Source: a candidate division WOR-3 bacterium
GTDB taxonomy: Bacteria > SDB-A
Assembly (NCBI GenBank): GCA_016926475.1
Contig: JAFGON010000027.1
Span: 1 to 55,074, forward strand
DNA: 55,074 nt
Reading direction: 5' to 3'
Shown: one piece after another, positions 1 through 55,074 of the stretch
How positions within the stretch are numbered: position 1 is the first letter of the stretch
Layout of the letters: each line of letters starts with the position of its first letter
Position numbers and translations under genes: made by a program
The notes under the pieces: generated by a model
Told to the model about the DNA's origin: nothing
The model's input: the letters and a program-made list of their open reading frames with translations, nothing else
The model's database searches: none

Positions 1-5
1 TATCA

Positions 6-80
6 GGGCCAGTAGCTCAGCTCGGTTAGAGCGTCCGCCTGATAAGCGGGAGGCCGGTGGTTCAAGTCCACTCTGGCCCA
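6..80 (+). tRNA. tRNA-Ile (anticodon GAT)
   Basis: The stretch folds as a complete cloverleaf. The 7-bp acceptor stem pairs GGGCCAG with CTGGCCC and leaves A as discriminator base. The D stem is GCTC/GAGC. The anticodon stem TCCGC/GCGGG holds the loop CTGATAA, giving anticodon GAT for isoleucine. The T arm has a TTCAAGT loop. The CCA end is not encoded, since TAAATT follows directly. The gene sits five bases from the window edge, so its upstream context cannot be seen. Confidence 0.96.
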
Positions 81-90
81 TAAATTTTGC

Positions 91-118
91 TTGTAAAAAT
101 GAATATATATAGTAATAT
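91..118 (+). promoter_or_regulatory. Putative promoter of the outer-membrane protein gene
   Basis: TTGTAA (91-96) and TAATAT (113-118) are 16 nt apart in an AT-rich stretch just after the tRNA. The leader that follows holds a hairpin, GGTTCTTA at 165-172 against TAAGAGAACC at 182-191, just ahead of the AAGGAGGG ribosome-binding site. Box matches are moderate, so the exact start site is uncertain. A stem in the leader would suit a stable, highly expressed mRNA, but that is inference. Confidence 0.5.
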
Positions 119-214
119 ATATATATTTAATGTTGGGAAGGTCCCGGCAGAAAGTAAAGTAGAAGGTTCTTAATCAATAGCTAAGAGAACCAAAAACCAA
201 AAGGAGGGAAAGGT

Positions 215-1486
215 ATGAGAAAACTTCTTATAGGAGTGCTTCTTACCCTGACAGCAGTCGCCGGTTACGCGACACAGTCAAGGATTAATGTCCTTAACAT
301 GGCTGGTTACATGTCGGACATCATGTCCTGCTGGTCTAACCCCGGCTACATGGTAGTCTACCACAATGATTTAGGCAAAGACGCGGTCGGAATGGAATTC
401 GGATGGGACAATCCCGCGAACAACGCCGACATGAACAGGTGGGGATACGTCCACTACGGAAACGCCAACCAGTACCTCGGCGTCGCCGTCAACCGCCCCG
501 GCTTCCAGGGAATGCTTCCCATGAACCAGTGGGGTCTCAATCCCGCCGGTATGATGGCTGGTTCCATGGACTACATCAACGACACTCTCGTAGCCCCCAA
601 CAACCTTCTCGACATCATCTGGTCGAAAAAATGGGGACCGAAAGCCGGACTCGGAATCAACCTCAACTTCGGCATGTGGGGATATTCTACAAAGACAGCC
701 GCTTATGAACCCACGCTCAACTCAATGAAATTAGGACTCCTCATCGGCTACTCCACCATGCCCATGGACATCACAGTTGGTTTTGACTACCTCACTTCCA
801 GTGCTGAAATCAAAGCCATCGGTGGCGGCGTAACCACCACAGACGATATGGACAATTCCAACATGGCAGTCGATCTCGGATTCAGATACAAAATGTATCC
901 CAGCCAGACGACAACAGTTATTCTTCCTCTCATCGGCGTGAGCTATGAAACAGGAAACGCGAAGTTCAACCCCAGCGGCGTCGACTTCGATCCTACCTAC
1001 GACGGAAACGAACTCCAGTTCAATATCGGAACCGGAATAGTCTGGACAGGTGCGACCTGGCAGGCCGGTCTCGCTGGCGAACTCGGTTACTCAACCGAAA
1101 AAATGACATGGGAAAAAGATCAGGCAAACGACCGGGACGGTGAAATGACGGAAAACACAATCACCTTCCCCAGGGTCAAAGCCGGTGCCGAATCCCAGGT
1201 TTTCTCATGGCTTACAGCCAGAGCCGGAATGACCTACCAGCTCAACATGGTCACCCAGAAATGGTCTGAGACAACCGCCGGAACCACTGTTGAAACCGAA
1301 AGAAGTTCAAAATTCGAAAAGAACATGAACGTTCAGGTCGGCCTCGGCGTCCATTTCGGACCAAACTTCACGATAGACACAGAAGTCAGCGAAGACCTTC
1401 TCTACAACGGACCATATCTCATCTCCGGAGCCGCCAACGGCACCAACCCGATGAACCTTCAGGTCTCGGCTGTCTATCATTTCTAA
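215..1486 (+). CDS. Secreted outer-membrane beta-barrel protein, function unknown
   Basis: The 423-residue product opens with a classic signal peptide, a short basic start and hydrophobic core ending AGYA, with likely cleavage after residue 19. The rest is rich in Gly, Asn, Tyr and Trp with alternating hydrophobic and polar stretches. It ends in VYHF, the terminal aromatic typical of outer-membrane barrels recognised by the BAM machinery. An excellent Shine-Dalgarno (AAGGAGGG) precedes the ATG. Codon use is strongly C-ended (AAC, TTC, CTC, GGC), unlike most neighbours, which suggests very high expression. It is monocistronic, closed by a strong terminator. I do not recognise a named family; a major porin or structural outer-membrane protein is the best guess. 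Confidence 0.8.
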   Translation: MRKLLIGVLLTLTAVAGYATQSRINVLNMAGYMSDIMSCWSNPGYMVVYHNDLGKDAVGMEFGWDNPANNADMNRWGYVHYGNANQYLGVAVNRPGFQGMLPMNQWGLNPAGMMAGSMDYINDTLVAPNNLLDIIWSKKWGPKAGLGINLNFGMWGYSTKTAAYEPTLNSMKLGLLIGYSTMPMDITVGFDYLTSSAEIKAIGGGVTTTDDMDNSNMAVDLGFRYKMYPSQTTTVILPLIGVSYETGNAKFNPSGVDFDPTYDGNELQFNIGTGIVWTGATWQAGLAGELGYSTEKMTWEKDQANDRDGEMTENTITFPRVKAGAESQVFSWLTARAGMTYQLNMVTQKWSETTAGTTVETERSSKFEKNMNVQVGLGVHFGPNFTIDTEVSEDLLYNGPYLISGAANGTNPMNLQVSAVYHF

Positions 1487-1503
1487 TTTAGTTCATTCTT
1501 TTA

Positions 1504-1533
1504 GGCGGGAATTCTTTTCCCGCCTTTTTTTTT
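1504..1533 (+). terminator. Strong intrinsic terminator after the outer-membrane protein
   Basis: An 8-bp perfect stem GGCGGGAA/TTCCCGCC with a short loop is followed by nine T residues. It lies 17 nt after the stop codon of the barrel protein. Confidence 0.95.
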
Positions 1534-1834
1534 ATTCATTTCATCTTTCGGAATTTTCTCAGGAAAATAATTCATCCAGAAATCTTTCTGCATCAGAGCT
1601 CTTGCCCTCACCCGAAGTTTAAAATAAATATTATTAGAAAAATTTTATCGGAATTACCCTTCGATAAGAAATATGTGTTCATTTTTCTCAGTGCAGGAAT
1701 AAAGCTATTCTACTTCGTGGTAGAAATATTTCTTCTTCTATCTTTTGATATCAGAGAAAAAAGAATTTTCAGAACTACTGGTTTATCCACTCTTCACGGC
1801 GGATATATTTGAATTTATTTCAAATTTTTTCCGT
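1534..1834. other. Intergenic stretch without a recognisable gene
   Basis: About 300 nt of AT-rich sequence separates the terminator of the outer-membrane gene from the end of the convergent dehydrogenase gene. No convincing open reading frame is seen. The only structure noticed is a 6-bp hairpin TTCTAC/GTAGAA (1708-1725), a weak candidate terminator for the minus-strand operon. Confidence 0.6.
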
Positions 1835-3496
1835 CTATATTTTCTTTCTGGTCCTGACCTTTTCTTTTATGCGCTGAATATGCCCTCTTCCCATTCCCTT
1901 GACTTCGCACCCTAGTTCAAAAAGCTCTTCAATTTTCTCGTCGGAAAGTATTCCGAAACAGTCGATAACAGCGACAGGGCCGCCCGTCATCGACACAATG
2001 TCCTCGGCAGAGAGAATAAGGTACTGTTCGTGGGGTACTGCAAGAATCAAAGCGTCGGCTCCTTTGAGAGACGGGGCGAGATCTTTTTCTACTGCAATGT
2101 TTTTCAAATCTTCCTGATTTCTGAAAAAATGCCTTCTCGAAGTCTGAGCGGAAGGGTAGTCTTCCTGTTTTTCTATTTCATACCAATGCTCGACGTAGGG
2201 GTCGTGCACCCGAATATCCGCGCCCATCTCGGCGAGTTTTCTCACTATGAGTTCGCTCCCGCTGTATCTTGTGTCTCCGACATCCTGCCTGTAACTCGCT
2301 CCGCATAGAAGAATTTTCGCGCCAGCTGTATTCTTGCCCATGTTCCTCAGTGCGTCTCTTGTCAGCTCTGCCGCGTGAAGGCCTCTTGTGTCGTTTATGT
2401 CTATCGCGGTCGGAGTTATCTTGAAAACATCGTCCCCGTCTTCGAATCCGAGAATGTGTTTGTAAGACCAATATCCGAGACCGCCGTCTTTAGGAAGACA
2501 GTAACCTCCAATACCCGGCCCAGGAAAAATTATGTTGTTGTGGGTCGGCCTCACCTTTATCGCCTTGATGACTTTGATAAGATCGACTCCGTTTCTCTCG
2601 GCGAATAGACTCCATTCGTTTATAAAAGCGAGAATTGCCGCTCTGTAGGAGTTTTCAACGATTTTCGTCGTCTCCGATTCTATCGGTTTGTCCATGACTG
2701 TCAGTGGAAAGTCTTTTGTGTTCAGGACTTCTTCAAGAAATTTTACCACTCTCCTCTTCGCCTCTTCGTCGCAGCCCGAACAAACTCTCCAAAAATCTCT
2801 TATGCTCTTTACGTATTCCCTGCCGGGCATGACCCTTTCAAAACTGTGAGCGAGCACCGGTTTTCCTTCGATTCCTCTTTTCTCGAATGCCTTTTTTAAA
2901 ATTGGATACGCGACGAACTCGGTCGTACCGGGCGCCACGGTCGTCTCGATGAGAACAAGGCATTTTTCCGGGATTTTTTCTCCAATCAAACCGAGCGTCT
3001 CTTCGAGGGCTTTCATGTCTGTCTCGCCCGACTTCATGTTGCTGAGTTCTCTTTTGATGAAATCGCACTGCACGTCCACGATTACGACGTCCGCCAATTC
3101 AAGACAGTCGCTGTTGTATGTCGCGACGAGGTTTTTCTGATCCAAAACGCATCTTTTTATCAATTCGTCGACCGTGGGGTCTTCCGCTTTCACGGGAGAT
3201 TCACCTCTGTTTAAAACTTCAATTTTCCAATAACTCCTCACGCTCGGTCTCTGACATCCGATTACGAATTTTTCGGGTTTTCCCAGCTTTCCCTTCGAAT
3301 CGGCTACGATAGCGGCCATGACTGCGCCTACAAAACCGACGCCCATAACCACCACGATTTCTTTCCCTTCTCTCCTCGCCTTTTCTACAAGTTCTTTTAT
3401 CTTCTTATGCTCATTTTTGTAATCTTCATTTTCAGGAAGAAGAAATTTTTCTCCGTTAGGGCTAATCGAAAAATTCTCTTTCTTCTGGCCTTCCAT
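1835..3496 (-). CDS. UDP-glucose/UDP-ManNAc-type nucleotide-sugar 6-dehydrogenase
   Basis: This enzyme should oxidise a nucleotide sugar at C6 to the uronic acid with two NAD+, supplying surface polysaccharide. Visible features in order: a Rossmann motif GVGFVG (52-57), the ETTVAPGTTE segment near 184, an ERVMPGR segment near 220, and the catalytic Cys333 in GGYCLPKD. At 553 residues it is about 100 longer than usual. There is a charged N-terminal extension of about 45 residues and extra sequence in the C-terminal NAD-linked domain. The start is supported by GGAGG ten bases upstream. It closes a minus-strand run after a small membrane protein (39-nt gap). The exact sugar substrate cannot be told; the pattern resembles the WecC/UDP-ManNAc group as much as UDP-glucose dehydrogenase. 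Confidence 0.88.
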   Translation of the reverse strand: MEGQKKENFSISPNGEKFLLPENEDYKNEHKKIKELVEKARREGKEIVVVMGVGFVGAVMAAIVADSKGKLGKPEKFVIGCQRPSVRSYWKIEVLNRGESPVKAEDPTVDELIKRCVLDQKNLVATYNSDCLELADVVIVDVQCDFIKRELSNMKSGETDMKALEETLGLIGEKIPEKCLVLIETTVAPGTTEFVAYPILKKAFEKRGIEGKPVLAHSFERVMPGREYVKSIRDFWRVCSGCDEEAKRRVVKFLEEVLNTKDFPLTVMDKPIESETTKIVENSYRAAILAFINEWSLFAERNGVDLIKVIKAIKVRPTHNNIIFPGPGIGGYCLPKDGGLGYWSYKHILGFEDGDDVFKITPTAIDINDTRGLHAAELTRDALRNMGKNTAGAKILLCGASYRQDVGDTRYSGSELIVRKLAEMGADIRVHDPYVEHWYEIEKQEDYPSAQTSRRHFFRNQEDLKNIAVEKDLAPSLKGADALILAVPHEQYLILSAEDIVSMTGGPVAVIDCFGILSDEKIEELFELGCEVKGMGRGHIQRIKEKVRTRKKI

Positions 3497-3535
3497 TATA
3501 CCTCCGACTATTTTAATGTTTTTTTGGTGAACCGA

Positions 3536-3943
3536 TTATTTATTTTCCGAAAACAATTTTTTAACAGGTTCCCGGGTCAATAAAATTATCGTGAAAACGC
3601 CCAGAACTGTGCCGTAGGGCATCATAAGGCACAATATTCCGGCGATGACAAGGCAATAACCGTATTTTTTGGCATTTCTCAAATACCTGCCGCTGAGAAA
3701 AATCAAAAAAGCAAGAGTCCAACCCAGAATGACCACAAAACCGCCAATTATTATGAAAAGAATACCAACTGCGGCTGGAGGAGCTTCATCCTGATTTTCA
3801 AAAAAACCGTTTGCGGAAAATACAAGAAGCAGAATTCCTATCGTCACATGAATCAACGGAAAACTCGAGACAAAAGCCGTAAAACCACTCATGATGAAAT
3901 GGAAAATTGAAAGTGTCTTCAGGTTGTTCATTTCTTCTTGCAA
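3536..3943 (-). CDS. Small four-helix membrane protein, function unknown
   Basis: The 135-residue product is mostly hydrophobic, with about four predicted membrane helices and a short acidic loop (NQDEAPPA) after the second. The chosen start is TTG at 3943, preceded by GAAGGTG; an ATG four codons in (3931) is a fair alternative. It follows the Roadblock gene by only 13 nt and precedes the dehydrogenase by 39 nt, so all are probably one transcript. I do not recognise a functional family. Confidence 0.65.
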   Translation of the reverse strand: MQEEMNNLKTLSIFHFIMSGFTAFVSSFPLIHVTIGILLLVFSANGFFENQDEAPPAAVGILFIIIGGFVVILGWTLAFLIFLSGRYLRNAKKYGYCLVIAGILCLMMPYGTVLGVFTIILLTREPVKKLFSENK

Positions 3944-3956
3944 AATACACCTTCTT

Positions 3957-4262
3957 TCATGAAAGAGCCCGGCTCATGATTACCCTTAAAAATCCAATAT
4001 TAGCGTTTTCATCGGCGACGATAGCACCTGCTTTTTTAGGTGTTTTCATTGAAATGAAAGTCTGGTTGCCCGAGGATATTGAAAAATACATGGCGGTCTG
4101 TCCTCTCTCTTCTTCCAAATACGGCAGAACTTCGAAAATTATGCCTTTTAAAATATCTTCTTCACCAAGTTCGTTTTCGATTTCTTCCCTAGAGACGCCA
4201 TCAGGGAAAATATACGCTTTTTTGACCCCGGTCTGCTGTCTTATTGCATCTATGCTGGTCAT
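3957..4262 (-). CDS. Roadblock/LC7-like domain protein (stand-alone)
   Basis: The 101-residue protein has the length and ending of a single Roadblock/LC7 domain: a beta-strand near residue 60 (TAMYFSISSGNQTFISM) and the closing NANIGFLRVIMSRAL, like the usual N-x-G-x-x-R-x-x-x-x-A-x end of the family. Such proteins usually dimerise and regulate small Ras-like GTPases of the MglA type. No GTPase gene is visible in this window. Its ATG overlaps the stop of the upstream TPR/Roadblock gene by 4 nt (ATGA), so the two are translationally coupled and may form a heterodimer. Family assignment is by pattern only. Confidence 0.6.
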   Translation of the reverse strand: MTSIDAIRQQTGVKKAYIFPDGVSREEIENELGEEDILKGIIFEVLPYLEEERGQTAMYFSISSGNQTFISMKTPKKAGAIVADENANIGFLRVIMSRALS

Positions 4263-5175
4263 AATTTTTCTCTCGCCATTTCATGAATTTTCGTCATTTC
4301 AATTTTTACCAGACCCGTCTTTTTCTTTTCGCATAGAGCTGTCGCTGAAAAATCTTTGTCGATAAAACCGAGTATCGCTTCATCTTCGAACTCAGCCGAC
4401 CAATATGGTTTATCCATTGATAAGCTTTTCACGTTCTCTACAGCCCCCCTGACCAAGTCCGAAAATGTCTTGTCTCCGTTTTCATAGAAGACAGAACCTC
4501 TCTCCATCAGAATGTATATGATTATTTTTCTTTCGAGCATTGATTTAATCTGGTTCTCGCAATCAGATAGATCAATGTCCGCGCTTTTTTTCTCTTCTTT
4601 AAGGGTTCTAACTATGACGTCGAGAGCTTCTTTGTTCAACCCGGATTTTACCGGTTGATTTGCTTCCTCTATTTCTGTTAATTTTCCTATTTCAACCGGT
4701 GGTGTTTCTTTTTCCTGAAAACTGAAATCCGGTTCTAAATCTTTCAATATTTCGTCGAGTTTCTCGTCTTCGGCTTCCGGTATTTTGCTCTCGGCCTCCA
4801 ATTGCTTGGTTTTTTCCAAAAAATCTTCCGGGGGAGGAGGCAGGGGCAAATCTTGCCAATTTTTCTTCACCGGTCTTTTTTTATTATCTTCTCTTTCCTC
4901 CAAAACTTCCACCTTTCTCATTATGTGAGAAATCAATTTATCAGGATCTGAATTTCTGACAAAAAATTTGTCTTCGGGAAGACCGTAAACCCTGATTTCA
5001 TTGTACGAAGGCGAATCAGGGTCCAGAAGGAGGGATTCATAAAACGCGATTTTCGCCAGATCGATTTTTTTTTTTGGACAAGATATTTTCCCATAGAATG
5101 CCAAGCGGAGGAGTCAAATGGATCTTTTTTAAGAGCGTTTTCCAGCTCTTTGATATCTTCTCTGCTATTGTCCAT
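4259..5175 (-). CDS. TPR-like plus Roadblock-like protein, split by a frameshift in an 11-A run
   Basis: Two overlapping frames make one sensible protein. Residues 1-37 (from ATG 5175) read into an A11 run (plus-strand T at 5065-5075). The -1 frame then continues with IDLAKIAFYESLLLDPDSP, completing a tetratricopeptide-like helix pair, and runs to the stop at 4259. The joined product is about 305 residues: a TPR-like start, a charged proline-rich linker with PLPPPP, and a C-terminal Roadblock-like domain (SAEFEDEAILGFIDKDF ... TGLVKIEMTKI). One more A, or a -1 slip, repairs it. A run this long slips easily in sequencing, in polymerase and on the ribosome, so error and programmed slippage are both open. 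A TATAAT box lies at 5192-5197. Confidence 0.65.
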
Positions 5176-5191
5176 TGTATCGCGTCATAAA

Positions 5192-5197
5192 ATTATA
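5192..5197 (-). promoter_or_regulatory. Candidate -10 box for the Roadblock operon
   Basis: A perfect TATAAT on the minus strand lies 16 nt before the ATG at 5175, implying a leader of only about 9-10 nt. No good -35 box is seen 16-18 nt upstream, and no Shine-Dalgarno fits in the short leader. Confidence 0.45.
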
Positions 5198-5244
5198 CAT
5201 ATATATACCATATCGCCGCTTTCATTTACAAGCTTGCATTTACG

Positions 5245-8200
5245 TCATTTAAACTTTTCGTCTCTGAATTTTTGAATCCATATGTCAATGCTGTCAAGAA
5301 TCTTTTTGACCGGCTCCTGGAATTTTCTCTGCTCGTATGGTTTCAACGAGAAAAAATATTTTTTCAGCAGTCCCTCAACCCCTGCGGTATTTCCATGGTT
5401 AGAAGGTTTTTCCGCCAAAATCTTTTGGATTTCATTCTCGATGTCGTATCCTTCTTTTTCCGGTTTTCCGATTATTTCAGTTAGAAATTCCCTCGAATCC
5501 TTTTCAGAGGCGGGTTCGAATATCTTTGATGTTTTATAAACTCTGTATTCAGCGTTGATAAAAGTGCCATTTGATTCAAAAAGAGATGAACACGGCAGGA
5601 AAACATCTGCCTTGACTGCTGTCTTCGTCAGAGATGTGTCGCATACCACCAAAAACTTTGTCTTTTCAAAATGCTTTTCGAGGTCTGCGTCAGAAAGGGG
5701 GTCCTCCTTGAAAACGAACGACGTTTCAAACCCTCCTTTTTCCATCAGCTTGGAATCCGGCATTTTTACGAAATCTCTTTCTCTCAAGTTCTGGTACGCG
5801 ATGCTGTTTGAGTGAGACCCTAAAAGCAACAATCCATTTCCCGCCGAAAACAGTTTACCTGTCAGTATAAAATAAGCGCAAATCAGGTTTAAAGCATTTT
5901 TTTTGCCGTATTCGTCGAAGTTTATTACAAACACTGTTTTTTTATCAGGGCAAGCCAAAGCATCCGAGATTTTCTTCAGGTTTCTTCTCAAAATTCCGGT
6001 CCTGCGAACTGTTTCCTCCACAGTCCATTCTTTCAAAGATTTTTCAAATTCCCCGAAACCTGAAGTCAGTCTATCCGCGCTTTCGGTTTTCAAAAATCCC
6101 TTTTCCATCAATGCGTTCATGGCAGCCGCCATGATACACCCGTCTTCTTCGACAAAAAATGAAACATCGGCTTTTTTTGCCAAGGAACCTTTTTTACCTG
6201 GGTTTATGAGGAAAACCTGCGCTCCCTCGGTTTTTCTTTTGTTTATCTTCATCGCGGCTACAGGGTTGTATTCTTCAATGTCTCCTACAGACACTATAGT
6301 TTCCGCCCTTTCGAGGTCTTCAAATGTAGCGGTAGAACGCCTGTAAGCTTTGGGCAATTCATCCAGAGATCCGAAACCGGCGGAATATAGGTCTGATAAA
6401 CTTCCGAAAAAACCGGCTCCGAATTTTTGGGATACCGACTTTAAAAGAAGCATTTCTTCGATGCTCGATTTTTGAGAGAAAAATACACCGCTTGTTTTTC
6501 CGCTGTGTTTCTTCATCCCGGAAACCGCTGCTTCAACAGCTTCTCCCCAACTTGTCTCGACAAGAGACCCGCTTTTATTCACCATCGGCTTTATAATTCT
6601 CGATTCTGCCTTTGCGTATTCATGTCCGAACCTTCCCCGTAAACAGAGCAGTCCATTTGAGGGGGCACCGATCCTTCCGTTTCTGTCTGAACCGATTTTC
6701 CAACTTCCCATGGGGCCTATCTTGACCAACAGGTGACACCCCACAGAGCAGAAAGAACAAACAGACTCTTTTTCCTCAACAATTCTCGGTACCGGTTTTT
6801 TCCCCGCTTCGACATACGCTATCGCCCCTGTCGGGCAGACGTCTATGCAGTTTCCGCAATTGATGCAATCCGTATTCAGCAGTCCCGGTCCTGGAATCGG
6901 TAGAACTTCGGTGTTGAAGCCTCTGTCTACGAAGCCGTAAACAGCCGGACCCACTATGTCGTTGCAAGTCCTGACGCATCTGCCGCAGAGAATACATTTG
7001 TTTTGGTCAAGAAGAATAAAAGGATGCGTCCTGTCCACTGGCCAAATTTTAACCTCTCCCAGATACTTAGTTGTGTCAACGTCGTATTCCGTGGCGTAAT
7101 CCCTTAAAGCGCACGAATCCTGGACTGTGCAGCCGCATTCAAGACAACGGGCGGCTTCTTTTGGAACGTCTTTTTCGTCTATTCCCTTTTCTACTTCCCT
7201 CTCGTCGGATATTCTCTCTACAGGGTCTTCTTCCAGCATAGCGCTTCTTTTGAAAGAGTTTGCGAAACTGTAATAAAACTCAGGAGCTTTGCCGAAAACT
7301 TCCCGCTTTGACACAAATTTCTGTTTCGCTATCCTCGTTTCACCCGAAAGGTATTTGTCCATGGCTCTTGCCGCTTTTTGCCCTTGAGCTATCGCGTCTA
7401 TGACGACAGCCGGGCCGAGCACGACATCCCCTCCGGCGAAAACGCCTTCCAGATTCGTATGAAGGGTTTTCTCCTCGGCTGCCAAGGTCTCCCTTTTTGT
7501 TTTTTCAAGGTCTATCCCGAAAAGGTCGGGTTTTTGACCTATCGCGGAAATTAAATAATCGCATGCCATATCGAATTCTCCGCCTTTTACGGGTATAGGT
7601 CTTCTCCTGCCTGAATCATCAGGTTCTCCGAGCTCCATGGTCTGGCATCTCAGAGCTTTGAGCTCTCCGGCTTCTCCGGTATTGAATCCCAAAGGAGCAG
7701 TGAGAAACATCGTTTTAACACCTTCTTGTTCGGCACCGTGAACTTCGATGGGGTCAGCCGGCATTTCGTTTTTCGTCCTTCTGTAGACGAGGGTGACTTC
7801 TGTGACGTCTTTTTCCCTTATGGCGGTTCTCGCGGCGTCTATCGCCGTGTTTCCTCCCCCCACTACTATGACTTTGCCTTTAAGCATAGGTTTTTTAGTT
7901 ATCTGATGCTCCCTGAGATAATCAATTCCCGCTACGACTTCTTTTATTGTCTCTTCGCCTTCAATTCTCATGTTCTGACTCGACCAAGCGCCGAGGCCCA
8001 AAAATACCGCTGAAAAACCGTCCTTTTTCAAGTTTTCGTATGTAAAGTCTTTTCCGAACCTCACTCCCGTTTTTACCTTAATTCCGAGGTCCAATATAAA
8101 ACCAATTTCTTGGTCTAGCAAATCCTTCGGCAGTCTGTATTCTGGTATGCCGTAACGCAGCATCCCTCCTAGTTTTTCCATCATGTCGAAAATCGTGACT

Positions 8201-8856
8201 GAGTAGCCTTCTTTCGCGAGAAAATACGCGGCTGTCAACCCTGCAGGGCCTCCGCCTATCACCGCCACCTTTTTCCCTTTAGGAGTTTTTGGAGTTTCCT
8301 TTACATGGCGTTCCCTTTCATAATCAGAAGCGTATCTTTTCAGGTAGTTTATCCCCACGGGTTTCTCGTCCACTTCTTTTCTTCTACAGTTTAATTCGCA
8401 TTTTCTAACGCATATTCTTCCGCATATAATCGGAAGCGGATTTTTTTCCCTAATAGTCTTGACGGCTTCTGAATATTTTCCGTCGGATATCATGGCTATG
8501 TAAGACTGGACATCGACGTTAGCGGGGCATCCCTCGGAACAAGGAGCTACGCAGTCCGCGTAGTGGTTTGATAGCAAAAGTTCAAGAGCCATTTTTCGAG
8601 TCTGGTATATCCGCTCGTTGTTCGTGGTGACTTCCATCCCCTCGGCGACCGGAGTCGAACAGGAAGGGACGAGCTTGTTCAGCCCTTTAACTTCCACTAC
8701 ACATAAAAAACAAGAGCCGTATGGAGGAAGTTCGGGGTCGTGGCAGAGTGTCGGAATATCGGCTATTTTGTTTTCTCTCACTGCTTCGAGAATAGTGCTG
8801 CCCTGCCGGGCTTTAACCTTTTTTCCGTCTATTGTCATATTGACAGTGGTCATCAT
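5245..8856 (-). CDS. NuoG-like / GltD-like fusion subunit of a flavin-based NAD(P)H-ferredoxin complex
   Basis: This 1203-residue multidomain protein reads, in order: a [2Fe-2S] ferredoxin domain (Cys38, 49, 52, 66); a Cys-rich helical domain like the start of glutamate synthase small subunit/NfnB (Cys102-110 and Cys145-157); a two-dinucleotide-fold FAD/NAD(P) domain with GGGPAGL (201-207) and a second GGGNTA motif; a four-Cys knuckle (CLECGCTVQDSC); two [4Fe-4S] ferredoxin motifs (CILCGRCVRTC, CINCGNCIDVC); and a molybdopterin-oxidoreductase-type domain opening CSFCSVGC. No Cys or SeCys is seen where formate dehydrogenases carry the metal ligand, so the last domain is NuoG-like and probably non-catalytic. 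It follows nuoF by 6 nt with AGGAGAAA before the ATG. The likely role is coupling NAD(H), NADP(H) and ferredoxin, possibly by electron bifurcation. Confidence 0.85.
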   Translation of the reverse strand: MMTTVNMTIDGKKVKARQGSTILEAVRENKIADIPTLCHDPELPPYGSCFLCVVEVKGLNKLVPSCSTPVAEGMEVTTNNERIYQTRKMALELLLSNHYADCVAPCSEGCPANVDVQSYIAMISDGKYSEAVKTIREKNPLPIICGRICVRKCELNCRRKEVDEKPVGINYLKRYASDYERERHVKETPKTPKGKKVAVIGGGPAGLTAAYFLAKEGYSVTIFDMMEKLGGMLRYGIPEYRLPKDLLDQEIGFILDLGIKVKTGVRFGKDFTYENLKKDGFSAVFLGLGAWSSQNMRIEGEETIKEVVAGIDYLREHQITKKPMLKGKVIVVGGGNTAIDAARTAIREKDVTEVTLVYRRTKNEMPADPIEVHGAEQEGVKTMFLTAPLGFNTGEAGELKALRCQTMELGEPDDSGRRRPIPVKGGEFDMACDYLISAIGQKPDLFGIDLEKTKRETLAAEEKTLHTNLEGVFAGGDVVLGPAVVIDAIAQGQKAARAMDKYLSGETRIAKQKFVSKREVFGKAPEFYYSFANSFKRSAMLEEDPVERISDEREVEKGIDEKDVPKEAARCLECGCTVQDSCALRDYATEYDVDTTKYLGEVKIWPVDRTHPFILLDQNKCILCGRCVRTCNDIVGPAVYGFVDRGFNTEVLPIPGPGLLNTDCINCGNCIDVCPTGAIAYVEAGKKPVPRIVEEKESVCSFCSVGCHLLVKIGPMGSWKIGSDRNGRIGAPSNGLLCLRGRFGHEYAKAESRIIKPMVNKSGSLVETSWGEAVEAAVSGMKKHSGKTSGVFFSQKSSIEEMLLLKSVSQKFGAGFFGSLSDLYSAGFGSLDELPKAYRRSTATFEDLERAETIVSVGDIEEYNPVAAMKINKRKTEGAQVFLINPGKKGSLAKKADVSFFVEEDGCIMAAAMNALMEKGFLKTESADRLTSGFGEFEKSLKEWTVEETVRRTGILRRNLKKISDALACPDKKTVFVINFDEYGKKNALNLICAYFILTGKLFSAGNGLLLLGSHSNSIAYQNLRERDFVKMPDSKLMEKGGFETSFVFKEDPLSDADLEKHFEKTKFLVVCDTSLTKTAVKADVFLPCSSLFESNGTFINAEYRVYKTSKIFEPASEKDSREFLTEIIGKPEKEGYDIENEIQKILAEKPSNHGNTAGVEGLLKKYFFSLKPYEQRKFQEPVKKILDSIDIWIQKFRDEKFK

Positions 8857-8862
8857 TTTCTC

Positions 8863-10635
8863 CTATTCTTTATAAACCGCGTCTTTTGGACAGACTTCCA
8901 TGCATTTTCCGCAGGATATGCATTTTTCAGAGTCTATCACGTGAACTTTCTTAGGTGCTCCGGATATAGCTCCCACGGGGCATTTTTTGGCGCAGATCGT
9001 GCAGCCAATGCATTTATCTGGGTCTATGACGTATTTGACGAGAGCCGGACAAACCTTCGCCGGACATTTTTTATCGTAGATATGCGCTTTGTATTCATCG
9101 AGGAAATATTTCAAAGTTGTGAGAACTGGATTCGGCGCGGTCTGGCCTAATCCGCAAAGAGAAGCGGATTTGATCTTTTCCGCCAATTCATAAAGTTTCG
9201 GTATGTCTTCCTCTTCTCCTCTGCCTTCGGTGATTCTCGTGAGTATTTCCAGCATCCTCTTGGTGCCTATTCTGCAGAAAGTGCACTTGCCGCAGGATTC
9301 TTTCTGGGTGAAACTCAGGAAGAATTTCGCGACGTCGACCATACAGGTTTCCTCGTCCATGACTATCATACCCCCTGAACCCATAATCGCCCCGGTCTTC
9401 ACGATTTCCTCGTAATCTATCGGGGTGTCGCAGAGTTCAGCCGGAATACAGCCTCCGGACGGACCTCCCATTTGAACCGCTTTGAGTTTTTTGCCGTTTT
9501 TAATGCCTCCGGCTATGTCGTATATGATTTCGTTTATAGTCAAACCCATCGGTACTTCTATGAGCCCGCTTCTTTCAATCTTTCCGGCTAGAGCAAAAAC
9601 TTTTGTGCCTTTGCTCTTTTCGGTTCCCATGGATGCGAACTTTAAGGCTCCGTTGGTTATTATCCACGGAATATTGGCGAAAGTTTCCACATTATTTATG
9701 TTGGTCGGTTTACCCCAAAGACCGCTCACGGCGGGAAATGGAGGCCTGACTCTCGGCATTCCTCTTTTGCCCTCGATAGAAGCTATCAAAGCAGTCTCTT
9801 CTCCGCAGACAAAAGCTCCAGCGCCTTCCTTGATCTTGAGGCTGAAATTAAACGAACTCTTGAGTATGTTGTTGCCCAGGTAACCCCTTTCTGTCGCGTC
9901 GCTGATAGCTTTTTTAAGCCTTTCAATGGCTCTGGGGTATTCAGCTCTGACGTATATGTATCCTTCTTGGGCTCCCACTGCGTAGGCACAGATCAGCATG
10001 CCTTCCAAGACAGAATGCGGATCGCTCTCGAGGACGCTCCGGTCCATGAAAGCTCCGGGATCGCCCTCGTCGGCGTTGCAGATCACGTATTTTTTTTCTC
10101 CCGGGCTCATCTTCGTAAACATCCATTTCTTCCCAGTCGGGAATCCACCTCCGCCCCTGCCCCTCAAGCCGCTGATGGTCACTTCTTCTATCACTTGTTC
10201 AGGGGTGTAGTCGAAAAGGGCTTTTTCCAAAGCGGTATACCCACCTTTGTCGATATAATCGTCAATATCCTCCGGGTTAATTATTCCGCAATTTCTCAGA
10301 ACAATTCTTTTTTGTTTGGAAAAAAGATCCGCTTCGCCTTTTTTGCCGTAATCATAAACCACCAAATCTTCGACGGTTTTACCTTTGAGGACATCCAATT
10401 CGAAAATCTTGGCGGCTTTTTCAACATCCACCTCTCCGTAAATGGTTTTTGAACCGTCGTCGTGCCTCACTTCTACAAGCGGTTCTTTGTAACACATTCC
10501 TATACAGCCGGTTTTTTCCAGTTTGACTTCGCTCCAAAGATTTTTCTCTTCGACGAGCTTCAAGAGATGGTTCCAGACTTTTTCCGCACCGGCGGATATT
10601 CCGCAAGTCGCCATTCCGACCAGGACTGTTTTCAT
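8863..10635 (-). CDS. NuoF/HydB-like NADH-binding flavoprotein subunit
   Basis: The 590-residue protein has an N-terminal thioredoxin-like ferredoxin domain (about 1-85), then the NuoF core with the glycine-rich NADH/FMN motif GLRGRGGGGFPTG, the NADEGDPGAF segment and GEETALIASIEG. The [4Fe-4S] motif SCGKCTFC follows. A C-terminal pair of [4Fe-4S] motifs (CIGCTICAKKC, CISCGKCMEVC) completes it. This extended layout is that of HydB in bifurcating hydrogenases and related complexes, longer than respiratory NuoF. The first domain has a single Cys in its first loop (ATCGISAGA) where some homologues have two, a variant also found in HydB-like proteins. Its ATG overlaps the nuoE stop by 4 nt. Confidence 0.93.
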   Translation of the reverse strand: MKTVLVGMATCGISAGAEKVWNHLLKLVEEKNLWSEVKLEKTGCIGMCYKEPLVEVRHDDGSKTIYGEVDVEKAAKIFELDVLKGKTVEDLVVYDYGKKGEADLFSKQKRIVLRNCGIINPEDIDDYIDKGGYTALEKALFDYTPEQVIEEVTISGLRGRGGGGFPTGKKWMFTKMSPGEKKYVICNADEGDPGAFMDRSVLESDPHSVLEGMLICAYAVGAQEGYIYVRAEYPRAIERLKKAISDATERGYLGNNILKSSFNFSLKIKEGAGAFVCGEETALIASIEGKRGMPRVRPPFPAVSGLWGKPTNINNVETFANIPWIITNGALKFASMGTEKSKGTKVFALAGKIERSGLIEVPMGLTINEIIYDIAGGIKNGKKLKAVQMGGPSGGCIPAELCDTPIDYEEIVKTGAIMGSGGMIVMDEETCMVDVAKFFLSFTQKESCGKCTFCRIGTKRMLEILTRITEGRGEEEDIPKLYELAEKIKSASLCGLGQTAPNPVLTTLKYFLDEYKAHIYDKKCPAKVCPALVKYVIDPDKCIGCTICAKKCPVGAISGAPKKVHVIDSEKCISCGKCMEVCPKDAVYKE

Positions 10636-11126
10636 TTCTTTTCTCCTTCGTTTTTCCTGTACGAATCGAGTATTCCGCGGATTGAATCAGGCGTCAGTTT
10701 TCCGTAGGTCTCATCGTCGATCATCACCGCGGGGGAAAGGCTGCAACAGCCCAGGCAGGCTACCGATTGAAGGGTGAACAGTCCGTCGTCCGTGTTTTCA
10801 TCTTCTTTGACGTTGAGATGCTCTTCAACGGCTTTCATGATTTCGTTCGCTCCGTTGACATGGCAGGCTGTCCCCTGGCACACTTTGATTATGTGCTTGC
10901 CCACTGGTTTGAGCCTGAATTGCTTGTAAAAAGTGACTACGCCATAAATACTGCTCTGCGGTATTTTTGTCGCTTCAGAAATCATAGATATAACTTCTTT
11001 TGGAACGTAAGAGTAGATTTCCTGGGCGGCTTGCAAAAGAGGAATCACGGCTCCTCTCTCGTTTCCGTATTTTCTGAGCTTTCTGCTGAACAATTCGTCT
11101 TTGATTTCTTTCGACGAAGATACCAT
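10632..11126 (-). CDS. NuoE/HydC-like [2Fe-2S] thioredoxin-fold subunit
   Basis: The 164-residue subunit carries the NuoE signature: GVVTFYKQF followed by the [2Fe-2S] ligands in CQGTAC and, about 40 residues on, CLGCC. It has the N-terminal helical part and thioredoxin-like fold of NuoE, HydC and related diaphorase subunits. GGAGG lies just before the ATG. It is the first gene of the three-gene operon, and its partner subunits follow directly. No membrane or quinone-binding complex I subunits are in the window, so this is a soluble diaphorase-type complex rather than respiratory complex I. Confidence 0.93.
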   Translation of the reverse strand: MVSSSKEIKDELFSRKLRKYGNERGAVIPLLQAAQEIYSYVPKEVISMISEATKIPQSSIYGVVTFYKQFRLKPVGKHIIKVCQGTACHVNGANEIMKAVEEHLNVKEDENTDDGLFTLQSVACLGCCSLSPAVMIDDETYGKLTPDSIRGILDSYRKNEGEKK

Positions 11127-11140
11127 CTGACCTCCATAGT

Positions 11141-11169
11141 TTTACAATTTCTGGGCGGCGATGTATAAT
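11141..11169 (+). promoter_or_regulatory. Promoter giving a near-leaderless O-antigen ligase mRNA
   Basis: TTTACA (11141-11146), a 17-nt spacer and a perfect TATAAT (11164-11169) stand directly before the ATG at 11180. Only 10 nt lie between the -10 box and the ATG, so the 5' leader should be about 0-5 nt and cannot carry a Shine-Dalgarno site. The promoter lies in the 53-nt gap shared with the divergent nuoE gene. Confidence 0.75.
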
Positions 11170-11179
11170 CCCGCTGAAC

Positions 11180-12862
11180 ATGATTTACAGAATAAAAAAT
11201 ATTCTCTACCTGTTCAGAGATTTTTCAAAGGAAACAAACGGAGAAAAAGCGCAAAAAATTTCTTTTGCTGTTTTCATGTTGCTTTTTTTCGCCGCTCCCC
11301 TGTTTTCAAAACATAGACCTCTGACAAGTGGTGGAATTTTTGTCTGTGCCTTCATTGCCACATCGTGTCTGGTAATTATTTCACACTTTTCGGTGCTTGA
11401 CAACATCCCTCGATCCATAATTTTATCGCTGATTTTTGCCCTTTTTTGCGCGGTTTCATCACTGTTTTCAAAAGAAATCGAGCTTTCACTGACCCAGACT
11501 TCTTATGTGTTTTCCTGGTCCGCGGCTTTTTTGTGCGGGTTCATTTTCAGGAAGAAAAGAAAAGTTATATTGTCAATTTTAATCTTCTCTGCAACAGCCG
11601 TTTTGGCCTATTCGGCTTGGCAGTATTTCGTTATTTTCCCCGCAATGAAGGAGTTTTTCGCTGCAAACCAGAATTCTTTGACAAAAGCCGCTTCCGTCAT
11701 TTCTTACGGCAGAGTTTTTTCCTCTTTCAGGTATCCCAACTCTTTCGCGGGTTTTATCTTGCTCGTATCCGGTCCTATTTGGGTTATGATTGAAAAATCA
11801 GGCAAAACACTGAAGATTTTGCTAAGCGCGGTATGGTTCTCTCTTGTTTTTTTTCTCTACCTTACTTCTTCAAGACTCGCTCTCGCCGTAGGTTTTTTCG
11901 CGACCCTTGGAGCTCTTTTTTATTTTTACAAAAAAGACAAAAGGATGTTGTTCTTCATTCTGATACCAGCTTGTATAGCCATTTTCGCCGCCGGAATAAC
12001 GAACAAATCAAGGACTGTACTTCCAACGACTGAAGTCCACGATAGAATAGCGACAATGGGGACGGACGCGAGTTCGAAAATATCGACTTTCAGAGGTTCC
12101 GTCATGATGACCCTTGACAACCCCGTTTTCGGAACCGGTCCAGGAACTTTCAAAAGAAACTACCCCCGTTACAGGCCTGAAGGCCAAAGCGACGTACCTT
12201 CTTCAGCTCACAATATTGTCCTCGATTTATCAGCCACAGCGGGTATCATACCGTCGGCATTATTCACTTTTGTTCTAATCATGATTCTTTTGGAGTCATT
12301 TTCTACCCCTCTTCTTTTTATTTCTTTTCTCGCTCTTGTGGTTCATTCTCTCGGAGACTGGGACTTTGAAAACATTGGATTGACGCTCGTGTTTTTCTCT
12401 TTGGCGGGAGCTTATTCAAAGCCGGTTCAGCTTCGCAATAGTCGTTTTTTCAGACTCGCCTTTCTCGCGCTCTCCATTCCTGCCCTTTTCTTTTCAGTTA
12501 GGTCAGGATGGGCGGGTTTTTTCTATGAAAAGGCTCATTTCTATTTTTCATTTGGAGAGCCCGATTCAGCTCTCCTATACAGCAGAAAAGCCATAGATAT
12601 AAATCCTTTCAGAACCGACTACTATTTTCTCGGAGCTCTCTCCTCAAGGGATTTGCCACGCGCCGAAAATCTTTTTATCGAGGCCGCAAAGCGTTCGCCC
12701 AATTGGTTTGAACCATATTACCACCTCGGAATGATAAGCCTTTCAGAGAAAGATACATCATCAGCTTTCGAATACTTTCTAAAGGCGAATCTGCTTTTTC
12801 CGTCTTCAAAAGAAATAAAAACCATTCTGGATTCTACAGGGCGACATCTTCAAGACACATGA
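11180..12862 (+). CDS. O-antigen ligase/polymerase-like membrane protein with TPR tail
   Basis: The 560-residue protein has about ten to twelve hydrophobic segments over its first 430 residues. A large loop contains the Wzy_C/O-antigen ligase signature: a conserved Arg (FRGSVMMTL), NPVFGTGPGTF and SSAHNIVLDL. A final TPR-like helical region (about 440-555, with FEPYYHLGMISLSEKDTSSA) follows. The family joins or polymerises lipid-linked glycans at the periplasmic face of the inner membrane. Substrate cannot be told. It is divergent from the nuoE operon and is read from a near-leaderless promoter. Confidence 0.85.
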   Translation: MIYRIKNILYLFRDFSKETNGEKAQKISFAVFMLLFFAAPLFSKHRPLTSGGIFVCAFIATSCLVIISHFSVLDNIPRSIILSLIFALFCAVSSLFSKEIELSLTQTSYVFSWSAAFLCGFIFRKKRKVILSILIFSATAVLAYSAWQYFVIFPAMKEFFAANQNSLTKAASVISYGRVFSSFRYPNSFAGFILLVSGPIWVMIEKSGKTLKILLSAVWFSLVFFLYLTSSRLALAVGFFATLGALFYFYKKDKRMLFFILIPACIAIFAAGITNKSRTVLPTTEVHDRIATMGTDASSKISTFRGSVMMTLDNPVFGTGPGTFKRNYPRYRPEGQSDVPSSAHNIVLDLSATAGIIPSALFTFVLIMILLESFSTPLLFISFLALVVHSLGDWDFENIGLTLVFFSLAGAYSKPVQLRNSRFFRLAFLALSIPALFFSVRSGWAGFFYEKAHFYFSFGEPDSALLYSRKAIDINPFRTDYYFLGALSSRDLPRAENLFIEAAKRSPNWFEPYYHLGMISLSEKDTSSAFEYFLKANLLFPSSKEIKTILDSTGRHLQDT

Positions 12863-12894
12863 ACAATTGGATTAAATTTCACCCTTCTATTCTG

Positions 12895-12900
12895 TATAAT
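12895..12900 (+). promoter_or_regulatory. -10 box directly before a leaderless start
   Basis: A perfect TATAAT is followed by only four bases (agac) before ATGATG at 12905. Transcription should start within the start codons themselves. The -35 region is weak (TTAAAT, 12872-12877, 17-nt spacing). Confidence 0.55.
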
Positions 12901-12904
12901 AGAC

Positions 12905-13705
12905 ATGATGACATCCCGTAATTCACGTGTACTCGTCGCGATATTAAAAAACATAGAGGACTTGGATATAGCCAAAAATCTTCACTGGTACAGGATACCG
13001 GTGGAAAGCGCTGAAAAGTGGCTTTCCCGTCACTGGCCTCCGTATTGGCTCGCTTTTTATCAGCCAAAAATTTTCAAAGGGCAGGAATTTTCGGTTAGGT
13101 ACTACGCTAAAGTCCTTAGAATCGAAAGAGCTAAGAGATGGCAGCTTTTCCCGCAAAAACGAGTGTTGGTGAATTCAGAAAAAGAGTATGACCAAATCAG
13201 GGTTTCAAAACTTTTGGAACTTGAAAGACCGATCATTAGTTTGAGGAAAAGAAGAATAATTTTCATCAACACAACTTATTTCAAGCTTCTCAACGCTTTG
13301 GAAATCAACGATTTGTATAGAGGCAGCGAAATAGAGGAGGCACTTTGGCGAAGATTGAAAAATTCCGGAATAACTGCAGAAAGACAGGAACTGATCAAGG
13401 TCGGCAAAAAGAACTATTTTCTCGACTTCGCCATTTACTGCAGAAATGGAAAGATTGACGTCGAAGCCGACGGCGACTTTTGGCATCACAATTCAAAAAA
13501 AGCCCGAAACGACAACGAAAGGAACAACGATCTTTCTTCTTCTGGATGGCATGTTCTGCGCTTCACCTCCGAGCAAATTTTCAAAGAGAACGGCATAAAA
13601 TGCGTAGAAAAAATCGGACAAACCATGGAATTTTTAGGGGAAAAAAATGTGCTTAAGAAACCCGCGAGACCAACGATTACAAAAAAACTGGAAAGGGGGA
13701 AGTGA
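12905..13705 (+). CDS. DUF559-type endonuclease-fold protein
   Basis: The C-terminal 120 residues of this 266-residue protein match the DUF559/very-short-patch-repair-like PD-(D/E)xK fold: FLDFAI, then IDVEADGDFWHHN, a charged helix (ARNDNERNNDL) and GWHVLRFTSEQI. The Asp, the Glu-Ala-Asp run and the final Arg are the usual catalytic-core positions. The first 140 residues are a basic, tryptophan-rich region of unknown role that could bind DNA or RNA. There is no room for a Shine-Dalgarno because the TATAAT box ends four bases before the ATG. The gene overlaps the following lipoprotein start (GTGA). Biological role unknown; repair, restriction and mobile-DNA roles all exist in the family. Confidence 0.75.
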   Translation: MMTSRNSRVLVAILKNIEDLDIAKNLHWYRIPVESAEKWLSRHWPPYWLAFYQPKIFKGQEFSVRYYAKVLRIERAKRWQLFPQKRVLVNSEKEYDQIRVSKLLELERPIISLRKRRIIFINTTYFKLLNALEINDLYRGSEIEEALWRRLKNSGITAERQELIKVGKKNYFLDFAIYCRNGKIDVEADGDFWHHNSKKARNDNERNNDLSSSGWHVLRFTSEQIFKENGIKCVEKIGQTMEFLGEKNVLKKPARPTITKKLERGK

Positions 13706-14241
13706 AATTGAAAAGAACTCTCTGTTTATTAACTGCTGTGCCGCTGTTTTTCGCCGCCTTCTGCAGCAAAAACACCCAAGCCAGGGCAGATACTTCCGCG
13801 TCTGACAGCTCTGTGGAAGCTACTGTCCCAGAAGAGCAAATGTCGCCAGGAAAATTAGGCGATAGCATCGGAATTGTTTATTTAAAAGCTATTGAAGACG
13901 TAACGCTTATGATAGAGGGAAAACCGAACCCCGGCCAAATCAGACCCGACGTCGAGGAGCTGAAGGAAAAGTACATCCAGATTCTCGTCTCGCTTGGGAA
14001 TCTTCGAGAAGCTTTCGACGAATCAGACAGAAAACTGGTAGATCAGGCGATAGTGTTGAAGTTGAACTCTTTGGCAAACGTCGACTGGTATGAAACATAC
14101 ACTCAATGCCTGCAATCGTACACTTCTGACCATGATTTCTATGACCTCTTGCTGAGTTTCAACATAATAGGCCAGTACGCGAATTACGATCTTCTGAAAA
14201 AACAGGAACCAGAGGAAGCGCTTAGGCTGGGTATAGAGTAA
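13702..14241 (+). CDS. Putative lipoprotein, function unknown
   Basis: The 179-residue product starts with a lipoprotein signal: basic MKLKR, a hydrophobic stretch, and FFAAFC with Cys21 as likely lipidation site. A Ser/Thr/Glu-rich linker follows, then an acidic helical domain. The start is GTG at 13702, which overlaps the upstream stop (GTGA) and has AAGGGGGAAG ahead of it. No family is recognised. Confidence 0.7.
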   Translation: MKLKRTLCLLTAVPLFFAAFCSKNTQARADTSASDSSVEATVPEEQMSPGKLGDSIGIVYLKAIEDVTLMIEGKPNPGQIRPDVEELKEKYIQILVSLGNLREAFDESDRKLVDQAIVLKLNSLANVDWYETYTQCLQSYTSDHDFYDLLLSFNIIGQYANYDLLKKQEPEEALRLGIE

Positions 14242-14306
14242 AACCACCCCAGTGTTTTTTGTTTAAGGGGAACGGGGAATTTGCAGGTATAAAAGCGATT
14301 TTTAGA

Positions 14307-14999
14307 TCAGCCTTTTTTTTCGTTCAAAAGTTTTTTGTATTCATCAAGCGCTTTTCTTCCGGTCTCATTTATCGAATAAACACCTCTGCCCTTTCTGTCA
14401 AACCAACCGTAAAAATTGTTGTACAATACGCTCCGGGTATTTTTGGCGCAACCCAGCTCAACGAGTTTACAGGGCTGAGACACCCCGAATTCTTCGAGAA
14501 AAGACGCTATTTTTAGCGCTTCGAGCCTGTACACCGTGTATTTTTTTGCCCTGCCTGAACTGCCCGAGACGTTGAGTTCCGCACTTCTGTTGTCGATCTC
14601 TTTTATCAAGTCAAACAATTTCTTTTTCGATTTCCTTCCCTTGTAAGGTGCCGGGTGCAACAGGATTTCGACCTTCGCGCCTTTCTCTGCCAAAAACACC
14701 GCTATAAACCCCAATTCAAGCCTTCTCAACAGCTTTTTGACTTTTCTGAAACGGTGATCCCACTTTGAGCCTGATTCGAGTCCAACAGCAAGATATACCG
14801 ATTCCGTGATCTCTTTGCGCCTTATACCCTGGACTAAAAGAGAGACGGACAGCTTCGTCTTCGTCTCGATTATGACGACTTCATCTCCTTTTCTTGCGAC
14901 GATATCACAGTCAGTCACTTCAGAGCTGACAGAATACCCTCTTTTTTCAAGAAAATTTTTCAGAGGTCTGTAGAGTTCCGTCTCTCTCATTTCACACAA
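14307..14999 (-). CDS. DUF2161-like PD-(D/E)xK nuclease-fold protein
   Basis: The 230-residue protein has the DUF2161 pattern. An N-terminal LYRPLKNFLEKRGYSV segment is followed by the nuclease-fold core DCDIVARKGDEVVIIETKTKLS, giving Asp...Glu-x-Lys. VYLAV and a long basic region rich in Arg and Lys follow, then a winged-helix-like C-terminus (GGVYSI-type end, here GRGVYSINETGRKALDEY). The fold suggests a phosphodiesterase or nuclease; no substrate is known to me. The start is GTG at 14999 or ATG at 14990. It converges with the preceding lipoprotein gene. Confidence 0.75.
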   Translation of the reverse strand: MCEMRETELYRPLKNFLEKRGYSVSSEVTDCDIVARKGDEVVIIETKTKLSVSLLVQGIRRKEITESVYLAVGLESGSKWDHRFRKVKKLLRRLELGFIAVFLAEKGAKVEILLHPAPYKGRKSKKKLFDLIKEIDNRSAELNVSGSSGRAKKYTVYRLEALKIASFLEEFGVSQPCKLVELGCAKNTRSVLYNNFYGWFDRKGRGVYSINETGRKALDEYKKLLNEKKG

Positions 15000-15059
15000 A
15001 AAACCATATTTTCAGTCCTAAATCCACATCCAATATTTTATATGTACAAAAACCGTAGC

Positions 15060-16076
15060 TTACCATGCGACGATTTTCTGAGGACCGTCCCCTATTGCCC
15101 ACCTCCCTACAATGGAGTCACCCTTTAACTGCACGACGCTGTCGGCTCCGAAAGACGCTACAAAGACGCTCCCATTCCAGTATTCTACGTCCATGACGCC
15201 TTCGGGGACAAGTATGGGGTTTGACTGTCCTCTCAAAATTTCACCGCTTGAGCGGTAGAGAAATACGTTTCCATGCCCGCTCCAGCCACCCGCGGCGACA
15301 TAGACGCTGTCTCCGCCAGCAGAACTGAGCGCTCCCGGAGTACCTTCGATCAAAAAACTGTCTTGGACTGTCAAACTCAGAGGGTCAATGACGTATATTC
15401 TACCGTTGGCGGTCACTCCCCAGTCACCTGTGCAGGCAACGTGTATTTCACCGCCTACCCGGGCGAGGTACTGCGGGTTTTTCCCGACCATTATGCTGTC
15501 TGTCACCGAGTCCGTTGTCGTGCTTACCACGTAGACATATCCCTGTCCGAAACTATAGTTCGTGTTGTCGAAAGCGGTGCAGGCGACAAAAGCGCGTTGC
15601 CCCGAGACAAGAACGCCTTCCGGAGATTTTCCTACCGTAATTCTTTTTTTCACCTCAAAAGGATTTGAGGAGACCACGATCAATTCATTCGACATGAAGC
15701 ATGAGACGTAAGCCTTGGAACCTTCGCAGTCAATAGAAAATGGGTTGACAGTGGAACCTAAATTCACCGAACCATCGTGGATTATTCCGGCGCTTCCCTT
15801 TGAGTATCTGTCCAGCGTCGATGATGTTGAATTGACGACGTAGAGGTATCCTCCCATTGTGTCTGCGTCGTTCGGTACCTGACCGGTTCCGGCCGCGTTA
15901 GCTACCACGCTCCAATCCGAAGTTTTTATGAGTGAAACTGTTTCTGCCAGGTTGTTTATTACGGCAAGATAAGTTTCTGTCGGCTGTGTTCCAGGTCCGG
16001 TGGGGTCGCTCGTTGATTTCGAGCAGGAAAACGCCCCCAGGGCTAAAACCGCCAATAAAATAATCTTCTTCACCAT
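15060..16076 (-). CDS. YncE-like beta-propeller lipoprotein, candidate cobalamin-binding partner
   Basis: The 338-residue protein has a lipoprotein signal ending LGAFSC (Cys18), then repeated blade-like segments: ETYLAVINNLAETVSLI, GYLYVVNSTSSTLDRYS, KAYVSCFMSNELIVV, RAFVACTAF, EIHVACTGDWG, SVYVAAGGWSGHG and SVFVASFGAD. That is about seven blades of a YVTN/YncE-type propeller, exposed at a membrane surface. Its ATG overlaps the end of the TonB receptor gene by 7 nt, so it sits under the same cobalamin riboswitch. In Bacteroides, BtuG is a propeller lipoprotein that captures cobalamin for BtuB; the gene pair here is arranged alike. That functional parallel is inference. Confidence 0.8.
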   Translation of the reverse strand: MVKKIILLAVLALGAFSCSKSTSDPTGPGTQPTETYLAVINNLAETVSLIKTSDWSVVANAAGTGQVPNDADTMGGYLYVVNSTSSTLDRYSKGSAGIIHDGSVNLGSTVNPFSIDCEGSKAYVSCFMSNELIVVSSNPFEVKKRITVGKSPEGVLVSGQRAFVACTAFDNTNYSFGQGYVYVVSTTTDSVTDSIMVGKNPQYLARVGGEIHVACTGDWGVTANGRIYVIDPLSLTVQDSFLIEGTPGALSSAGGDSVYVAAGGWSGHGNVFLYRSSGEILRGQSNPILVPEGVMDVEYWNGSVFVASFGADSVVQLKGDSIVGRWAIGDGPQKIVAW

Positions 16077-18229
16077 GTCACACTCACCTCCGTTTTGATT
16101 GTCCTGCCCTCGACGGGCATCTGCTCGACGATGTAATACCTCTCGTCGAATATGTTTTCTAAATGCAGTGAAAAACTTAAAACCATTTTTTTTAAATCTA
16201 TCAAACGTGTAACGTAAATATTCGTTACCCTGTAAGGTTCGAGCGAAGTTCTGGATAAACCGTACGGATCGGTGTTCGCCTCCCTCGTATAGCGCCTTGC
16301 GATTTGTCTGAACTCAACTTCAGAAAAAAAGTTTTCCGATTTAAAACCAAAAGCGGCTGAAAACCTGTAGACCGGACGGTAGGTGAGATAGTTTCCGCAG
16401 TTTATATCTTTGTCAGTTCTGTTTTTGACGCTCTGCAGAGAAATTCCCGAAGTCAAAAACACTTGCCTGTTAAAATCGAGCCTCGCGTAAAAATCGCAAC
16501 CCAAACCATCCGCTTTTCCAAGGTTTTGAGGCTGATATTGGCCTTTGAAATTCCTTCTCCAGACTATCATGTCTTCGAGAATGCTATAAAAAGCTCTGGC
16601 GGAAAACAAAAAGTTCTGTCCTTTTTTCAAATCAAAATCCAAGTTCAACGTATGGGATTTTTCTGGTTCCAAATATGGGTTCCCAGCGGAATATGCGCTC
16701 TCGACGGTGTGAGTCTGGGAAAAATTCGGAAAATAGGCGTTGTGGGAAAACCCTATACCTCCTGACGCGAAAACGGCTCCTGGCTTTGAGAAAACATTCA
16801 AGAAAGAAGAATACGTCATCAAGAAATCTTCTTCAGATTCATTTGACGTAAAAACAGGCATTGCTTCAAGTTCAAGCCTCATTCTCGATTCGCCTATAAA
16901 ATCTGTGAAAACAGCTTTTGCGGATATCGAATGATCGTATCTCTTCGCGTAAACCCGAGGCATTGATTCTCTTAGCAAATCCTCGAAAAAATAGTCCTGC
17001 CTCTTGAACATTCCGCTGAACACTATCTCCAATTTGCTTTCGAATTTTCTGGAAAGTGACAGGGAAAGTTCTGTCGAGTTGCTGCCTGTCTTTGAATTTT
17101 CCGGAAAAAAATATCCGCTGTCGCTCTGTCCGGGAATCGCCTGTCTTTGGGGACAGAGGTATTGCCTTGAATTCATACCGTGAGAGACCATGGCAACGTA
17201 AGAAATATTTCCAAGAGATCCGGTAAGACTCGCCCAAGCCGTGAGGTTTAATTCTGAAAGTCTTGAAAGGGTCATCACGGATCCGTCGGCTTGACCGGGC
17301 ACACCCCTTTTCCTCCAATTGCTTAACAAAGATATCTCCAACGGAGTTCCGTCTCCTAAAAACAGCTTTACAGCAGAGCCAATTTTTCTCGAATCGTTGT
17401 TTTCAACCGCGCCTCCAGGATAACCTTCCGCCGGGTAGCCTCCGTTATAGGACTCGCATGAAAAATCCAAAGAGAGATATCTTTCTTTGAGAAATACATG
17501 GGGTAGCGCGTGAATCTGAAGAGAATAGAAATCGAAAGAACCTGCCGAGGTCCTGACTTTATTCTCTTCAGAGTTCGGCTTTTTCAAAAAAATATGCAGC
17601 TGACCGCCGGGGTCAGAACCCGCTCCCGGGTTTTTGATAATCACTATTTTTTCGACTGATGAAATGGGGATTGAAGAAACATCGAAATTCCCTGAAGAAG
17701 GGTCGTTTATTCTGATTCCGTCGATGTATATCCCAACCCTTCCGGCGGAGGGTCCGCTGAGGTACACGTTCGCATAATCTCCGGGATTCTGTCCCGTTAC
17801 CGTCACTCCGACTATATCTTCAATCGCTTCCGAAACATTCAGGCTTCCCGACCTTTCCAGCTCTTCCCTTCCTATCACTATGCCGCCGTGATATTCGTCC
17901 GGACTGCCGAAAACCGTCATACCGGAGAACTCTATGGGCTCGCAATCCATGAAGATGAAAAGATTCTTAGCCTCGGTCTGCTCGATGGAAATCGTAATTT
18001 CAAGGCTCTTGTATCCGAGTCTCTGAAAACGGAGGGAATGAACTCCCGACTGTACATTTTGGGCTGAAAATTCACCGTCTGCACCAGTCAGGCATACAAG
18101 ATCACCGTCGAGAAAAACCGTCGCCGCGTTCAAGGGAGTGAAATCGGCTGCGTCTTTCACCACTCCATGAACCAAAGCGCCTTCAGCTGAAAGCCTGACG
18201 ATTGCCGCAAACAAGAAACCTAAAAAAAT
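16070..18229 (-). CDS. TonB-dependent outer-membrane receptor under a cobalamin riboswitch (BtuB-like role)
   Basis: The protein has a CarboxypepD-regulatory-like N-terminal domain (ALVHGVVKDAADFTPLNAAT ... LGYKSL), a TonB plug (ERSGSLNVSEAIEDIVGV, VYIDGIRINDP-type region), and a beta-barrel ending VSVTW. It should import cobalamin or a related corrinoid, given the riboswitch ahead. The start is unclear. TTG at 18214 leaves a truncated signal peptide and has no Shine-Dalgarno. ATT at 18229 has GGAGG five bases upstream and restores a good signal peptide (MFLGFLFAAIVRLSAEG; 719 residues). An ATG at 18246 would also join if the T7 run held eight T. I chose ATT. The propeller lipoprotein gene overlaps its 3' end. 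Confidence 0.88.
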   Translation of the reverse strand: MFLGFLFAAIVRLSAEGALVHGVVKDAADFTPLNAATVFLDGDLVCLTGADGEFSAQNVQSGVHSLRFQRLGYKSLEITISIEQTEAKNLFIFMDCEPIEFSGMTVFGSPDEYHGGIVIGREELERSGSLNVSEAIEDIVGVTVTGQNPGDYANVYLSGPSAGRVGIYIDGIRINDPSSGNFDVSSIPISSVEKIVIIKNPGAGSDPGGQLHIFLKKPNSEENKVRTSAGSFDFYSLQIHALPHVFLKERYLSLDFSCESYNGGYPAEGYPGGAVENNDSRKIGSAVKLFLGDGTPLEISLLSNWRKRGVPGQADGSVMTLSRLSELNLTAWASLTGSLGNISYVAMVSHGMNSRQYLCPQRQAIPGQSDSGYFFPENSKTGSNSTELSLSLSRKFESKLEIVFSGMFKRQDYFFEDLLRESMPRVYAKRYDHSISAKAVFTDFIGESRMRLELEAMPVFTSNESEEDFLMTYSSFLNVFSKPGAVFASGGIGFSHNAYFPNFSQTHTVESAYSAGNPYLEPEKSHTLNLDFDLKKGQNFLFSARAFYSILEDMIVWRRNFKGQYQPQNLGKADGLGCDFYARLDFNRQVFLTSGISLQSVKNRTDKDINCGNYLTYRPVYRFSAAFGFKSENFFSEVEFRQIARRYTREANTDPYGLSRTSLEPYRVTNIYVTRLIDLKKMVLSFSLHLENIFDERYYIVEQMPVEGRTIKTEVSVTW

Positions 18230-18253
18230 AAACCCCTCCAGTTCATGGAGAGG
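18221..18253 (-). terminator. Expression platform of the cobalamin riboswitch (terminator or Shine-Dalgarno sequestering stem)
   Basis: On the minus strand CCTCTCCA and TGGAGGGG form an 8-bp stem (one G-T pair) with loop TGAAC, followed by TTTATTTTTTT. The 3' strand of the stem contains GGAGG, the only Shine-Dalgarno candidate for the receptor. The stem could therefore stop transcription, hide the ribosome site, or both. A second hairpin GCACAA/TTGTGC (18258-18273) lies just before it. Confidence 0.75.
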
Positions 18254-18307
18254 TCATGCACAAGCTTTTGTGCCCGCACACGAACCCCCCGTCGTCGCGA
18301 ATTCAAA

Positions 18308-18453
18308 TTCTTTCGGCGCCAGGTCTTCTGACTCTCGCATCTTCCTCTGGCGAACCTTCCCGGATTGCCCAGTGGTTTTTTCGCCTTCGTCCGCGATCAC
18401 AGCGGCGGGGACTGTCTCCGTTTATCGGAACTTCCCTTGTCGCCGAAGAATTT
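18308..18453 (-). promoter_or_regulatory. Cobalamin (B12) riboswitch aptamer
   Basis: Read on the minus strand, the segment has the family hallmarks in order: a P1 strand TTCTTCGGCG, GGGAAGTTCC, AGTCCCCGCCGCTGTGATC, CCACTGGGCAATCCGGGAAGG, the B12 box AGTCAGAAGACCTGG (18319-18333), and the closing P1 strand CGCCGAAAGAA. It lies between a good promoter and the receptor start. Binding of adenosylcobalamin or a relative should lower expression of the receptor and propeller genes. Confidence 0.95.
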
Positions 18454-18463
18454 TTAAGGCAAA

Positions 18464-18492
18464 ATTAAAACATTTGTGATAATAAATGTCAA
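18464..18492 (-). promoter_or_regulatory. Promoter of the cobalamin-uptake operon
   Basis: On the minus strand a perfect TTGACA (18492-18487), a 17-nt spacer and TTTAAT (18469-18464) point into the riboswitch, with transcription expected to begin near 18456, at the first aptamer strand. It overlaps the divergent parA promoter. Confidence 0.8.
18475..18483 (+). promoter_or_regulatory. Extended -10 promoter of parAB
   Basis: TGTGATAAT is an extended -10 element (TG-n-GATAAT) about 27 nt before the parA start. No -35 box is seen, as is usual for extended -10 promoters. It lies inside the spacer of the divergent cobalamin-operon promoter, so polymerases would compete. Confidence 0.5.
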
Positions 18493-18510
18493 TGATTAAA
18501 GGCGGTTTTT

Positions 18511-19299
18511 TTGTCTAAAGTAATTTCAATAACCAATCAAAAAGGCGGCGTGGCGAAAACCACAACAGCTGTGAACCTCGGAGCGTCATTAGCAGCCGCG
18601 GAAAAGAAGGTTCTGATAATTGACGCAGACCCCCAGGCAAACGCCACTATAGGGCTCGGGGTTGACTCAGCCCTCGCAAAAAACCTCTACGATATATTTT
18701 CCGGAAAATACGCCCCACTTGAAACCATAATAAAATTCGACTATCTGCCGGTCTTCCACCTCATACCTTCTTCACAGCACCTATCGGCGATGGAAGTCGA
18801 ATTGGCCGGGGAAAACGACAGGAACGATTTTCTGAAAGAGGCTTTGAAAGAACTAAGGGACATTTACGACTACATAATACTCGACACCCCTCCGACCCTC
18901 GGTATTTTGACAGTCAACGCCCTTGCCGCCGCCGACAGCATTTTAATAACAATGCAGCCGGAATTTTACGCTTTAGACGGATTGAGCAAATTGATGAGGA
19001 CTTACCAGCTCATCAACCGCGAGCTCAACCCTTCGCTGGCTATAGAAGGCATTATTTTCACCCTCGTCGACCCGAGGTTGAAACTGGTCAAAGAAATAAT
19101 GGACGAGGTAAGGGAACATTTCCCGGAACTCGTGTTTTCAACCTATGTTGCGAGAAACATAAGGCTCGCGGAAGCTCCGAGTTTCGGCAAACCGATTCTC
19201 CTGTACGACGCCGAATCTACAGGGGCTAAAAACTATGTCTCTCTCGCTTTGGAGTTTTTAAAAAGAGAAAGGCTTGAATATGAAAAAAAGACTTGGTAA
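18511..19299 (+). CDS. parA: Chromosome-partitioning ATPase ParA/Soj
   Basis: The 262-residue protein has the deviant Walker A box KGGVAKTTT near residue 11, the Walker A' region [11 protein letters not shown], and [12 protein letters not shown] as Walker B. These are complete hallmarks of ParA/Soj. It uses nucleotide-dependent DNA binding to move and separate ParB-bound origins. The start is TTG at 18511 with AAAGGCGG five bases upstream; [13 protein letters not shown] is the expected beginning. It is followed by parB with an overlap of 20 nt. No parS site (TGTTTCACGTGAAACA type) was noticed nearby. Confidence 0.96.
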
Positions 19300-20143
19300 A
19301 GGTTTTGACGCCCTTATAGGATCCGCAACTTCTCTCAAGACTTCAGAAGACGAACTCGTCGAGTTAGACGTAAACATTTTAAAAAAAGGAAAGTTTCAGC
19401 CCCGGACTTATTTCGACGACGAAGCTCTTGAAGAACTTTCAAAGTCAATAAAAACGGACGGTATAATCGAGCCTCTCATTGTGCGTCATTCATCCGACGG
19501 CGCTTACGAGATAATATGCGGCGAGAGAAGATTTGAAGCCGCGAAAAAAATTGGCTTGAAAAAAGTACCGGCAATCGTGAAAGACGTCCCGGATTTGAAG
19601 GCGCTTGAAATATCGATGATTGAAAACCTCCAGAGAGAGAACCTCAATCCAATCGAAGAAGCAGAGGGCTACCACATAATGGCTAACAAATTTCACCTAA
19701 GCCAGCAAGACATATCTCAAAGAGTCGGCAAGAGCAGGTCTACTGTTGCAAACTCAATGCGGCTCCTCGATCTTCCGGAAGAGGTCAAACTGCTCGTCAG
19801 AAAATCCGGCATATCAGCAGGTCACGCGAGGACGATTCTTTCTCTTAAAGAGAAAAAACTCATGATAGTGGCGGCTCAGAGGATAGTCGATAAGAATCTC
19901 TCCGTGCGAGACACAGAAAACTACGTCGAGGAAATAAAGAGAACCCATAAACCTATCAAGAAACAGAAAAAAATTCACTCAAACCCTGAAATATCTTCCA
20001 TCGAGAGCAAAATGTCCGAAAAAATCGGCAACCCCGTGAAGATAAAAATGTCGGGTAAAAAAGGGCGTATTGTAATAGAATTTTTTTCACACGAAGAACT
20101 CAACCAAATAATGGAAAAGTTCGGCGTCACCGAACTTTCATAG
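19280..20143 (+). CDS. parB: Chromosome-partitioning protein ParB/Spo0J (CTPase, DNA-binding)
   Basis: The 287-residue protein opens [14 protein letters not shown], the conserved ParB beginning, so ATG 19280 is preferred over TTG 19274; AGAAAGG lies upstream. The ParB/Srx nucleotide-binding part shows [26 protein letters not shown] and [17 protein letters not shown]. The helix-turn-helix region is [20 protein letters not shown] basic linker and C-terminal dimerisation segment ([20 protein letters not shown]) follow. It should bind parS sites and slide as a CTP clamp. It overlaps parA. Confidence 0.96.
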
Positions 20144-20162
20144 CATATTGTCAGGAGGGCTA

Positions 20163-21230
20163 ATGAAAAAAACCGAAGAACGACTTAAAGAATTTTGCGA
20201 GATCCCTGGTCCAACCGGTATGGAATCCGCCGTGGCGAAAATGTTCATTGAAAAAGCGAGCTCTTTCTCCGACGAAACATACATTGACCACATTGGGAAC
20301 GCAGTTGCCGTGAAAAAAGGTAAAGGTAAAAAGAAAATTATGGCCGCCGCCCACATGGACGAAGTGGGGTTAATCGTGACGAAAATACTCAAAGGCGGAT
20401 TTCTCCGAGTCTATCAAGTAGGAGGGGTTGACAGATCCATTCTGCTGGGACAGGAAGTTGTAATACATTCTTCCGAAGGTGAAATCGAGGGCTTCATAGG
20501 CTCCAAGCCGCCTCATCTGATGTCCGGGGAAGAGACCAAAAAGCCACACACATGGGAATCCCTGTTCGTAGACACCGGCTTGGATGAAAAGGAGATACTG
20601 TCTAAAATATCGGTTGGTGATTTCATTTCCTACAAAGCGAAAAGCGTCAAGCTACTCTCAGATAATTTTTCATCCAAATCCATCGACAACAGATTCGGCG
20701 TCGCCGTTTTGGTGATGGCTCTCGAAAGGCTTTACAGGACTGAAACCGACTGGAGCTTTTACGCGGTAGGTACTGTTCAGGAAGAATGGACAGGGTTGGG
20801 CGCGAAGAGCTCTGCTAATATTATTAACCCGGACGTTGCCGTCGCGCTCGACGTCACGCACGGGAACCTGCCGGGTTTAAAGGATTCCGAGACTTTCAAT
20901 CTCGGAAAAGGCATAACACTCTCTGTAGGGCCCAACATTCACAGGGGGGTTCTGTCCAAAGCGAAAAAAATATGCGAATACGAAGAAATTCCTTTTTCTT
21001 GCGAAATAGCTCCTTACGGAACAGGAACGGACGCCTACACTATACAGCTCGTTAAAAACGGCATCCCCTGCATTGTCGTATCCGCTCCCGTCAGATCAAT
21101 GCATTCGCCGGTGGAAACCATTTCGGGTAAAGACGTGGAACGTGCGTCAAGACTTCTCTCGTCTCTTGTCAAAGAAATTGAAATTTCCGACCTCGACATA
21201 GACATTCCGGAAAAAGAGGAAAAGGAGTAG
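20163..21230 (+). CDS. M42-family aminopeptidase, copy 1
   Basis: A dinuclear-metal aminopeptidase of the M42 (glutamyl aminopeptidase/TET) family. Motifs in order: AAHMDEVG (metal His and Asp), SIDNRFG, VQEEWTGLGA (catalytic Glu pair), VALDVTHGN (metal Asp) and the final MHSPVE metal His. All metal and base residues look present. ATG 20163 is chosen because GGAGGG lies directly before it. It is the first of three tandem paralogues; the next starts 3 nt after its stop. It should trim peptides in the cytosol as a dodecamer. Its DVTHGN and APYGTGTDAY motifs differ from the two following copies. Confidence 0.93.
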   Translation: MKKTEERLKEFCEIPGPTGMESAVAKMFIEKASSFSDETYIDHIGNAVAVKKGKGKKKIMAAAHMDEVGLIVTKILKGGFLRVYQVGGVDRSILLGQEVVIHSSEGEIEGFIGSKPPHLMSGEETKKPHTWESLFVDTGLDEKEILSKISVGDFISYKAKSVKLLSDNFSSKSIDNRFGVAVLVMALERLYRTETDWSFYAVGTVQEEWTGLGAKSSANIINPDVAVALDVTHGNLPGLKDSETFNLGKGITLSVGPNIHRGVLSKAKKICEYEEIPFSCEIAPYGTGTDAYTIQLVKNGIPCIVVSAPVRSMHSPVETISGKDVERASRLLSSLVKEIEISDLDIDIPEKEEKE

Positions 21231-21233
21231 GCA

Positions 21234-22262
21234 ATGTACCTTGAAAAACTTTCAAATTTATGCGGTGTCGCCGGTTATGAGCACAACGTGAGGAAGTTCA
21301 TTAAAGACACCGTTTCCAAATACGTGTCTTCCGTGGAAACCGACGCCCTGGGGAATCTCATTTGCTTCGTAAAAGGAAAGGACAAATCGCAGAGGCTGCT
21401 CATGGCGGCTCACATGGACGAAGTCGGTTTTATCGTCGAGAGCATAGATAAGGACGGTTTTATCCATTTCACTCCGTCAGGGGGCGTAGACCCTCGAGTG
21501 CTTCCGGCGAAAAGAGTCCTCATAGGCGATAAATCGATACCCGGCATTATATGCTGGCCTCCGCCTCATTTGATGAAGAAAAAAAACGACTCAGTTCCCT
21601 CTGTTTCAACCCTCGTAATTGACATTGGAGCGGAAAATGAAAAGGCGTCCAAGGCGAAAGTTTCCGTAGGAGACTTTTTGACCTTTGACACAAAGTTTGG
21701 TTTTTTGACAAAAGACAGAATAAAGGGAAAAGCTTTCGACGACAGAATAGGCTGTTCTCTTTTGATGGACATACTAAAAAAGAAAGAAGAGTATCCTTTT
21801 GACCTTTTCGTCGTATTCACTGTTCAGGAAGAAGTTGGACTCAGAGGCGCAGGTGTCTTGGGCGAGAGACTTGACCCTAAAGCGGCGTTAATTCTCGAAG
21901 GAACAGGCGCGGCTGACTTTCCTCCCGACGATGACGAAATCGATCTGCCGCAATACCCCTCTCTCGGCAAAGGACCGGTGGTGACGATTTCAGACCGATC
22001 GATTTTCGTCGGAAAGAAAATGCTCGACCTCATAGAGAAGACAGCGAAAGAAAACAAGATCAAGTATCAGTTCAAACAACCGCAGGTCGGAGGCACAGAC
22101 GCGGGAAGAATTCACGTATCGAGAAAAGGAATTCCGAGCGCGATAATCAGCGTCCCGGCGAGATACATTCATTCGCCTGTTTCTATTTCGTCACTTTCCG
22201 ACTACAGGGAAACTCTCAAGCTGGTCGAAAGTATTATGCCGGTGATAGCAAAATCATTTTAG
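21234..22262 (+). CDS. M42-family aminopeptidase, copy 2
   Basis: Second of the three tandem M42 peptidases (342 residues). Motifs: AAHMDEVGFIV, AFDDRIGC, VQEEVGLRGAG, LILEGTGAADFP and ARYIHSPVS. Here the metal-site Asp of copy 1 (LDVT) is replaced by Glu in LEGT, as in the FrvX-like branch of the family. The active site otherwise looks intact. The start ATG is 3 nt after the previous stop, with AAAAGGAG ahead. Divergence among the three copies suggests different peptide preference, or a mixed complex. Confidence 0.92.
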   Translation: MYLEKLSNLCGVAGYEHNVRKFIKDTVSKYVSSVETDALGNLICFVKGKDKSQRLLMAAHMDEVGFIVESIDKDGFIHFTPSGGVDPRVLPAKRVLIGDKSIPGIICWPPPHLMKKKNDSVPSVSTLVIDIGAENEKASKAKVSVGDFLTFDTKFGFLTKDRIKGKAFDDRIGCSLLMDILKKKEEYPFDLFVVFTVQEEVGLRGAGVLGERLDPKAALILEGTGAADFPPDDDEIDLPQYPSLGKGPVVTISDRSIFVGKKMLDLIEKTAKENKIKYQFKQPQVGGTDAGRIHVSRKGIPSAIISVPARYIHSPVSISSLSDYRETLKLVESIMPVIAKSF

Positions 22263-22278
22263 AAAAGAGGAGATTAAG

Positions 22279-23283
22279 ATGAGAGATATCGCAGAAAAAT
22301 TCACCCAGGCTTACGGTCCTTCAGGAAGCGAAAACAAAATTCGCAAGCTGATAGAAGAAGAAGTAAAGCAATACGCCGATGAAATAAGAACGGACAGCCT
22401 CGGGAACCTGATAGTACGGAAAAAAGGTCCTGGGAAAAAAATTCTCGTAGCGGCGCACATGGACGAAATCGGAGTTATAGTTAACTATATCGACGAAAGG
22501 GGTTTCCTGAGGTTCGCCCCGGTGGGAGGTGTTTATCCTCTCATAGCAGTCGGTCAGAGAGTGGTCTTTGAAGACGGCACCCAGGGAGCGGTCGGAAGCG
22601 AGACAAGAGACATAACTCCAGGATCGGTCCCTCCACTTTCGAAAATGTTTATTGACATAGGCGCCAAAGACAAAAAAGACGCCGCGGGAAAGATCGAGAT
22701 TGGCGCTAAAGCGGGTTTTTCCCAGGCTTTCTCGGTCAATGGACAGAGATGGATATCAAAAGCCATGGACGACAGAATAGCTTGCGCTGTAATCGTCGAC
22801 GCTCTCAAAAAAATCAAGAAACCCGCAAACGATTTGTATTTCGTCTTCACCGTCCAAGAAGAAGTGGGCTTGAGGGGCGCGAAGACTTCAGCTTACGCGA
22901 TAGATCCGGACCTCGCAATAGCGGTCGATGTCACAGGCACCGGCGACACACCCAAAGGATTCGTCATGTCTGTTGAACTGGGAAAAGGACCCGGTCTAAA
23001 AGTGATGGACGCCTCAATCGTCGTCACAGAAAAGATGAAAAAATTCATGAAGAGCACCGCTGAAAAGAGAAACATACCTTTCCAGAATGAAATACTCGTC
23101 TACGGAGGAACCGACGCCGGAGCTTTCCACTTGACAAAATCGGGAATTCACTCGGGCTGTATTTCTATTCCGGCGAGATACATTCACTCTCCCAGCGAAA
23201 TGATAGATTCTCAAGACGCGGAAAACGCTTCCAAATGGCTTGTTTCAATATGTGAAACTGACGCCGCGGCTTCGGGATTTTAA
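22279..23283 (+). CDS. M42-family aminopeptidase, copy 3
   Basis: Third tandem M42 peptidase (334 residues). Motifs: AAHMDEIGVIV, AMDDRIAC, VQEEVGLRGAK, AVDVTGTGDTP and ARYIHSPSE. The metal ligands and the catalytic Glu are present. It combines the DVT form of copy 1 with the QEEVGLRGA form of copy 2. AGAGGAG precedes the ATG. It runs with a 3-nt gap into the RNase PH gene, so peptide recycling and RNA processing are co-transcribed. Confidence 0.92.
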   Translation: MRDIAEKFTQAYGPSGSENKIRKLIEEEVKQYADEIRTDSLGNLIVRKKGPGKKILVAAHMDEIGVIVNYIDERGFLRFAPVGGVYPLIAVGQRVVFEDGTQGAVGSETRDITPGSVPPLSKMFIDIGAKDKKDAAGKIEIGAKAGFSQAFSVNGQRWISKAMDDRIACAVIVDALKKIKKPANDLYFVFTVQEEVGLRGAKTSAYAIDPDLAIAVDVTGTGDTPKGFVMSVELGKGPGLKVMDASIVVTEKMKKFMKSTAEKRNIPFQNEILVYGGTDAGAFHLTKSGIHSGCISIPARYIHSPSEMIDSQDAENASKWLVSICETDAAASGF

Positions 23284-23286
23284 AAT

Positions 23287-24021
23287 ATGCAAAGATTTCA
23301 AGCCCGGTCATCAGATTCCGCAAGAAAAATTGAAATAATCGCGCCTTATCAAAAAAACGTACCGGGCTCGTGTCTTTGCAAATACGGAGACACTTGGGTC
23401 TGCTGTTCGGTCTCGATTTCCGAAGGCGTTCCGGCTTGGCTCAAAGGGAAAGGTCACGGGTGGCTTTCTGCCGAATACGGCATGCTTCCCGGATCATCCC
23501 CTCAGAGAGTCAAGAGAGAACGCATGTATTCCAATTCGAGATCTCTGGAAATAGGCAGGCTCATAGGAAGGTCTCTGCGTGCTGCTATTGACGTCAAATC
23601 TCTTCCCCAGAATACTTACACCATCGACTGCGACGTCATTCAGGCTGACGGTGGAACAAGAACCGCTTCCATAACCGGTTCGTGGGTCGCGCTTGTCATG
23701 GCTGTTGAAAACCAGAAAACTCTGCACAGGCTGAAATCCGATCCGGTTATAAGGCAGATTGGAGCTGTCAGTGCCGGCTTCTGGCAGAACAAGCCGCTCG
23801 TCGACCTCGATTATTCCGAAGACAGCTCGGCGGATTTTGACGCGAATTTCGTTTTCACAAAAGACCTTGACATAGTTGAAATACAGTCTTCCGCAGAAGG
23901 ATACACGATCACAAGAAAAGAATTTTCCTCTCTTTTAGACATGGTCACCAAAGCAATGCCTCCAGTATTCAAGGCTCAGGATGAAGCACTGAACTCTCTC
24001 GGCATCCCGCTTAAATGCTAA
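23287..24021 (+). CDS. rph: Ribonuclease PH
   Basis: The 244-residue protein matches RNase PH throughout: GDTWVCCSVSISEGVPAW, GWLSAEYGMLP (phosphate-site region), RIGRSLRAAID-type helix (here LIGRSLRAAIDVK), TIDCDVIQADGGTRTASITG and PLVDLDYSEDSSADFDANFV. It trims the 3' end of tRNA precursors by phosphorolysis. Length is typical. The tRNA-Ile of this window lacks an encoded CCA, so 3' processing followed by CCA addition is required here. It overlaps the next gene by 7 nt. Confidence 0.96.
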   Translation: MQRFQARSSDSARKIEIIAPYQKNVPGSCLCKYGDTWVCCSVSISEGVPAWLKGKGHGWLSAEYGMLPGSSPQRVKRERMYSNSRSLEIGRLIGRSLRAAIDVKSLPQNTYTIDCDVIQADGGTRTASITGSWVALVMAVENQKTLHRLKSDPVIRQIGAVSAGFWQNKPLVDLDYSEDSSADFDANFVFTKDLDIVEIQSSAEGYTITRKEFSSLLDMVTKAMPPVFKAQDEALNSLGIPLKC

Positions 24022-25010
24022 ACGGCAACATCTTCTCCAAAACTGTCGACACCCACAGACAAAAGGTCCGTCTTGATTCATACCTTTCGGCTTCAGGAGC
24101 GCCTACTAGCCGATCAAGGCTCAAAAAGCTCATTGAACAAGGGTTTGTTCAAGTCAACGGCGTAAAAATTACCACACCGCATCATTTCGTCAAAAGAGGA
24201 GATCTGCTCACCGTGACCTTTCCAAAAGAACCTGTCATGTCGCTCGAACCCCAGGAAATAGAAATAAAAATTGTCTACGAAGACGAAGACATCATTGTCA
24301 TAGACAAACAACCCGGCATAGTTGTCCACCCAGCCAAAGGCAACAGGGAAGGTACTCTTGTCAATGCTCTGCTGTTTCACTCCTCTCTGACAAAAGCCGG
24401 ATCAGACGATTACAGGCCAGGGATTGTCCACAGACTCGACAAGGACACCTCCGGTCTCATGGTCACCGCGAAAACAGAAAGTTCCTACAGAAATTTACAG
24501 CAACAGATATCGTCAAGGGAGATGAGTAGAGAGTATCTCGCCCTCGTCTGGGGAGAGCCGCAAAAGACCGGTTTTGTCGAAGCACCGATAGGCAGGAGTA
24601 GAGTGGACAGAAAAAAAATGGCGGTGACTTCTTACCTTTCTAAAGAAGCGAAAACTCATTTCAAAACCCTGGTCTGCTACGGAGCCGTGTCTTTACTGCT
24701 CTGCAGACTTGAAACAGGCAGAACCCACCAGATTAGAGTCCACATGAAGCATATAGGCCATTCTGTCGTTGGAGACAGAGATTACGGCGGAACAAACGTA
24801 TATCCAAAAGGAGTTTCAGTAAAGTGGTCTTCCCAGATCCAGACCATAAAAAAACTGGCTTCAAGACAGGTGCTTCACGCCGCAAGGCTTTCTTTCAGAC
24901 ACCCAAGGGAAGGGGTGAATGTAAAATTTTTCTCACCCTTCCCCAAAGACCTGTTTCCTGTTTTTCAATTCCTTTCTAAAGAGAGAATCCGCTATTTTTC
25001 CTCAACGTAG
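24015..25010 (+). CDS. RluA/RluD-family 23S rRNA pseudouridine synthase
   Basis: The 331-residue enzyme has an N-terminal S4 RNA-binding domain (RSRLKKLIEQGFVQVNGVKI) and the RluA catalytic core: IVHRLDKDTSGLMV with the catalytic Asp, ALVWGEPQKTG, and LETGRTHQIRVHMKHIGH. The layout S4 plus core is that of RluD/RluC. The target uridines cannot be stated, although RluD-like modification of helix 69 is the commonest for this layout. It converges on the next lipoprotein gene, with the two coding ends overlapping by 19 nt. Confidence 0.93.
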   Translation: MLNGNIFSKTVDTHRQKVRLDSYLSASGAPTSRSRLKKLIEQGFVQVNGVKITTPHHFVKRGDLLTVTFPKEPVMSLEPQEIEIKIVYEDEDIIVIDKQPGIVVHPAKGNREGTLVNALLFHSSLTKAGSDDYRPGIVHRLDKDTSGLMVTAKTESSYRNLQQQISSREMSREYLALVWGEPQKTGFVEAPIGRSRVDRKKMAVTSYLSKEAKTHFKTLVCYGAVSLLLCRLETGRTHQIRVHMKHIGHSVVGDRDYGGTNVYPKGVSVKWSSQIQTIKKLASRQVLHAARLSFRHPREGVNVKFFSPFPKDLFPVFQFLSKERIRYFSST

Positions 25011-25513
25011 ACGACTGTAACCAGCGTTACGCCTTCTTCGTGGTTTGTAGCTACGGTGACGTTTAAGTCTTCTTGGTTGATCTCAACAAAAAAAGAACCG
25101 TCACTCGCCGTCTCACCAAGCACTTCGTATCCACTGAGGTTTTTGTAGTATTCAATGGCTTTTTTGGGGCTGTCTTCTGTTTCGAAAACCAGGGAGTAAT
25201 GGTCAAATTCGTCGTCTCCGGAGTGCATGACGCTCTTCGGTTTTCCTCCGGGGTATATCAAATCTTCGTGAATGTCGTATTCGTCCAGATCGACTTCGCT
25301 TGAATAATGATACGAACCTGTCGAATCTTGTATCGTTATGCTTCCGTCGGAAATATCAACATCATCTCCTGTAATCTCTTCTGTTATCTGTTCGCCGATT
25401 TCCTCCCCAACCCGCTCGGAAATCTTTTCTCCAATATCACACGAACCGCAACAGCCATGGATGAACACGACCAAAGTCGCTAAAGGCAGAACAGACGTAA
25501 AAAGTTTCTTCAT
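24992..25513 (-). CDS. Putative lipoprotein, function unknown
   Basis: The 173-residue product begins with a hydrophobic signal and a Cys-rich lipobox region (FIHGCCGSC). An amphipathic Glu-rich segment (IGEKISERVGEEIGEQITEEITG) follows, then a beta-rich acidic domain with a possible small alpha/beta fold (KAIEYYKNLSGYEVLGE). A strong Shine-Dalgarno (CGGAGGGG) precedes the ATG. It follows the small two-helix membrane protein with a 4-nt overlap, so the two form a small envelope operon. No family is recognised. Confidence 0.72.
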   Translation of the reverse strand: MKKLFTSVLPLATLVVFIHGCCGSCDIGEKISERVGEEIGEQITEEITGDDVDISDGSITIQDSTGSYHYSSEVDLDEYDIHEDLIYPGGKPKSVMHSGDDEFDHYSLVFETEDSPKKAIEYYKNLSGYEVLGETASDGSFFVEINQEDLNVTVATNHEEGVTLVTVVYVEEK

Positions 25514-25725
25514 TTCCCCTCCGTTTCAGAATCTTTGGTTGTTTGACTCTTCTTTACCTTTTTCTTCTTTATTATCCCGATCAAGGTAATTATGAACAGA
25601 TCAAGGCCCAACACCACTAGAGCCACGGGCCAATCCCTTTTAAAACTGAGATAACCAAAGTTGGAAAGCCAAAAAAGAACTCCGGCCAAGATAAGGATAA
25701 TGCTGAAATTCAAAGCGATTTTCAT
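25510..25725 (-). CDS. Small two-helix membrane protein (LiaF/DUF5668 transmembrane type)
   Basis: The 71-residue product has two hydrophobic segments around a short loop (LSNFGYLSFKRDWPVALVVLG) and a basic, hydrophilic tail. The WPVALVVLGLDL pattern is that of the LiaI/LiaF-TM-like region of cell-envelope stress proteins. ATG 25725 is chosen over TTG 25740 because AAAGGGGGG lies directly upstream. The 3' end overlaps the lipoprotein start by 4 nt. Confidence 0.7.
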   Translation of the reverse strand: MKIALNFSIILILAGVLFWLSNFGYLSFKRDWPVALVVLGLDLFIITLIGIIKKKKVKKSQTTKDSETEGK

Positions 25726-25786
25726 ATCCCCCCCTTTCAAGCACTTTTTTTATATCATAATTGCCCTTTCAAGGCAAAACAAGATC

Positions 25787-25815
25787 TTGCGCTAGTCTCG
25801 TGCAGACTTTAAACT
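25787..25815 (+). promoter_or_regulatory. Putative promoter of the PorX-like gene
   Basis: TTGCGC (25787-25792), 17 nt, then TAAACT (25810-25815). It is followed by a short leader with GAAAGGA before the ATG at 25838. Matches are fair rather than strong. Confidence 0.45.
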
Positions 25816-25837
25816 TAATCAAAACGAAAGGAAAAAA

Positions 25838-27397
25838 ATGCCATCAAAATACAAAATTATATGGATTGACGACGAAGTTGAACTCTTTGAACCACACATC
25901 AAACTCCTCCAAAAGCAAAACTACGGAGTGACAACCGCCAACAACGGTCACGACGCGGTTTCAATGATTGAAAGGGAATCTTTCGATTTGGTGTTTCTCG
26001 ACGTTATGATGCCCGGAAAAGACGGCATAAGCGTTTTAGACGACATAAAAAGCCTTAAACCCGCCCTTCCGGTCGTAATGATAACGAAGAGCGAAGATGA
26101 AATAACCGTGGACGAGAGCATTGCCCTCAAGGCAGATGATTATGTCGTAAAGCCTGTTCATCCGAGCCAGCTCATAGCAGTCTGCAAAAAGTTCCTCGAA
26201 AGATCCAGGCTTATGGACACGAGAATTCCACCGAGATACACCGAAGAGCTCAAGACTCTTAAATCGCAGATCGAAAGCGAAGACCCTTTGGTATGGATAG
26301 AAGTCACGAAAAAAATCAACGCCTGGACGCTGAGACTTCTGGAAAGTTCCGATTCTCTTTTGCGTGAAATACATTCCGATATAAGAAAAGAGGCGAATAT
26401 CGGGCTGTCTTCATTTTTCCAAAAAAACTACAAAGACATGATAAACCAAGACACCTTTTCCGTGATGTCGCACACATTTATGAGGAATGTCCTTTTACCC
26501 GTCTTGGAGGATCCTTCTCCTCTGCTTCTGATAATAATTGACTGTATGAGATCTGACCAGTGGAAGGAAATTTCAAAATTCCTCGAAAAATATTTTTCCA
26601 TCAGCACAAGCCATTATTTTTCCATCCTGCCTTCGGCGACTCCTTATTCAAGAAACTCGCTTTTCTCCGGCATGACTCCGCAGGAGACAGTCCTGAAATT
26701 TCCTGAATTTTTGAAAATACTAGAACAGCCTCACCAGAACAAATTCGAAAAAGATTTCCTCCTCTCTTTTTTCAGAGACGTCAGGGGGTTTAAGGACCAA
26801 GACATTTCATACAAAAAAATCCTCAACAAAAATGGAGAAATCAATTTCCTGTCTGAAATTCAGAAAACAGTAAAAACCAAATTTTCAGCGGTCGTTGTAG
26901 ATTTTGTCGATATTTTATCCCATTCGATTTCGCGTAATCCGATACTCGAAGAAATGATTCCGGACGAAACCGCCCTTAAGAGTGCCGCTATTACCTGGTT
27001 CGAAAACTCCCCTCTTATGCAGGCAATGATAAAAGCCGGTGAACTAGGCGCCACAATAGTAGTCACGACCGACCACGGTTCAATTCAGGTTAAGTCTCCT
27101 TCGATACTCAAAAACGCACAGGGCGAAGTATCTTCGAACTTGAGGTACAAATACGGAGAAAAGCTAGGGGTTATTGACAAACACAGAGAAAGAGCAGTAG
27201 TAATAACAGACCCCTATTCCTGGGGGCTTCCTTCACACAGGAAAAATTCAAATTACGTGATCGCTGTTCATGATTCATTTCTCGTCTATCCCACAAACCC
27301 CGAACAATATACAAAAGACTACATGAACACTTTTCAACATGGCGGAATTTCAACGGACGAAATTATAATCCCCTACGCAGTTATGAAACCCCGGTGA
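25838..27397 (+). CDS. porX: PorX-like response regulator with PglZ (alkaline-phosphatase-fold) output domain
   Basis: The 519-residue protein has a receiver domain (1-125) with the acidic pair IDDE, phosphoacceptor Asp55 in FLDVMMPG and KP at the usual Lys site. A helical linker follows, then a PglZ domain with LIIIDCMRSDQW (metal Asp), SILPSATPYSRNSLF (nucleophile Thr region) and VVTTDHGS (metal Asp and His). This is the PorX layout. In Porphyromonas, PorX is a regulator of the type IX secretion system with phosphodiesterase activity on cyclic oligonucleotides. The window holds no PorY kinase, SigP sigma factor or type IX components, and PorX homologues occur outside that system. The symbol rests on domain layout. 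Confidence 0.85.
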   Translation: MPSKYKIIWIDDEVELFEPHIKLLQKQNYGVTTANNGHDAVSMIERESFDLVFLDVMMPGKDGISVLDDIKSLKPALPVVMITKSEDEITVDESIALKADDYVVKPVHPSQLIAVCKKFLERSRLMDTRIPPRYTEELKTLKSQIESEDPLVWIEVTKKINAWTLRLLESSDSLLREIHSDIRKEANIGLSSFFQKNYKDMINQDTFSVMSHTFMRNVLLPVLEDPSPLLLIIIDCMRSDQWKEISKFLEKYFSISTSHYFSILPSATPYSRNSLFSGMTPQETVLKFPEFLKILEQPHQNKFEKDFLLSFFRDVRGFKDQDISYKKILNKNGEINFLSEIQKTVKTKFSAVVVDFVDILSHSISRNPILEEMIPDETALKSAAITWFENSPLMQAMIKAGELGATIVVTTDHGSIQVKSPSILKNAQGEVSSNLRYKYGEKLGVIDKHRERAVVITDPYSWGLPSHRKNSNYVIAVHDSFLVYPTNPEQYTKDYMNTFQHGGISTDEIIIPYAVMKPR

Positions 27398-27400
27398 GTC

Positions 27401-27667
27401 CTATTTGCTTTGAGTGACTTTTAAAATTGATCCCTGATCATCGATCGTCACCCTTGTTATTTTCTGGTTTTCTTCGTCTCCCAAAGAAATCTTGGTCATG
27501 AACGTGAAAACCTTCATCTTTCCGGGTTTTCCCTTCGGAAGTCCTATTCCGAGTTTTTTGTTGAGCTGGATATCCGGGGTAGCATCTATTTCCTTGACTT
27601 CGTGCTCCGAATCAGAAAGCTCCGGCATTTTGTTGAGGATCCTTTTCAGCAATTCACTGTTTTTCAT
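27401..27667 (-). CDS. Small hypothetical protein downstream of the caspase-fold gene
   Basis: The 88-residue product is hydrophilic, with an N-terminal helix (SELLKRILNKMPELSDSEHEV) and a beta-rich C-terminal half (KMKVFTFMTKISLGDEENQKITRVTIDDQG). It lies 15 nt after the caspase-fold gene in the same direction and ends 3 nt from the convergent PorX-like gene. No family is recognised. Its size and position would suit a partner or inhibitor of the peptidase, but nothing in its sequence proves that. Confidence 0.6.
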   Translation of the reverse strand: MKNSELLKRILNKMPELSDSEHEVKEIDATPDIQLNKKLGIGLPKGKPGKMKVFTFMTKISLGDEENQKITRVTIDDQGSILKVTQSK

Positions 27668-27682
27668 CCGAATAACGCTCCT

Positions 27683-28690
27683 TCACAAGACATACTTTTC
27701 TCCAGCCATGCCGTAGGCGACAAATTGCAAAAGAGTTTTTTTGTCGTCTTCGTCGAGATAGCCCTGGGTTCTAATCATTTTCCTCGAAAAATCGGTTTTT
27801 GCGTTTTTTAGTGATTGAGCCAGAGGAATTTCTTTCATGAAATACTGCAGAAAATATTTCACTATGAGATCCGCTTCTTGGTTCGGTGGCTGTTTAGGTC
27901 CATAAGAAATTGTCGTGGAGCCGACGTAAGCTCTTGCGCCTTTTTTCAGAAATGCCATGGGCATACTGTCTTTATGACCCCTTTTATCCGTGAGAGCTCC
28001 ATAGCAAGCTTCGGTTGCAACTACGCTGTTTTCAGCTCCCGTGATGTCTGAAGAACTCATGAGAACAGGATAATAAGATGCTTCTTGTCCATACCAGAGA
28101 TTTGTTTTTTTGTCTCCATGGACGTTGAAATACAGAAGAGCCTCGCTCGAAGACACAATTTCTCTCTCCAAATCTCCTCTTTCCACAGGTGGGGAAAGGA
28201 CAAGCGGATTGCCGCTGTCGACCGTTTTGTAAACCTCCAGGGAAGCTTTCTCCCATTCTTTGGCTGAAACGCCTCTCTTGTCGCCTATCTCTAAATGCTT
28301 TCGCTCTTTCTCAATGAATTTGACAATAAAATCAGCGTCTTTTTCATCCGAGGGTATCCTCGATACGGGGAAATCCGGCACGAGAAATTCCCCGTCCCTG
28401 CATCCGTATGGATTGTCAGAAAGGACATGGCTGTCGGAATCTGTAGCGGGGTTTTCAATCCTGAAAAAAGGGATACAGCCGTCGTTCCCCAACAAAGTCA
28501 CACTGTCGAAAAATGGCATAATATTTTCGATTATGCCCGTTCTCAGTTCTTGGCAGGAAAAATCCTCTTTCGCCGAGATGTCTTCGGCCTTGAATACTTC
28601 TCCGCGAAGCCGTATCGCCTTCAACAGACTATCCACGTCCGTGCCTGCAGCTTTTAATCTCTGCAAAGGGATAATAAATGCTGTCTTCAC
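27683..28690 (-). CDS. Caspase/gingipain-fold (C25-like) cysteine peptidase, cytoplasmic
   Basis: The 335-residue protein shows the C25/caspase-fold signposts. An N-terminal subdomain has VTLLGNDGCIPFFR and SDNPYG...PDFPVSRIP, as in gingipains. The catalytic His is in LLYFNVHGDKK and the catalytic Cys in VVATEACYGA. GARAYVGSTTISYG follows. No signal peptide is seen, so the enzyme should act in the cytoplasm, unlike secreted gingipains. The start is GTG at 28690. It may be inactive or substrate-specific; the His-Cys dyad appears intact. Its neighbour on the other side is a PorX-like regulator in convergent orientation. Confidence 0.75.
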   Translation of the reverse strand: MKTAFIIPLQRLKAAGTDVDSLLKAIRLRGEVFKAEDISAKEDFSCQELRTGIIENIMPFFDSVTLLGNDGCIPFFRIENPATDSDSHVLSDNPYGCRDGEFLVPDFPVSRIPSDEKDADFIVKFIEKERKHLEIGDKRGVSAKEWEKASLEVYKTVDSGNPLVLSPPVERGDLEREIVSSSEALLYFNVHGDKKTNLWYGQEASYYPVLMSSSDITGAENSVVATEACYGALTDKRGHKDSMPMAFLKKGARAYVGSTTISYGPKQPPNQEADLIVKYFLQYFMKEIPLAQSLKNAKTDFSRKMIRTQGYLDEDDKKTLLQFVAYGMAGEKYVL

Positions 28691-28719
28691 TTTATTTTAA
28701 TCCGATAAGAGGTTATAAT
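28691..28719 (+). promoter_or_regulatory. Putative promoter of the 28.8-37.2 kb gene run
   Basis: TTTATT (28691-28696), 17 nt, then a perfect TATAAT (28714-28719). A leader of about 60 nt with AAAGGAG before the ATG at 28786 follows. The -35 match is weak. Confidence 0.45.
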
Positions 28720-28785
28720 GAAAGATACAATTGATTGCGAAAAGAGTAAATAGTTGAGTTTGTAAATCATAAAGGAGCAAGTTCG

Positions 28786-29550
28786 ATGAAGAGAATCCTC
28801 TGCGGAGTTCTTCTGTGGTTTTTGGTTTTCTCCGGAAGATCAACCCCCCTATCCGACGGCGCCGAGAACATTGACAGAAAATATTTCGACGATTATTTTC
28901 CTTCCATCTTTCTCAGCACTGAATCCGGAAACATACATATAGTTAGCGACGATACGCTATTCGTTGAAATCGTCAAGACAATCCGAAACATAAATCCTGA
29001 TTCCGCTCTTGTACTTTTAGATTACGCCGAAATCGAATTTGACACCTCCGAAGGAAAGCTTTCTTACTCGTTCTCGGGAACTTCAGAAGGTTTTCCCGAA
29101 GACGTGAGCTGCCAGGTAAGTTTTATTTGCCACGTCCTTCCCAGCACTGAAATCCACGCTTTTTCCGGATCGGGAAACATAGATATTCACGAGATTTTCT
29201 CCAAAGTTTTCTGCAACGTCGAAAACGGAAATATTAACATGGCTGGCGGAAATGGAACAGTCGAACTCAAGTTGGGAAAAGGCAACATAAATCTAAGGTG
29301 GAGCATGAGAAACACCGACGCCCTTCTGATAGAATCCGGCCAAGGAAACATAACCGTTTTACTGCCCTTGTCTCTTTGCGCTGATTTATCGGTGAAACTC
29401 GCTCAGGGAAATTTCACGATATCCGGTTTTGAACAAATCCTCCAGAACTCCTCAACCGAACAAGGTCTTTACACCTTTACGCTGAGAGACGGAGGGACAA
29501 AGGTAGATATAACGAACAACCAGGGAAACATTACTATCTTAGGATACTGA
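28786..29550 (+). CDS. Secreted DUF4097-like repeat protein
   Basis: The 254-residue protein has an N-terminal signal sequence, then a beta-helical repeat typical of DUF4097 putative adhesins. GN-[IF]-x-[IVLM] turns recur: ESGNIHI, GSGNIDI, ENGNINM, GKGNINL, GQGNITV, AQGNFTI, NQGNITI. Seven such rungs suggest a solenoid of parallel strands. The family is found at cell surfaces and in envelope-stress contexts; its molecular function is not established. AAAGGAG precedes the ATG. It is followed by an unknown gene with a 1-nt gap. Confidence 0.78.
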   Translation: MKRILCGVLLWFLVFSGRSTPLSDGAENIDRKYFDDYFPSIFLSTESGNIHIVSDDTLFVEIVKTIRNINPDSALVLLDYAEIEFDTSEGKLSYSFSGTSEGFPEDVSCQVSFICHVLPSTEIHAFSGSGNIDIHEIFSKVFCNVENGNINMAGGNGTVELKLGKGNINLRWSMRNTDALLIESGQGNITVLLPLSLCADLSVKLAQGNFTISGFEQILQNSSTEQGLYTFTLRDGGTKVDITNNQGNITILGY

Positions 29551-29551
29551 G

Positions 29552-30544
29552 TTGAAATTCCCCAAGGGCAATCTAATAATAGAAAACACCAAGTTGAGTT
29601 TTGTGGATTTCGACAAAGTTCTAAATGCTTCCAAACAGGAGAGAGCCTATAAAATATCAGGTTACATTTCAATAATTTACCCTGAATCGATAGATCTGCT
29701 CCTCGTAAAAAACGGGGAACCTTACAACGCTATAACGTTTTCCCATGAAAAAAAATCCGTCATAGGCATCTCGGAAGTAGTCGACAGGGCGAAAAAATCC
29801 ATGATGGGAATAGTAAATTTTTACGAGGTACCCGAAGAACTCCTGCTTTTCATTCTGATATCCGCGACGAGAAAACCCGTATTCAGCGCTATCGGCTGGG
29901 AGAAGGTGGAAAAGATAATCAGCAACAAAGAGACGTTGATCTCGAAGTTTTTCTCCATAAATTTCACCGGTTTTCTCGAATACGCCTTCGACATCGAGCA
30001 TAATTATCTGAAAATCATAAACGGCGAAATAGTAAAAGGCTACTATGCCTCGAAGACATCGACCCAGTCAAGCTGGCCGGAATTCATCATTCAGTTAGAG
30101 GAAAATTTCAAAAACAAAAAAGGCAACATCCGAATAGAGGGATACCTCTGCAAGACAGACGACAAGGAAGTTCAAGCCTCACCCGCCCAGATAGCACTTT
30201 TTTTCAGCTCCATAAACAGCACTTTCTCGAAATTTTCGGATATCCTCGGGAAGACGATAGTGGTTAACACCGCTGAGACAAGTTACAACAGGGTGAAAGA
30301 GCAATTTTCTTTCATGGATTCGACAACCTTCGAAAACATTACAATTGAAGGTTCAATCGTCACCACTCCAAAAGAATTGGTCAGGGCTTTCGTGGTGTGG
30401 TTCGACTTGGTAAAAACCTCTTTTTCCTCCATAATCGGGGACATTGAAACTGAAAACATAATCCAGCAAGCCATCCACGAATACAGGTTCGCTCTTAAAT
30501 CCATCGGGTTTTTCGAAAAAAGTTCTCTGGCTTTCAAAGAATGA
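29552..30544 (+). CDS. Hypothetical protein, possible duplicated DUF4388/PATAN-like domains
   Basis: The 330-residue cytosolic protein starts with TTG at 29552, one base after the preceding stop. Two sections look alike: LSFVDFDKVLNASKQERAYK followed by LLLVKNGEPYNAI, and FFSINFTGFLEYAFD followed by LKIINGEIVKGYYA. Each has the pattern of an F-x-x-(L/F) helix followed by a beta hairpin with a K/I-NG(E) turn, as in PATAN/DUF4388 domains of two-component and MglA-type systems. The resemblance is loose. Downstream rsmI overlaps its end by 4 nt. No clear function. Confidence 0.6.
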   Translation: MKFPKGNLIIENTKLSFVDFDKVLNASKQERAYKISGYISIIYPESIDLLLVKNGEPYNAITFSHEKKSVIGISEVVDRAKKSMMGIVNFYEVPEELLLFILISATRKPVFSAIGWEKVEKIISNKETLISKFFSINFTGFLEYAFDIEHNYLKIINGEIVKGYYASKTSTQSSWPEFIIQLEENFKNKKGNIRIEGYLCKTDDKEVQASPAQIALFFSSINSTFSKFSDILGKTIVVNTAETSYNRVKEQFSFMDSTTFENITIEGSIVTTPKELVRAFVVWFDLVKTSFSSIIGDIETENIIQQAIHEYRFALKSIGFFEKSSLAFKE

Positions 30545-31215
30545 ACCGCGGTTCTCTTTACGTAGTCTCCACTCCCATCGGCAATTTGGAAGACATTACT
30601 TACAGAGCCGTAAGGATTCTGTCTGAAGTCGACATTGTAGCCTGCGAGGACACTCGCAGGACATCTATTTTGCTGAATCACTATGGAATAAGAAAAAAAC
30701 TCGTATCCTTCAACGAGGAAAATAAAAATTACAGAACAGAAAAATTGATTTTGTATATGTCAGAATCCAAGTCGGTGGCTTTAGTCAGCGACGCCGGAAC
30801 CCCGGTTGTCTCCGATCCCGGATACTCTCTCGTAAGGAGATGTTCCGAAGAGGGAATAAGAATCATACCTGTACCCGGACCTTCAAGCGTGACTGCGGCG
30901 TTGTGCGTCTCTGGATTCCGAGCGGAAGAATTCATGTTTTTCGGTTTCCTTCCACGAAAGAAATCCAAGAGAGAGAAAAAAATACTTGCGATTTCTGAAT
31001 CGAGTGTCCCTTCGGTTATTTTTGAATCTCCGATGAGAATCTCCAAAACCTTGGATGAAATAGCCCAAAGGTTCCCGGAAAGGGAAATATTCATAGCCAG
31101 AGAGATGACAAAAATAAACGAAGAGCTTCTGCTTGGAAAACCCTGGGATATCGCCCAAAAATTTTCAAACCACGTGGTCAAAGGCGAAATAGTCCTTGTA
31201 ATCGGAGGAAAGTAA
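30541..31215 (+). CDS. rsmI: 16S rRNA (cytidine1402-2'-O)-methyltransferase RsmI
   Basis: The 224-residue protein has the RsmI signature LYVVSTPIGNLEDITYRA, ACEDTRRTSILLNHYGI, VSDAGTPVVSDPG and VPGPSSVTAAL, all in the usual order. It places the 2'-O-methyl group on C1402 in the ribosomal P site with S-adenosylmethionine. It is a little shorter than the roughly 280-residue Escherichia coli enzyme, lacking part of the C-terminal extension. Its ATG overlaps the preceding stop by 4 nt (ATGA). Confidence 0.95.
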   Translation: MNRGSLYVVSTPIGNLEDITYRAVRILSEVDIVACEDTRRTSILLNHYGIRKKLVSFNEENKNYRTEKLILYMSESKSVALVSDAGTPVVSDPGYSLVRRCSEEGIRIIPVPGPSSVTAALCVSGFRAEEFMFFGFLPRKKSKREKKILAISESSVPSVIFESPMRISKTLDEIAQRFPEREIFIAREMTKINEELLLGKPWDIAQKFSNHVVKGEIVLVIGGK

Positions 31216-31216
31216 T

Positions 31217-31843
31217 TTGATAACGAAAAACACGGCCGAAAGTTTCAGAAAAGTGGTGAGACCGGTGGTCTCTCTTATGAAGTTTCTGCATTTGACACCG
31301 GACTCGCTGACAATCATAGGGCTTTTGATGACAGCTGTTTCAGCTTTCTTTATCGCCAGTGGCAATTTTCTGTTTGGCGGAATAATGCTTCTTTTTTCAG
31401 GCCTTTTCGACACGCTGGACGGTGAACTCGCCAGAGCGACTTCAAGAGTTTCTACAAGAGGCGCTTTTCTCGATTCGGCGGTCGACCGACTGGGCGAATT
31501 CATCACTCTGGGTTCGTTCGCTTACTGGTCTTTGTACACCGAACCTTTTTATTTCACGGCTTCACCTACCGATAAAAATTCTTTTATTTTGATTCTATTT
31601 GGTGTATTATTTGGCTCATTGCTGACAAGTTACCTCAGAGCGAGAGCGGAAGGTCTTGAAAACGACGCGAAAAATGCTTTTTTCGCCAGACCGGAAAGGG
31701 TTATTTTCACGGCGTTGATAGCTATTATCGGAAAAAAGACCATTTTCTGGGGAATGGCAGTTTTTTTGTTTTTAGTCGGGATCACTTGCATTCAAAGGTT
31801 TTATTCAATATGGAGGAATTTTTCAGGAGGTAAAAATGGCTGA
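31217..31843 (+). CDS. CDP-alcohol phosphatidyltransferase, probably inositol-phosphate specific
   Basis: The 208-residue membrane enzyme carries the family motif D-G-x2-A-R-x8-G-x3-D-x3-D as [23 protein letters not shown]. It has about six hydrophobic segments. The start is TTG with GGAGG upstream. It overlaps the next gene, a myo-inositol-phosphate synthase, by 8 nt. In bacteria such pairs make phosphatidylinositol phosphate from CDP-diacylglycerol, so inositol phosphate is the likely acceptor. The sequence does not itself prove the substrate. Confidence 0.85.
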
Positions 31844-32963
31844 TAAGAAAGTCAGGGTCGGAATCATAGGAGTCGGGAACTGCGCTTCTTCACTGGTGCA
31901 AGGTGTTTATTATTATAGAAACACCCGGGAAAAAGATTCTGTACCTGGGATTATGCACGTAAATCTAGGCGGATACCACATAAGAGACATTGAATTTTCC
32001 TGCGCTTTCGACGTAGTTGAAGGCAAAGTTGGAAAAGACCTTTCTCAGGCTATATTCTCATTTCCCAACAACACTTACAAGTTCACCGACGTCCCCAACC
32101 TCGGAGTCAAAGTACACAGGGGAATGACCCATGACGGAATAGGAAAATATCTGAAAGACATGATCAAAAAGGCGCCAGGTCCTTCAGACGATGTCTTGAA
32201 AATCATCAAAGACACGGGAACAGACGTAGTCATCAACTACCTGCCCGTCGGGTCCGAAGAAGCCACAAAATGGTACGTAGAGCAGATTCTCGCGGCAGGC
32301 GCTGGAATGGTCAACGCAATACCGGTCTTCATAGCTACTTCCGAATACTGGTCTAAAAGATTCGTGGAAGCCGGACAGCCGATTATAGGCGACGACATAA
32401 AAAGCCAGGTCGGCGCAACAATAACGCACAGAATTCTCACTCAGCTGTTTATCGACAGAGCGGTTAAACTTGAAAAGACATACCAGCTCAACGTCGGCGG
32501 AAATACTGACTTTCTCAACATGCTCGAGAGAGAAAGGCTCGAATCCAAAAAAATTTCAAAGACCCAAGCCGTAACTTCCCTGTTGCCTTTCAAGATGAAC
32601 GAAGAAGATATCCACATCGGACCTTCAGACTACATACCTTGGCTGAAAGACAGGAAATGGTGCTATATCAGGATGGAAGGCAAGACTTTCGGCGACGTCC
32701 CTCTCAACCTCGAGGCCAAACTGGAAGTATGGGACTCCCCAAATTCCGCCGGAGTCGTCATAGACGCGGTGAGGTGCATCAAACTCGCCAAAGACAACGG
32801 AATAGCCGGACCTCTGACTGAACCGGCCTCTTATTTCATGAAATCTCCTCCGAAGCAGTATCCTGACAGTATATGCAGAGATAAAACTGAGGATTTTATA
32901 AGGAAATATTCAGATAAAACCAACAAGGACAAAAAACCGGAAAAGCGCTCCGGCAAAAAATAA
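31836..32963 (+). CDS. ino1: Myo-inositol-1(3)-phosphate synthase
   Basis: The 375-residue protein is the short, bacterial-type synthase. It has [16 protein letters not shown] as NAD-binding motif, [41 protein letters not shown] and [11 protein letters not shown]. It converts glucose 6-phosphate into inositol phosphate. GGAGG lies before the ATG. The tail (from about 355) is Lys-rich. Its tight link to the phosphatidyltransferase makes inositol lipid synthesis the best guess; the pair could also serve compatible-solute or protein-linked inositol. Confidence 0.93.
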
Positions 32964-32971
32964 CTTTTCAA

Positions 32972-33586
32972 ATGCCTCTCTTTATATCTTTCGAAGGCGT
33001 CGAAGGCAGCGGAAAAACGACGCAGATATTGATGTTGAAATCTTATTTCGAAGGCAGCGACAATCTCTGCACGGTCACAAAAGAACCCGGGGGAACGGAA
33101 GTCGGCTCAAAAATCCGTGACATACTTCTGCAGAACAAATTTGACGTATCGAACTACACCGAACTTTTTTTGTACATCGCCAGCAGAGTAGAAAACACCG
33201 AGAAAGTCATCATCCCTTCCCTAAAAGCCGGAAGGATTGTCATATCCGACAGGTACGCCGACTCGACGGTGGCTTACCAAGTTTACGGACGCGGACTGCC
33301 AGAAGCCCTCATTGACGACCTCAACATGATCGCGACGAGAGGCATTAACCCTAACTTGACTTTTCTGCTGGACTTCGACCCCGGAAGCGGTCTGGAAAGA
33401 AAAGGTCTGAAAAAAGACAGGATTGAGAAAGAAAATATAGATTTTCACATTAGGGTGCGCGGTGGTTACAAAACCTTGGCTAGAAAACATTCCGACAGGA
33501 TAGTGGTGGTGGACGCAAATCTTCAACCAGAGGAAATACACAGGTTGATAGTAAAAACTATCCATAAGAAATTTCCAAATTTTTAA
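32972..33586 (+). CDS. tmk: Thymidylate kinase
   Basis: The 204-residue protein has the P-loop EGVEGSGKTTQ, KEPGGTEVGSKIRDILL, a DRYADSTVAYQVYGRGL motif with the DR(Y/F) phosphate-binding site, and DFDPGSGLERK. It phosphorylates dTMP to dTDP. The LID segment (RKGLKKDRIEKEN) holds Arg and Lys residues. The ATG has only a weak ribosome site. It sits 8 nt after the inositol-phosphate synthase gene and 34 nt before the protease. Confidence 0.95.
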   Translation: MPLFISFEGVEGSGKTTQILMLKSYFEGSDNLCTVTKEPGGTEVGSKIRDILLQNKFDVSNYTELFLYIASRVENTEKVIIPSLKAGRIVISDRYADSTVAYQVYGRGLPEALIDDLNMIATRGINPNLTFLLDFDPGSGLERKGLKKDRIEKENIDFHIRVRGGYKTLARKHSDRIVVVDANLQPEEIHRLIVKTIHKKFPNF

Positions 33587-33620
33587 AATGACAACCACAG
33601 GAAATTCAAGGGGGATTCAT

Positions 33621-35252
33621 ATGTCGCGAAAACAGCTTTTTATTATCATTTTTGTATGTTCTCTTCTGAGTTCTTTCGCGGGAGCTACTTTCGGCATCTT
33701 TGCCAGAACGCACACTTCTCCTCCGGGAAACATCAGAGAAGACCTTGAATACTTTTCACAATCCCTGGACATGATACTTTCAAATTACGTTATAGACGTC
33801 CAGTCGAGAGACCTCATAGAGTCTTCCGTCAAGGGCATGCTCGACGTGCTCGACCCTTACAGCGTGTATTACGATTCGGTTGAGTACGCGAGAATGCAGG
33901 AAAACACCTCTGGAAATTTCGGCGGTCTCGGCATAGAGATAGGCCTCAGAGGAGAAGTCCTGACTGTGATAGCGCCTATGGACAACACCCCAGCCGAGAG
34001 AGCCGGGTTGTTAGCCGGCGATCAGATTCTAGAGATCAACGGAGAAAAGACAGAGGGGATAACTGTAGACGAAGCGGTGAATAAACTGAGAGGAATACCC
34101 GGAACTGAGGTCGAGGTCAAAATACTTCACCCAGGGCAGACAGAACCCGTCGACATAACAATCGTCAGGGAAATCATCCACCTCAAATCGGTTCCTTACT
34201 CAGAAATAATAAAAGGAACAGATATCGGTTACATCAAGCTCTCAAATTTTTACAACGACGCGGGTTTGGAAGTCTCCGACGCTGTTCGGGATTTGATGGA
34301 AAGAGGAGCAAAAAAATTCATCCTCGACCTCAGGGGAAACCCCGGAGGGTTGCTCAGAGAGGCGATTGTCATTTCCAACGTGTTTTTGCCGAAAGGGGCG
34401 ACTGTGGTTGTCACCAAGGGAAGAATCGGAAGCGACAGGTTTTTCTCTCAGAACGAGCCCTTGGCTTTAAACGCGCCTTTGATTGTTCTTGTCAACTTCA
34501 GCAGCGCTTCAGCTTCGGAAATTGTCGCCGGCGCAATTCAAGACCACGATAGAGGGCTGATTATTGGCTCCAGGACTTATGGAAAAGGCTCCGTTCAGAA
34601 CATTTTCCCTCTTGACCGGGGTGTTAGGGGAGCGATAAAACTGACCACAAGCAGATACTATACTCCATCGGGCAGGCTTATAGACGCAGGACATTCAAGG
34701 ACGAGACAGCAAGTTGAAGACAACGTCTCCCTCGCAGATTCAGGCCCTTACACGACTTTGGGTTCTCTGAAAAGAGAAGTATGGGGAGGAGGCGGGATAT
34801 ACCCTGACTTCCTTTACTACGCTTCCCTTTTGACCGACGATGAAATCGCCCTTTCCACAAAAGGAGTTTATTTCACTTACGCCACCGAGTATTCACTCGA
34901 GCATTCCTCTCTTGGAGTTGATTTTGTCCTCACGGAAAAGGACATGGAAGATTTTTACGCTCTATCGGCGGACTCAGGCATATACATTGACGAGACGACG
35001 CCGGAAAATGTACGCAAAAACATTATTTCCCATCTCAGGGTGACAATAGCGACTTCTTTGTTCGGACCGGATAGCAGATACTACGAAGCTCTGAAATCTG
35101 ACGAACAGGTCTCATTAGCTGTCAGGCTTCTTGAGCAGTCAAGCCAACCCATGGACATATTCGATGTGGCAGAGGATCATCTTGACTGGCAGTTCATTGA
35201 CGAAAAAGCGCTCGCTTACGAAGACAGTATCAGGGCAATTATAGATGAATGA
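33621..35252 (+). CDS. C-terminal processing S41 serine protease (CtpA/Prc family)
   Basis: ATG 33621 is chosen because AAGGGGG lies before it and the protein then starts with MSRKQLF, a signal anchor (about 1-25); the ATG at 33588 lacks these. The 543-residue protein has a PDZ domain (GGLGIEIGLRGEVLTVIAP, GDQILEINGEKT), then the S41 core with GYIKLSNF, LDLRGNPGG and the catalytic Ser in SASASEIVAGA followed by the Lys in GSRTYGKGSV. A 170-residue C-terminal region follows. It should cleave envelope proteins near the inner membrane on the periplasmic side. Confidence 0.93.
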   Translation: MSRKQLFIIIFVCSLLSSFAGATFGIFARTHTSPPGNIREDLEYFSQSLDMILSNYVIDVQSRDLIESSVKGMLDVLDPYSVYYDSVEYARMQENTSGNFGGLGIEIGLRGEVLTVIAPMDNTPAERAGLLAGDQILEINGEKTEGITVDEAVNKLRGIPGTEVEVKILHPGQTEPVDITIVREIIHLKSVPYSEIIKGTDIGYIKLSNFYNDAGLEVSDAVRDLMERGAKKFILDLRGNPGGLLREAIVISNVFLPKGATVVVTKGRIGSDRFFSQNEPLALNAPLIVLVNFSSASASEIVAGAIQDHDRGLIIGSRTYGKGSVQNIFPLDRGVRGAIKLTTSRYYTPSGRLIDAGHSRTRQQVEDNVSLADSGPYTTLGSLKREVWGGGGIYPDFLYYASLLTDDEIALSTKGVYFTYATEYSLEHSSLGVDFVLTEKDMEDFYALSADSGIYIDETTPENVRKNIISHLRVTIATSLFGPDSRYYEALKSDEQVSLAVRLLEQSSQPMDIFDVAEDHLDWQFIDEKALAYEDSIRAIIDE

Positions 35253-36156
35253 AATCCTCGCTGTCGGTTCAGTCGCACTCGACACCATTGAAAACAGCAA
35301 GGGAAAATTCAAGGACATCCCAGGGGGCTCACTTTCTTATTTTGTAAGCTCAGCCGCTCTTTACGTAAAGGTGATCCCCCTCGGAATAGTGGGAGACGAC
35401 TTTCCCCCCTTTTCGGAAGCATGGGGCGGCGGCAGGAAAATTGACGGGTCCAACTTCTCTATCGCCAGGGGGAGAACTTTCCGCTGGTGGGGAAAATACG
35501 ACGAGGATCTCGATTTCAGACAGACCCTTTACACCGACCTCGGAGTTTTTGAAAACTTCAAGCCCCTGCTGACGTCATCAGCTAAAAAAGCGCCCTACGT
35601 ATTTCTTGGCAACATATCCCCGGAATTACAGCTTGAAGTGATCTCCCAGACAAATAAAACATCTTTCAAAGCCCTCGACACCATGAATTACTGGATAGAC
35701 GGATTTCGCGACGCCCTTATGGAAGCTGTATCAAAGGTCGATCTTCTCATAATAAACGACCAGGAACTGGTTCATCTGACAGGTAAACAATCCGAAATAT
35801 CGGCTTTGATGGATTTGTTCGACATCGGGCTTAAATACGTTGTCTTAAAAAGGGGAAAACACGGAGCTCTGGTCTTTTCAAAAGAAAATTTTAAAAACTG
35901 CGGAATATACGAACACGCTCAGGTCGTCGACACCACCGGCGCTGGAGATTGTTTCGCCGGCGGTCTGATGGGTTATTTGGCTTCGACCACAATAAGATGC
36001 GAAATCGATACCCCCGTAGGTTGGAAAAACATGAAGTCATCTCTAAAAAGGGGCGCGGCAGCAGCGTCTTTCGCCATAGAGGGTTTCGGCTTGTCTTCGC
36101 TTATTAAGGCGAAAAAGAAGGACATTGAAGCGAGAACCAGGGAAATAAAAAAATGA
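35245..36156 (+). CDS. PfkB-family sugar kinase
   Basis: The 303-residue protein has PfkB features: VGSVALDTIEN at the start, GGSLSYFVSSAA, and the C-terminal DTTGAGDCFAGGLMGYLA with the catalytic Asp and anion hole. It lacks clear ribokinase or fructokinase signatures, so the substrate is open. The ATG overlaps the protease stop by 8 nt, and the next gene overlaps by 4 nt. Ribulose-phosphate epimerase two genes on would suit a pentose or ketose role. Confidence 0.88.
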   Translation: MNEILAVGSVALDTIENSKGKFKDIPGGSLSYFVSSAALYVKVIPLGIVGDDFPPFSEAWGGGRKIDGSNFSIARGRTFRWWGKYDEDLDFRQTLYTDLGVFENFKPLLTSSAKKAPYVFLGNISPELQLEVISQTNKTSFKALDTMNYWIDGFRDALMEAVSKVDLLIINDQELVHLTGKQSEISALMDLFDIGLKYVVLKRGKHGALVFSKENFKNCGIYEHAQVVDTTGAGDCFAGGLMGYLASTTIRCEIDTPVGWKNMKSSLKRGAAAASFAIEGFGLSSLIKAKKKDIEARTREIKK

Positions 36157-36566
36157 AATATCCCAGGGAGTTCTCGCTGGTTCTCAGGCTTGCCGGCGTA
36201 GCCTTTCTCCTCATATTCCTTCTCTCGGGAACTTTTCAACTGACTCCAAACCTTAAAAACCGTCTGATCAGGACAGCTGTCATCGCGCTGTCCGTCATCG
36301 CACTGAGGTACGCTGAAGAAAAGAAAAAAGGCGAAAAAGCATTTTGGGTTCTCGTATTTTTCGCGCTGCTTTTTGCAGGAATCTTCAACGCATTTTTCCA
36401 GTTTCTGACTGTATGCGCTGTAGTGTCGGTTGTTTGCCTGATACTCTTTGTCTTTCTGGCGACAGTTAAAATTCTTTTAATATACAGAATCGGGAGAAAA
36501 CGCCGGGCTGAACTCTTTTTTTACCCGTCTCTGGGCATTCTCTCTTTTTTATCCCTGGCGGCATAA
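36153..36566 (+). CDS. Small membrane protein, function unknown
   Basis: The 137-residue product has about four hydrophobic segments separated by basic loops (LKNRLIRT, RYAEEKKKGEKA, RIGRKRRAEL). It sits between the sugar kinase (4-nt overlap) and rpe (1-nt gap), so it is translated with both. No family is recognised. Confidence 0.68.
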   Translation: MKYPREFSLVLRLAGVAFLLIFLLSGTFQLTPNLKNRLIRTAVIALSVIALRYAEEKKKGEKAFWVLVFFALLFAGIFNAFFQFLTVCAVVSVVCLILFVFLATVKILLIYRIGRKRRAELFFYPSLGILSFLSLAA

Positions 36567-36567
36567 G

Positions 36568-37200
36568 ATGATCAGAGTAGGCGCTTCTCTTATTTCTTCA
36601 GATCTTCTCGATCTCGGAAATGTCATAAAAAATCTCGAAACCTCCGGAGTCGATTTTTTCCATTTCGACGTCATGGATGGGCATTTCGTTCCGAACCTGA
36701 CTTTTGGACCGGACCTCGCATGCCAGATCAAAAATTTCACAGATCTTCCTCTCGACGTCCACCTCATGACCGACCGCCCCGAAGAAACAGCCCAATGGTT
36801 TCTCAGGTGCCATCCAGACTACATTTCCTGGCACGTCGAAATCGAGGCTGCCCACGAGCGCATATCCTCTATGTTGAGAAAAAACTCGATTCGCCCAGGA
36901 ATGGCGATAAACCCCGGGACACCTGTTGACAAGATTTTCCCTTTTCTGCACCTTTTAGATTTTGTCCTTATTATGAGCGTCAACCCCGGATTTGGAGGTC
37001 AAAAATTCATCGACAAAGCCGCTGAAAAGGCTTTGGAGATAACAAAAAAGAAAAGAATCGAATTATTCATAGACGGAGGAATAAACGACAAAACCGCACC
37101 CATCGCAAAAAAATTCGGTATAGAAAACCTCGTCTCGGGCTCGTACCTCGTCAAATCAGCGGACATCTCCCAAAGTTTAGAAAAGCTGAAGTCCTGCTGA
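36568..37200 (+). CDS. rpe: Ribulose-phosphate 3-epimerase
   Basis: The 210-residue TIM-barrel enzyme has the full set of motifs: GASLISSDLLDLGN, FHFDVMDGHFVPNLTFGP with metal His and Asp, DVHLM, MSVNPGFGGQKFI and the closing IDGGIN. It interconverts ribulose 5-phosphate and xylulose 5-phosphate. It is the last gene in the long plus-strand run; a weak hairpin GCAC/GTGC near 37230 may help end transcription. Confidence 0.96.
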   Translation: MIRVGASLISSDLLDLGNVIKNLETSGVDFFHFDVMDGHFVPNLTFGPDLACQIKNFTDLPLDVHLMTDRPEETAQWFLRCHPDYISWHVEIEAAHERISSMLRKNSIRPGMAINPGTPVDKIFPFLHLLDFVLIMSVNPGFGGQKFIDKAAEKALEITKKKRIELFIDGGINDKTAPIAKKFGIENLVSGSYLVKSADISQSLEKLKSC

Positions 37201-37348
37201 AGACATTCAGACTCCCAAACGCACTTTTTTTGTGCAATTTTATATGACTCCGATCCAATAATTTTCTGTACAGTGCGCAAATTCATATCATAGAGCAGGT
37301 TGTTCTATTTGGCATGATATATGCAAACATCATTTTTGGAGGAAAAAT

Positions 37349-38107
37349 ATGAAGAAAATGTATATGCTGCCAGTTCTAGCGCTTTTGTCAATGGGCTGTA
37401 GTCAAAGGCCGTCTATGGTTCAAAACGCTTTCACCGTGACGGGAGACGGCGAAATACGTTTGTACTGGGATCCAAACACGGAATCAGACATCGATTTTTA
37501 CAGGATTTACAGGTCATACACCCAGTCAGGATTTTACGAATTGATCGCAGAAACCCCTTTTGAATGTTTTATAGACTATGCCGTATCAAACGGCGTCACA
37601 TATTTTTACGCCGTCTCCGCGGTAAATGGATACGGTGAAGAAGGACCTCTGACAAACTACCTGATATACGACACACCCAGGCCGGAGGGTTATTATGCTT
37701 CTATTCTCGACATCTACCTGGACCCTTCTCTCGCCGGCTGGGATTTCTCGTCTTATTCAGTGTGCGACGCGCAATCAGTTGTATGCGACATCTACTACGA
37801 GGTCTACAACGGACAAGGCTACATAGTCTGCGCAGACCTCAACACAGACATTCAAGATATGGGCTGGGTCCGCTGTTTCGATGAAATCTCTTACGCTCCG
37901 ACGCAGGGTTGGTCTCCTACCGGAGATGCCGTCGCAATACCCAACCACGTCTACATAATATGGACGAGAACCGACAACTACGCCAAAATATTCGTCCGCG
38001 AAACAAACGGCGACGAAATTGTTTTCGACTGGGCTTACCAGCTCGAACCAGGAAACAGAGAACTCGGAATAAATCCGGATGTGTATACCTCGCGGGAAAC
38101 AAAATGA
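37349..38107 (+). CDS. Lipoprotein with a fibronectin type III-like domain
   Basis: The 252-residue protein has a lipoprotein signal ending LLSMGC (Cys17), then one FN3-like domain: GEIRLYWDPNTESDIDFYRIYRS, YELIAETPFECFIDYAV, GVTYFYAVSAVNGYGEEG. A beta-rich C-terminal domain rich in Trp, Tyr and Asp follows. FN3 domains of this kind are common in secreted and surface proteins of fermentative bacteria. GGAGG precedes the ATG. Its stop overlaps the next start (ATGA). Confidence 0.78.
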   Translation: MKKMYMLPVLALLSMGCSQRPSMVQNAFTVTGDGEIRLYWDPNTESDIDFYRIYRSYTQSGFYELIAETPFECFIDYAVSNGVTYFYAVSAVNGYGEEGPLTNYLIYDTPRPEGYYASILDIYLDPSLAGWDFSSYSVCDAQSVVCDIYYEVYNGQGYIVCADLNTDIQDMGWVRCFDEISYAPTQGWSPTGDAVAIPNHVYIIWTRTDNYAKIFVRETNGDEIVFDWAYQLEPGNRELGINPDVYTSRETK

Positions 38108-38430
38108 AAATATTTGTGATTTTTATGTTCCTGACCCTCCTACTTCCTCGCCCGTCTCTCTTGTCCCTCGGAGAGACGGGCCATGAGGGATTTTTTGGTC
38201 CTTCTCCGGTTATGCCGCCCACGCAGGTAAACAGCCCCGGATCGTTAAAAGGGGCTAAAACCGTCCAGAATTCAATGTCCATAAAACTTCTGGTTTCGGT
38301 CATCCTGAAGTTCGACTTTTTCTGGGACGAAAACAACGACGGAGAGGCATATATACCTGTCTCGACAATAGAACCAAACCGTCTGTTTCAAAAATATTTA
38401 AAAGGCAAATCCCCAACAGACCCTTTATAA
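38104..38430 (+). CDS. Small secreted protein, function unknown
   Basis: The true start is ATG 38104, which overlaps the preceding stop and begins a signal peptide (MKIFVIFMFLTLLLPRPSLLS). Longer readings upstream have no start context. The mature part is about 85 residues, with a Pro/Gly-rich stretch (GPSPVMPPTQVNSPGS) and a short beta-rich end (FFWDENNDGEAYIPV). It may act with the FN3 lipoprotein. No family is recognised. Confidence 0.68.
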   Translation: MKIFVIFMFLTLLLPRPSLLSLGETGHEGFFGPSPVMPPTQVNSPGSLKGAKTVQNSMSIKLLVSVILKFDFFWDENNDGEAYIPVSTIEPNRLFQKYLKGKSPTDPL

Positions 38431-38453
38431 GCCTTTCAATCTGAATCTGCCTC

Positions 38454-38482
38454 TTGTAAGATAAAGCTGTTTTTGCGATAAT
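38454..38482 (+). promoter_or_regulatory. Promoter giving a leaderless riboflavin-operon mRNA
   Basis: TTGTAA (38454-38459), 17 nt, then GATAAT (38477-38482). Only six bases separate the -10 box from the ATG of ribD (38489), so transcription should begin at or beside the start codon. No FMN riboswitch fits here. Confidence 0.75.
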
Positions 38483-38488
38483 ACTTCC

Positions 38489-39577
38489 ATGTCCAAATAC
38501 AAAGACATTATCTACATCAAAAAAGCTATCGACATCGCCAGGGGCAAAGACAGGGCTGTTGCGCCGAATCCTACCGTGGCATGCCTTTTAGTAAAAAACG
38601 ACAGGATAATTTCAAAGGCTTTTCACAAGGGTCAGGGAACCCTTCACGCCGAAAGGGCGGCTCTGATTAAAGCCGGAAGAGAAGCGGCGGGATCGACACT
38701 TTACGTCAACCTCGAACCTTGCTGTCATTGGGGGAGAAATCCTCCCTGCACCGACATAATAATTGAATCCAAGGTAAAAAGGGTCGTCTATTCTCTCAAG
38801 GATCCAAACGAAGAAGTCAACGGAAAAGGAGCGAAACAACTCCAAAAGGCAGGCATAGACGTATCTTCGGGAATCTGCGCTGAAGAGGCTTTCGACGTGA
38901 ACGAAAGCTATTTTGTCAGCCGTATTTTCAAAAGACCTCTTGTTTCAATTAAATTCGCCACCTCCGCCGACGGTTTCGTCCGTGACAGGAAAGGCGTTTC
39001 AAAATGGATAACAGGCGAAAAGGCGAGACATCAAGGCAGAAGACTGCGTTCTCTCCACGCAGCGGTCACCGTCGGAACCAAAACCATCTTGGAAGACGAT
39101 CCTCAGCTGACCGCAAGGATTCTTCGACAAAAGGACCCCCTGAGGGTTGTCTTAGACAAAAGTCTTAGAATTCCCGGGGACAAAAAAATTTTCGCCGATG
39201 GAAACCACATCGTCTTCACCTCATCTGAAAGAGATCTGCCCAAAGCCGAAAAGTTGTCCCCCAAAGATTTCAACCTCAAGAACATATTGAACATACTTTA
39301 TTGTAAACATAAGATAATCTCTCTTCTCGTAGAAGGAGGTCCGGTTTTAGCTTCATCTTTCATAAGGGAGGAATTGTTCGATTACGTCTACCATTTTATC
39401 GCCCCTTATTTTCTCGGGGAAGGTTTGAAGATGTCAAACGAATTGTTTTCTCTTGAAGACCGCTTAAACCTTGCAAGAAAAAGAGTTCAACCACTCGACG
39501 AAGATTTTCTGATAGTATATAAAAATCTTCGCAACAAAATTAAAATTCTGGAGGACGGCTGTTTACAGGCATCATAG
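38489..39577 (+). CDS. ribD: Riboflavin biosynthesis protein RibD (deaminase/reductase)
   Basis: The 362-residue bifunctional enzyme has the zinc deaminase part (VAPNPTVACLLV, HAERAAL, PCCHWGRNPPC) and the reductase part (PLVSIKFATSADGF, VTVGTKTILEDDPQLTAR, VEGGPVLASSF). It performs steps two and three of riboflavin synthesis from GTP. It begins straight after a -10 box and has no Shine-Dalgarno, so it is probably translated from a leaderless mRNA. Its end overlaps ribE by 19 nt. Confidence 0.95.
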   Translation: MSKYKDIIYIKKAIDIARGKDRAVAPNPTVACLLVKNDRIISKAFHKGQGTLHAERAALIKAGREAAGSTLYVNLEPCCHWGRNPPCTDIIIESKVKRVVYSLKDPNEEVNGKGAKQLQKAGIDVSSGICAEEAFDVNESYFVSRIFKRPLVSIKFATSADGFVRDRKGVSKWITGEKARHQGRRLRSLHAAVTVGTKTILEDDPQLTARILRQKDPLRVVLDKSLRIPGDKKIFADGNHIVFTSSERDLPKAEKLSPKDFNLKNILNILYCKHKIISLLVEGGPVLASSFIREELFDYVYHFIAPYFLGEGLKMSNELFSLEDRLNLARKRVQPLDEDFLIVYKNLRNKIKILEDGCLQAS

Positions 39578-40140
39578 AGGAAACCGGCGTTTTGAAAAAA
39601 ATCGAAAGGCGCGGCCAATTCTGGGACATAGCGGTCTCTTGTGAAAAGGTGCTTTCAGATCTAAAAATAGGCGACTCAGTCAGCATTGACGGGACTTGCC
39701 TGACAGTCACCGAAATCAACCCCGGCATTTTCCGTTCGCAGGTCTCGCTTTCCACCTTCAACACGACAAAGATCAAACATTGCCGGCCCGGCGCTGTCAT
39801 CAACCTTGAAAGAGCTCTGCGGGTGAACTCAAGGGTCGGAGGTCACTTTGTTCAGGGACACGTCGAGACCACAGGAAGAATCCTGAAGTTTCTGAGATCC
39901 CCCGGAAACTCGACCCTCGAAATACACATCCCGAAAAACTTCCTCAGCGGCATCGCTGTCAAAGGTTACGTCGCCGTTGACGGAATCAGCCTGACCGTCC
40001 GATCAAAAAAACATTTGTCAATAGACATCATAGTAATTGAAGAGACGTTCCGCAGCACAAACCTTAAACACGCACGGCCAGGGCAGTATGTCAACATAGA
40101 GAGAGACTATATGCCTTTGACACATGGAGGAACGAAATGA
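39559..40140 (+). CDS. ribE: Riboflavin synthase alpha chain, apparent CTG start
   Basis: Riboflavin synthase proteins begin MFTGIIEE. Here the codons for [15 protein letters not shown] run directly after a CTG at 39559, with GGAGGA four to five bases upstream. No ATG, GTG or TTG is available at that point; the next ATG-like start (TTG 39592) would remove the conserved N-terminus. The 193-residue protein has both lumazine-binding repeats ([27 protein letters not shown]) and [14 protein letters not shown]. It makes riboflavin from two 6,7-dimethyl-8-ribityllumazines. Its end overlaps ribBA by 4 nt. Confidence 0.9.
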
Positions 40141-41336
40141 TCCACACCATAGAAGAAGCATTGGATGACATAAGGAAAGGTAAAATAGTCATCGTCGTCG
40201 ACGACGAGGACAGAGAAAACGAGGGCGACATGGTTATCGCCGCTGAAAAGGCGACGCCCCAGGACATAAACTTCATAACAAGGCATGCACGCGGTCTTCT
40301 CTGCGTCTCCATGACTGAGCAGAGGATGAACGATCTGGGTATTCCCATGATGACCCAAAACAACACCGCGCCTCTTCAAACAGCTTTCGGGGTATCTGTT
40401 GATGCTTCTCACGGAGTGACAACCGGCATCAGCGCCAAAGACCGGGCTAAAACAATAAACCTTCTCGCTTCAACCGCTTCAACCTCAGCCGACTTCGTCA
40501 TGCCGGGTCACGTATTCCCTCTCAGGGCTAAAAAAGGCGGCGTGATGAGAAGGGCGGGTCACACTGAAGCAATCGTCGATCTTGCGAATTTGGCGGGTGT
40601 GTATCCGGTAGGTGTTCTCTGTGAAATCCTCGCCGAAGACGGTTCCATGGCAAGGCTTCCGGAGCTGGAAAAAATTTCCGAGGAATTCGGATTGAAGATA
40701 ATCACTATAAAAGATCTCATCTCCTACAGAACAAAAAAGGAAAAACTCATTCACCGAAGTGCCGAAGCCCACCTTCCTACGAAATGGGGAGATTTCGAAC
40801 TGATACTCTACGAGACACAAATAAACTCAGATGTTCACGCCGCTCTCGTCAAAGGAAAATTCGAGAAAGACGAGAGTGTTCTCGTCAGGGTTCATTCAGA
40901 ATGTTTTACCGGAGATATTCTCGGATCGCTCAAATGCGACTGCGGCGATCAGCTTCACGCCGCCATGAAATTGATAGAAAAAGAGGGTAAAGGGGTCATA
41001 CTATACATGAGGCAGGAAGGAAGGGGGATAGGTTTGGTCAACAAAATCAAAGCCTATTCTCTTCAGGAAAAAGGGCTGGACACTGTCGAAGCGAACCTAT
41101 GCTTGGGCTTCAAAGCAGATGAAAGAGACTACGGAATCGGAGCCCAAATACTCTCGGATCTAGGCCTGTCCAAAATAAAAATCATGACGAACAACCCGAA
41201 AAAACTTATAGGTCTTTCGAGTTTCGGCCTTACCATAACTGAAAGAGTGCCGCTTGAAATACCGCCCAACGATAAAAATTTGAATTACCTGAGGACAAAA
41301 AAAGAAAAACTTGGACACATTTTAAAGGAGGTCTGA
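40137..41336 (+). CDS. ribBA: Bifunctional DHBP synthase / GTP cyclohydrolase II
   Basis: The 399-residue protein joins RibB (1-200: [48 protein letters not shown]) to RibA (about 205-399: [22 protein letters not shown] with zinc Cys residues, [16 protein letters not shown]-type end MTNNPKKL). Both active sites look complete. It supplies both precursors of riboflavin. The ATG overlaps the ribE stop (ATGA), and ribH starts directly after its own stop. Confidence 0.96.
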
Positions 41337-41804
41337 ATGCCCATTGTCAGGGAAGGCAAATATTCAGGAAAAGACAAGAAATTCGCTTTGGTAGTTTCTC
41401 GGTTCAACTCCACAGTGACCGCCCGCCTTATCGATGGAGCGCTCGACGCTCTTCGAAGGCACGACGTCAACGAGGAAGATATACACGTCATTTGGGTGCC
41501 CGGAGCCTTTGAGATTCCGGCGGTTGCGAAAATCACCGCCTTTTCGGGCAAATACGACGCCGTGATCTGTCTGGGATCCGTCATAAGAGGAGACACTCCT
41601 CACTTTGATTACGTGGCGGCCGAAGTCTCAAAGGGCGTGGCTTCTGTCGGCATATCGTCCAAAGTTCCGGTCATATACGCAATAATAACCGCAGACACAC
41701 AGGAGCAGGCTCTCGACAGATCCGGGATCAAGTCCGGCAACAAAGGTTTCGACGGAGCCCTGTCCGCTCTCGAAATGGCGAACCTTTATTCGGCACTGGA
41801 ATGA
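41337..41804 (+). CDS. ribH: 6,7-dimethyl-8-ribityllumazine synthase
   Basis: The 155-residue protein has FALVVSRFNSTVTARLI, VPGAFEIPAVAKI, ICLGSVIRGDTPHFDYVAAEVSKG (substrate His) and the ending GNKGFDGALSALEMANL. It joins the RibBA products to form the lumazine. AAAGGAGG precedes the ATG. With ribD, ribE and ribBA the pathway is complete in four consecutive genes. Confidence 0.96.
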   Translation: MPIVREGKYSGKDKKFALVVSRFNSTVTARLIDGALDALRRHDVNEEDIHVIWVPGAFEIPAVAKITAFSGKYDAVICLGSVIRGDTPHFDYVAAEVSKGVASVGISSKVPVIYAIITADTQEQALDRSGIKSGNKGFDGALSALEMANLYSALE

Positions 41805-41807
41805 CCT

Positions 41808-42203
41808 TTGCAGAGTCTTCACTATCTGAGAAAACTGATAATCAAAAAACTCTATAGGGACGAATTCTGTGAAGAAGACGACAGTCTTTTTTTCGACTTC
41901 TACTGCAAAGCTCTCAACGGTGAAGACATTGCCTGGCTTGAGGATAAAATCAAAAAAATAAAAAATAATCTCGAAAAAATCGACAAGTGCATAAAAAGCA
42001 ATTCAAAGAACTGGAACATTGAAAGGGTGGGTCTCGTTGAGAGGCAGATCCTGAGGTTGTCCATAGCCGAAATATTTTTCTACCCAGAGGTTCCGGTCGC
42101 TGTTGCGATGGACGAAGCAATAAAGCTCGGTAAAGAATTCTGCGGCTCAAAGGCTTCTTCTTTTATAAACGGAATCCTCGAAGCGGTCGCGAGGGAAAAA
42201 TAA
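41808..42203 (+). CDS. nusB: Transcription antitermination factor NusB
   Basis: The 131-residue all-helical protein has the NusB C-terminal pattern ERVGLVERQILRLSIAEIFFYPEVPVAVAMDEAIKLGKEFCGSKASSFINGILEAV. The N-terminal half (RKLIIKKLYRDEF) is divergent. It helps build the antitermination complex on rRNA operons. The start is TTG at 41808, 3 nt after the ribH stop. Its linkage to rib genes is a common bacterial arrangement. Confidence 0.9.
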   Translation: MQSLHYLRKLIIKKLYRDEFCEEDDSLFFDFYCKALNGEDIAWLEDKIKKIKNNLEKIDKCIKSNSKNWNIERVGLVERQILRLSIAEIFFYPEVPVAVAMDEAIKLGKEFCGSKASSFINGILEAVAREK

Positions 42204-42952
42204 AAGCGGCGATATTTTCCGACATCCACGGCAACCTTCACGCTTTTGAAGAACTCAAAAAACAGATTTCATCCGTTTCCCCCGACAAAATCATTTTTCT
42301 TGGAGACGCGGTTGATTACTGCGCTTTCCCAAACGAATGCGTGGACGAGGTCGAGAGTCTATCAGACTTAAAACTCCTCGGAAACCATGACGCGGCCGTT
42401 CTGGGAAAGATATCAGATGAATATTTCAACCCGGACGCCAGAAAATCGCTGTCTTGGACTCGAAAAGTTCTGAAACCAGAAAAACTAAAGACAATATCAG
42501 AATGGAAAATGACAGAACAAGAAGTCATCGACGGCTGGCACATCGCTTATTCCCACAGCTCTTATTCATCTCCGGAAAAATGGACCTACATTTCAGATTC
42601 TGAAGATGCGTCGGACGAAATCAAAAAGACAAAAGAAAATAATTTTGATATAATTTTCATAGGACACACTCATATACCGATGGTTTTTTTTCAAAACGAA
42701 AAAATGAGGCTTTTGCGGATGAGAGAAGAAACGGAACTGGAGCTTGGCAGAAATTGCCGTTGTATAGTCAACGTCGGGAGCGCGGGTCAACCCCGAGACG
42801 AAAACAAAATGCCGGGTTTTGTGGTTTTTGACTCTTCTTCGGACAAACTGACCTTCAAGCGTTTCGAGTACGACTACATGTCGGCTTTCAAAGCTGTATC
42901 GACAAGCGGCCTCCCTAAAAGCCTCGCTTTGAGGTTGCTGCTGGGAAAATGA
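42200..42952 (+). CDS. Calcineurin-like metallophosphoesterase, apparent ATA start
   Basis: The 250-residue protein has the metallophosphoesterase motifs: IFSDIHGNLHAFEEL, FLGDAVDYC, LLGNHD, and the late HIAYSHSSY, FIGHTHIPM and VNVGSAGQPRD. The family beginning is M-K-x-A-x-x-S-D-I-H-G-N, so the first codon falls on ATA at 42200, overlapping the nusB stop, with GAGGG four bases upstream. No ATG, GTG or TTG exists upstream in frame, and the first internal ATG (42341) loses three metal motifs. Substrate unknown; YfcE and diadenosine-type activities are possible. It overlaps the M23 gene by 4 nt. Confidence 0.85.
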   Translation: MKAAIFSDIHGNLHAFEELKKQISSVSPDKIIFLGDAVDYCAFPNECVDEVESLSDLKLLGNHDAAVLGKISDEYFNPDARKSLSWTRKVLKPEKLKTISEWKMTEQEVIDGWHIAYSHSSYSSPEKWTYISDSEDASDEIKKTKENNFDIIFIGHTHIPMVFFQNEKMRLLRMREETELELGRNCRCIVNVGSAGQPRDENKMPGFVVFDSSSDKLTFKRFEYDYMSAFKAVSTSGLPKSLALRLLLGK

Positions 42953-44187
42953 AAAGATTTTTAACGTTAGCCCTATCAGCGGCTCTTTTTTCCTGCACCG
43001 ACAGCAAGAGGGTGGAAATTCCTCTCATGGAAGACAGCTCGGCTTTTCGGGACGCGGCGGTCTCAGAGACCGTCGTCGCGGTTCTGGACTCGGGAGAATA
43101 CCTCTCTTCGCTGATTTCGAGGTCATCTCCCCCATACATAAATTCAGGAGAAGTATCCCTCGTTTTCAACAGCCTTTTCAGGACAGATCTGTGCAGGCCC
43201 GGTGAGACCCTTTTTGTCTACATAGACAATGACACCGTGACTGACATGCTCTTCAAGAGAAGAGAAGACCAAATATACCGGGTTTTCAAAACAGAATCCG
43301 GGTGGAAGGGAGAGACGGTTGAAGTTGCCGTGACATACGTTCCTTTGCTCATAAGGGGAAAGATAGACCAAGAAAGCCCCTCACTTTGGCAAGGCATTAT
43401 AAAAGCGGGGGGAAACGACGACCTCGCCGCCACCTTCTGCAACCTACTACAATACCAGGCTGATTTCACCTTCAGCTCCCGCGTCGGAGACTCATTCGAA
43501 ATACTCGTCTTCAAAAAATATTTGGATGGAGAGCTGATAGGCAGAACTCCTATATTTTCAGGAATATACTGGGGAAGCAAGACTTTCGGCGACGCCTATT
43601 TATATTCGCACTCAAGATTTTCGCACTTCAGCCGCGACGGACAGAGTTCCGAGAGAAAGTTTTTATCATCCCCTGTTTCATACACGAGAATATCCTCTCA
43701 TTTTTCTCCCGCGAGATTCCACCCCATTCTACATTACACGAGGGCTCACAGAGGCGTGGATTATTCAGCCCCGACAGGCACGCCTGTTTCCGCCGTATCA
43801 GGAGGGACAGTCTCCCTTTCGGGGTGGGCTGGAGAAGCGGGAATTGCAGTCAGAATCCAGCATTCAGGCGGAATAGAAAGCGAATACTATCATTTGAGCA
43901 GAATCGCAGACGGCGTCGTCAAAGGCAAAAGGGTCGAACAAGGTCAAGTAATAGGATTTGTCGGTTCAACAGGCCTTTCGACAGGACCTCACCTGCACTT
44001 CGGCATCAAAATCAACGGAACCCACGTCGACCCTCTTCCCGTTCTGGAAAGAGCTTCGGGTGAAGAACTGCCCCAATCAGAAAAAATACTTTTCCACAAA
44101 GCACTCAGGTATTACTCACTAATCGGCGAGATCACCGAAGATTTGAGTTTCATAGAAATCGAGACAAGCGTTAATCCCTCTCCCTGA
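42949..44187 (+). CDS. M23-family peptidase lipoprotein (LytM domain)
   Basis: The 412-residue protein has a lipoprotein signal ending ALFSC (Cys16), an unclassified N-terminal region of about 220 residues, then a C-terminal LytM/M23 domain. The zinc ligands are visible in HRGVDYSAPTGTPV and GPHLHFGI; YYHL lies between them. It should cut, or help regulate cutting of, peptidoglycan cross-bridges from the outer or inner membrane. The ATG overlaps the phosphoesterase stop (ATGA). Confidence 0.9.
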   Translation: MKRFLTLALSAALFSCTDSKRVEIPLMEDSSAFRDAAVSETVVAVLDSGEYLSSLISRSSPPYINSGEVSLVFNSLFRTDLCRPGETLFVYIDNDTVTDMLFKRREDQIYRVFKTESGWKGETVEVAVTYVPLLIRGKIDQESPSLWQGIIKAGGNDDLAATFCNLLQYQADFTFSSRVGDSFEILVFKKYLDGELIGRTPIFSGIYWGSKTFGDAYLYSHSRFSHFSRDGQSSERKFLSSPVSYTRISSHFSPARFHPILHYTRAHRGVDYSAPTGTPVSAVSGGTVSLSGWAGEAGIAVRIQHSGGIESEYYHLSRIADGVVKGKRVEQGQVIGFVGSTGLSTGPHLHFGIKINGTHVDPLPVLERASGEELPQSEKILFHKALRYYSLIGEITEDLSFIEIETSVNPSP

Positions 44188-44189
44188 CT

Positions 44190-45104
44190 ATGGATAAAGC
44201 CGTCGAAATCAAAGAACTGAAAAAAACTTACAGGACGGGCTTTATACCTAAAAAAATAAACGCCCTCAACGGGCTCTCTTTCTCTGTTGAACAAGGATGC
44301 ATTTACGGACTTCTCGGTCCTAACGGGGCGGGGAAAACAACTACGATGAAAATTTTGACCGGCATTTTGAAGAAAGATTCCGGAGAAGCTCTCGTGTTCG
44401 GTGAAGTTGCGGGAAGCATGAAATCCAGGTCCATTACAGGTTTTCTCCCTGAAAATCCGGTTTTCTACCCCCATTTGACCGGGGAGGAGTTCATGGAACT
44501 GGCTTTCGACCTGGTAGGAAAAGGTAAGGACGTAAAACACACTGAAGAACTGCTCGATTCCGTGGGGCTGAGAGAATCTTCGAAAAACTCGATAAGGACT
44601 TATTCCAAGGGAATGCTTCAAAGGTTGGGTATCGCTCAAGCCATGGCAGGAGAACCAAAGCTTCTAATACTGGACGAACCCCTTTCAGGAGTCGATCCTG
44701 TGGGTAGAGCGGAGATAAAGGACATGATAAGAAAGCAGAAAGTTTTGGGGAAGACAATTATATTTTCCACCCACACACTTCCGGACATAGAAGAACTCGC
44801 CGACGAAATCGGCATAATAGACAAAGGAAAACTTGCTCTTCAGGATTCACTCCTGAACATAACTTCAAAATACCGCAATGTCCATACTCTAGTGATACAA
44901 TCGAAAAAAAACGATTTGAATTCCCTGGGAGTTGAAAGTCAATTCCAGAATTGCGGAGAAAATTTTTGGAAATTCGAAGGTTCTACAGAAGAGGCGGAAA
45001 AGCTTATGAAAGAATGCGGTTCGGCAAATATAAAAACCATAAAGTTCGGACCTTCACTTTCGCCTTTGGAACAGATTTTTGTCGACCTGATAGGATCGAA
45101 ATGA
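44190..45104 (+). CDS. ABC transporter ATP-binding protein
   Basis: The 304-residue ATPase has Walker A GPNGAGKTTT, signature YSKGMLQRLGIAQAM, Walker B LLILDEPLSGVDP and the H-loop STHTLPD. A C-terminal accessory domain follows. With the adjacent membrane protein it makes an ABC-2 type exporter. The ATG starts 2 nt after the M23 gene stop. The cargo cannot be told. Confidence 0.94.
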   Translation: MDKAVEIKELKKTYRTGFIPKKINALNGLSFSVEQGCIYGLLGPNGAGKTTTMKILTGILKKDSGEALVFGEVAGSMKSRSITGFLPENPVFYPHLTGEEFMELAFDLVGKGKDVKHTEELLDSVGLRESSKNSIRTYSKGMLQRLGIAQAMAGEPKLLILDEPLSGVDPVGRAEIKDMIRKQKVLGKTIIFSTHTLPDIEELADEIGIIDKGKLALQDSLLNITSKYRNVHTLVIQSKKNDLNSLGVESQFQNCGENFWKFEGSTEEAEKLMKECGSANIKTIKFGPSLSPLEQIFVDLIGSK

Positions 45105-45874
45105 ACAAAATCAGAGCTCTGACCGTCGTCACCGTCAAAGCGCTTCTCAGGGAAAAAACACTTTGGTTTATTTTGATTTTCCCTCTTCTCATGAGCCTCA
45201 CCCCGATTATTTTAAAGCCTCTCGTGTTGGGGGAATTTGAAAAAATCCTCTACGACTTCGCGAACTCGACTTTTCTTCTAACCGGAATCCTTCTTTCGGT
45301 TGTGTCGGGAACCTCCGTTATACAGGCGGAGCTGAAACAAAAGACAATTTACCTGCTTTTGTCCAAGCCCGTCAGAAAAGAACAGTATCTTCTCGGAAAA
45401 TTTTTCGGAATGTACGCAAGCGTTTTCATCGTCGAATTGGCTGTCGCTTTTCTTTTCCTGGCAGTTTTTCTTCTGACCGGCTCTTCTTTGCACCCTAATT
45501 TTTTTCTGACTTTCGCTTTTGTCCAGCTTCAGTTGATAATCGTCTGCGCTCTCAGCGTATTTTTCTTCACTTTCACCACGCCCATAACGGGAGCGGTTTT
45601 CACTTTTTTAACTGTCGTTTCAGGTCTTATGCTTTCCTCCGCTTTGAATTTCAGCGACATAAGCGACAAACTAAACCCATTGACCAAAACTATGGTCTCG
45701 TTTATTGGCTATTTTCTGCCGGCTTTCTCGGAAATAGACATAAACATCCTCGCCTATCACAGGATACCTCTTGGGGCGGATTTCATACTCGCTTCGGTCT
45801 CTTACGCGTTTTTTTATTCCCTTTCCTGTCTCTCCCTGTCTTTCCTGATATTTGAAAGAAGGGAATTCTTATGA
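45101..45874 (+). CDS. ABC-2 type permease
   Basis: The permease start is ATG 45101, which overlaps the ATPase stop as ATGA; longer readings upstream only shadow the ATPase. The 257-residue protein has about six hydrophobic segments and the ABC-2 features TSVIQAELKQKTIYLLLSKP and RKEQYLLGKFFG. It should pair with the preceding ATPase. The next gene overlaps by 4 nt. Confidence 0.9.
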   Translation: MNKIRALTVVTVKALLREKTLWFILIFPLLMSLTPIILKPLVLGEFEKILYDFANSTFLLTGILLSVVSGTSVIQAELKQKTIYLLLSKPVRKEQYLLGKFFGMYASVFIVELAVAFLFLAVFLLTGSSLHPNFFLTFAFVQLQLIIVCALSVFFFTFTTPITGAVFTFLTVVSGLMLSSALNFSDISDKLNPLTKTMVSFIGYFLPAFSEIDINILAYHRIPLGADFILASVSYAFFYSLSCLSLSFLIFERREFL

Positions 45875-46695
45875 ATTTTCTGGAAGCTCTAAAATCCTAT
45901 CCTTCTTTTCTACTCGCCGTTTACTGGTCTTTTTTCGGAGCGTGTCTCGGCTCTTTCGCGAATGTATGCATCTACAGAATTCCCAGAAAAATTTCCATAA
46001 TCAGACCCAGGTCCTTCTGTCCTCGTTGCGGTCACAAAATACCCTTTTACCTGAACATACCCGTTTTGTCCTACTTTTTTCTGAGGGGAAAATGCCGTTT
46101 CTGCGGCGCTAAAATTTCCATAAGATACCCTCTCGTCGAAACTGCGGTAGCCCTTTTGTTTCTTGCGGTTTACCTGATGTTCGGGACATCCTGCGACACA
46201 CTCAGATTTTCTTTCGCTTTTTTCTTTCTTTTCACGGTGTCGGCTACGGATTTTGACAGGTTCCAAGTTCCCGTAAGGCTGACAGCCGCGGGAGTTTTGA
46301 CGGGTATTTTGACTTCTTTTCTGCCTAATCTTTTCACATCGCCCCTGGAGAGTTTTTTGGGGACCGTTATCGCGATAGGTTCCGTGGTTCTTTTCAACGA
46401 CATATTTACCGCGATATTCTCCAGAGAAGGCCTTGGAGACGGCGATGCAAGCGTGGCCGGACTGATAGGAGCATACGCCGGCTGGAAAGCATTCTTTTTC
46501 TCTCTTTTTTTCGGAGCCGTTTTCGGAATAATTTTCAGCGTTGTACTTTTCTCCGTTGTAAAAGGCAAACATGATTCGGACTGGAGGGACCCTCAACCGA
46601 GGTGGAAAAAAATGCCTTTTGTTCCTTTTATGTTCATCGGTTTCGCCGTTTGGACTTTTTTAGCACGGTTTATGCCCGGCTATTTGCCTTTCTGA
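45871..46695 (+). CDS. pilD: Type IV prepilin peptidase / N-methyltransferase
   Basis: The 274-residue membrane protein has the N-terminal methyltransferase part ([46 protein letters not shown] with the zinc Cys pairs) and the peptidase Asp motifs [10 protein letters not shown] and GLGDGD. It cuts leader peptides of type IV pilins and type II secretion pseudopilins. No pilus structural genes are in the window. It converges on clpB; the two coding ends overlap by 16 nt. Confidence 0.93.
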
Positions 46696-49292
46696 CCTTT
46701 TTTAGCAGATACTTCAATACTGCCTTTCTTTTCATCCACCAAAATGGTTTCGTGAACGCGTATTTCTCCCCCGATAATTTTCTCAGCGACGACATTTTCT
46801 ACATGCCTTTGGAGGTATCTCTTTATTGGTCTCGCGCCGTAAACCGGGTCGTATGCTTCCGACGCTATGGTCTTTCTCGCGTCTTCTGTCATCTCGATTT
46901 TCATGTCGGACTCCCTGAGCCTTTGGGCTATTTGACCGATCTGAAGATCGATGATCTTTTCCACCTGTTCTATAGTCAGAGGTGTGAATATCACGACTTC
47001 ATCTACCCTGTTTAAAAATTCCGGTTTAAAGTGATTTCTTAGAGCGTCGAGGACGTCTTTTTTTCTCTCATCGAAAAGGTATCCGTCTTTTCCCATGCCC
47101 TCGACCAGCAATGTACTCCCTATGTTTGAAGTCATTATCAGAATTGTGTTTTTGAAATCGACTGTTCTGCCTTTGCTGTCGGTCAGCCTGCCGTCGTCCA
47201 TTATCTGCAAAAGGGCGTTGAAAACGTCAGGGTTCGCCTTTTCAATCTCATCGAACAGAATCACGCTGTAGGGTTTTCTCCTGACAGCTTCGGTGAGTTG
47301 TCCTCCTTCATCGTAGCCGACGTAACCCGGAGGAGCGCCTATGAGTTTTGAAACCGAGTGCTTTTCCATGTACTCGGACATGTCTATCCTTATCAAATTT
47401 TCCTCGGTGTCAAAGAGCACTTGCGCCAGCGCTTTAGCAAGTTCTGTCTTGCCGACTCCGGTAGGGCCGAGGAAAATAAAATTTCCAATGGGCTTCGCGG
47501 GATCTTTGAGACCCGCTCTCGCTCTCAAAACTGCTTTCGACAGAATAGCCACGGCTTCGTCCTGACCTATCACCCTTTTGTGGAGCAGATCTTCCAGATG
47601 TATCAGTTTTTCCCTTTCGCCTTCGAGAAGTTTGTTGACGGGTATCCCTGTCCAGAGGGACACAACTCCCGCTATCTCTTCTTCTGTGACATCTTCTCTC
47701 AGCAGCCTGTCCTCTCCTTTTCCGGAAGAAGCCTCGAGTGACGCCAGCTCTTTTTCCAGATTCAACAGCTTGCCGTACTTGAGCTTGGCGGCTTTGTTTA
47801 GGTCGTACTCTCTCTCGGCTTTCTCGGCTTCGAGTCTGACCTTTTCCACCTCTTCCCTGATCTTTCCTACTCTGAGTATCTCATTTTTTTCCTCGGACCA
47901 TTTTTTCTTCAACTCGCCGTATTTTGCCTTGTCCTTTTCTATGTCCGCTTCAATGTCCGCGAGTCTTTTTCTGCTACCTTCGTCTTTTTCTTTTTTTAGC
48001 GCTTCTCTCTCGATTTCAAGCCGTGTGATCTTTCTGTTGAGGTCGTCAATGACAGACGGCATGCTGTCTATTTCTGACCTGATCTTCGCCGCCGCTTCGT
48101 CTATGAGGTCTATTGCCTTGTCCGGAAGAAACCTGTCCGTTATGTACCTGTGGCTCAAGACCGCCGAAGCGACTATAGCGTTGTCTAAAATTTTTATCCC
48201 ATGGTGGATTTCAAATTTTTCTTTCAACCCCCTTAGTATTGAAATTGTGTCTTCTACCGAAGGTTCATCGACGAGGACGGGTTGAAACCGCCTTTCCAGA
48301 GCCGCGTCTTTCTCTATGTGTTTTCTGTATTCGTCTATTGTCGTAGCTCCTATGCAGTGGATCTCCCCTCTGGCAAGAAGCGGCTTGAGCATGTTTCCGG
48401 CGTCGAGTGAACCCTCTGCCTTTCCAGCTCCCACGACAATATGCAGTTCGTCGATGAACATCAGTATCTTGCCACCAGATTGCTGCACTTCGTTCAGAAC
48501 CGCCTTTAACCTCTCCTCGAATTCACCCCTGAATTTCGCGCCGGCTATGAGGGAGCCCATGTCGAGGGCGAATATTTTTTTGTCTTTCAAGCCTTCCGGG
48601 ACATCTCCCCTATCTATCCTCTGGGCGAGACCCTCCACAATAGCCGTTTTTCCGACGCCTGGGTCTCCTATGAGGACTGGGTTGTTTTTTGTCCTCCTCA
48701 GAAGAATTCTCAAAACCCTTCTTATCTCTTCGTCTCTGCCTATTACGGGATCAAGTCTGTTGGACCTGGCGAGTTCGACAAGTTCCCTTCCGTATTTTTT
48801 CAACGCGTCGTAAGTCGTTTCTGGATCGGCGCTCGTGACCTTCTGACTTCCCCTTGCTTCCATTAGGATTTTGAGGAATTTATCCCGTTCGACTCCGAGC
48901 TCTTTGAGAATTTTTTTCGTTTTTTTACTCCTGTCCGAGAGCATCGCCAGCAAAATATGCTCTACGCTGACGAACTCGTCTTTCATCTGGGAGGCTTCGT
49001 CGAACGAATCCGCAAGAACGAGGTTGATGTCCGCGCCAATACCGGGAGAAGGCGCCCCCCCCTGTGCAGTCACCTGAGGAAGCTTTATAATCTGTTTTTC
49101 AATTTCGTCTTCGAGAGCGTCAACATCTACGTCCATCCTTCTCAAAATCTGAGGTATAAAACCGTTTTCCTGCCGGATAAGGCAGATCAGAAGATGTTCT
49201 GGTTCGATTATCTGGTTGGCTCTTCGTGAAGCCTCGATTTGAGAACACTGCAGGGCTTCCTGCGCTTTATTTGTCAATTTATTTAAATCCAT
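46680..49292 (-). CDS. clpB: ClpB protein disaggregase
   Basis: The 870-residue protein has the Clp_N repeat (1-145), AAA+ domain 1 ([32 protein letters not shown]), a long coiled-coil middle domain (about 405-530), AAA+ domain 2 ([30 protein letters not shown]) and the C-terminal domain. With the middle domain it is ClpB rather than ClpC/ClpA. ATG 49292 is preferred because AAGGAG lies before it and [14 protein letters not shown] is the conserved beginning. It rescues aggregated proteins with DnaK. No CIRCE operator was seen upstream. Confidence 0.96.
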
Positions 49293-49360
49293 AAACATCT
49301 CCTTTTTAATAAAAAAATATCTAATTTTGAGCATTTAGCAAGGCTTTCTCTTTAATTTCC

Positions 49361-49389
49361 TTGTCAGGCAGGGTTTAATTGGCTATATT
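49361..49389 (+). promoter_or_regulatory. Promoter giving a leaderless thyX mRNA
   Basis: TTGTCA (49361-49366), 17 nt, then TATATT (49384-49389), with only seven bases before ATG 49397. A TTG at 49379 lies between the two boxes and so cannot be the start, which settles the N-terminus of the protein. Confidence 0.78.
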
Positions 49390-49396
49390 ACGTATC

Positions 49397-50728
49397 ATGC
49401 AGGTAAAACTGACGGGAATATCATCTTACGCAGACCTCGAAAAGGCTAAACAAGCCGAAGCGATCGCCGCTTCCTTCGCCAGGTGCAGCAGGTCAAACCT
49501 CTCTCTATCCGAGTTGAGAAACCAGGCTCTTTCCGACGTCGAAAGCGCCAGAAAATCCAACGAAAAGATAGTTTTTCAGATGGGACACAAGTCCATAGCC
49601 GAACACGTCTGCATGAATTTTGACTTCTCAGGAGTCAGCAGATTAGCAGTAGAATACATTGAAAAACACAGGCTGGCTTCTTTCACGGAGAGATCTCAAA
49701 GATACACAAACATCATAGACAACGCCCTTTTGCCTGATGAATTCAAGGATAAAGACGCGAAAAGAATGTTCTTCGGTTTCACCGAGGCCTCCCAGGAACT
49801 ATACGAAGAGCTTTCGGACAACATCGAGAAAAAAAACCCTTCAAAAGGAGATCCTTCAAGAGAGGATTCAAGATACGTCCTGTCTCTCGCCACGCCGACC
49901 CAACTTGGAATGACGGTAAACGCGAGATCACTTGAGCGTGTCATCTTCTCTCTGAGAGGTGTAGGGCTTTCAGAGACTCACAAAATAGCCGAACTTCTGG
50001 AGGCCGAAGGTAAAAAATACGTCCCGTCGCTGATAAAATACACCCAGAGGCCGCAAACCGCCGGGTCCGGCCTTTTTTTTGGCGAAGGCAAAGCCGGGGA
50101 CAATGTCAAGTTGCTCTCTTTCACCAAAGACACAGACCTGGTAATAGCTTCGGGGCTGGTCTTCGAGCAGAGGGGTATTTTCCCTGAAAAGTTCGATGAC
50201 AAATCAATGCAGGACATCTACAAAGGTGTCTACGAAAGCCTATCTGTCCACGACACTCTTCCGAGGGCTTTTGAACTCGCCGATTTCACTTTTCTGCTTA
50301 CACTTTCATCCGCGGCTTTCGCACAGCTTAAAAGGCATCGAATGATGACGATTCTCTCGAGTTTACCCGACCCGAATCTTGGTATTGTCGTACCGGAATC
50401 AATCAATAGAGCTGGTTATGAAAAGGAATTCATGGATTTCGCCCAGAGGTCAAAATCCGCTTGGGAGCAAAGCGGGATGAAATTGGCATCACACTATTTT
50501 CTGATTAACGCCTTCAAAAGAAGGGTTCTCGTCAAGATGAACATGAGAGAATTATGCCATTTTTCAAGACTTAGAATGGACAAGCACTCCCAGTGGGAAA
50601 TCAGGCGAACAGCCCATGAAATCGTCCGCGCAGCCCGTCAAAGAGCGCCGCTCGCCTCTTTCATGTTCTGCGGAAAAGACGATTTTGAAGCCCAAAAGTC
50701 TTTTCTGGATAACGAAGGCTTCAAATAA
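49397..50728 (+). CDS. thyX: Double-domain FAD-dependent thymidylate synthase (ThyX-ThyX)
   Basis: The 443-residue protein is about twice the usual ThyX length and reads as two ThyX-like halves. The N-terminal half has GHKSIAEHV and KHRLASFTERSQRYT, close to the ThyX motif RHRxxSxNExSxRY. The C-terminal half has LKRHRMMTILS but lacks the rest of that motif. The C-terminal half carries VKMNMRELCHFSRLRMDKHSQWEIR, the second ThyX motif, of which only a worn copy (VNARSLERVIFSLRGVGLSETHK) is seen in the first half. The conserved sites are therefore split between the halves. It should make dTMP from dUMP with FAD, NADPH and methylene-folate. Confidence 0.88.
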   Translation: MQVKLTGISSYADLEKAKQAEAIAASFARCSRSNLSLSELRNQALSDVESARKSNEKIVFQMGHKSIAEHVCMNFDFSGVSRLAVEYIEKHRLASFTERSQRYTNIIDNALLPDEFKDKDAKRMFFGFTEASQELYEELSDNIEKKNPSKGDPSREDSRYVLSLATPTQLGMTVNARSLERVIFSLRGVGLSETHKIAELLEAEGKKYVPSLIKYTQRPQTAGSGLFFGEGKAGDNVKLLSFTKDTDLVIASGLVFEQRGIFPEKFDDKSMQDIYKGVYESLSVHDTLPRAFELADFTFLLTLSSAAFAQLKRHRMMTILSSLPDPNLGIVVPESINRAGYEKEFMDFAQRSKSAWEQSGMKLASHYFLINAFKRRVLVKMNMRELCHFSRLRMDKHSQWEIRRTAHEIVRAARQRAPLASFMFCGKDDFEAQKSFLDNEGFK

Positions 50729-50844
50729 CCCTTGGCTTTCATCCTCTACACGCCTTTGCCATCCTTTTGAAAAAAAACTTTTCGTGTGTTTTCAATCCCA
50801 AAAAGAATTTGTAAATCTTGTTTTATCAGTCGATAACCTCCGCT

Positions 50845-50873
50845 TTGACAAAGCATACCTTTTGTCATATCAT
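50845..50873 (+). promoter_or_regulatory. Promoter of the hybrid sensor kinase gene
   Basis: A perfect TTGACA (50845-50850), 17 nt, then TATCAT (50868-50873). The GTG start with GGAGG is 33 nt further on. This is one of the best sigma-70-type matches in the window. Confidence 0.8.
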
Positions 50874-50905
50874 CTCAATATAAACACCTTTCCCCCGGAG
50901 GTCTC

Positions 50906-53112
50906 GTGGAGAAGAAAAAAGTGTTGATTGTCGAAGACCAAAACCTTATTTCTCTGCGCATAAAACTCGTCCTGGAACAAAATTCATTCGATATTGTAGG
51001 CGTTGTCGATTCGGCTGAAGAAGCCCTTGAAATTCTCGAAAGGACAAAACCGGATGCTATCATTTTAGACATTGTCCTGTCAGGGAAAATGGACGGCATC
51101 ACGGCTTCAGACATCATCAGAAAAAAATTCGGCATTCCTATCATTTTTCTGACAGCCTTAAAAGATCGGGAACAGCTGTCGGAACTTGCCCGGGACCAAC
51201 ACTACGCCGTTATCTACAAACCTATTCAAGAAAACGAAATAACCCAAAACCTGGAGAAGGTTTTAAGCAGGAACAGACAAAAACCTTCTGTCAGAGAAAA
51301 GACGGAATTTTCAGAAAATCACGAGATTTTTATAAAGGAAATAATCGACGAAAAATCTTTTGATTTTGTCAACTGTTTAATCCTGGTTCTCGACAAAAAC
51401 GGCCGTTTGGTCAAGATGAACTCCAGGGCTGAACAGGTTTTACAAACCGCTTCACGAGAAGTCGAAGGGTTGAATTTCGACTCTGTTTTCAGTTTAAAAA
51501 GCCTGAAAAGCGGAAAAAATCCAGCCGATATCTTGAAAAGTTTTCTCAAAGACGGTGACGTCGAAATGTTTTCATCTTTCACCGAACTTAATTTTGAAGA
51601 ACGTGCATTCGGGATTTTAAAAATGAGTTACGCTGTAAAAAATCCGCTTGGCGGATTCACATGCTTTATCCTCGCCATCAACGAAAAGCATCCTGAAGAT
51701 ACCATGGACAATTTCTACAGAATAAGTTCCGAAAGAATCAAGACAATCATTAACAATATTGGCGAAGGTATAGGTGTTGTCAGCGGGGATGAAGTTTTCA
51801 TCTTTTCAAATCCTACCGCCGATAAAATTTTCGGCGTATACCCAGAAACCCTTATTGGAAAAGGATTGAAGAATTTTCTCAGCTTAGAACAATACCAAAC
51901 CGTTTTATCCGAGACAGAAAAAAGGAAATCGTTGAATAAAACCACTTATCTTCTGGAAATATCGCGCCCTGACGGAGAAAAGAGAATTTTAAGCGTGACC
52001 GCCACGCCCGAGACAGACGAAAACGGATATTTTATTGGATCAATCGGAATTTTTGAGGATATTACGGAGAAAATCAAAAAAGAAAAAATTCTGATAGAAG
52101 AGCAGGAAAAACTAAAGCACCTAATAAACGGAAGCAAAGACATAGTCTATTCCATAGACACCTTGGGAAACATCGTCTTTATAGGACCGCAGACCAAAAC
52201 TTACAATCTAACACCGGACGACGTAATCGGAAAAAACATACTTGAATTCATACACCCTGACGACAGGGAGAAAGCCATGAGCGATTACGCAAAAGTCTTG
52301 CAGACTGGGCAGTCGTTCCCTTCGGAGGTGAGACTCGTCGACATGCAAGGCGTAACCCATTGGTTTGAAGATTACGGAAATCCTTATTTCGACAGAGAAG
52401 GAAACATAATTGGGCAAATAGGCATGCTCAGGGACATCACCGAGAGAAAAAGAATGGACGATGAATTGAAGAGCGCTCTCAAGGAAAAAGAGATTTTGCT
52501 CCGTGAAATTCATCACAGGGTCAGAAACAACCTCGAGGTCATATCCAGCCTTCTTCAACTGCAGTCTTCATACGTAGGAGACGAAAAACTCTCCATTTTG
52601 CTCAAAGAAACCCAAAGTAGAGTTATGAGCATCGGCCATGTTCACGGCCTTTTATACCATTCCGAAAACTATTCGACGATAGAATTTTCCAATTTCATAG
52701 ATACTTTGACCGAAGAGATTTTTCAGACCTTCAAAAAAACAATTAACCATATAGAGATAATAAAAGACTTGCAGAAAATCTCTCTGAGCATAGACAAGGC
52801 TATACCCGCTGGGTTAATCGTAAACGAGCTGATGATAAACAGCCTAAGGCACGCATTCGTCGGCAGGAAAGAAGGGGCATTGCTTATATCGCTACAACAA
52901 GACCAAACCAGCGACACCTATGGAGCAAGAAAAAAAACTTCGCAAGTATAACGGTAAAAGACAATGGAATCGGCATTCCAGAAGACATGGATATCGAGAG
53001 CGCTAAAACTCTCGGCATGACAATAGTCAAACTCCTCAGCAAACAGCTCAACGGAGTTATAACCATAAATAGAGAACTCGGCACTGAAATAGTTCTTCGC
53101 TTCCCCTTGTAG
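50906..53112 (+). CDS. Response-regulator/PAS/HisKA_2 hybrid sensor kinase, frameshifted at an A8 run
   Basis: The protein starts at GTG 50906 (GGAGG four bases before). In order: a receiver domain with phosphoacceptor Asp55 (ILDIVLSG), three PAS/PAC regions (about 150-255, 270-390 and 395-515), then a HisKA_2-type phosphoacceptor (LLREIHHRVRNNLEVISSLLQLQ) and the ATP site beginning NELMINSLRHAF. The reading frame then stops at 52951. A -1 shift at the A8 run (52930-52937) gives NFASITVKDNGIGIP and the remaining ATPase lobe (LGMTIVKLLSKQLNG) to TAG at 53112. The joined length is about 735 residues. Without the shift the kinase lacks its ATP-binding G1 box. Confidence 0.8.
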
Positions 53113-53351
53113 TCGCTTAAAATCTATTTTTATTCGATGTTTAATCTGAGTTTACTTTCCGGTTTAAATATATTTTCAACAATGCCGTTTGTGTTTTCGC
53201 ACACATCAACTAATAAAATTATGCCGCGTCAGTGTCCGTCACTTAACAGCCTAAATAAATATACTACAGAATATAATTTACTCTCACGACCGGAACCAAT
53301 TTGCCAGGGAATATGCAGAACGATGGCAGGCGTTCTGAGAAATGTTTTTTT
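53113..53351. other. Intergenic stretch without a recognisable gene
   Basis: About 240 nt of AT-rich sequence lies between the sensor kinase and a convergent lipoprotein gene. No conserved-looking frame is seen. A short run of nine T (near 53345) is not preceded by a stem, so it is at best a weak terminator. Confidence 0.6.
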
Positions 53352-53795
53352 TTAAATCGTAAAATACTTCAGGTAAAAAACCAATTCATCAGTTGAATCC
53401 CTGACAAGATAAGCTTCGACGAAGTATCCGTCCACATAAGCTTTTCTGGAGACAATAATTTCATCTGTGTCCGACAGCCACCACCGGAAATCGAAATTTC
53501 CGAAATTATCAGGAAAATCATCAATGTCTGTCAGTTCTATGATTTGTGCTTTTATTTCTTGTTCAGATTCTTCAGGAATTTGAATTTTTGCGAGAAATAT
53601 AGGGTCAACTGGGGGTTTATAATAAAAATTGAGCCCTTTAGCATTGTCGGGTATGTCCAGGTTGACGGTCTCCTCGATGTATGTCATGGTCTCTTCTTCA
53701 AACTGAGTTGAATCCAATTCATGCTCTGAGAAATACTTGTCCCGACAGCCCGACAGGACTAAACCAATGATTATCAGGGAAGTTTTTCTGAACAT
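53352..53795 (-). CDS. Putative lipoprotein, function unknown
   Basis: ATG 53795 is chosen because GGAGG precedes it and the product then begins with a lipoprotein signal (MFRKTSLIIIGLVLSGC, Cys17). The 147-residue protein is acidic, with a beta-rich C-terminal half (FGNFDFRWWLSDTDEIIVSRKAY). No family is recognised. Upstream, about 190 nt separate it from the aldo/keto reductase, including a pair of inverted repeats (ATAATCCT and AGGATTAT) whose role is unclear. Confidence 0.7.
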   Translation of the reverse strand: MFRKTSLIIIGLVLSGCRDKYFSEHELDSTQFEEETMTYIEETVNLDIPDNAKGLNFYYKPPVDPIFLAKIQIPEESEQEIKAQIIELTDIDDFPDNFGNFDFRWWLSDTDEIIVSRKAYVDGYFVEAYLVRDSTDELVFYLKYFTI

Positions 53796-53986
53796 ATTCT
53801 TGCCTCCGATGAAATTCAAAAGAGTTTTACTTTCTTTCATTCCTGACTTTTTTTATGTACGGATTCAAGTCACGACAATAATCCTCGTAAAAGCTTGTCT
53901 TAACAATTTCCAAGCCAACACCTGTCTTTTTTTACTGCACATCAGGATTATCATCAACGTTTTTTACCTAACTTTAGCATAAGTTT

Positions 53987-54970
53987 TCAGTTATTTGTCA
54001 ATCTTAGTGATTCTTGACTATACCTTTCACCAGTATTGGGATATTTAGCAATTATGCTTTCTATCTCTGAAATTTCGTCAGATGACAAATCCACATCTAC
54101 GGCTTTAACATTTAATTCCAGGTATTTTCGCCTTTTGGTACCCGGTATAGGAATAACATCATTCCCCTGGGCAATCACCCATGCCAATGCCAGTTGGGAG
54201 GTTGTCAATCCTTTGTCGTTTGCGAAACTTGTCAATTCTTTCACCAGTTGTTTGTTGTTTTCAAGATGTTCTCCCTGAAATCTTGGCAACGTCAGCCGTA
54301 TATCATTTATTTGGCTTATATCAAAGTTTTCAGTAAACATTCCTCTTCCCAAAGGCGCAAAAGGAATTAACGACATTTTGTGTTTCCTGAGTGTCGGTAA
54401 AATTTCATTCTCAATGTCGCGGCTTAACAATGAATACTCGCTTTGCAAAGCTGCGATTGGATGTATAGCATTTGCCTTTTCGATTGATTTGGCGGAAGCT
54501 TCCGAGACCCCTAAATATCTTACTTTGCCTTCTTTTACCAACTCAGACATTGCTCCAATTGTCTCTTCAACCGGGACTTTCAGGTCTATACGATGAGCGT
54601 AGTATAAATCAATACAATCGATCCCTAATCTTTGCAGGCTCAACTCTACCGCCTGTCTCATCCATGTCGGAGAACCATCCAATTCACTTGCTAAATGGTT
54701 TCCATTTTTTGAATACTTAAATCCGAATTTTGTCGCAATAAATACTTTGTCCCGGTTGGGTTTAAGCACTTTTGAAATCAACTTTTCGTTTTCGCCGCCT
54801 GCGTAAAAATCGGCGGTGTCCCAAAAATTTATTCCTAAATCCAGCGCTCTATTCAACGTTGCAATACTTTCATCATCATTTCTGTCGCCATAACCATGGG
54901 ACATTCCCATACAGCCAAGACCTAGGGCTGAAACATTTTCCGACGTTTGTCCTAAGATTCTATACTTCAT
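53987..54970 (-). CDS. Aldo/keto reductase
   Basis: The 327-residue protein is an AKR of the YhdN/AKR11-13 type. The catalytic Asp and Tyr are in [19 protein letters not shown], the Lys in ATKFG and the His in YYAHRID. The NADPH-binding tail [16 protein letters not shown] is present. It reduces carbonyls with NADPH; the substrate is open. AAGGAG precedes the ATG. Codon use is richer in A and T than most genes here, so it may have been acquired. Confidence 0.93.
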
Positions 54971-54994
54971 ATTGTTTCTCCTTTTAAATATATT

Positions 54995-55074
54995 CTATTC
55001 CCATATTACAAATTTACCCCTAACCATCTTTTTTATGAAGCGGTTTGCTTCTTCTGGCAAAACATTTTCTTTAA
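54995..55074 (-). CDS. C-terminal fragment of an unknown gene, cut by the window edge
   Basis: On the minus strand a frame open from the window edge reads KENVLPEEANRFIKKMVRGK and a few more residues, ending at TAG 54995. It is 25 residues long. The next gene's ribosome site follows 24 nt later, so it is probably the end of an upstream gene in the same operon. The family cannot be told. Confidence 0.45.
   Translation of the reverse strand, partial: KENVLPEEANRFIKKMVRGKFVIWE

Follow-up and report, generated by a model that had tools for sequence, protein, structure and literature searches.

The window analysed here, a 55,074-nt stretch from a candidate division WOR-3 bacterium, most likely carries (probability about 0.86) a riboswitch-controlled operon of a BtuB-type TonB-dependent receptor and a BtuG-type propeller lipoprotein, the single outer-membrane entry route for vitamin B12 found in a host apparently unable to synthesize it. 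The analysis shows by computation the riboswitch and the gene pair as well as their fold, homology, conservation and genomic setting. The original prediction of a BtuB/BtuG-like pair is largely supported by the fold, the receptor relatives, the gene linkage and the genome context.

The leader and both genes are read from the minus strand. A sigma-70-type promoter, TTGACA-N17-TTTAAT (18464-18492), was recognized by sequence reading, with its hexamers at 18492-18487 and 18469-18464 separated by a 17-nt spacer. The motif TTGACA-N17-TWWAAT is equally placed in two other species of the genus (L045 8942-8970 and L046 6322-6350), which supports the promoter; the absence of any hit at the leader in an automatic promoter scan is a threshold effect, because that scan requires A at position 2 of the -10 hexamer. 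The RF00174 covariance model matches a cobalamin riboswitch aptamer at 18478-18301 over its full length (model positions 1-189) at 64.0 bits, where the gathering threshold is 31.5, with an E-value of 1.4e-13. The aptamer has the B12 box GAGUCAGAAGACCUG and is the only RF00174 match in the 2.15-Mb genome. Folding and comparison of four genomes identified an intrinsic terminator (18222-18255) with a 10-bp stem at 18255-18231, GACCTCTCC-ATGAACT-GGAGGGGTT, followed by the U-tract TATTTTTTTA. The stem has a folding energy of -16.5 kcal/mol (z -3.1) and the terminator is kept in each of the phylum's other three genomes; one stem pair varies between U-G, U-A and C-G across the four with retention of the stem. 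Its 3' arm, GGAGGGG, resembles a Shine-Dalgarno sequence. The complete aptamer with B12 box, the stem-plus-T-run expression platform and the consensus promoter that had been proposed from the letters alone are thus all found, and the boundaries given to the element were exact from the first promoter base through the end of the T-run.

The receptor gene (16070-18229) was assigned a TTG start at 18214 by the ORF program. This is probably not the start used, since it cuts into the hydrophobic signal peptide; a better candidate is the in-frame ATT at 18229, or else CTG at 18241. In the leader comparison the in-frame ATT is the sole start candidate common to all four species (window, L045, L046 and L048), placed 5-8 nt past the terminator's GGAGG-like 3' arm. 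Examples of what it would yield are MFKYVLITVLFFPAASFCA (G002) and MLRFCWIMLIPVSLICA (G003). Alternative starts lie upstream in two of the four species, ATG in G001 and CTG in the window. A possible AUU start directly behind the terminator stem is therefore kept in the four species and, if right, the stem would also sequester the ribosome-binding site. With this start the U-tract would fall around the beginning of the signal peptide.

Domain and profile matches assign the product to TonB-dependent receptors with plug (4e-15) and barrel (1e-13), as expected from the initial reading, plus an N-terminal carboxypeptidase-regulatory-like domain (CarbopepD_reg_2, residues 15-94) that the solved BtuB1 does not have. 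Searched alone against the PDB, the receptor gives BtuB2 as its best match (9e-13), next BtuB3 and BtuB1, then E. coli BtuB. A small receptor profile, which includes one Bacteroidales receptor, matches BtuB1 with an E-value of 2e-96 over profile positions 88-723, siderophore receptors scoring far lower. TIGR01779/PRK10641 is the best NCBIfam match by E-value, although its score of 74.2 bits is far under the equivalog cut-off of 599.7; the protein is therefore a BtuB relative and not that equivalog. The AlphaFold2 model of the receptor is poor (pLDDT 63), too low for mapping the extracellular loop EL8.

The second gene (15060-16076) overlaps the receptor stop by 7 nt (16070-16076), an arrangement kept in G001, G002 and G012 that makes translational coupling probable. 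It codes for the propeller lipoprotein announced by the original prediction, with lipobox AFSC and lipid Cys at residue 18. Modelled with AlphaFold2 from seven sequences, the protein shows 28 strands forming seven blades of four (pLDDT 88.4, pTM 0.86). Foldseek against the PDB places BtuG at ranks 1 to 12 and in 16 of the 17 best matches, with E-values of about 1e-16 to 1e-14 and TM of about 0.74, many of them to cobalamin-bound structures (8okv, 8bmz, 8ptf); pairwise identity in these matches is only about 16-17%. The archaeal YVTN S-layer protein 1l0q follows slightly weaker at rank 13 (3e-15), and E. coli YncE (3vgz/7seu) is clearly weaker (2e-9), although both share repeat type and fold with the window propeller. 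Neither YncE nor 1l0q is known to act in B12 uptake. Identification of the propeller as YncE itself was rejected: the Pfam YNCE match is below cut-off, the fold match to E. coli YncE is much weaker than to BtuG, and the riboswitch linkage would be left unexplained.

Sequence scores by themselves do not favour BtuG over the generic YVTN propeller 1l0q, which does equally well or better. A phmmer search of the PDB with the single window propeller gives S-layer YVTN repeats at 8e-11 and BtuG1 chains at 1.1e-7. Since pairwise comparison fails to separate BtuG from generic YVTN propellers, tests of profile, fold and linkage were added. A profile of 27 riboswitch-linked propellers of the family matches BtuG1-3 with E-values of 1e-22 to 1e-30, and for BtuG2 and BtuG3 the alignment spans the whole propeller. 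The nearest known system, by best fold match for the propeller and best receptor match, is BtuB-BtuG of B. thetaiotaomicron (loci 1-3; 8blw, 8bmx, 8p97/8p98), which likewise has a cobalamin riboswitch, a TonB-dependent BtuB and an adjacent seven-blade propeller lipoprotein. In contrast to those loci, btuFCD is elsewhere in the WOR-3 genome and there is no btuH-type gene adjacent. E. coli BtuB is likewise a TonB-dependent B12 receptor but works without a propeller partner. XusA-XusB of Bacteroides also has a propeller lipoprotein (DUF4374) as lid on a TonB-dependent receptor; it differs by its weaker fold match (2e-9 versus 1e-16), its ligand and its receptor branch.

A lipobox (AFSC, LFSC or ISSC) precedes a conserved CSK, with which the mature protein starts, in the four species of the phylum. 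After its lipid Cys the window propeller (CSKSTSDPTG, without an acidic run) lacks the lipoprotein export signal of Bacteroidetes, unlike B. thetaiotaomicron BtuG; according to PMC6143338 only Bacteroidetes have this signal. In G004 and other lineages the propeller has no lipobox and ends in a C-terminal type IX secretion sorting domain, while the G012 propeller has a weakly supported dockerin-like tail. BtuG-like propellers without lipobox are also encoded in L049 (6011-7351), L050 (7639-8919), L094, L100, L112 and L115, whose C-termini are or resemble type IX secretion sorting tails. Such tails point to another route by which the same B12 lid is displayed.

The unit recurs widely with B12 riboswitches. 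Of the outcomes that the original prediction named as refuting it, the lack of a seven-blade fold and the lack of recurrence were examined, and both tests went in its favour. A survey of 386 genomes with a profile of eight propellers gave 57 strong matches (E < 1e-20) in 49 genomes, 45 of which lie downstream of RF00174 on the same strand at 0.1-5.7 kb; less than one such neighbour is expected by chance, given about one riboswitch per 2-5 Mb genome. A linked propeller is present in 40 of the 44 strong-match genomes that possess any RF00174. In the four exceptions (G003, G297, G299 and G081) riboswitch and propeller are on separate, mostly short contigs, and in the first three the receptor gene is cut at the contig end. 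Five loci whose strong propeller had no riboswitch linked to it in the genome search were re-scanned permissively, again without a match. Among 53 propellers of at least 80 bits, 34 have a TonB-dependent receptor (TBDT) gene directly upstream on the same strand and three more directly downstream; receptor and propeller genes overlap or are within 10 nt in 23. A degenerate-pattern scan used a narrower alignment, the wide alignment (A2) having no stretch conserved enough.

A search of the whole phylum yielded four species in total, all with the propeller. The three sister genomes (G001-G003) have riboswitch, receptor and propeller, the G003 contig breaking between the last two; G002 is a sister species of the same genus (JAFGIG010000109, candidate division WOR-3 bacterium) and G003 belongs to a related genus (LKUE01, labelled Desulfuromonas sp. 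SDB). The same three genomes keep the order of another segment of the window (20148-23283), where three consecutive similar genes, named by sequence appearance only, resemble M42-type aminopeptidases beside parA-parB-like genes. Members with names belong to WOR-3 (L059, L061), Zixibacteria (L062) and Bacteroidales (L063), the Bacteroidales locus having riboswitch, TBDT and propeller in identical order. RpoB identities between positive genomes, leaving out G195 (wrong ORF), are mostly 50-69%, a phylum-level spread. The linked unit is found in nineteen first-pass genomes and in the phylum of the window; the sampling lists one genome per family in its first pass and later returns to the same groups, which we read as one genome per phylum, so that the positive genomes would span about 20 phylum-level lineages.

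Several loci show further arrangements. In L049 (11363-11929) and L052 (4634-5239) a small ECF-type membrane protein is encoded between the cobalamin riboswitch and the receptors; PF12822 is found in the L052 protein and, weaker, in that of L049, and this protein may be an inner-membrane S component for corrinoids that belongs to the operon. The first gene behind a cobalamin riboswitch in G008 codes for a YncE-like propeller (L055 7693-8922); the genes after it resemble an operon for cobalamin biosynthesis, and a second, divergent riboswitch lies close by. Two propellers are found around one receptor or behind one riboswitch in L094 (G139), L061, L124 (G120) and G068.

The original prediction had left the choice between a separate evolution and an old relative of the Bacteroides system. 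The second option is favoured, because the propeller profile aligns with BtuG1-3 and the receptors are BtuB relatives; it also fits better because the linked pair spans the about 20 phylum-level lineages. Independent recruitment, in which BtuB acquired a YVTN propeller on its own in this lineage in convergence with Bacteroidetes BtuG, is unlikely. It would account for the deep divergence and the missing Bacteroidetes-type export signal, and the backbone of the propeller tree, with its many long branches, is unresolved, so that the tree does not decide between vertical descent and transfer. In that tree, however, BtuG1 and BtuG2 branch inside the riboswitch-linked propellers, with weak support; B. 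thetaiotaomicron BtuG2 groups with G346, and BtuG1 joins L063 of the Bacteroidales. The alignment of the profile over whole BtuG2 and BtuG3, and the presence of both partners and the riboswitch in many lineages, also argue against convergence. We privilege the hypothesis that the window propeller is an old relative of BtuG.

The BtuG2 residues named as B12 contacts are Trp194, Tyr239, Trp272, Tyr316 and Tyr335 (PMC10404256). Tyr239 aligns with Trp219 of the window propeller, a position occupied by Y, W or F in 25 of 27 family members, whereas the upper-ligand pocket differs: in place of Trp194, Trp272 and Tyr316 the window propeller has Thr, Thr and Met, and Tyr335 lies opposite an alignment gap. 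BtuG1 binds cobalamin and likewise deviates from BtuG2 at Trp194, Trp272 and Tyr316. Conserved family positions crowd on the loops of the BtuG ligand face, those that lead into every innermost strand and out of every second strand, to which the BtuG2 contact residues map (35 of 47 conserved positions within 112 of 303 positions, p 1.4e-8). This clustering is only suggestive of a shared ligand face because turn Gly and Pro would partly cluster there in any propeller. It is quite unlikely that only the receptor serves B12 transport and that its partner is a generic YVTN/YncE-type surface protein for another ligand or an aid to receptor assembly. Such a role would agree with the 1l0q sequence scores that equal or exceed those of BtuG, with Pfam YNCE and DUF5074 matches that stay below cut-off and with the poor conservation of most BtuG2 upper-ligand residues. 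Against it stand the riboswitch adjacency in 40 of 44 genomes, the Foldseek ranking of BtuG well above YncE and XusB and, within the limit just given, the conserved ligand-face loops.

The genome, listed as 100% complete, gives the context of a B12 consumer. No match was found in it to the B12-synthesis markers CbiC and CobS, and the host therefore probably cannot make cobalamin. Both parts of methylmalonyl-CoA mutase, MeaB and the epimerase are encoded in one cluster, and btuF-, btuD- and btuC-like genes together with the adenosyltransferase gene cobO in another. Since the operon, btuF-btuD-btuC-cobO and methylmalonyl-CoA mutase are all found, the B12 pathway appears complete from outer membrane to enzyme, and no other riboswitch-controlled locus for B12 import than this operon was found in the genome. 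Import of a corrinoid precursor, another cobalt compound or a siderophore instead of B12, conceivable from the binding of cobinamide by BtuG2 (PMC10404256) and from siderophore propeller-TBDT pairs (XusAB, PMC13142918), is very unlikely in view of the cobalamin type of the riboswitch, the absence of CobS, which leaves no cobinamide salvage to complete cobalamin by the usual route, and a receptor that matches BtuB above siderophore receptors.

From the BtuB-BtuG reading of the operon we infer the direction of switching, the surface exposure of the propeller, corrinoid binding, the motion of the lid and the hand-over of the vitamin. When cobalamin is scarce the leader would be read through, and receptor and propeller would be made from one transcript. 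When it is plentiful, cobalamin would bind the aptamer, the terminator hairpin would form and expression would drop, the 3' arm of the hairpin probably also masking the likely ribosome-binding site. The lipid-anchored propeller, on the outer face of the outer membrane, could capture corrinoids at the rim of its central channel, shut as a lid over the BtuB barrel, as in the mechanism of BtuG described by Abellon-Ruiz et al. 2023 (PMC10404256), and pass the vitamin on for TonB-driven import. BtuF-BtuCD, the CobO adenosyltransferase and methylmalonyl-CoA mutase would be the subsequent steps.

BtuG was reported exclusively in Bacteroidetes by Wexler et al. 2018, who searched 313 gut genomes by BlastP with a criterion of E < 1e-10 to BT1490, BT1954 or BT2095 (PMC6143338). 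No description of BtuG outside Bacteroidetes was found in the open-access papers, the literature covered here. In the present survey the pairing occurs in many distant bacterial lineages. We lean slightly towards the view that lid-assisted, BtuBG-type B12 import is ancient and widespread, present in some twenty phylum-level lineages or more, that lipid anchor, type IX secretion tail and dockerin-like tail are interchangeable means of displaying the lid, and that E. coli BtuB, which has no lid, is the exception. For DUF4465/BtuJ, another B12 binder, a 2026 paper that finds it in eight clades came to a similar view (PMC13398666). The family also offers a rule by which many YncE-like propellers that lack annotation can be named, and distant homologues for studies of binding and of the lid. 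If the view of an ancient import system is true, BtuBG-type import was not invented by gut Bacteroidetes. Its occurrence as a riboswitch-BtuB-propeller unit in candidate phyla without cultured members would recast what has been a matter of gut ecology as the general problem of how a scarce vitamin is captured.
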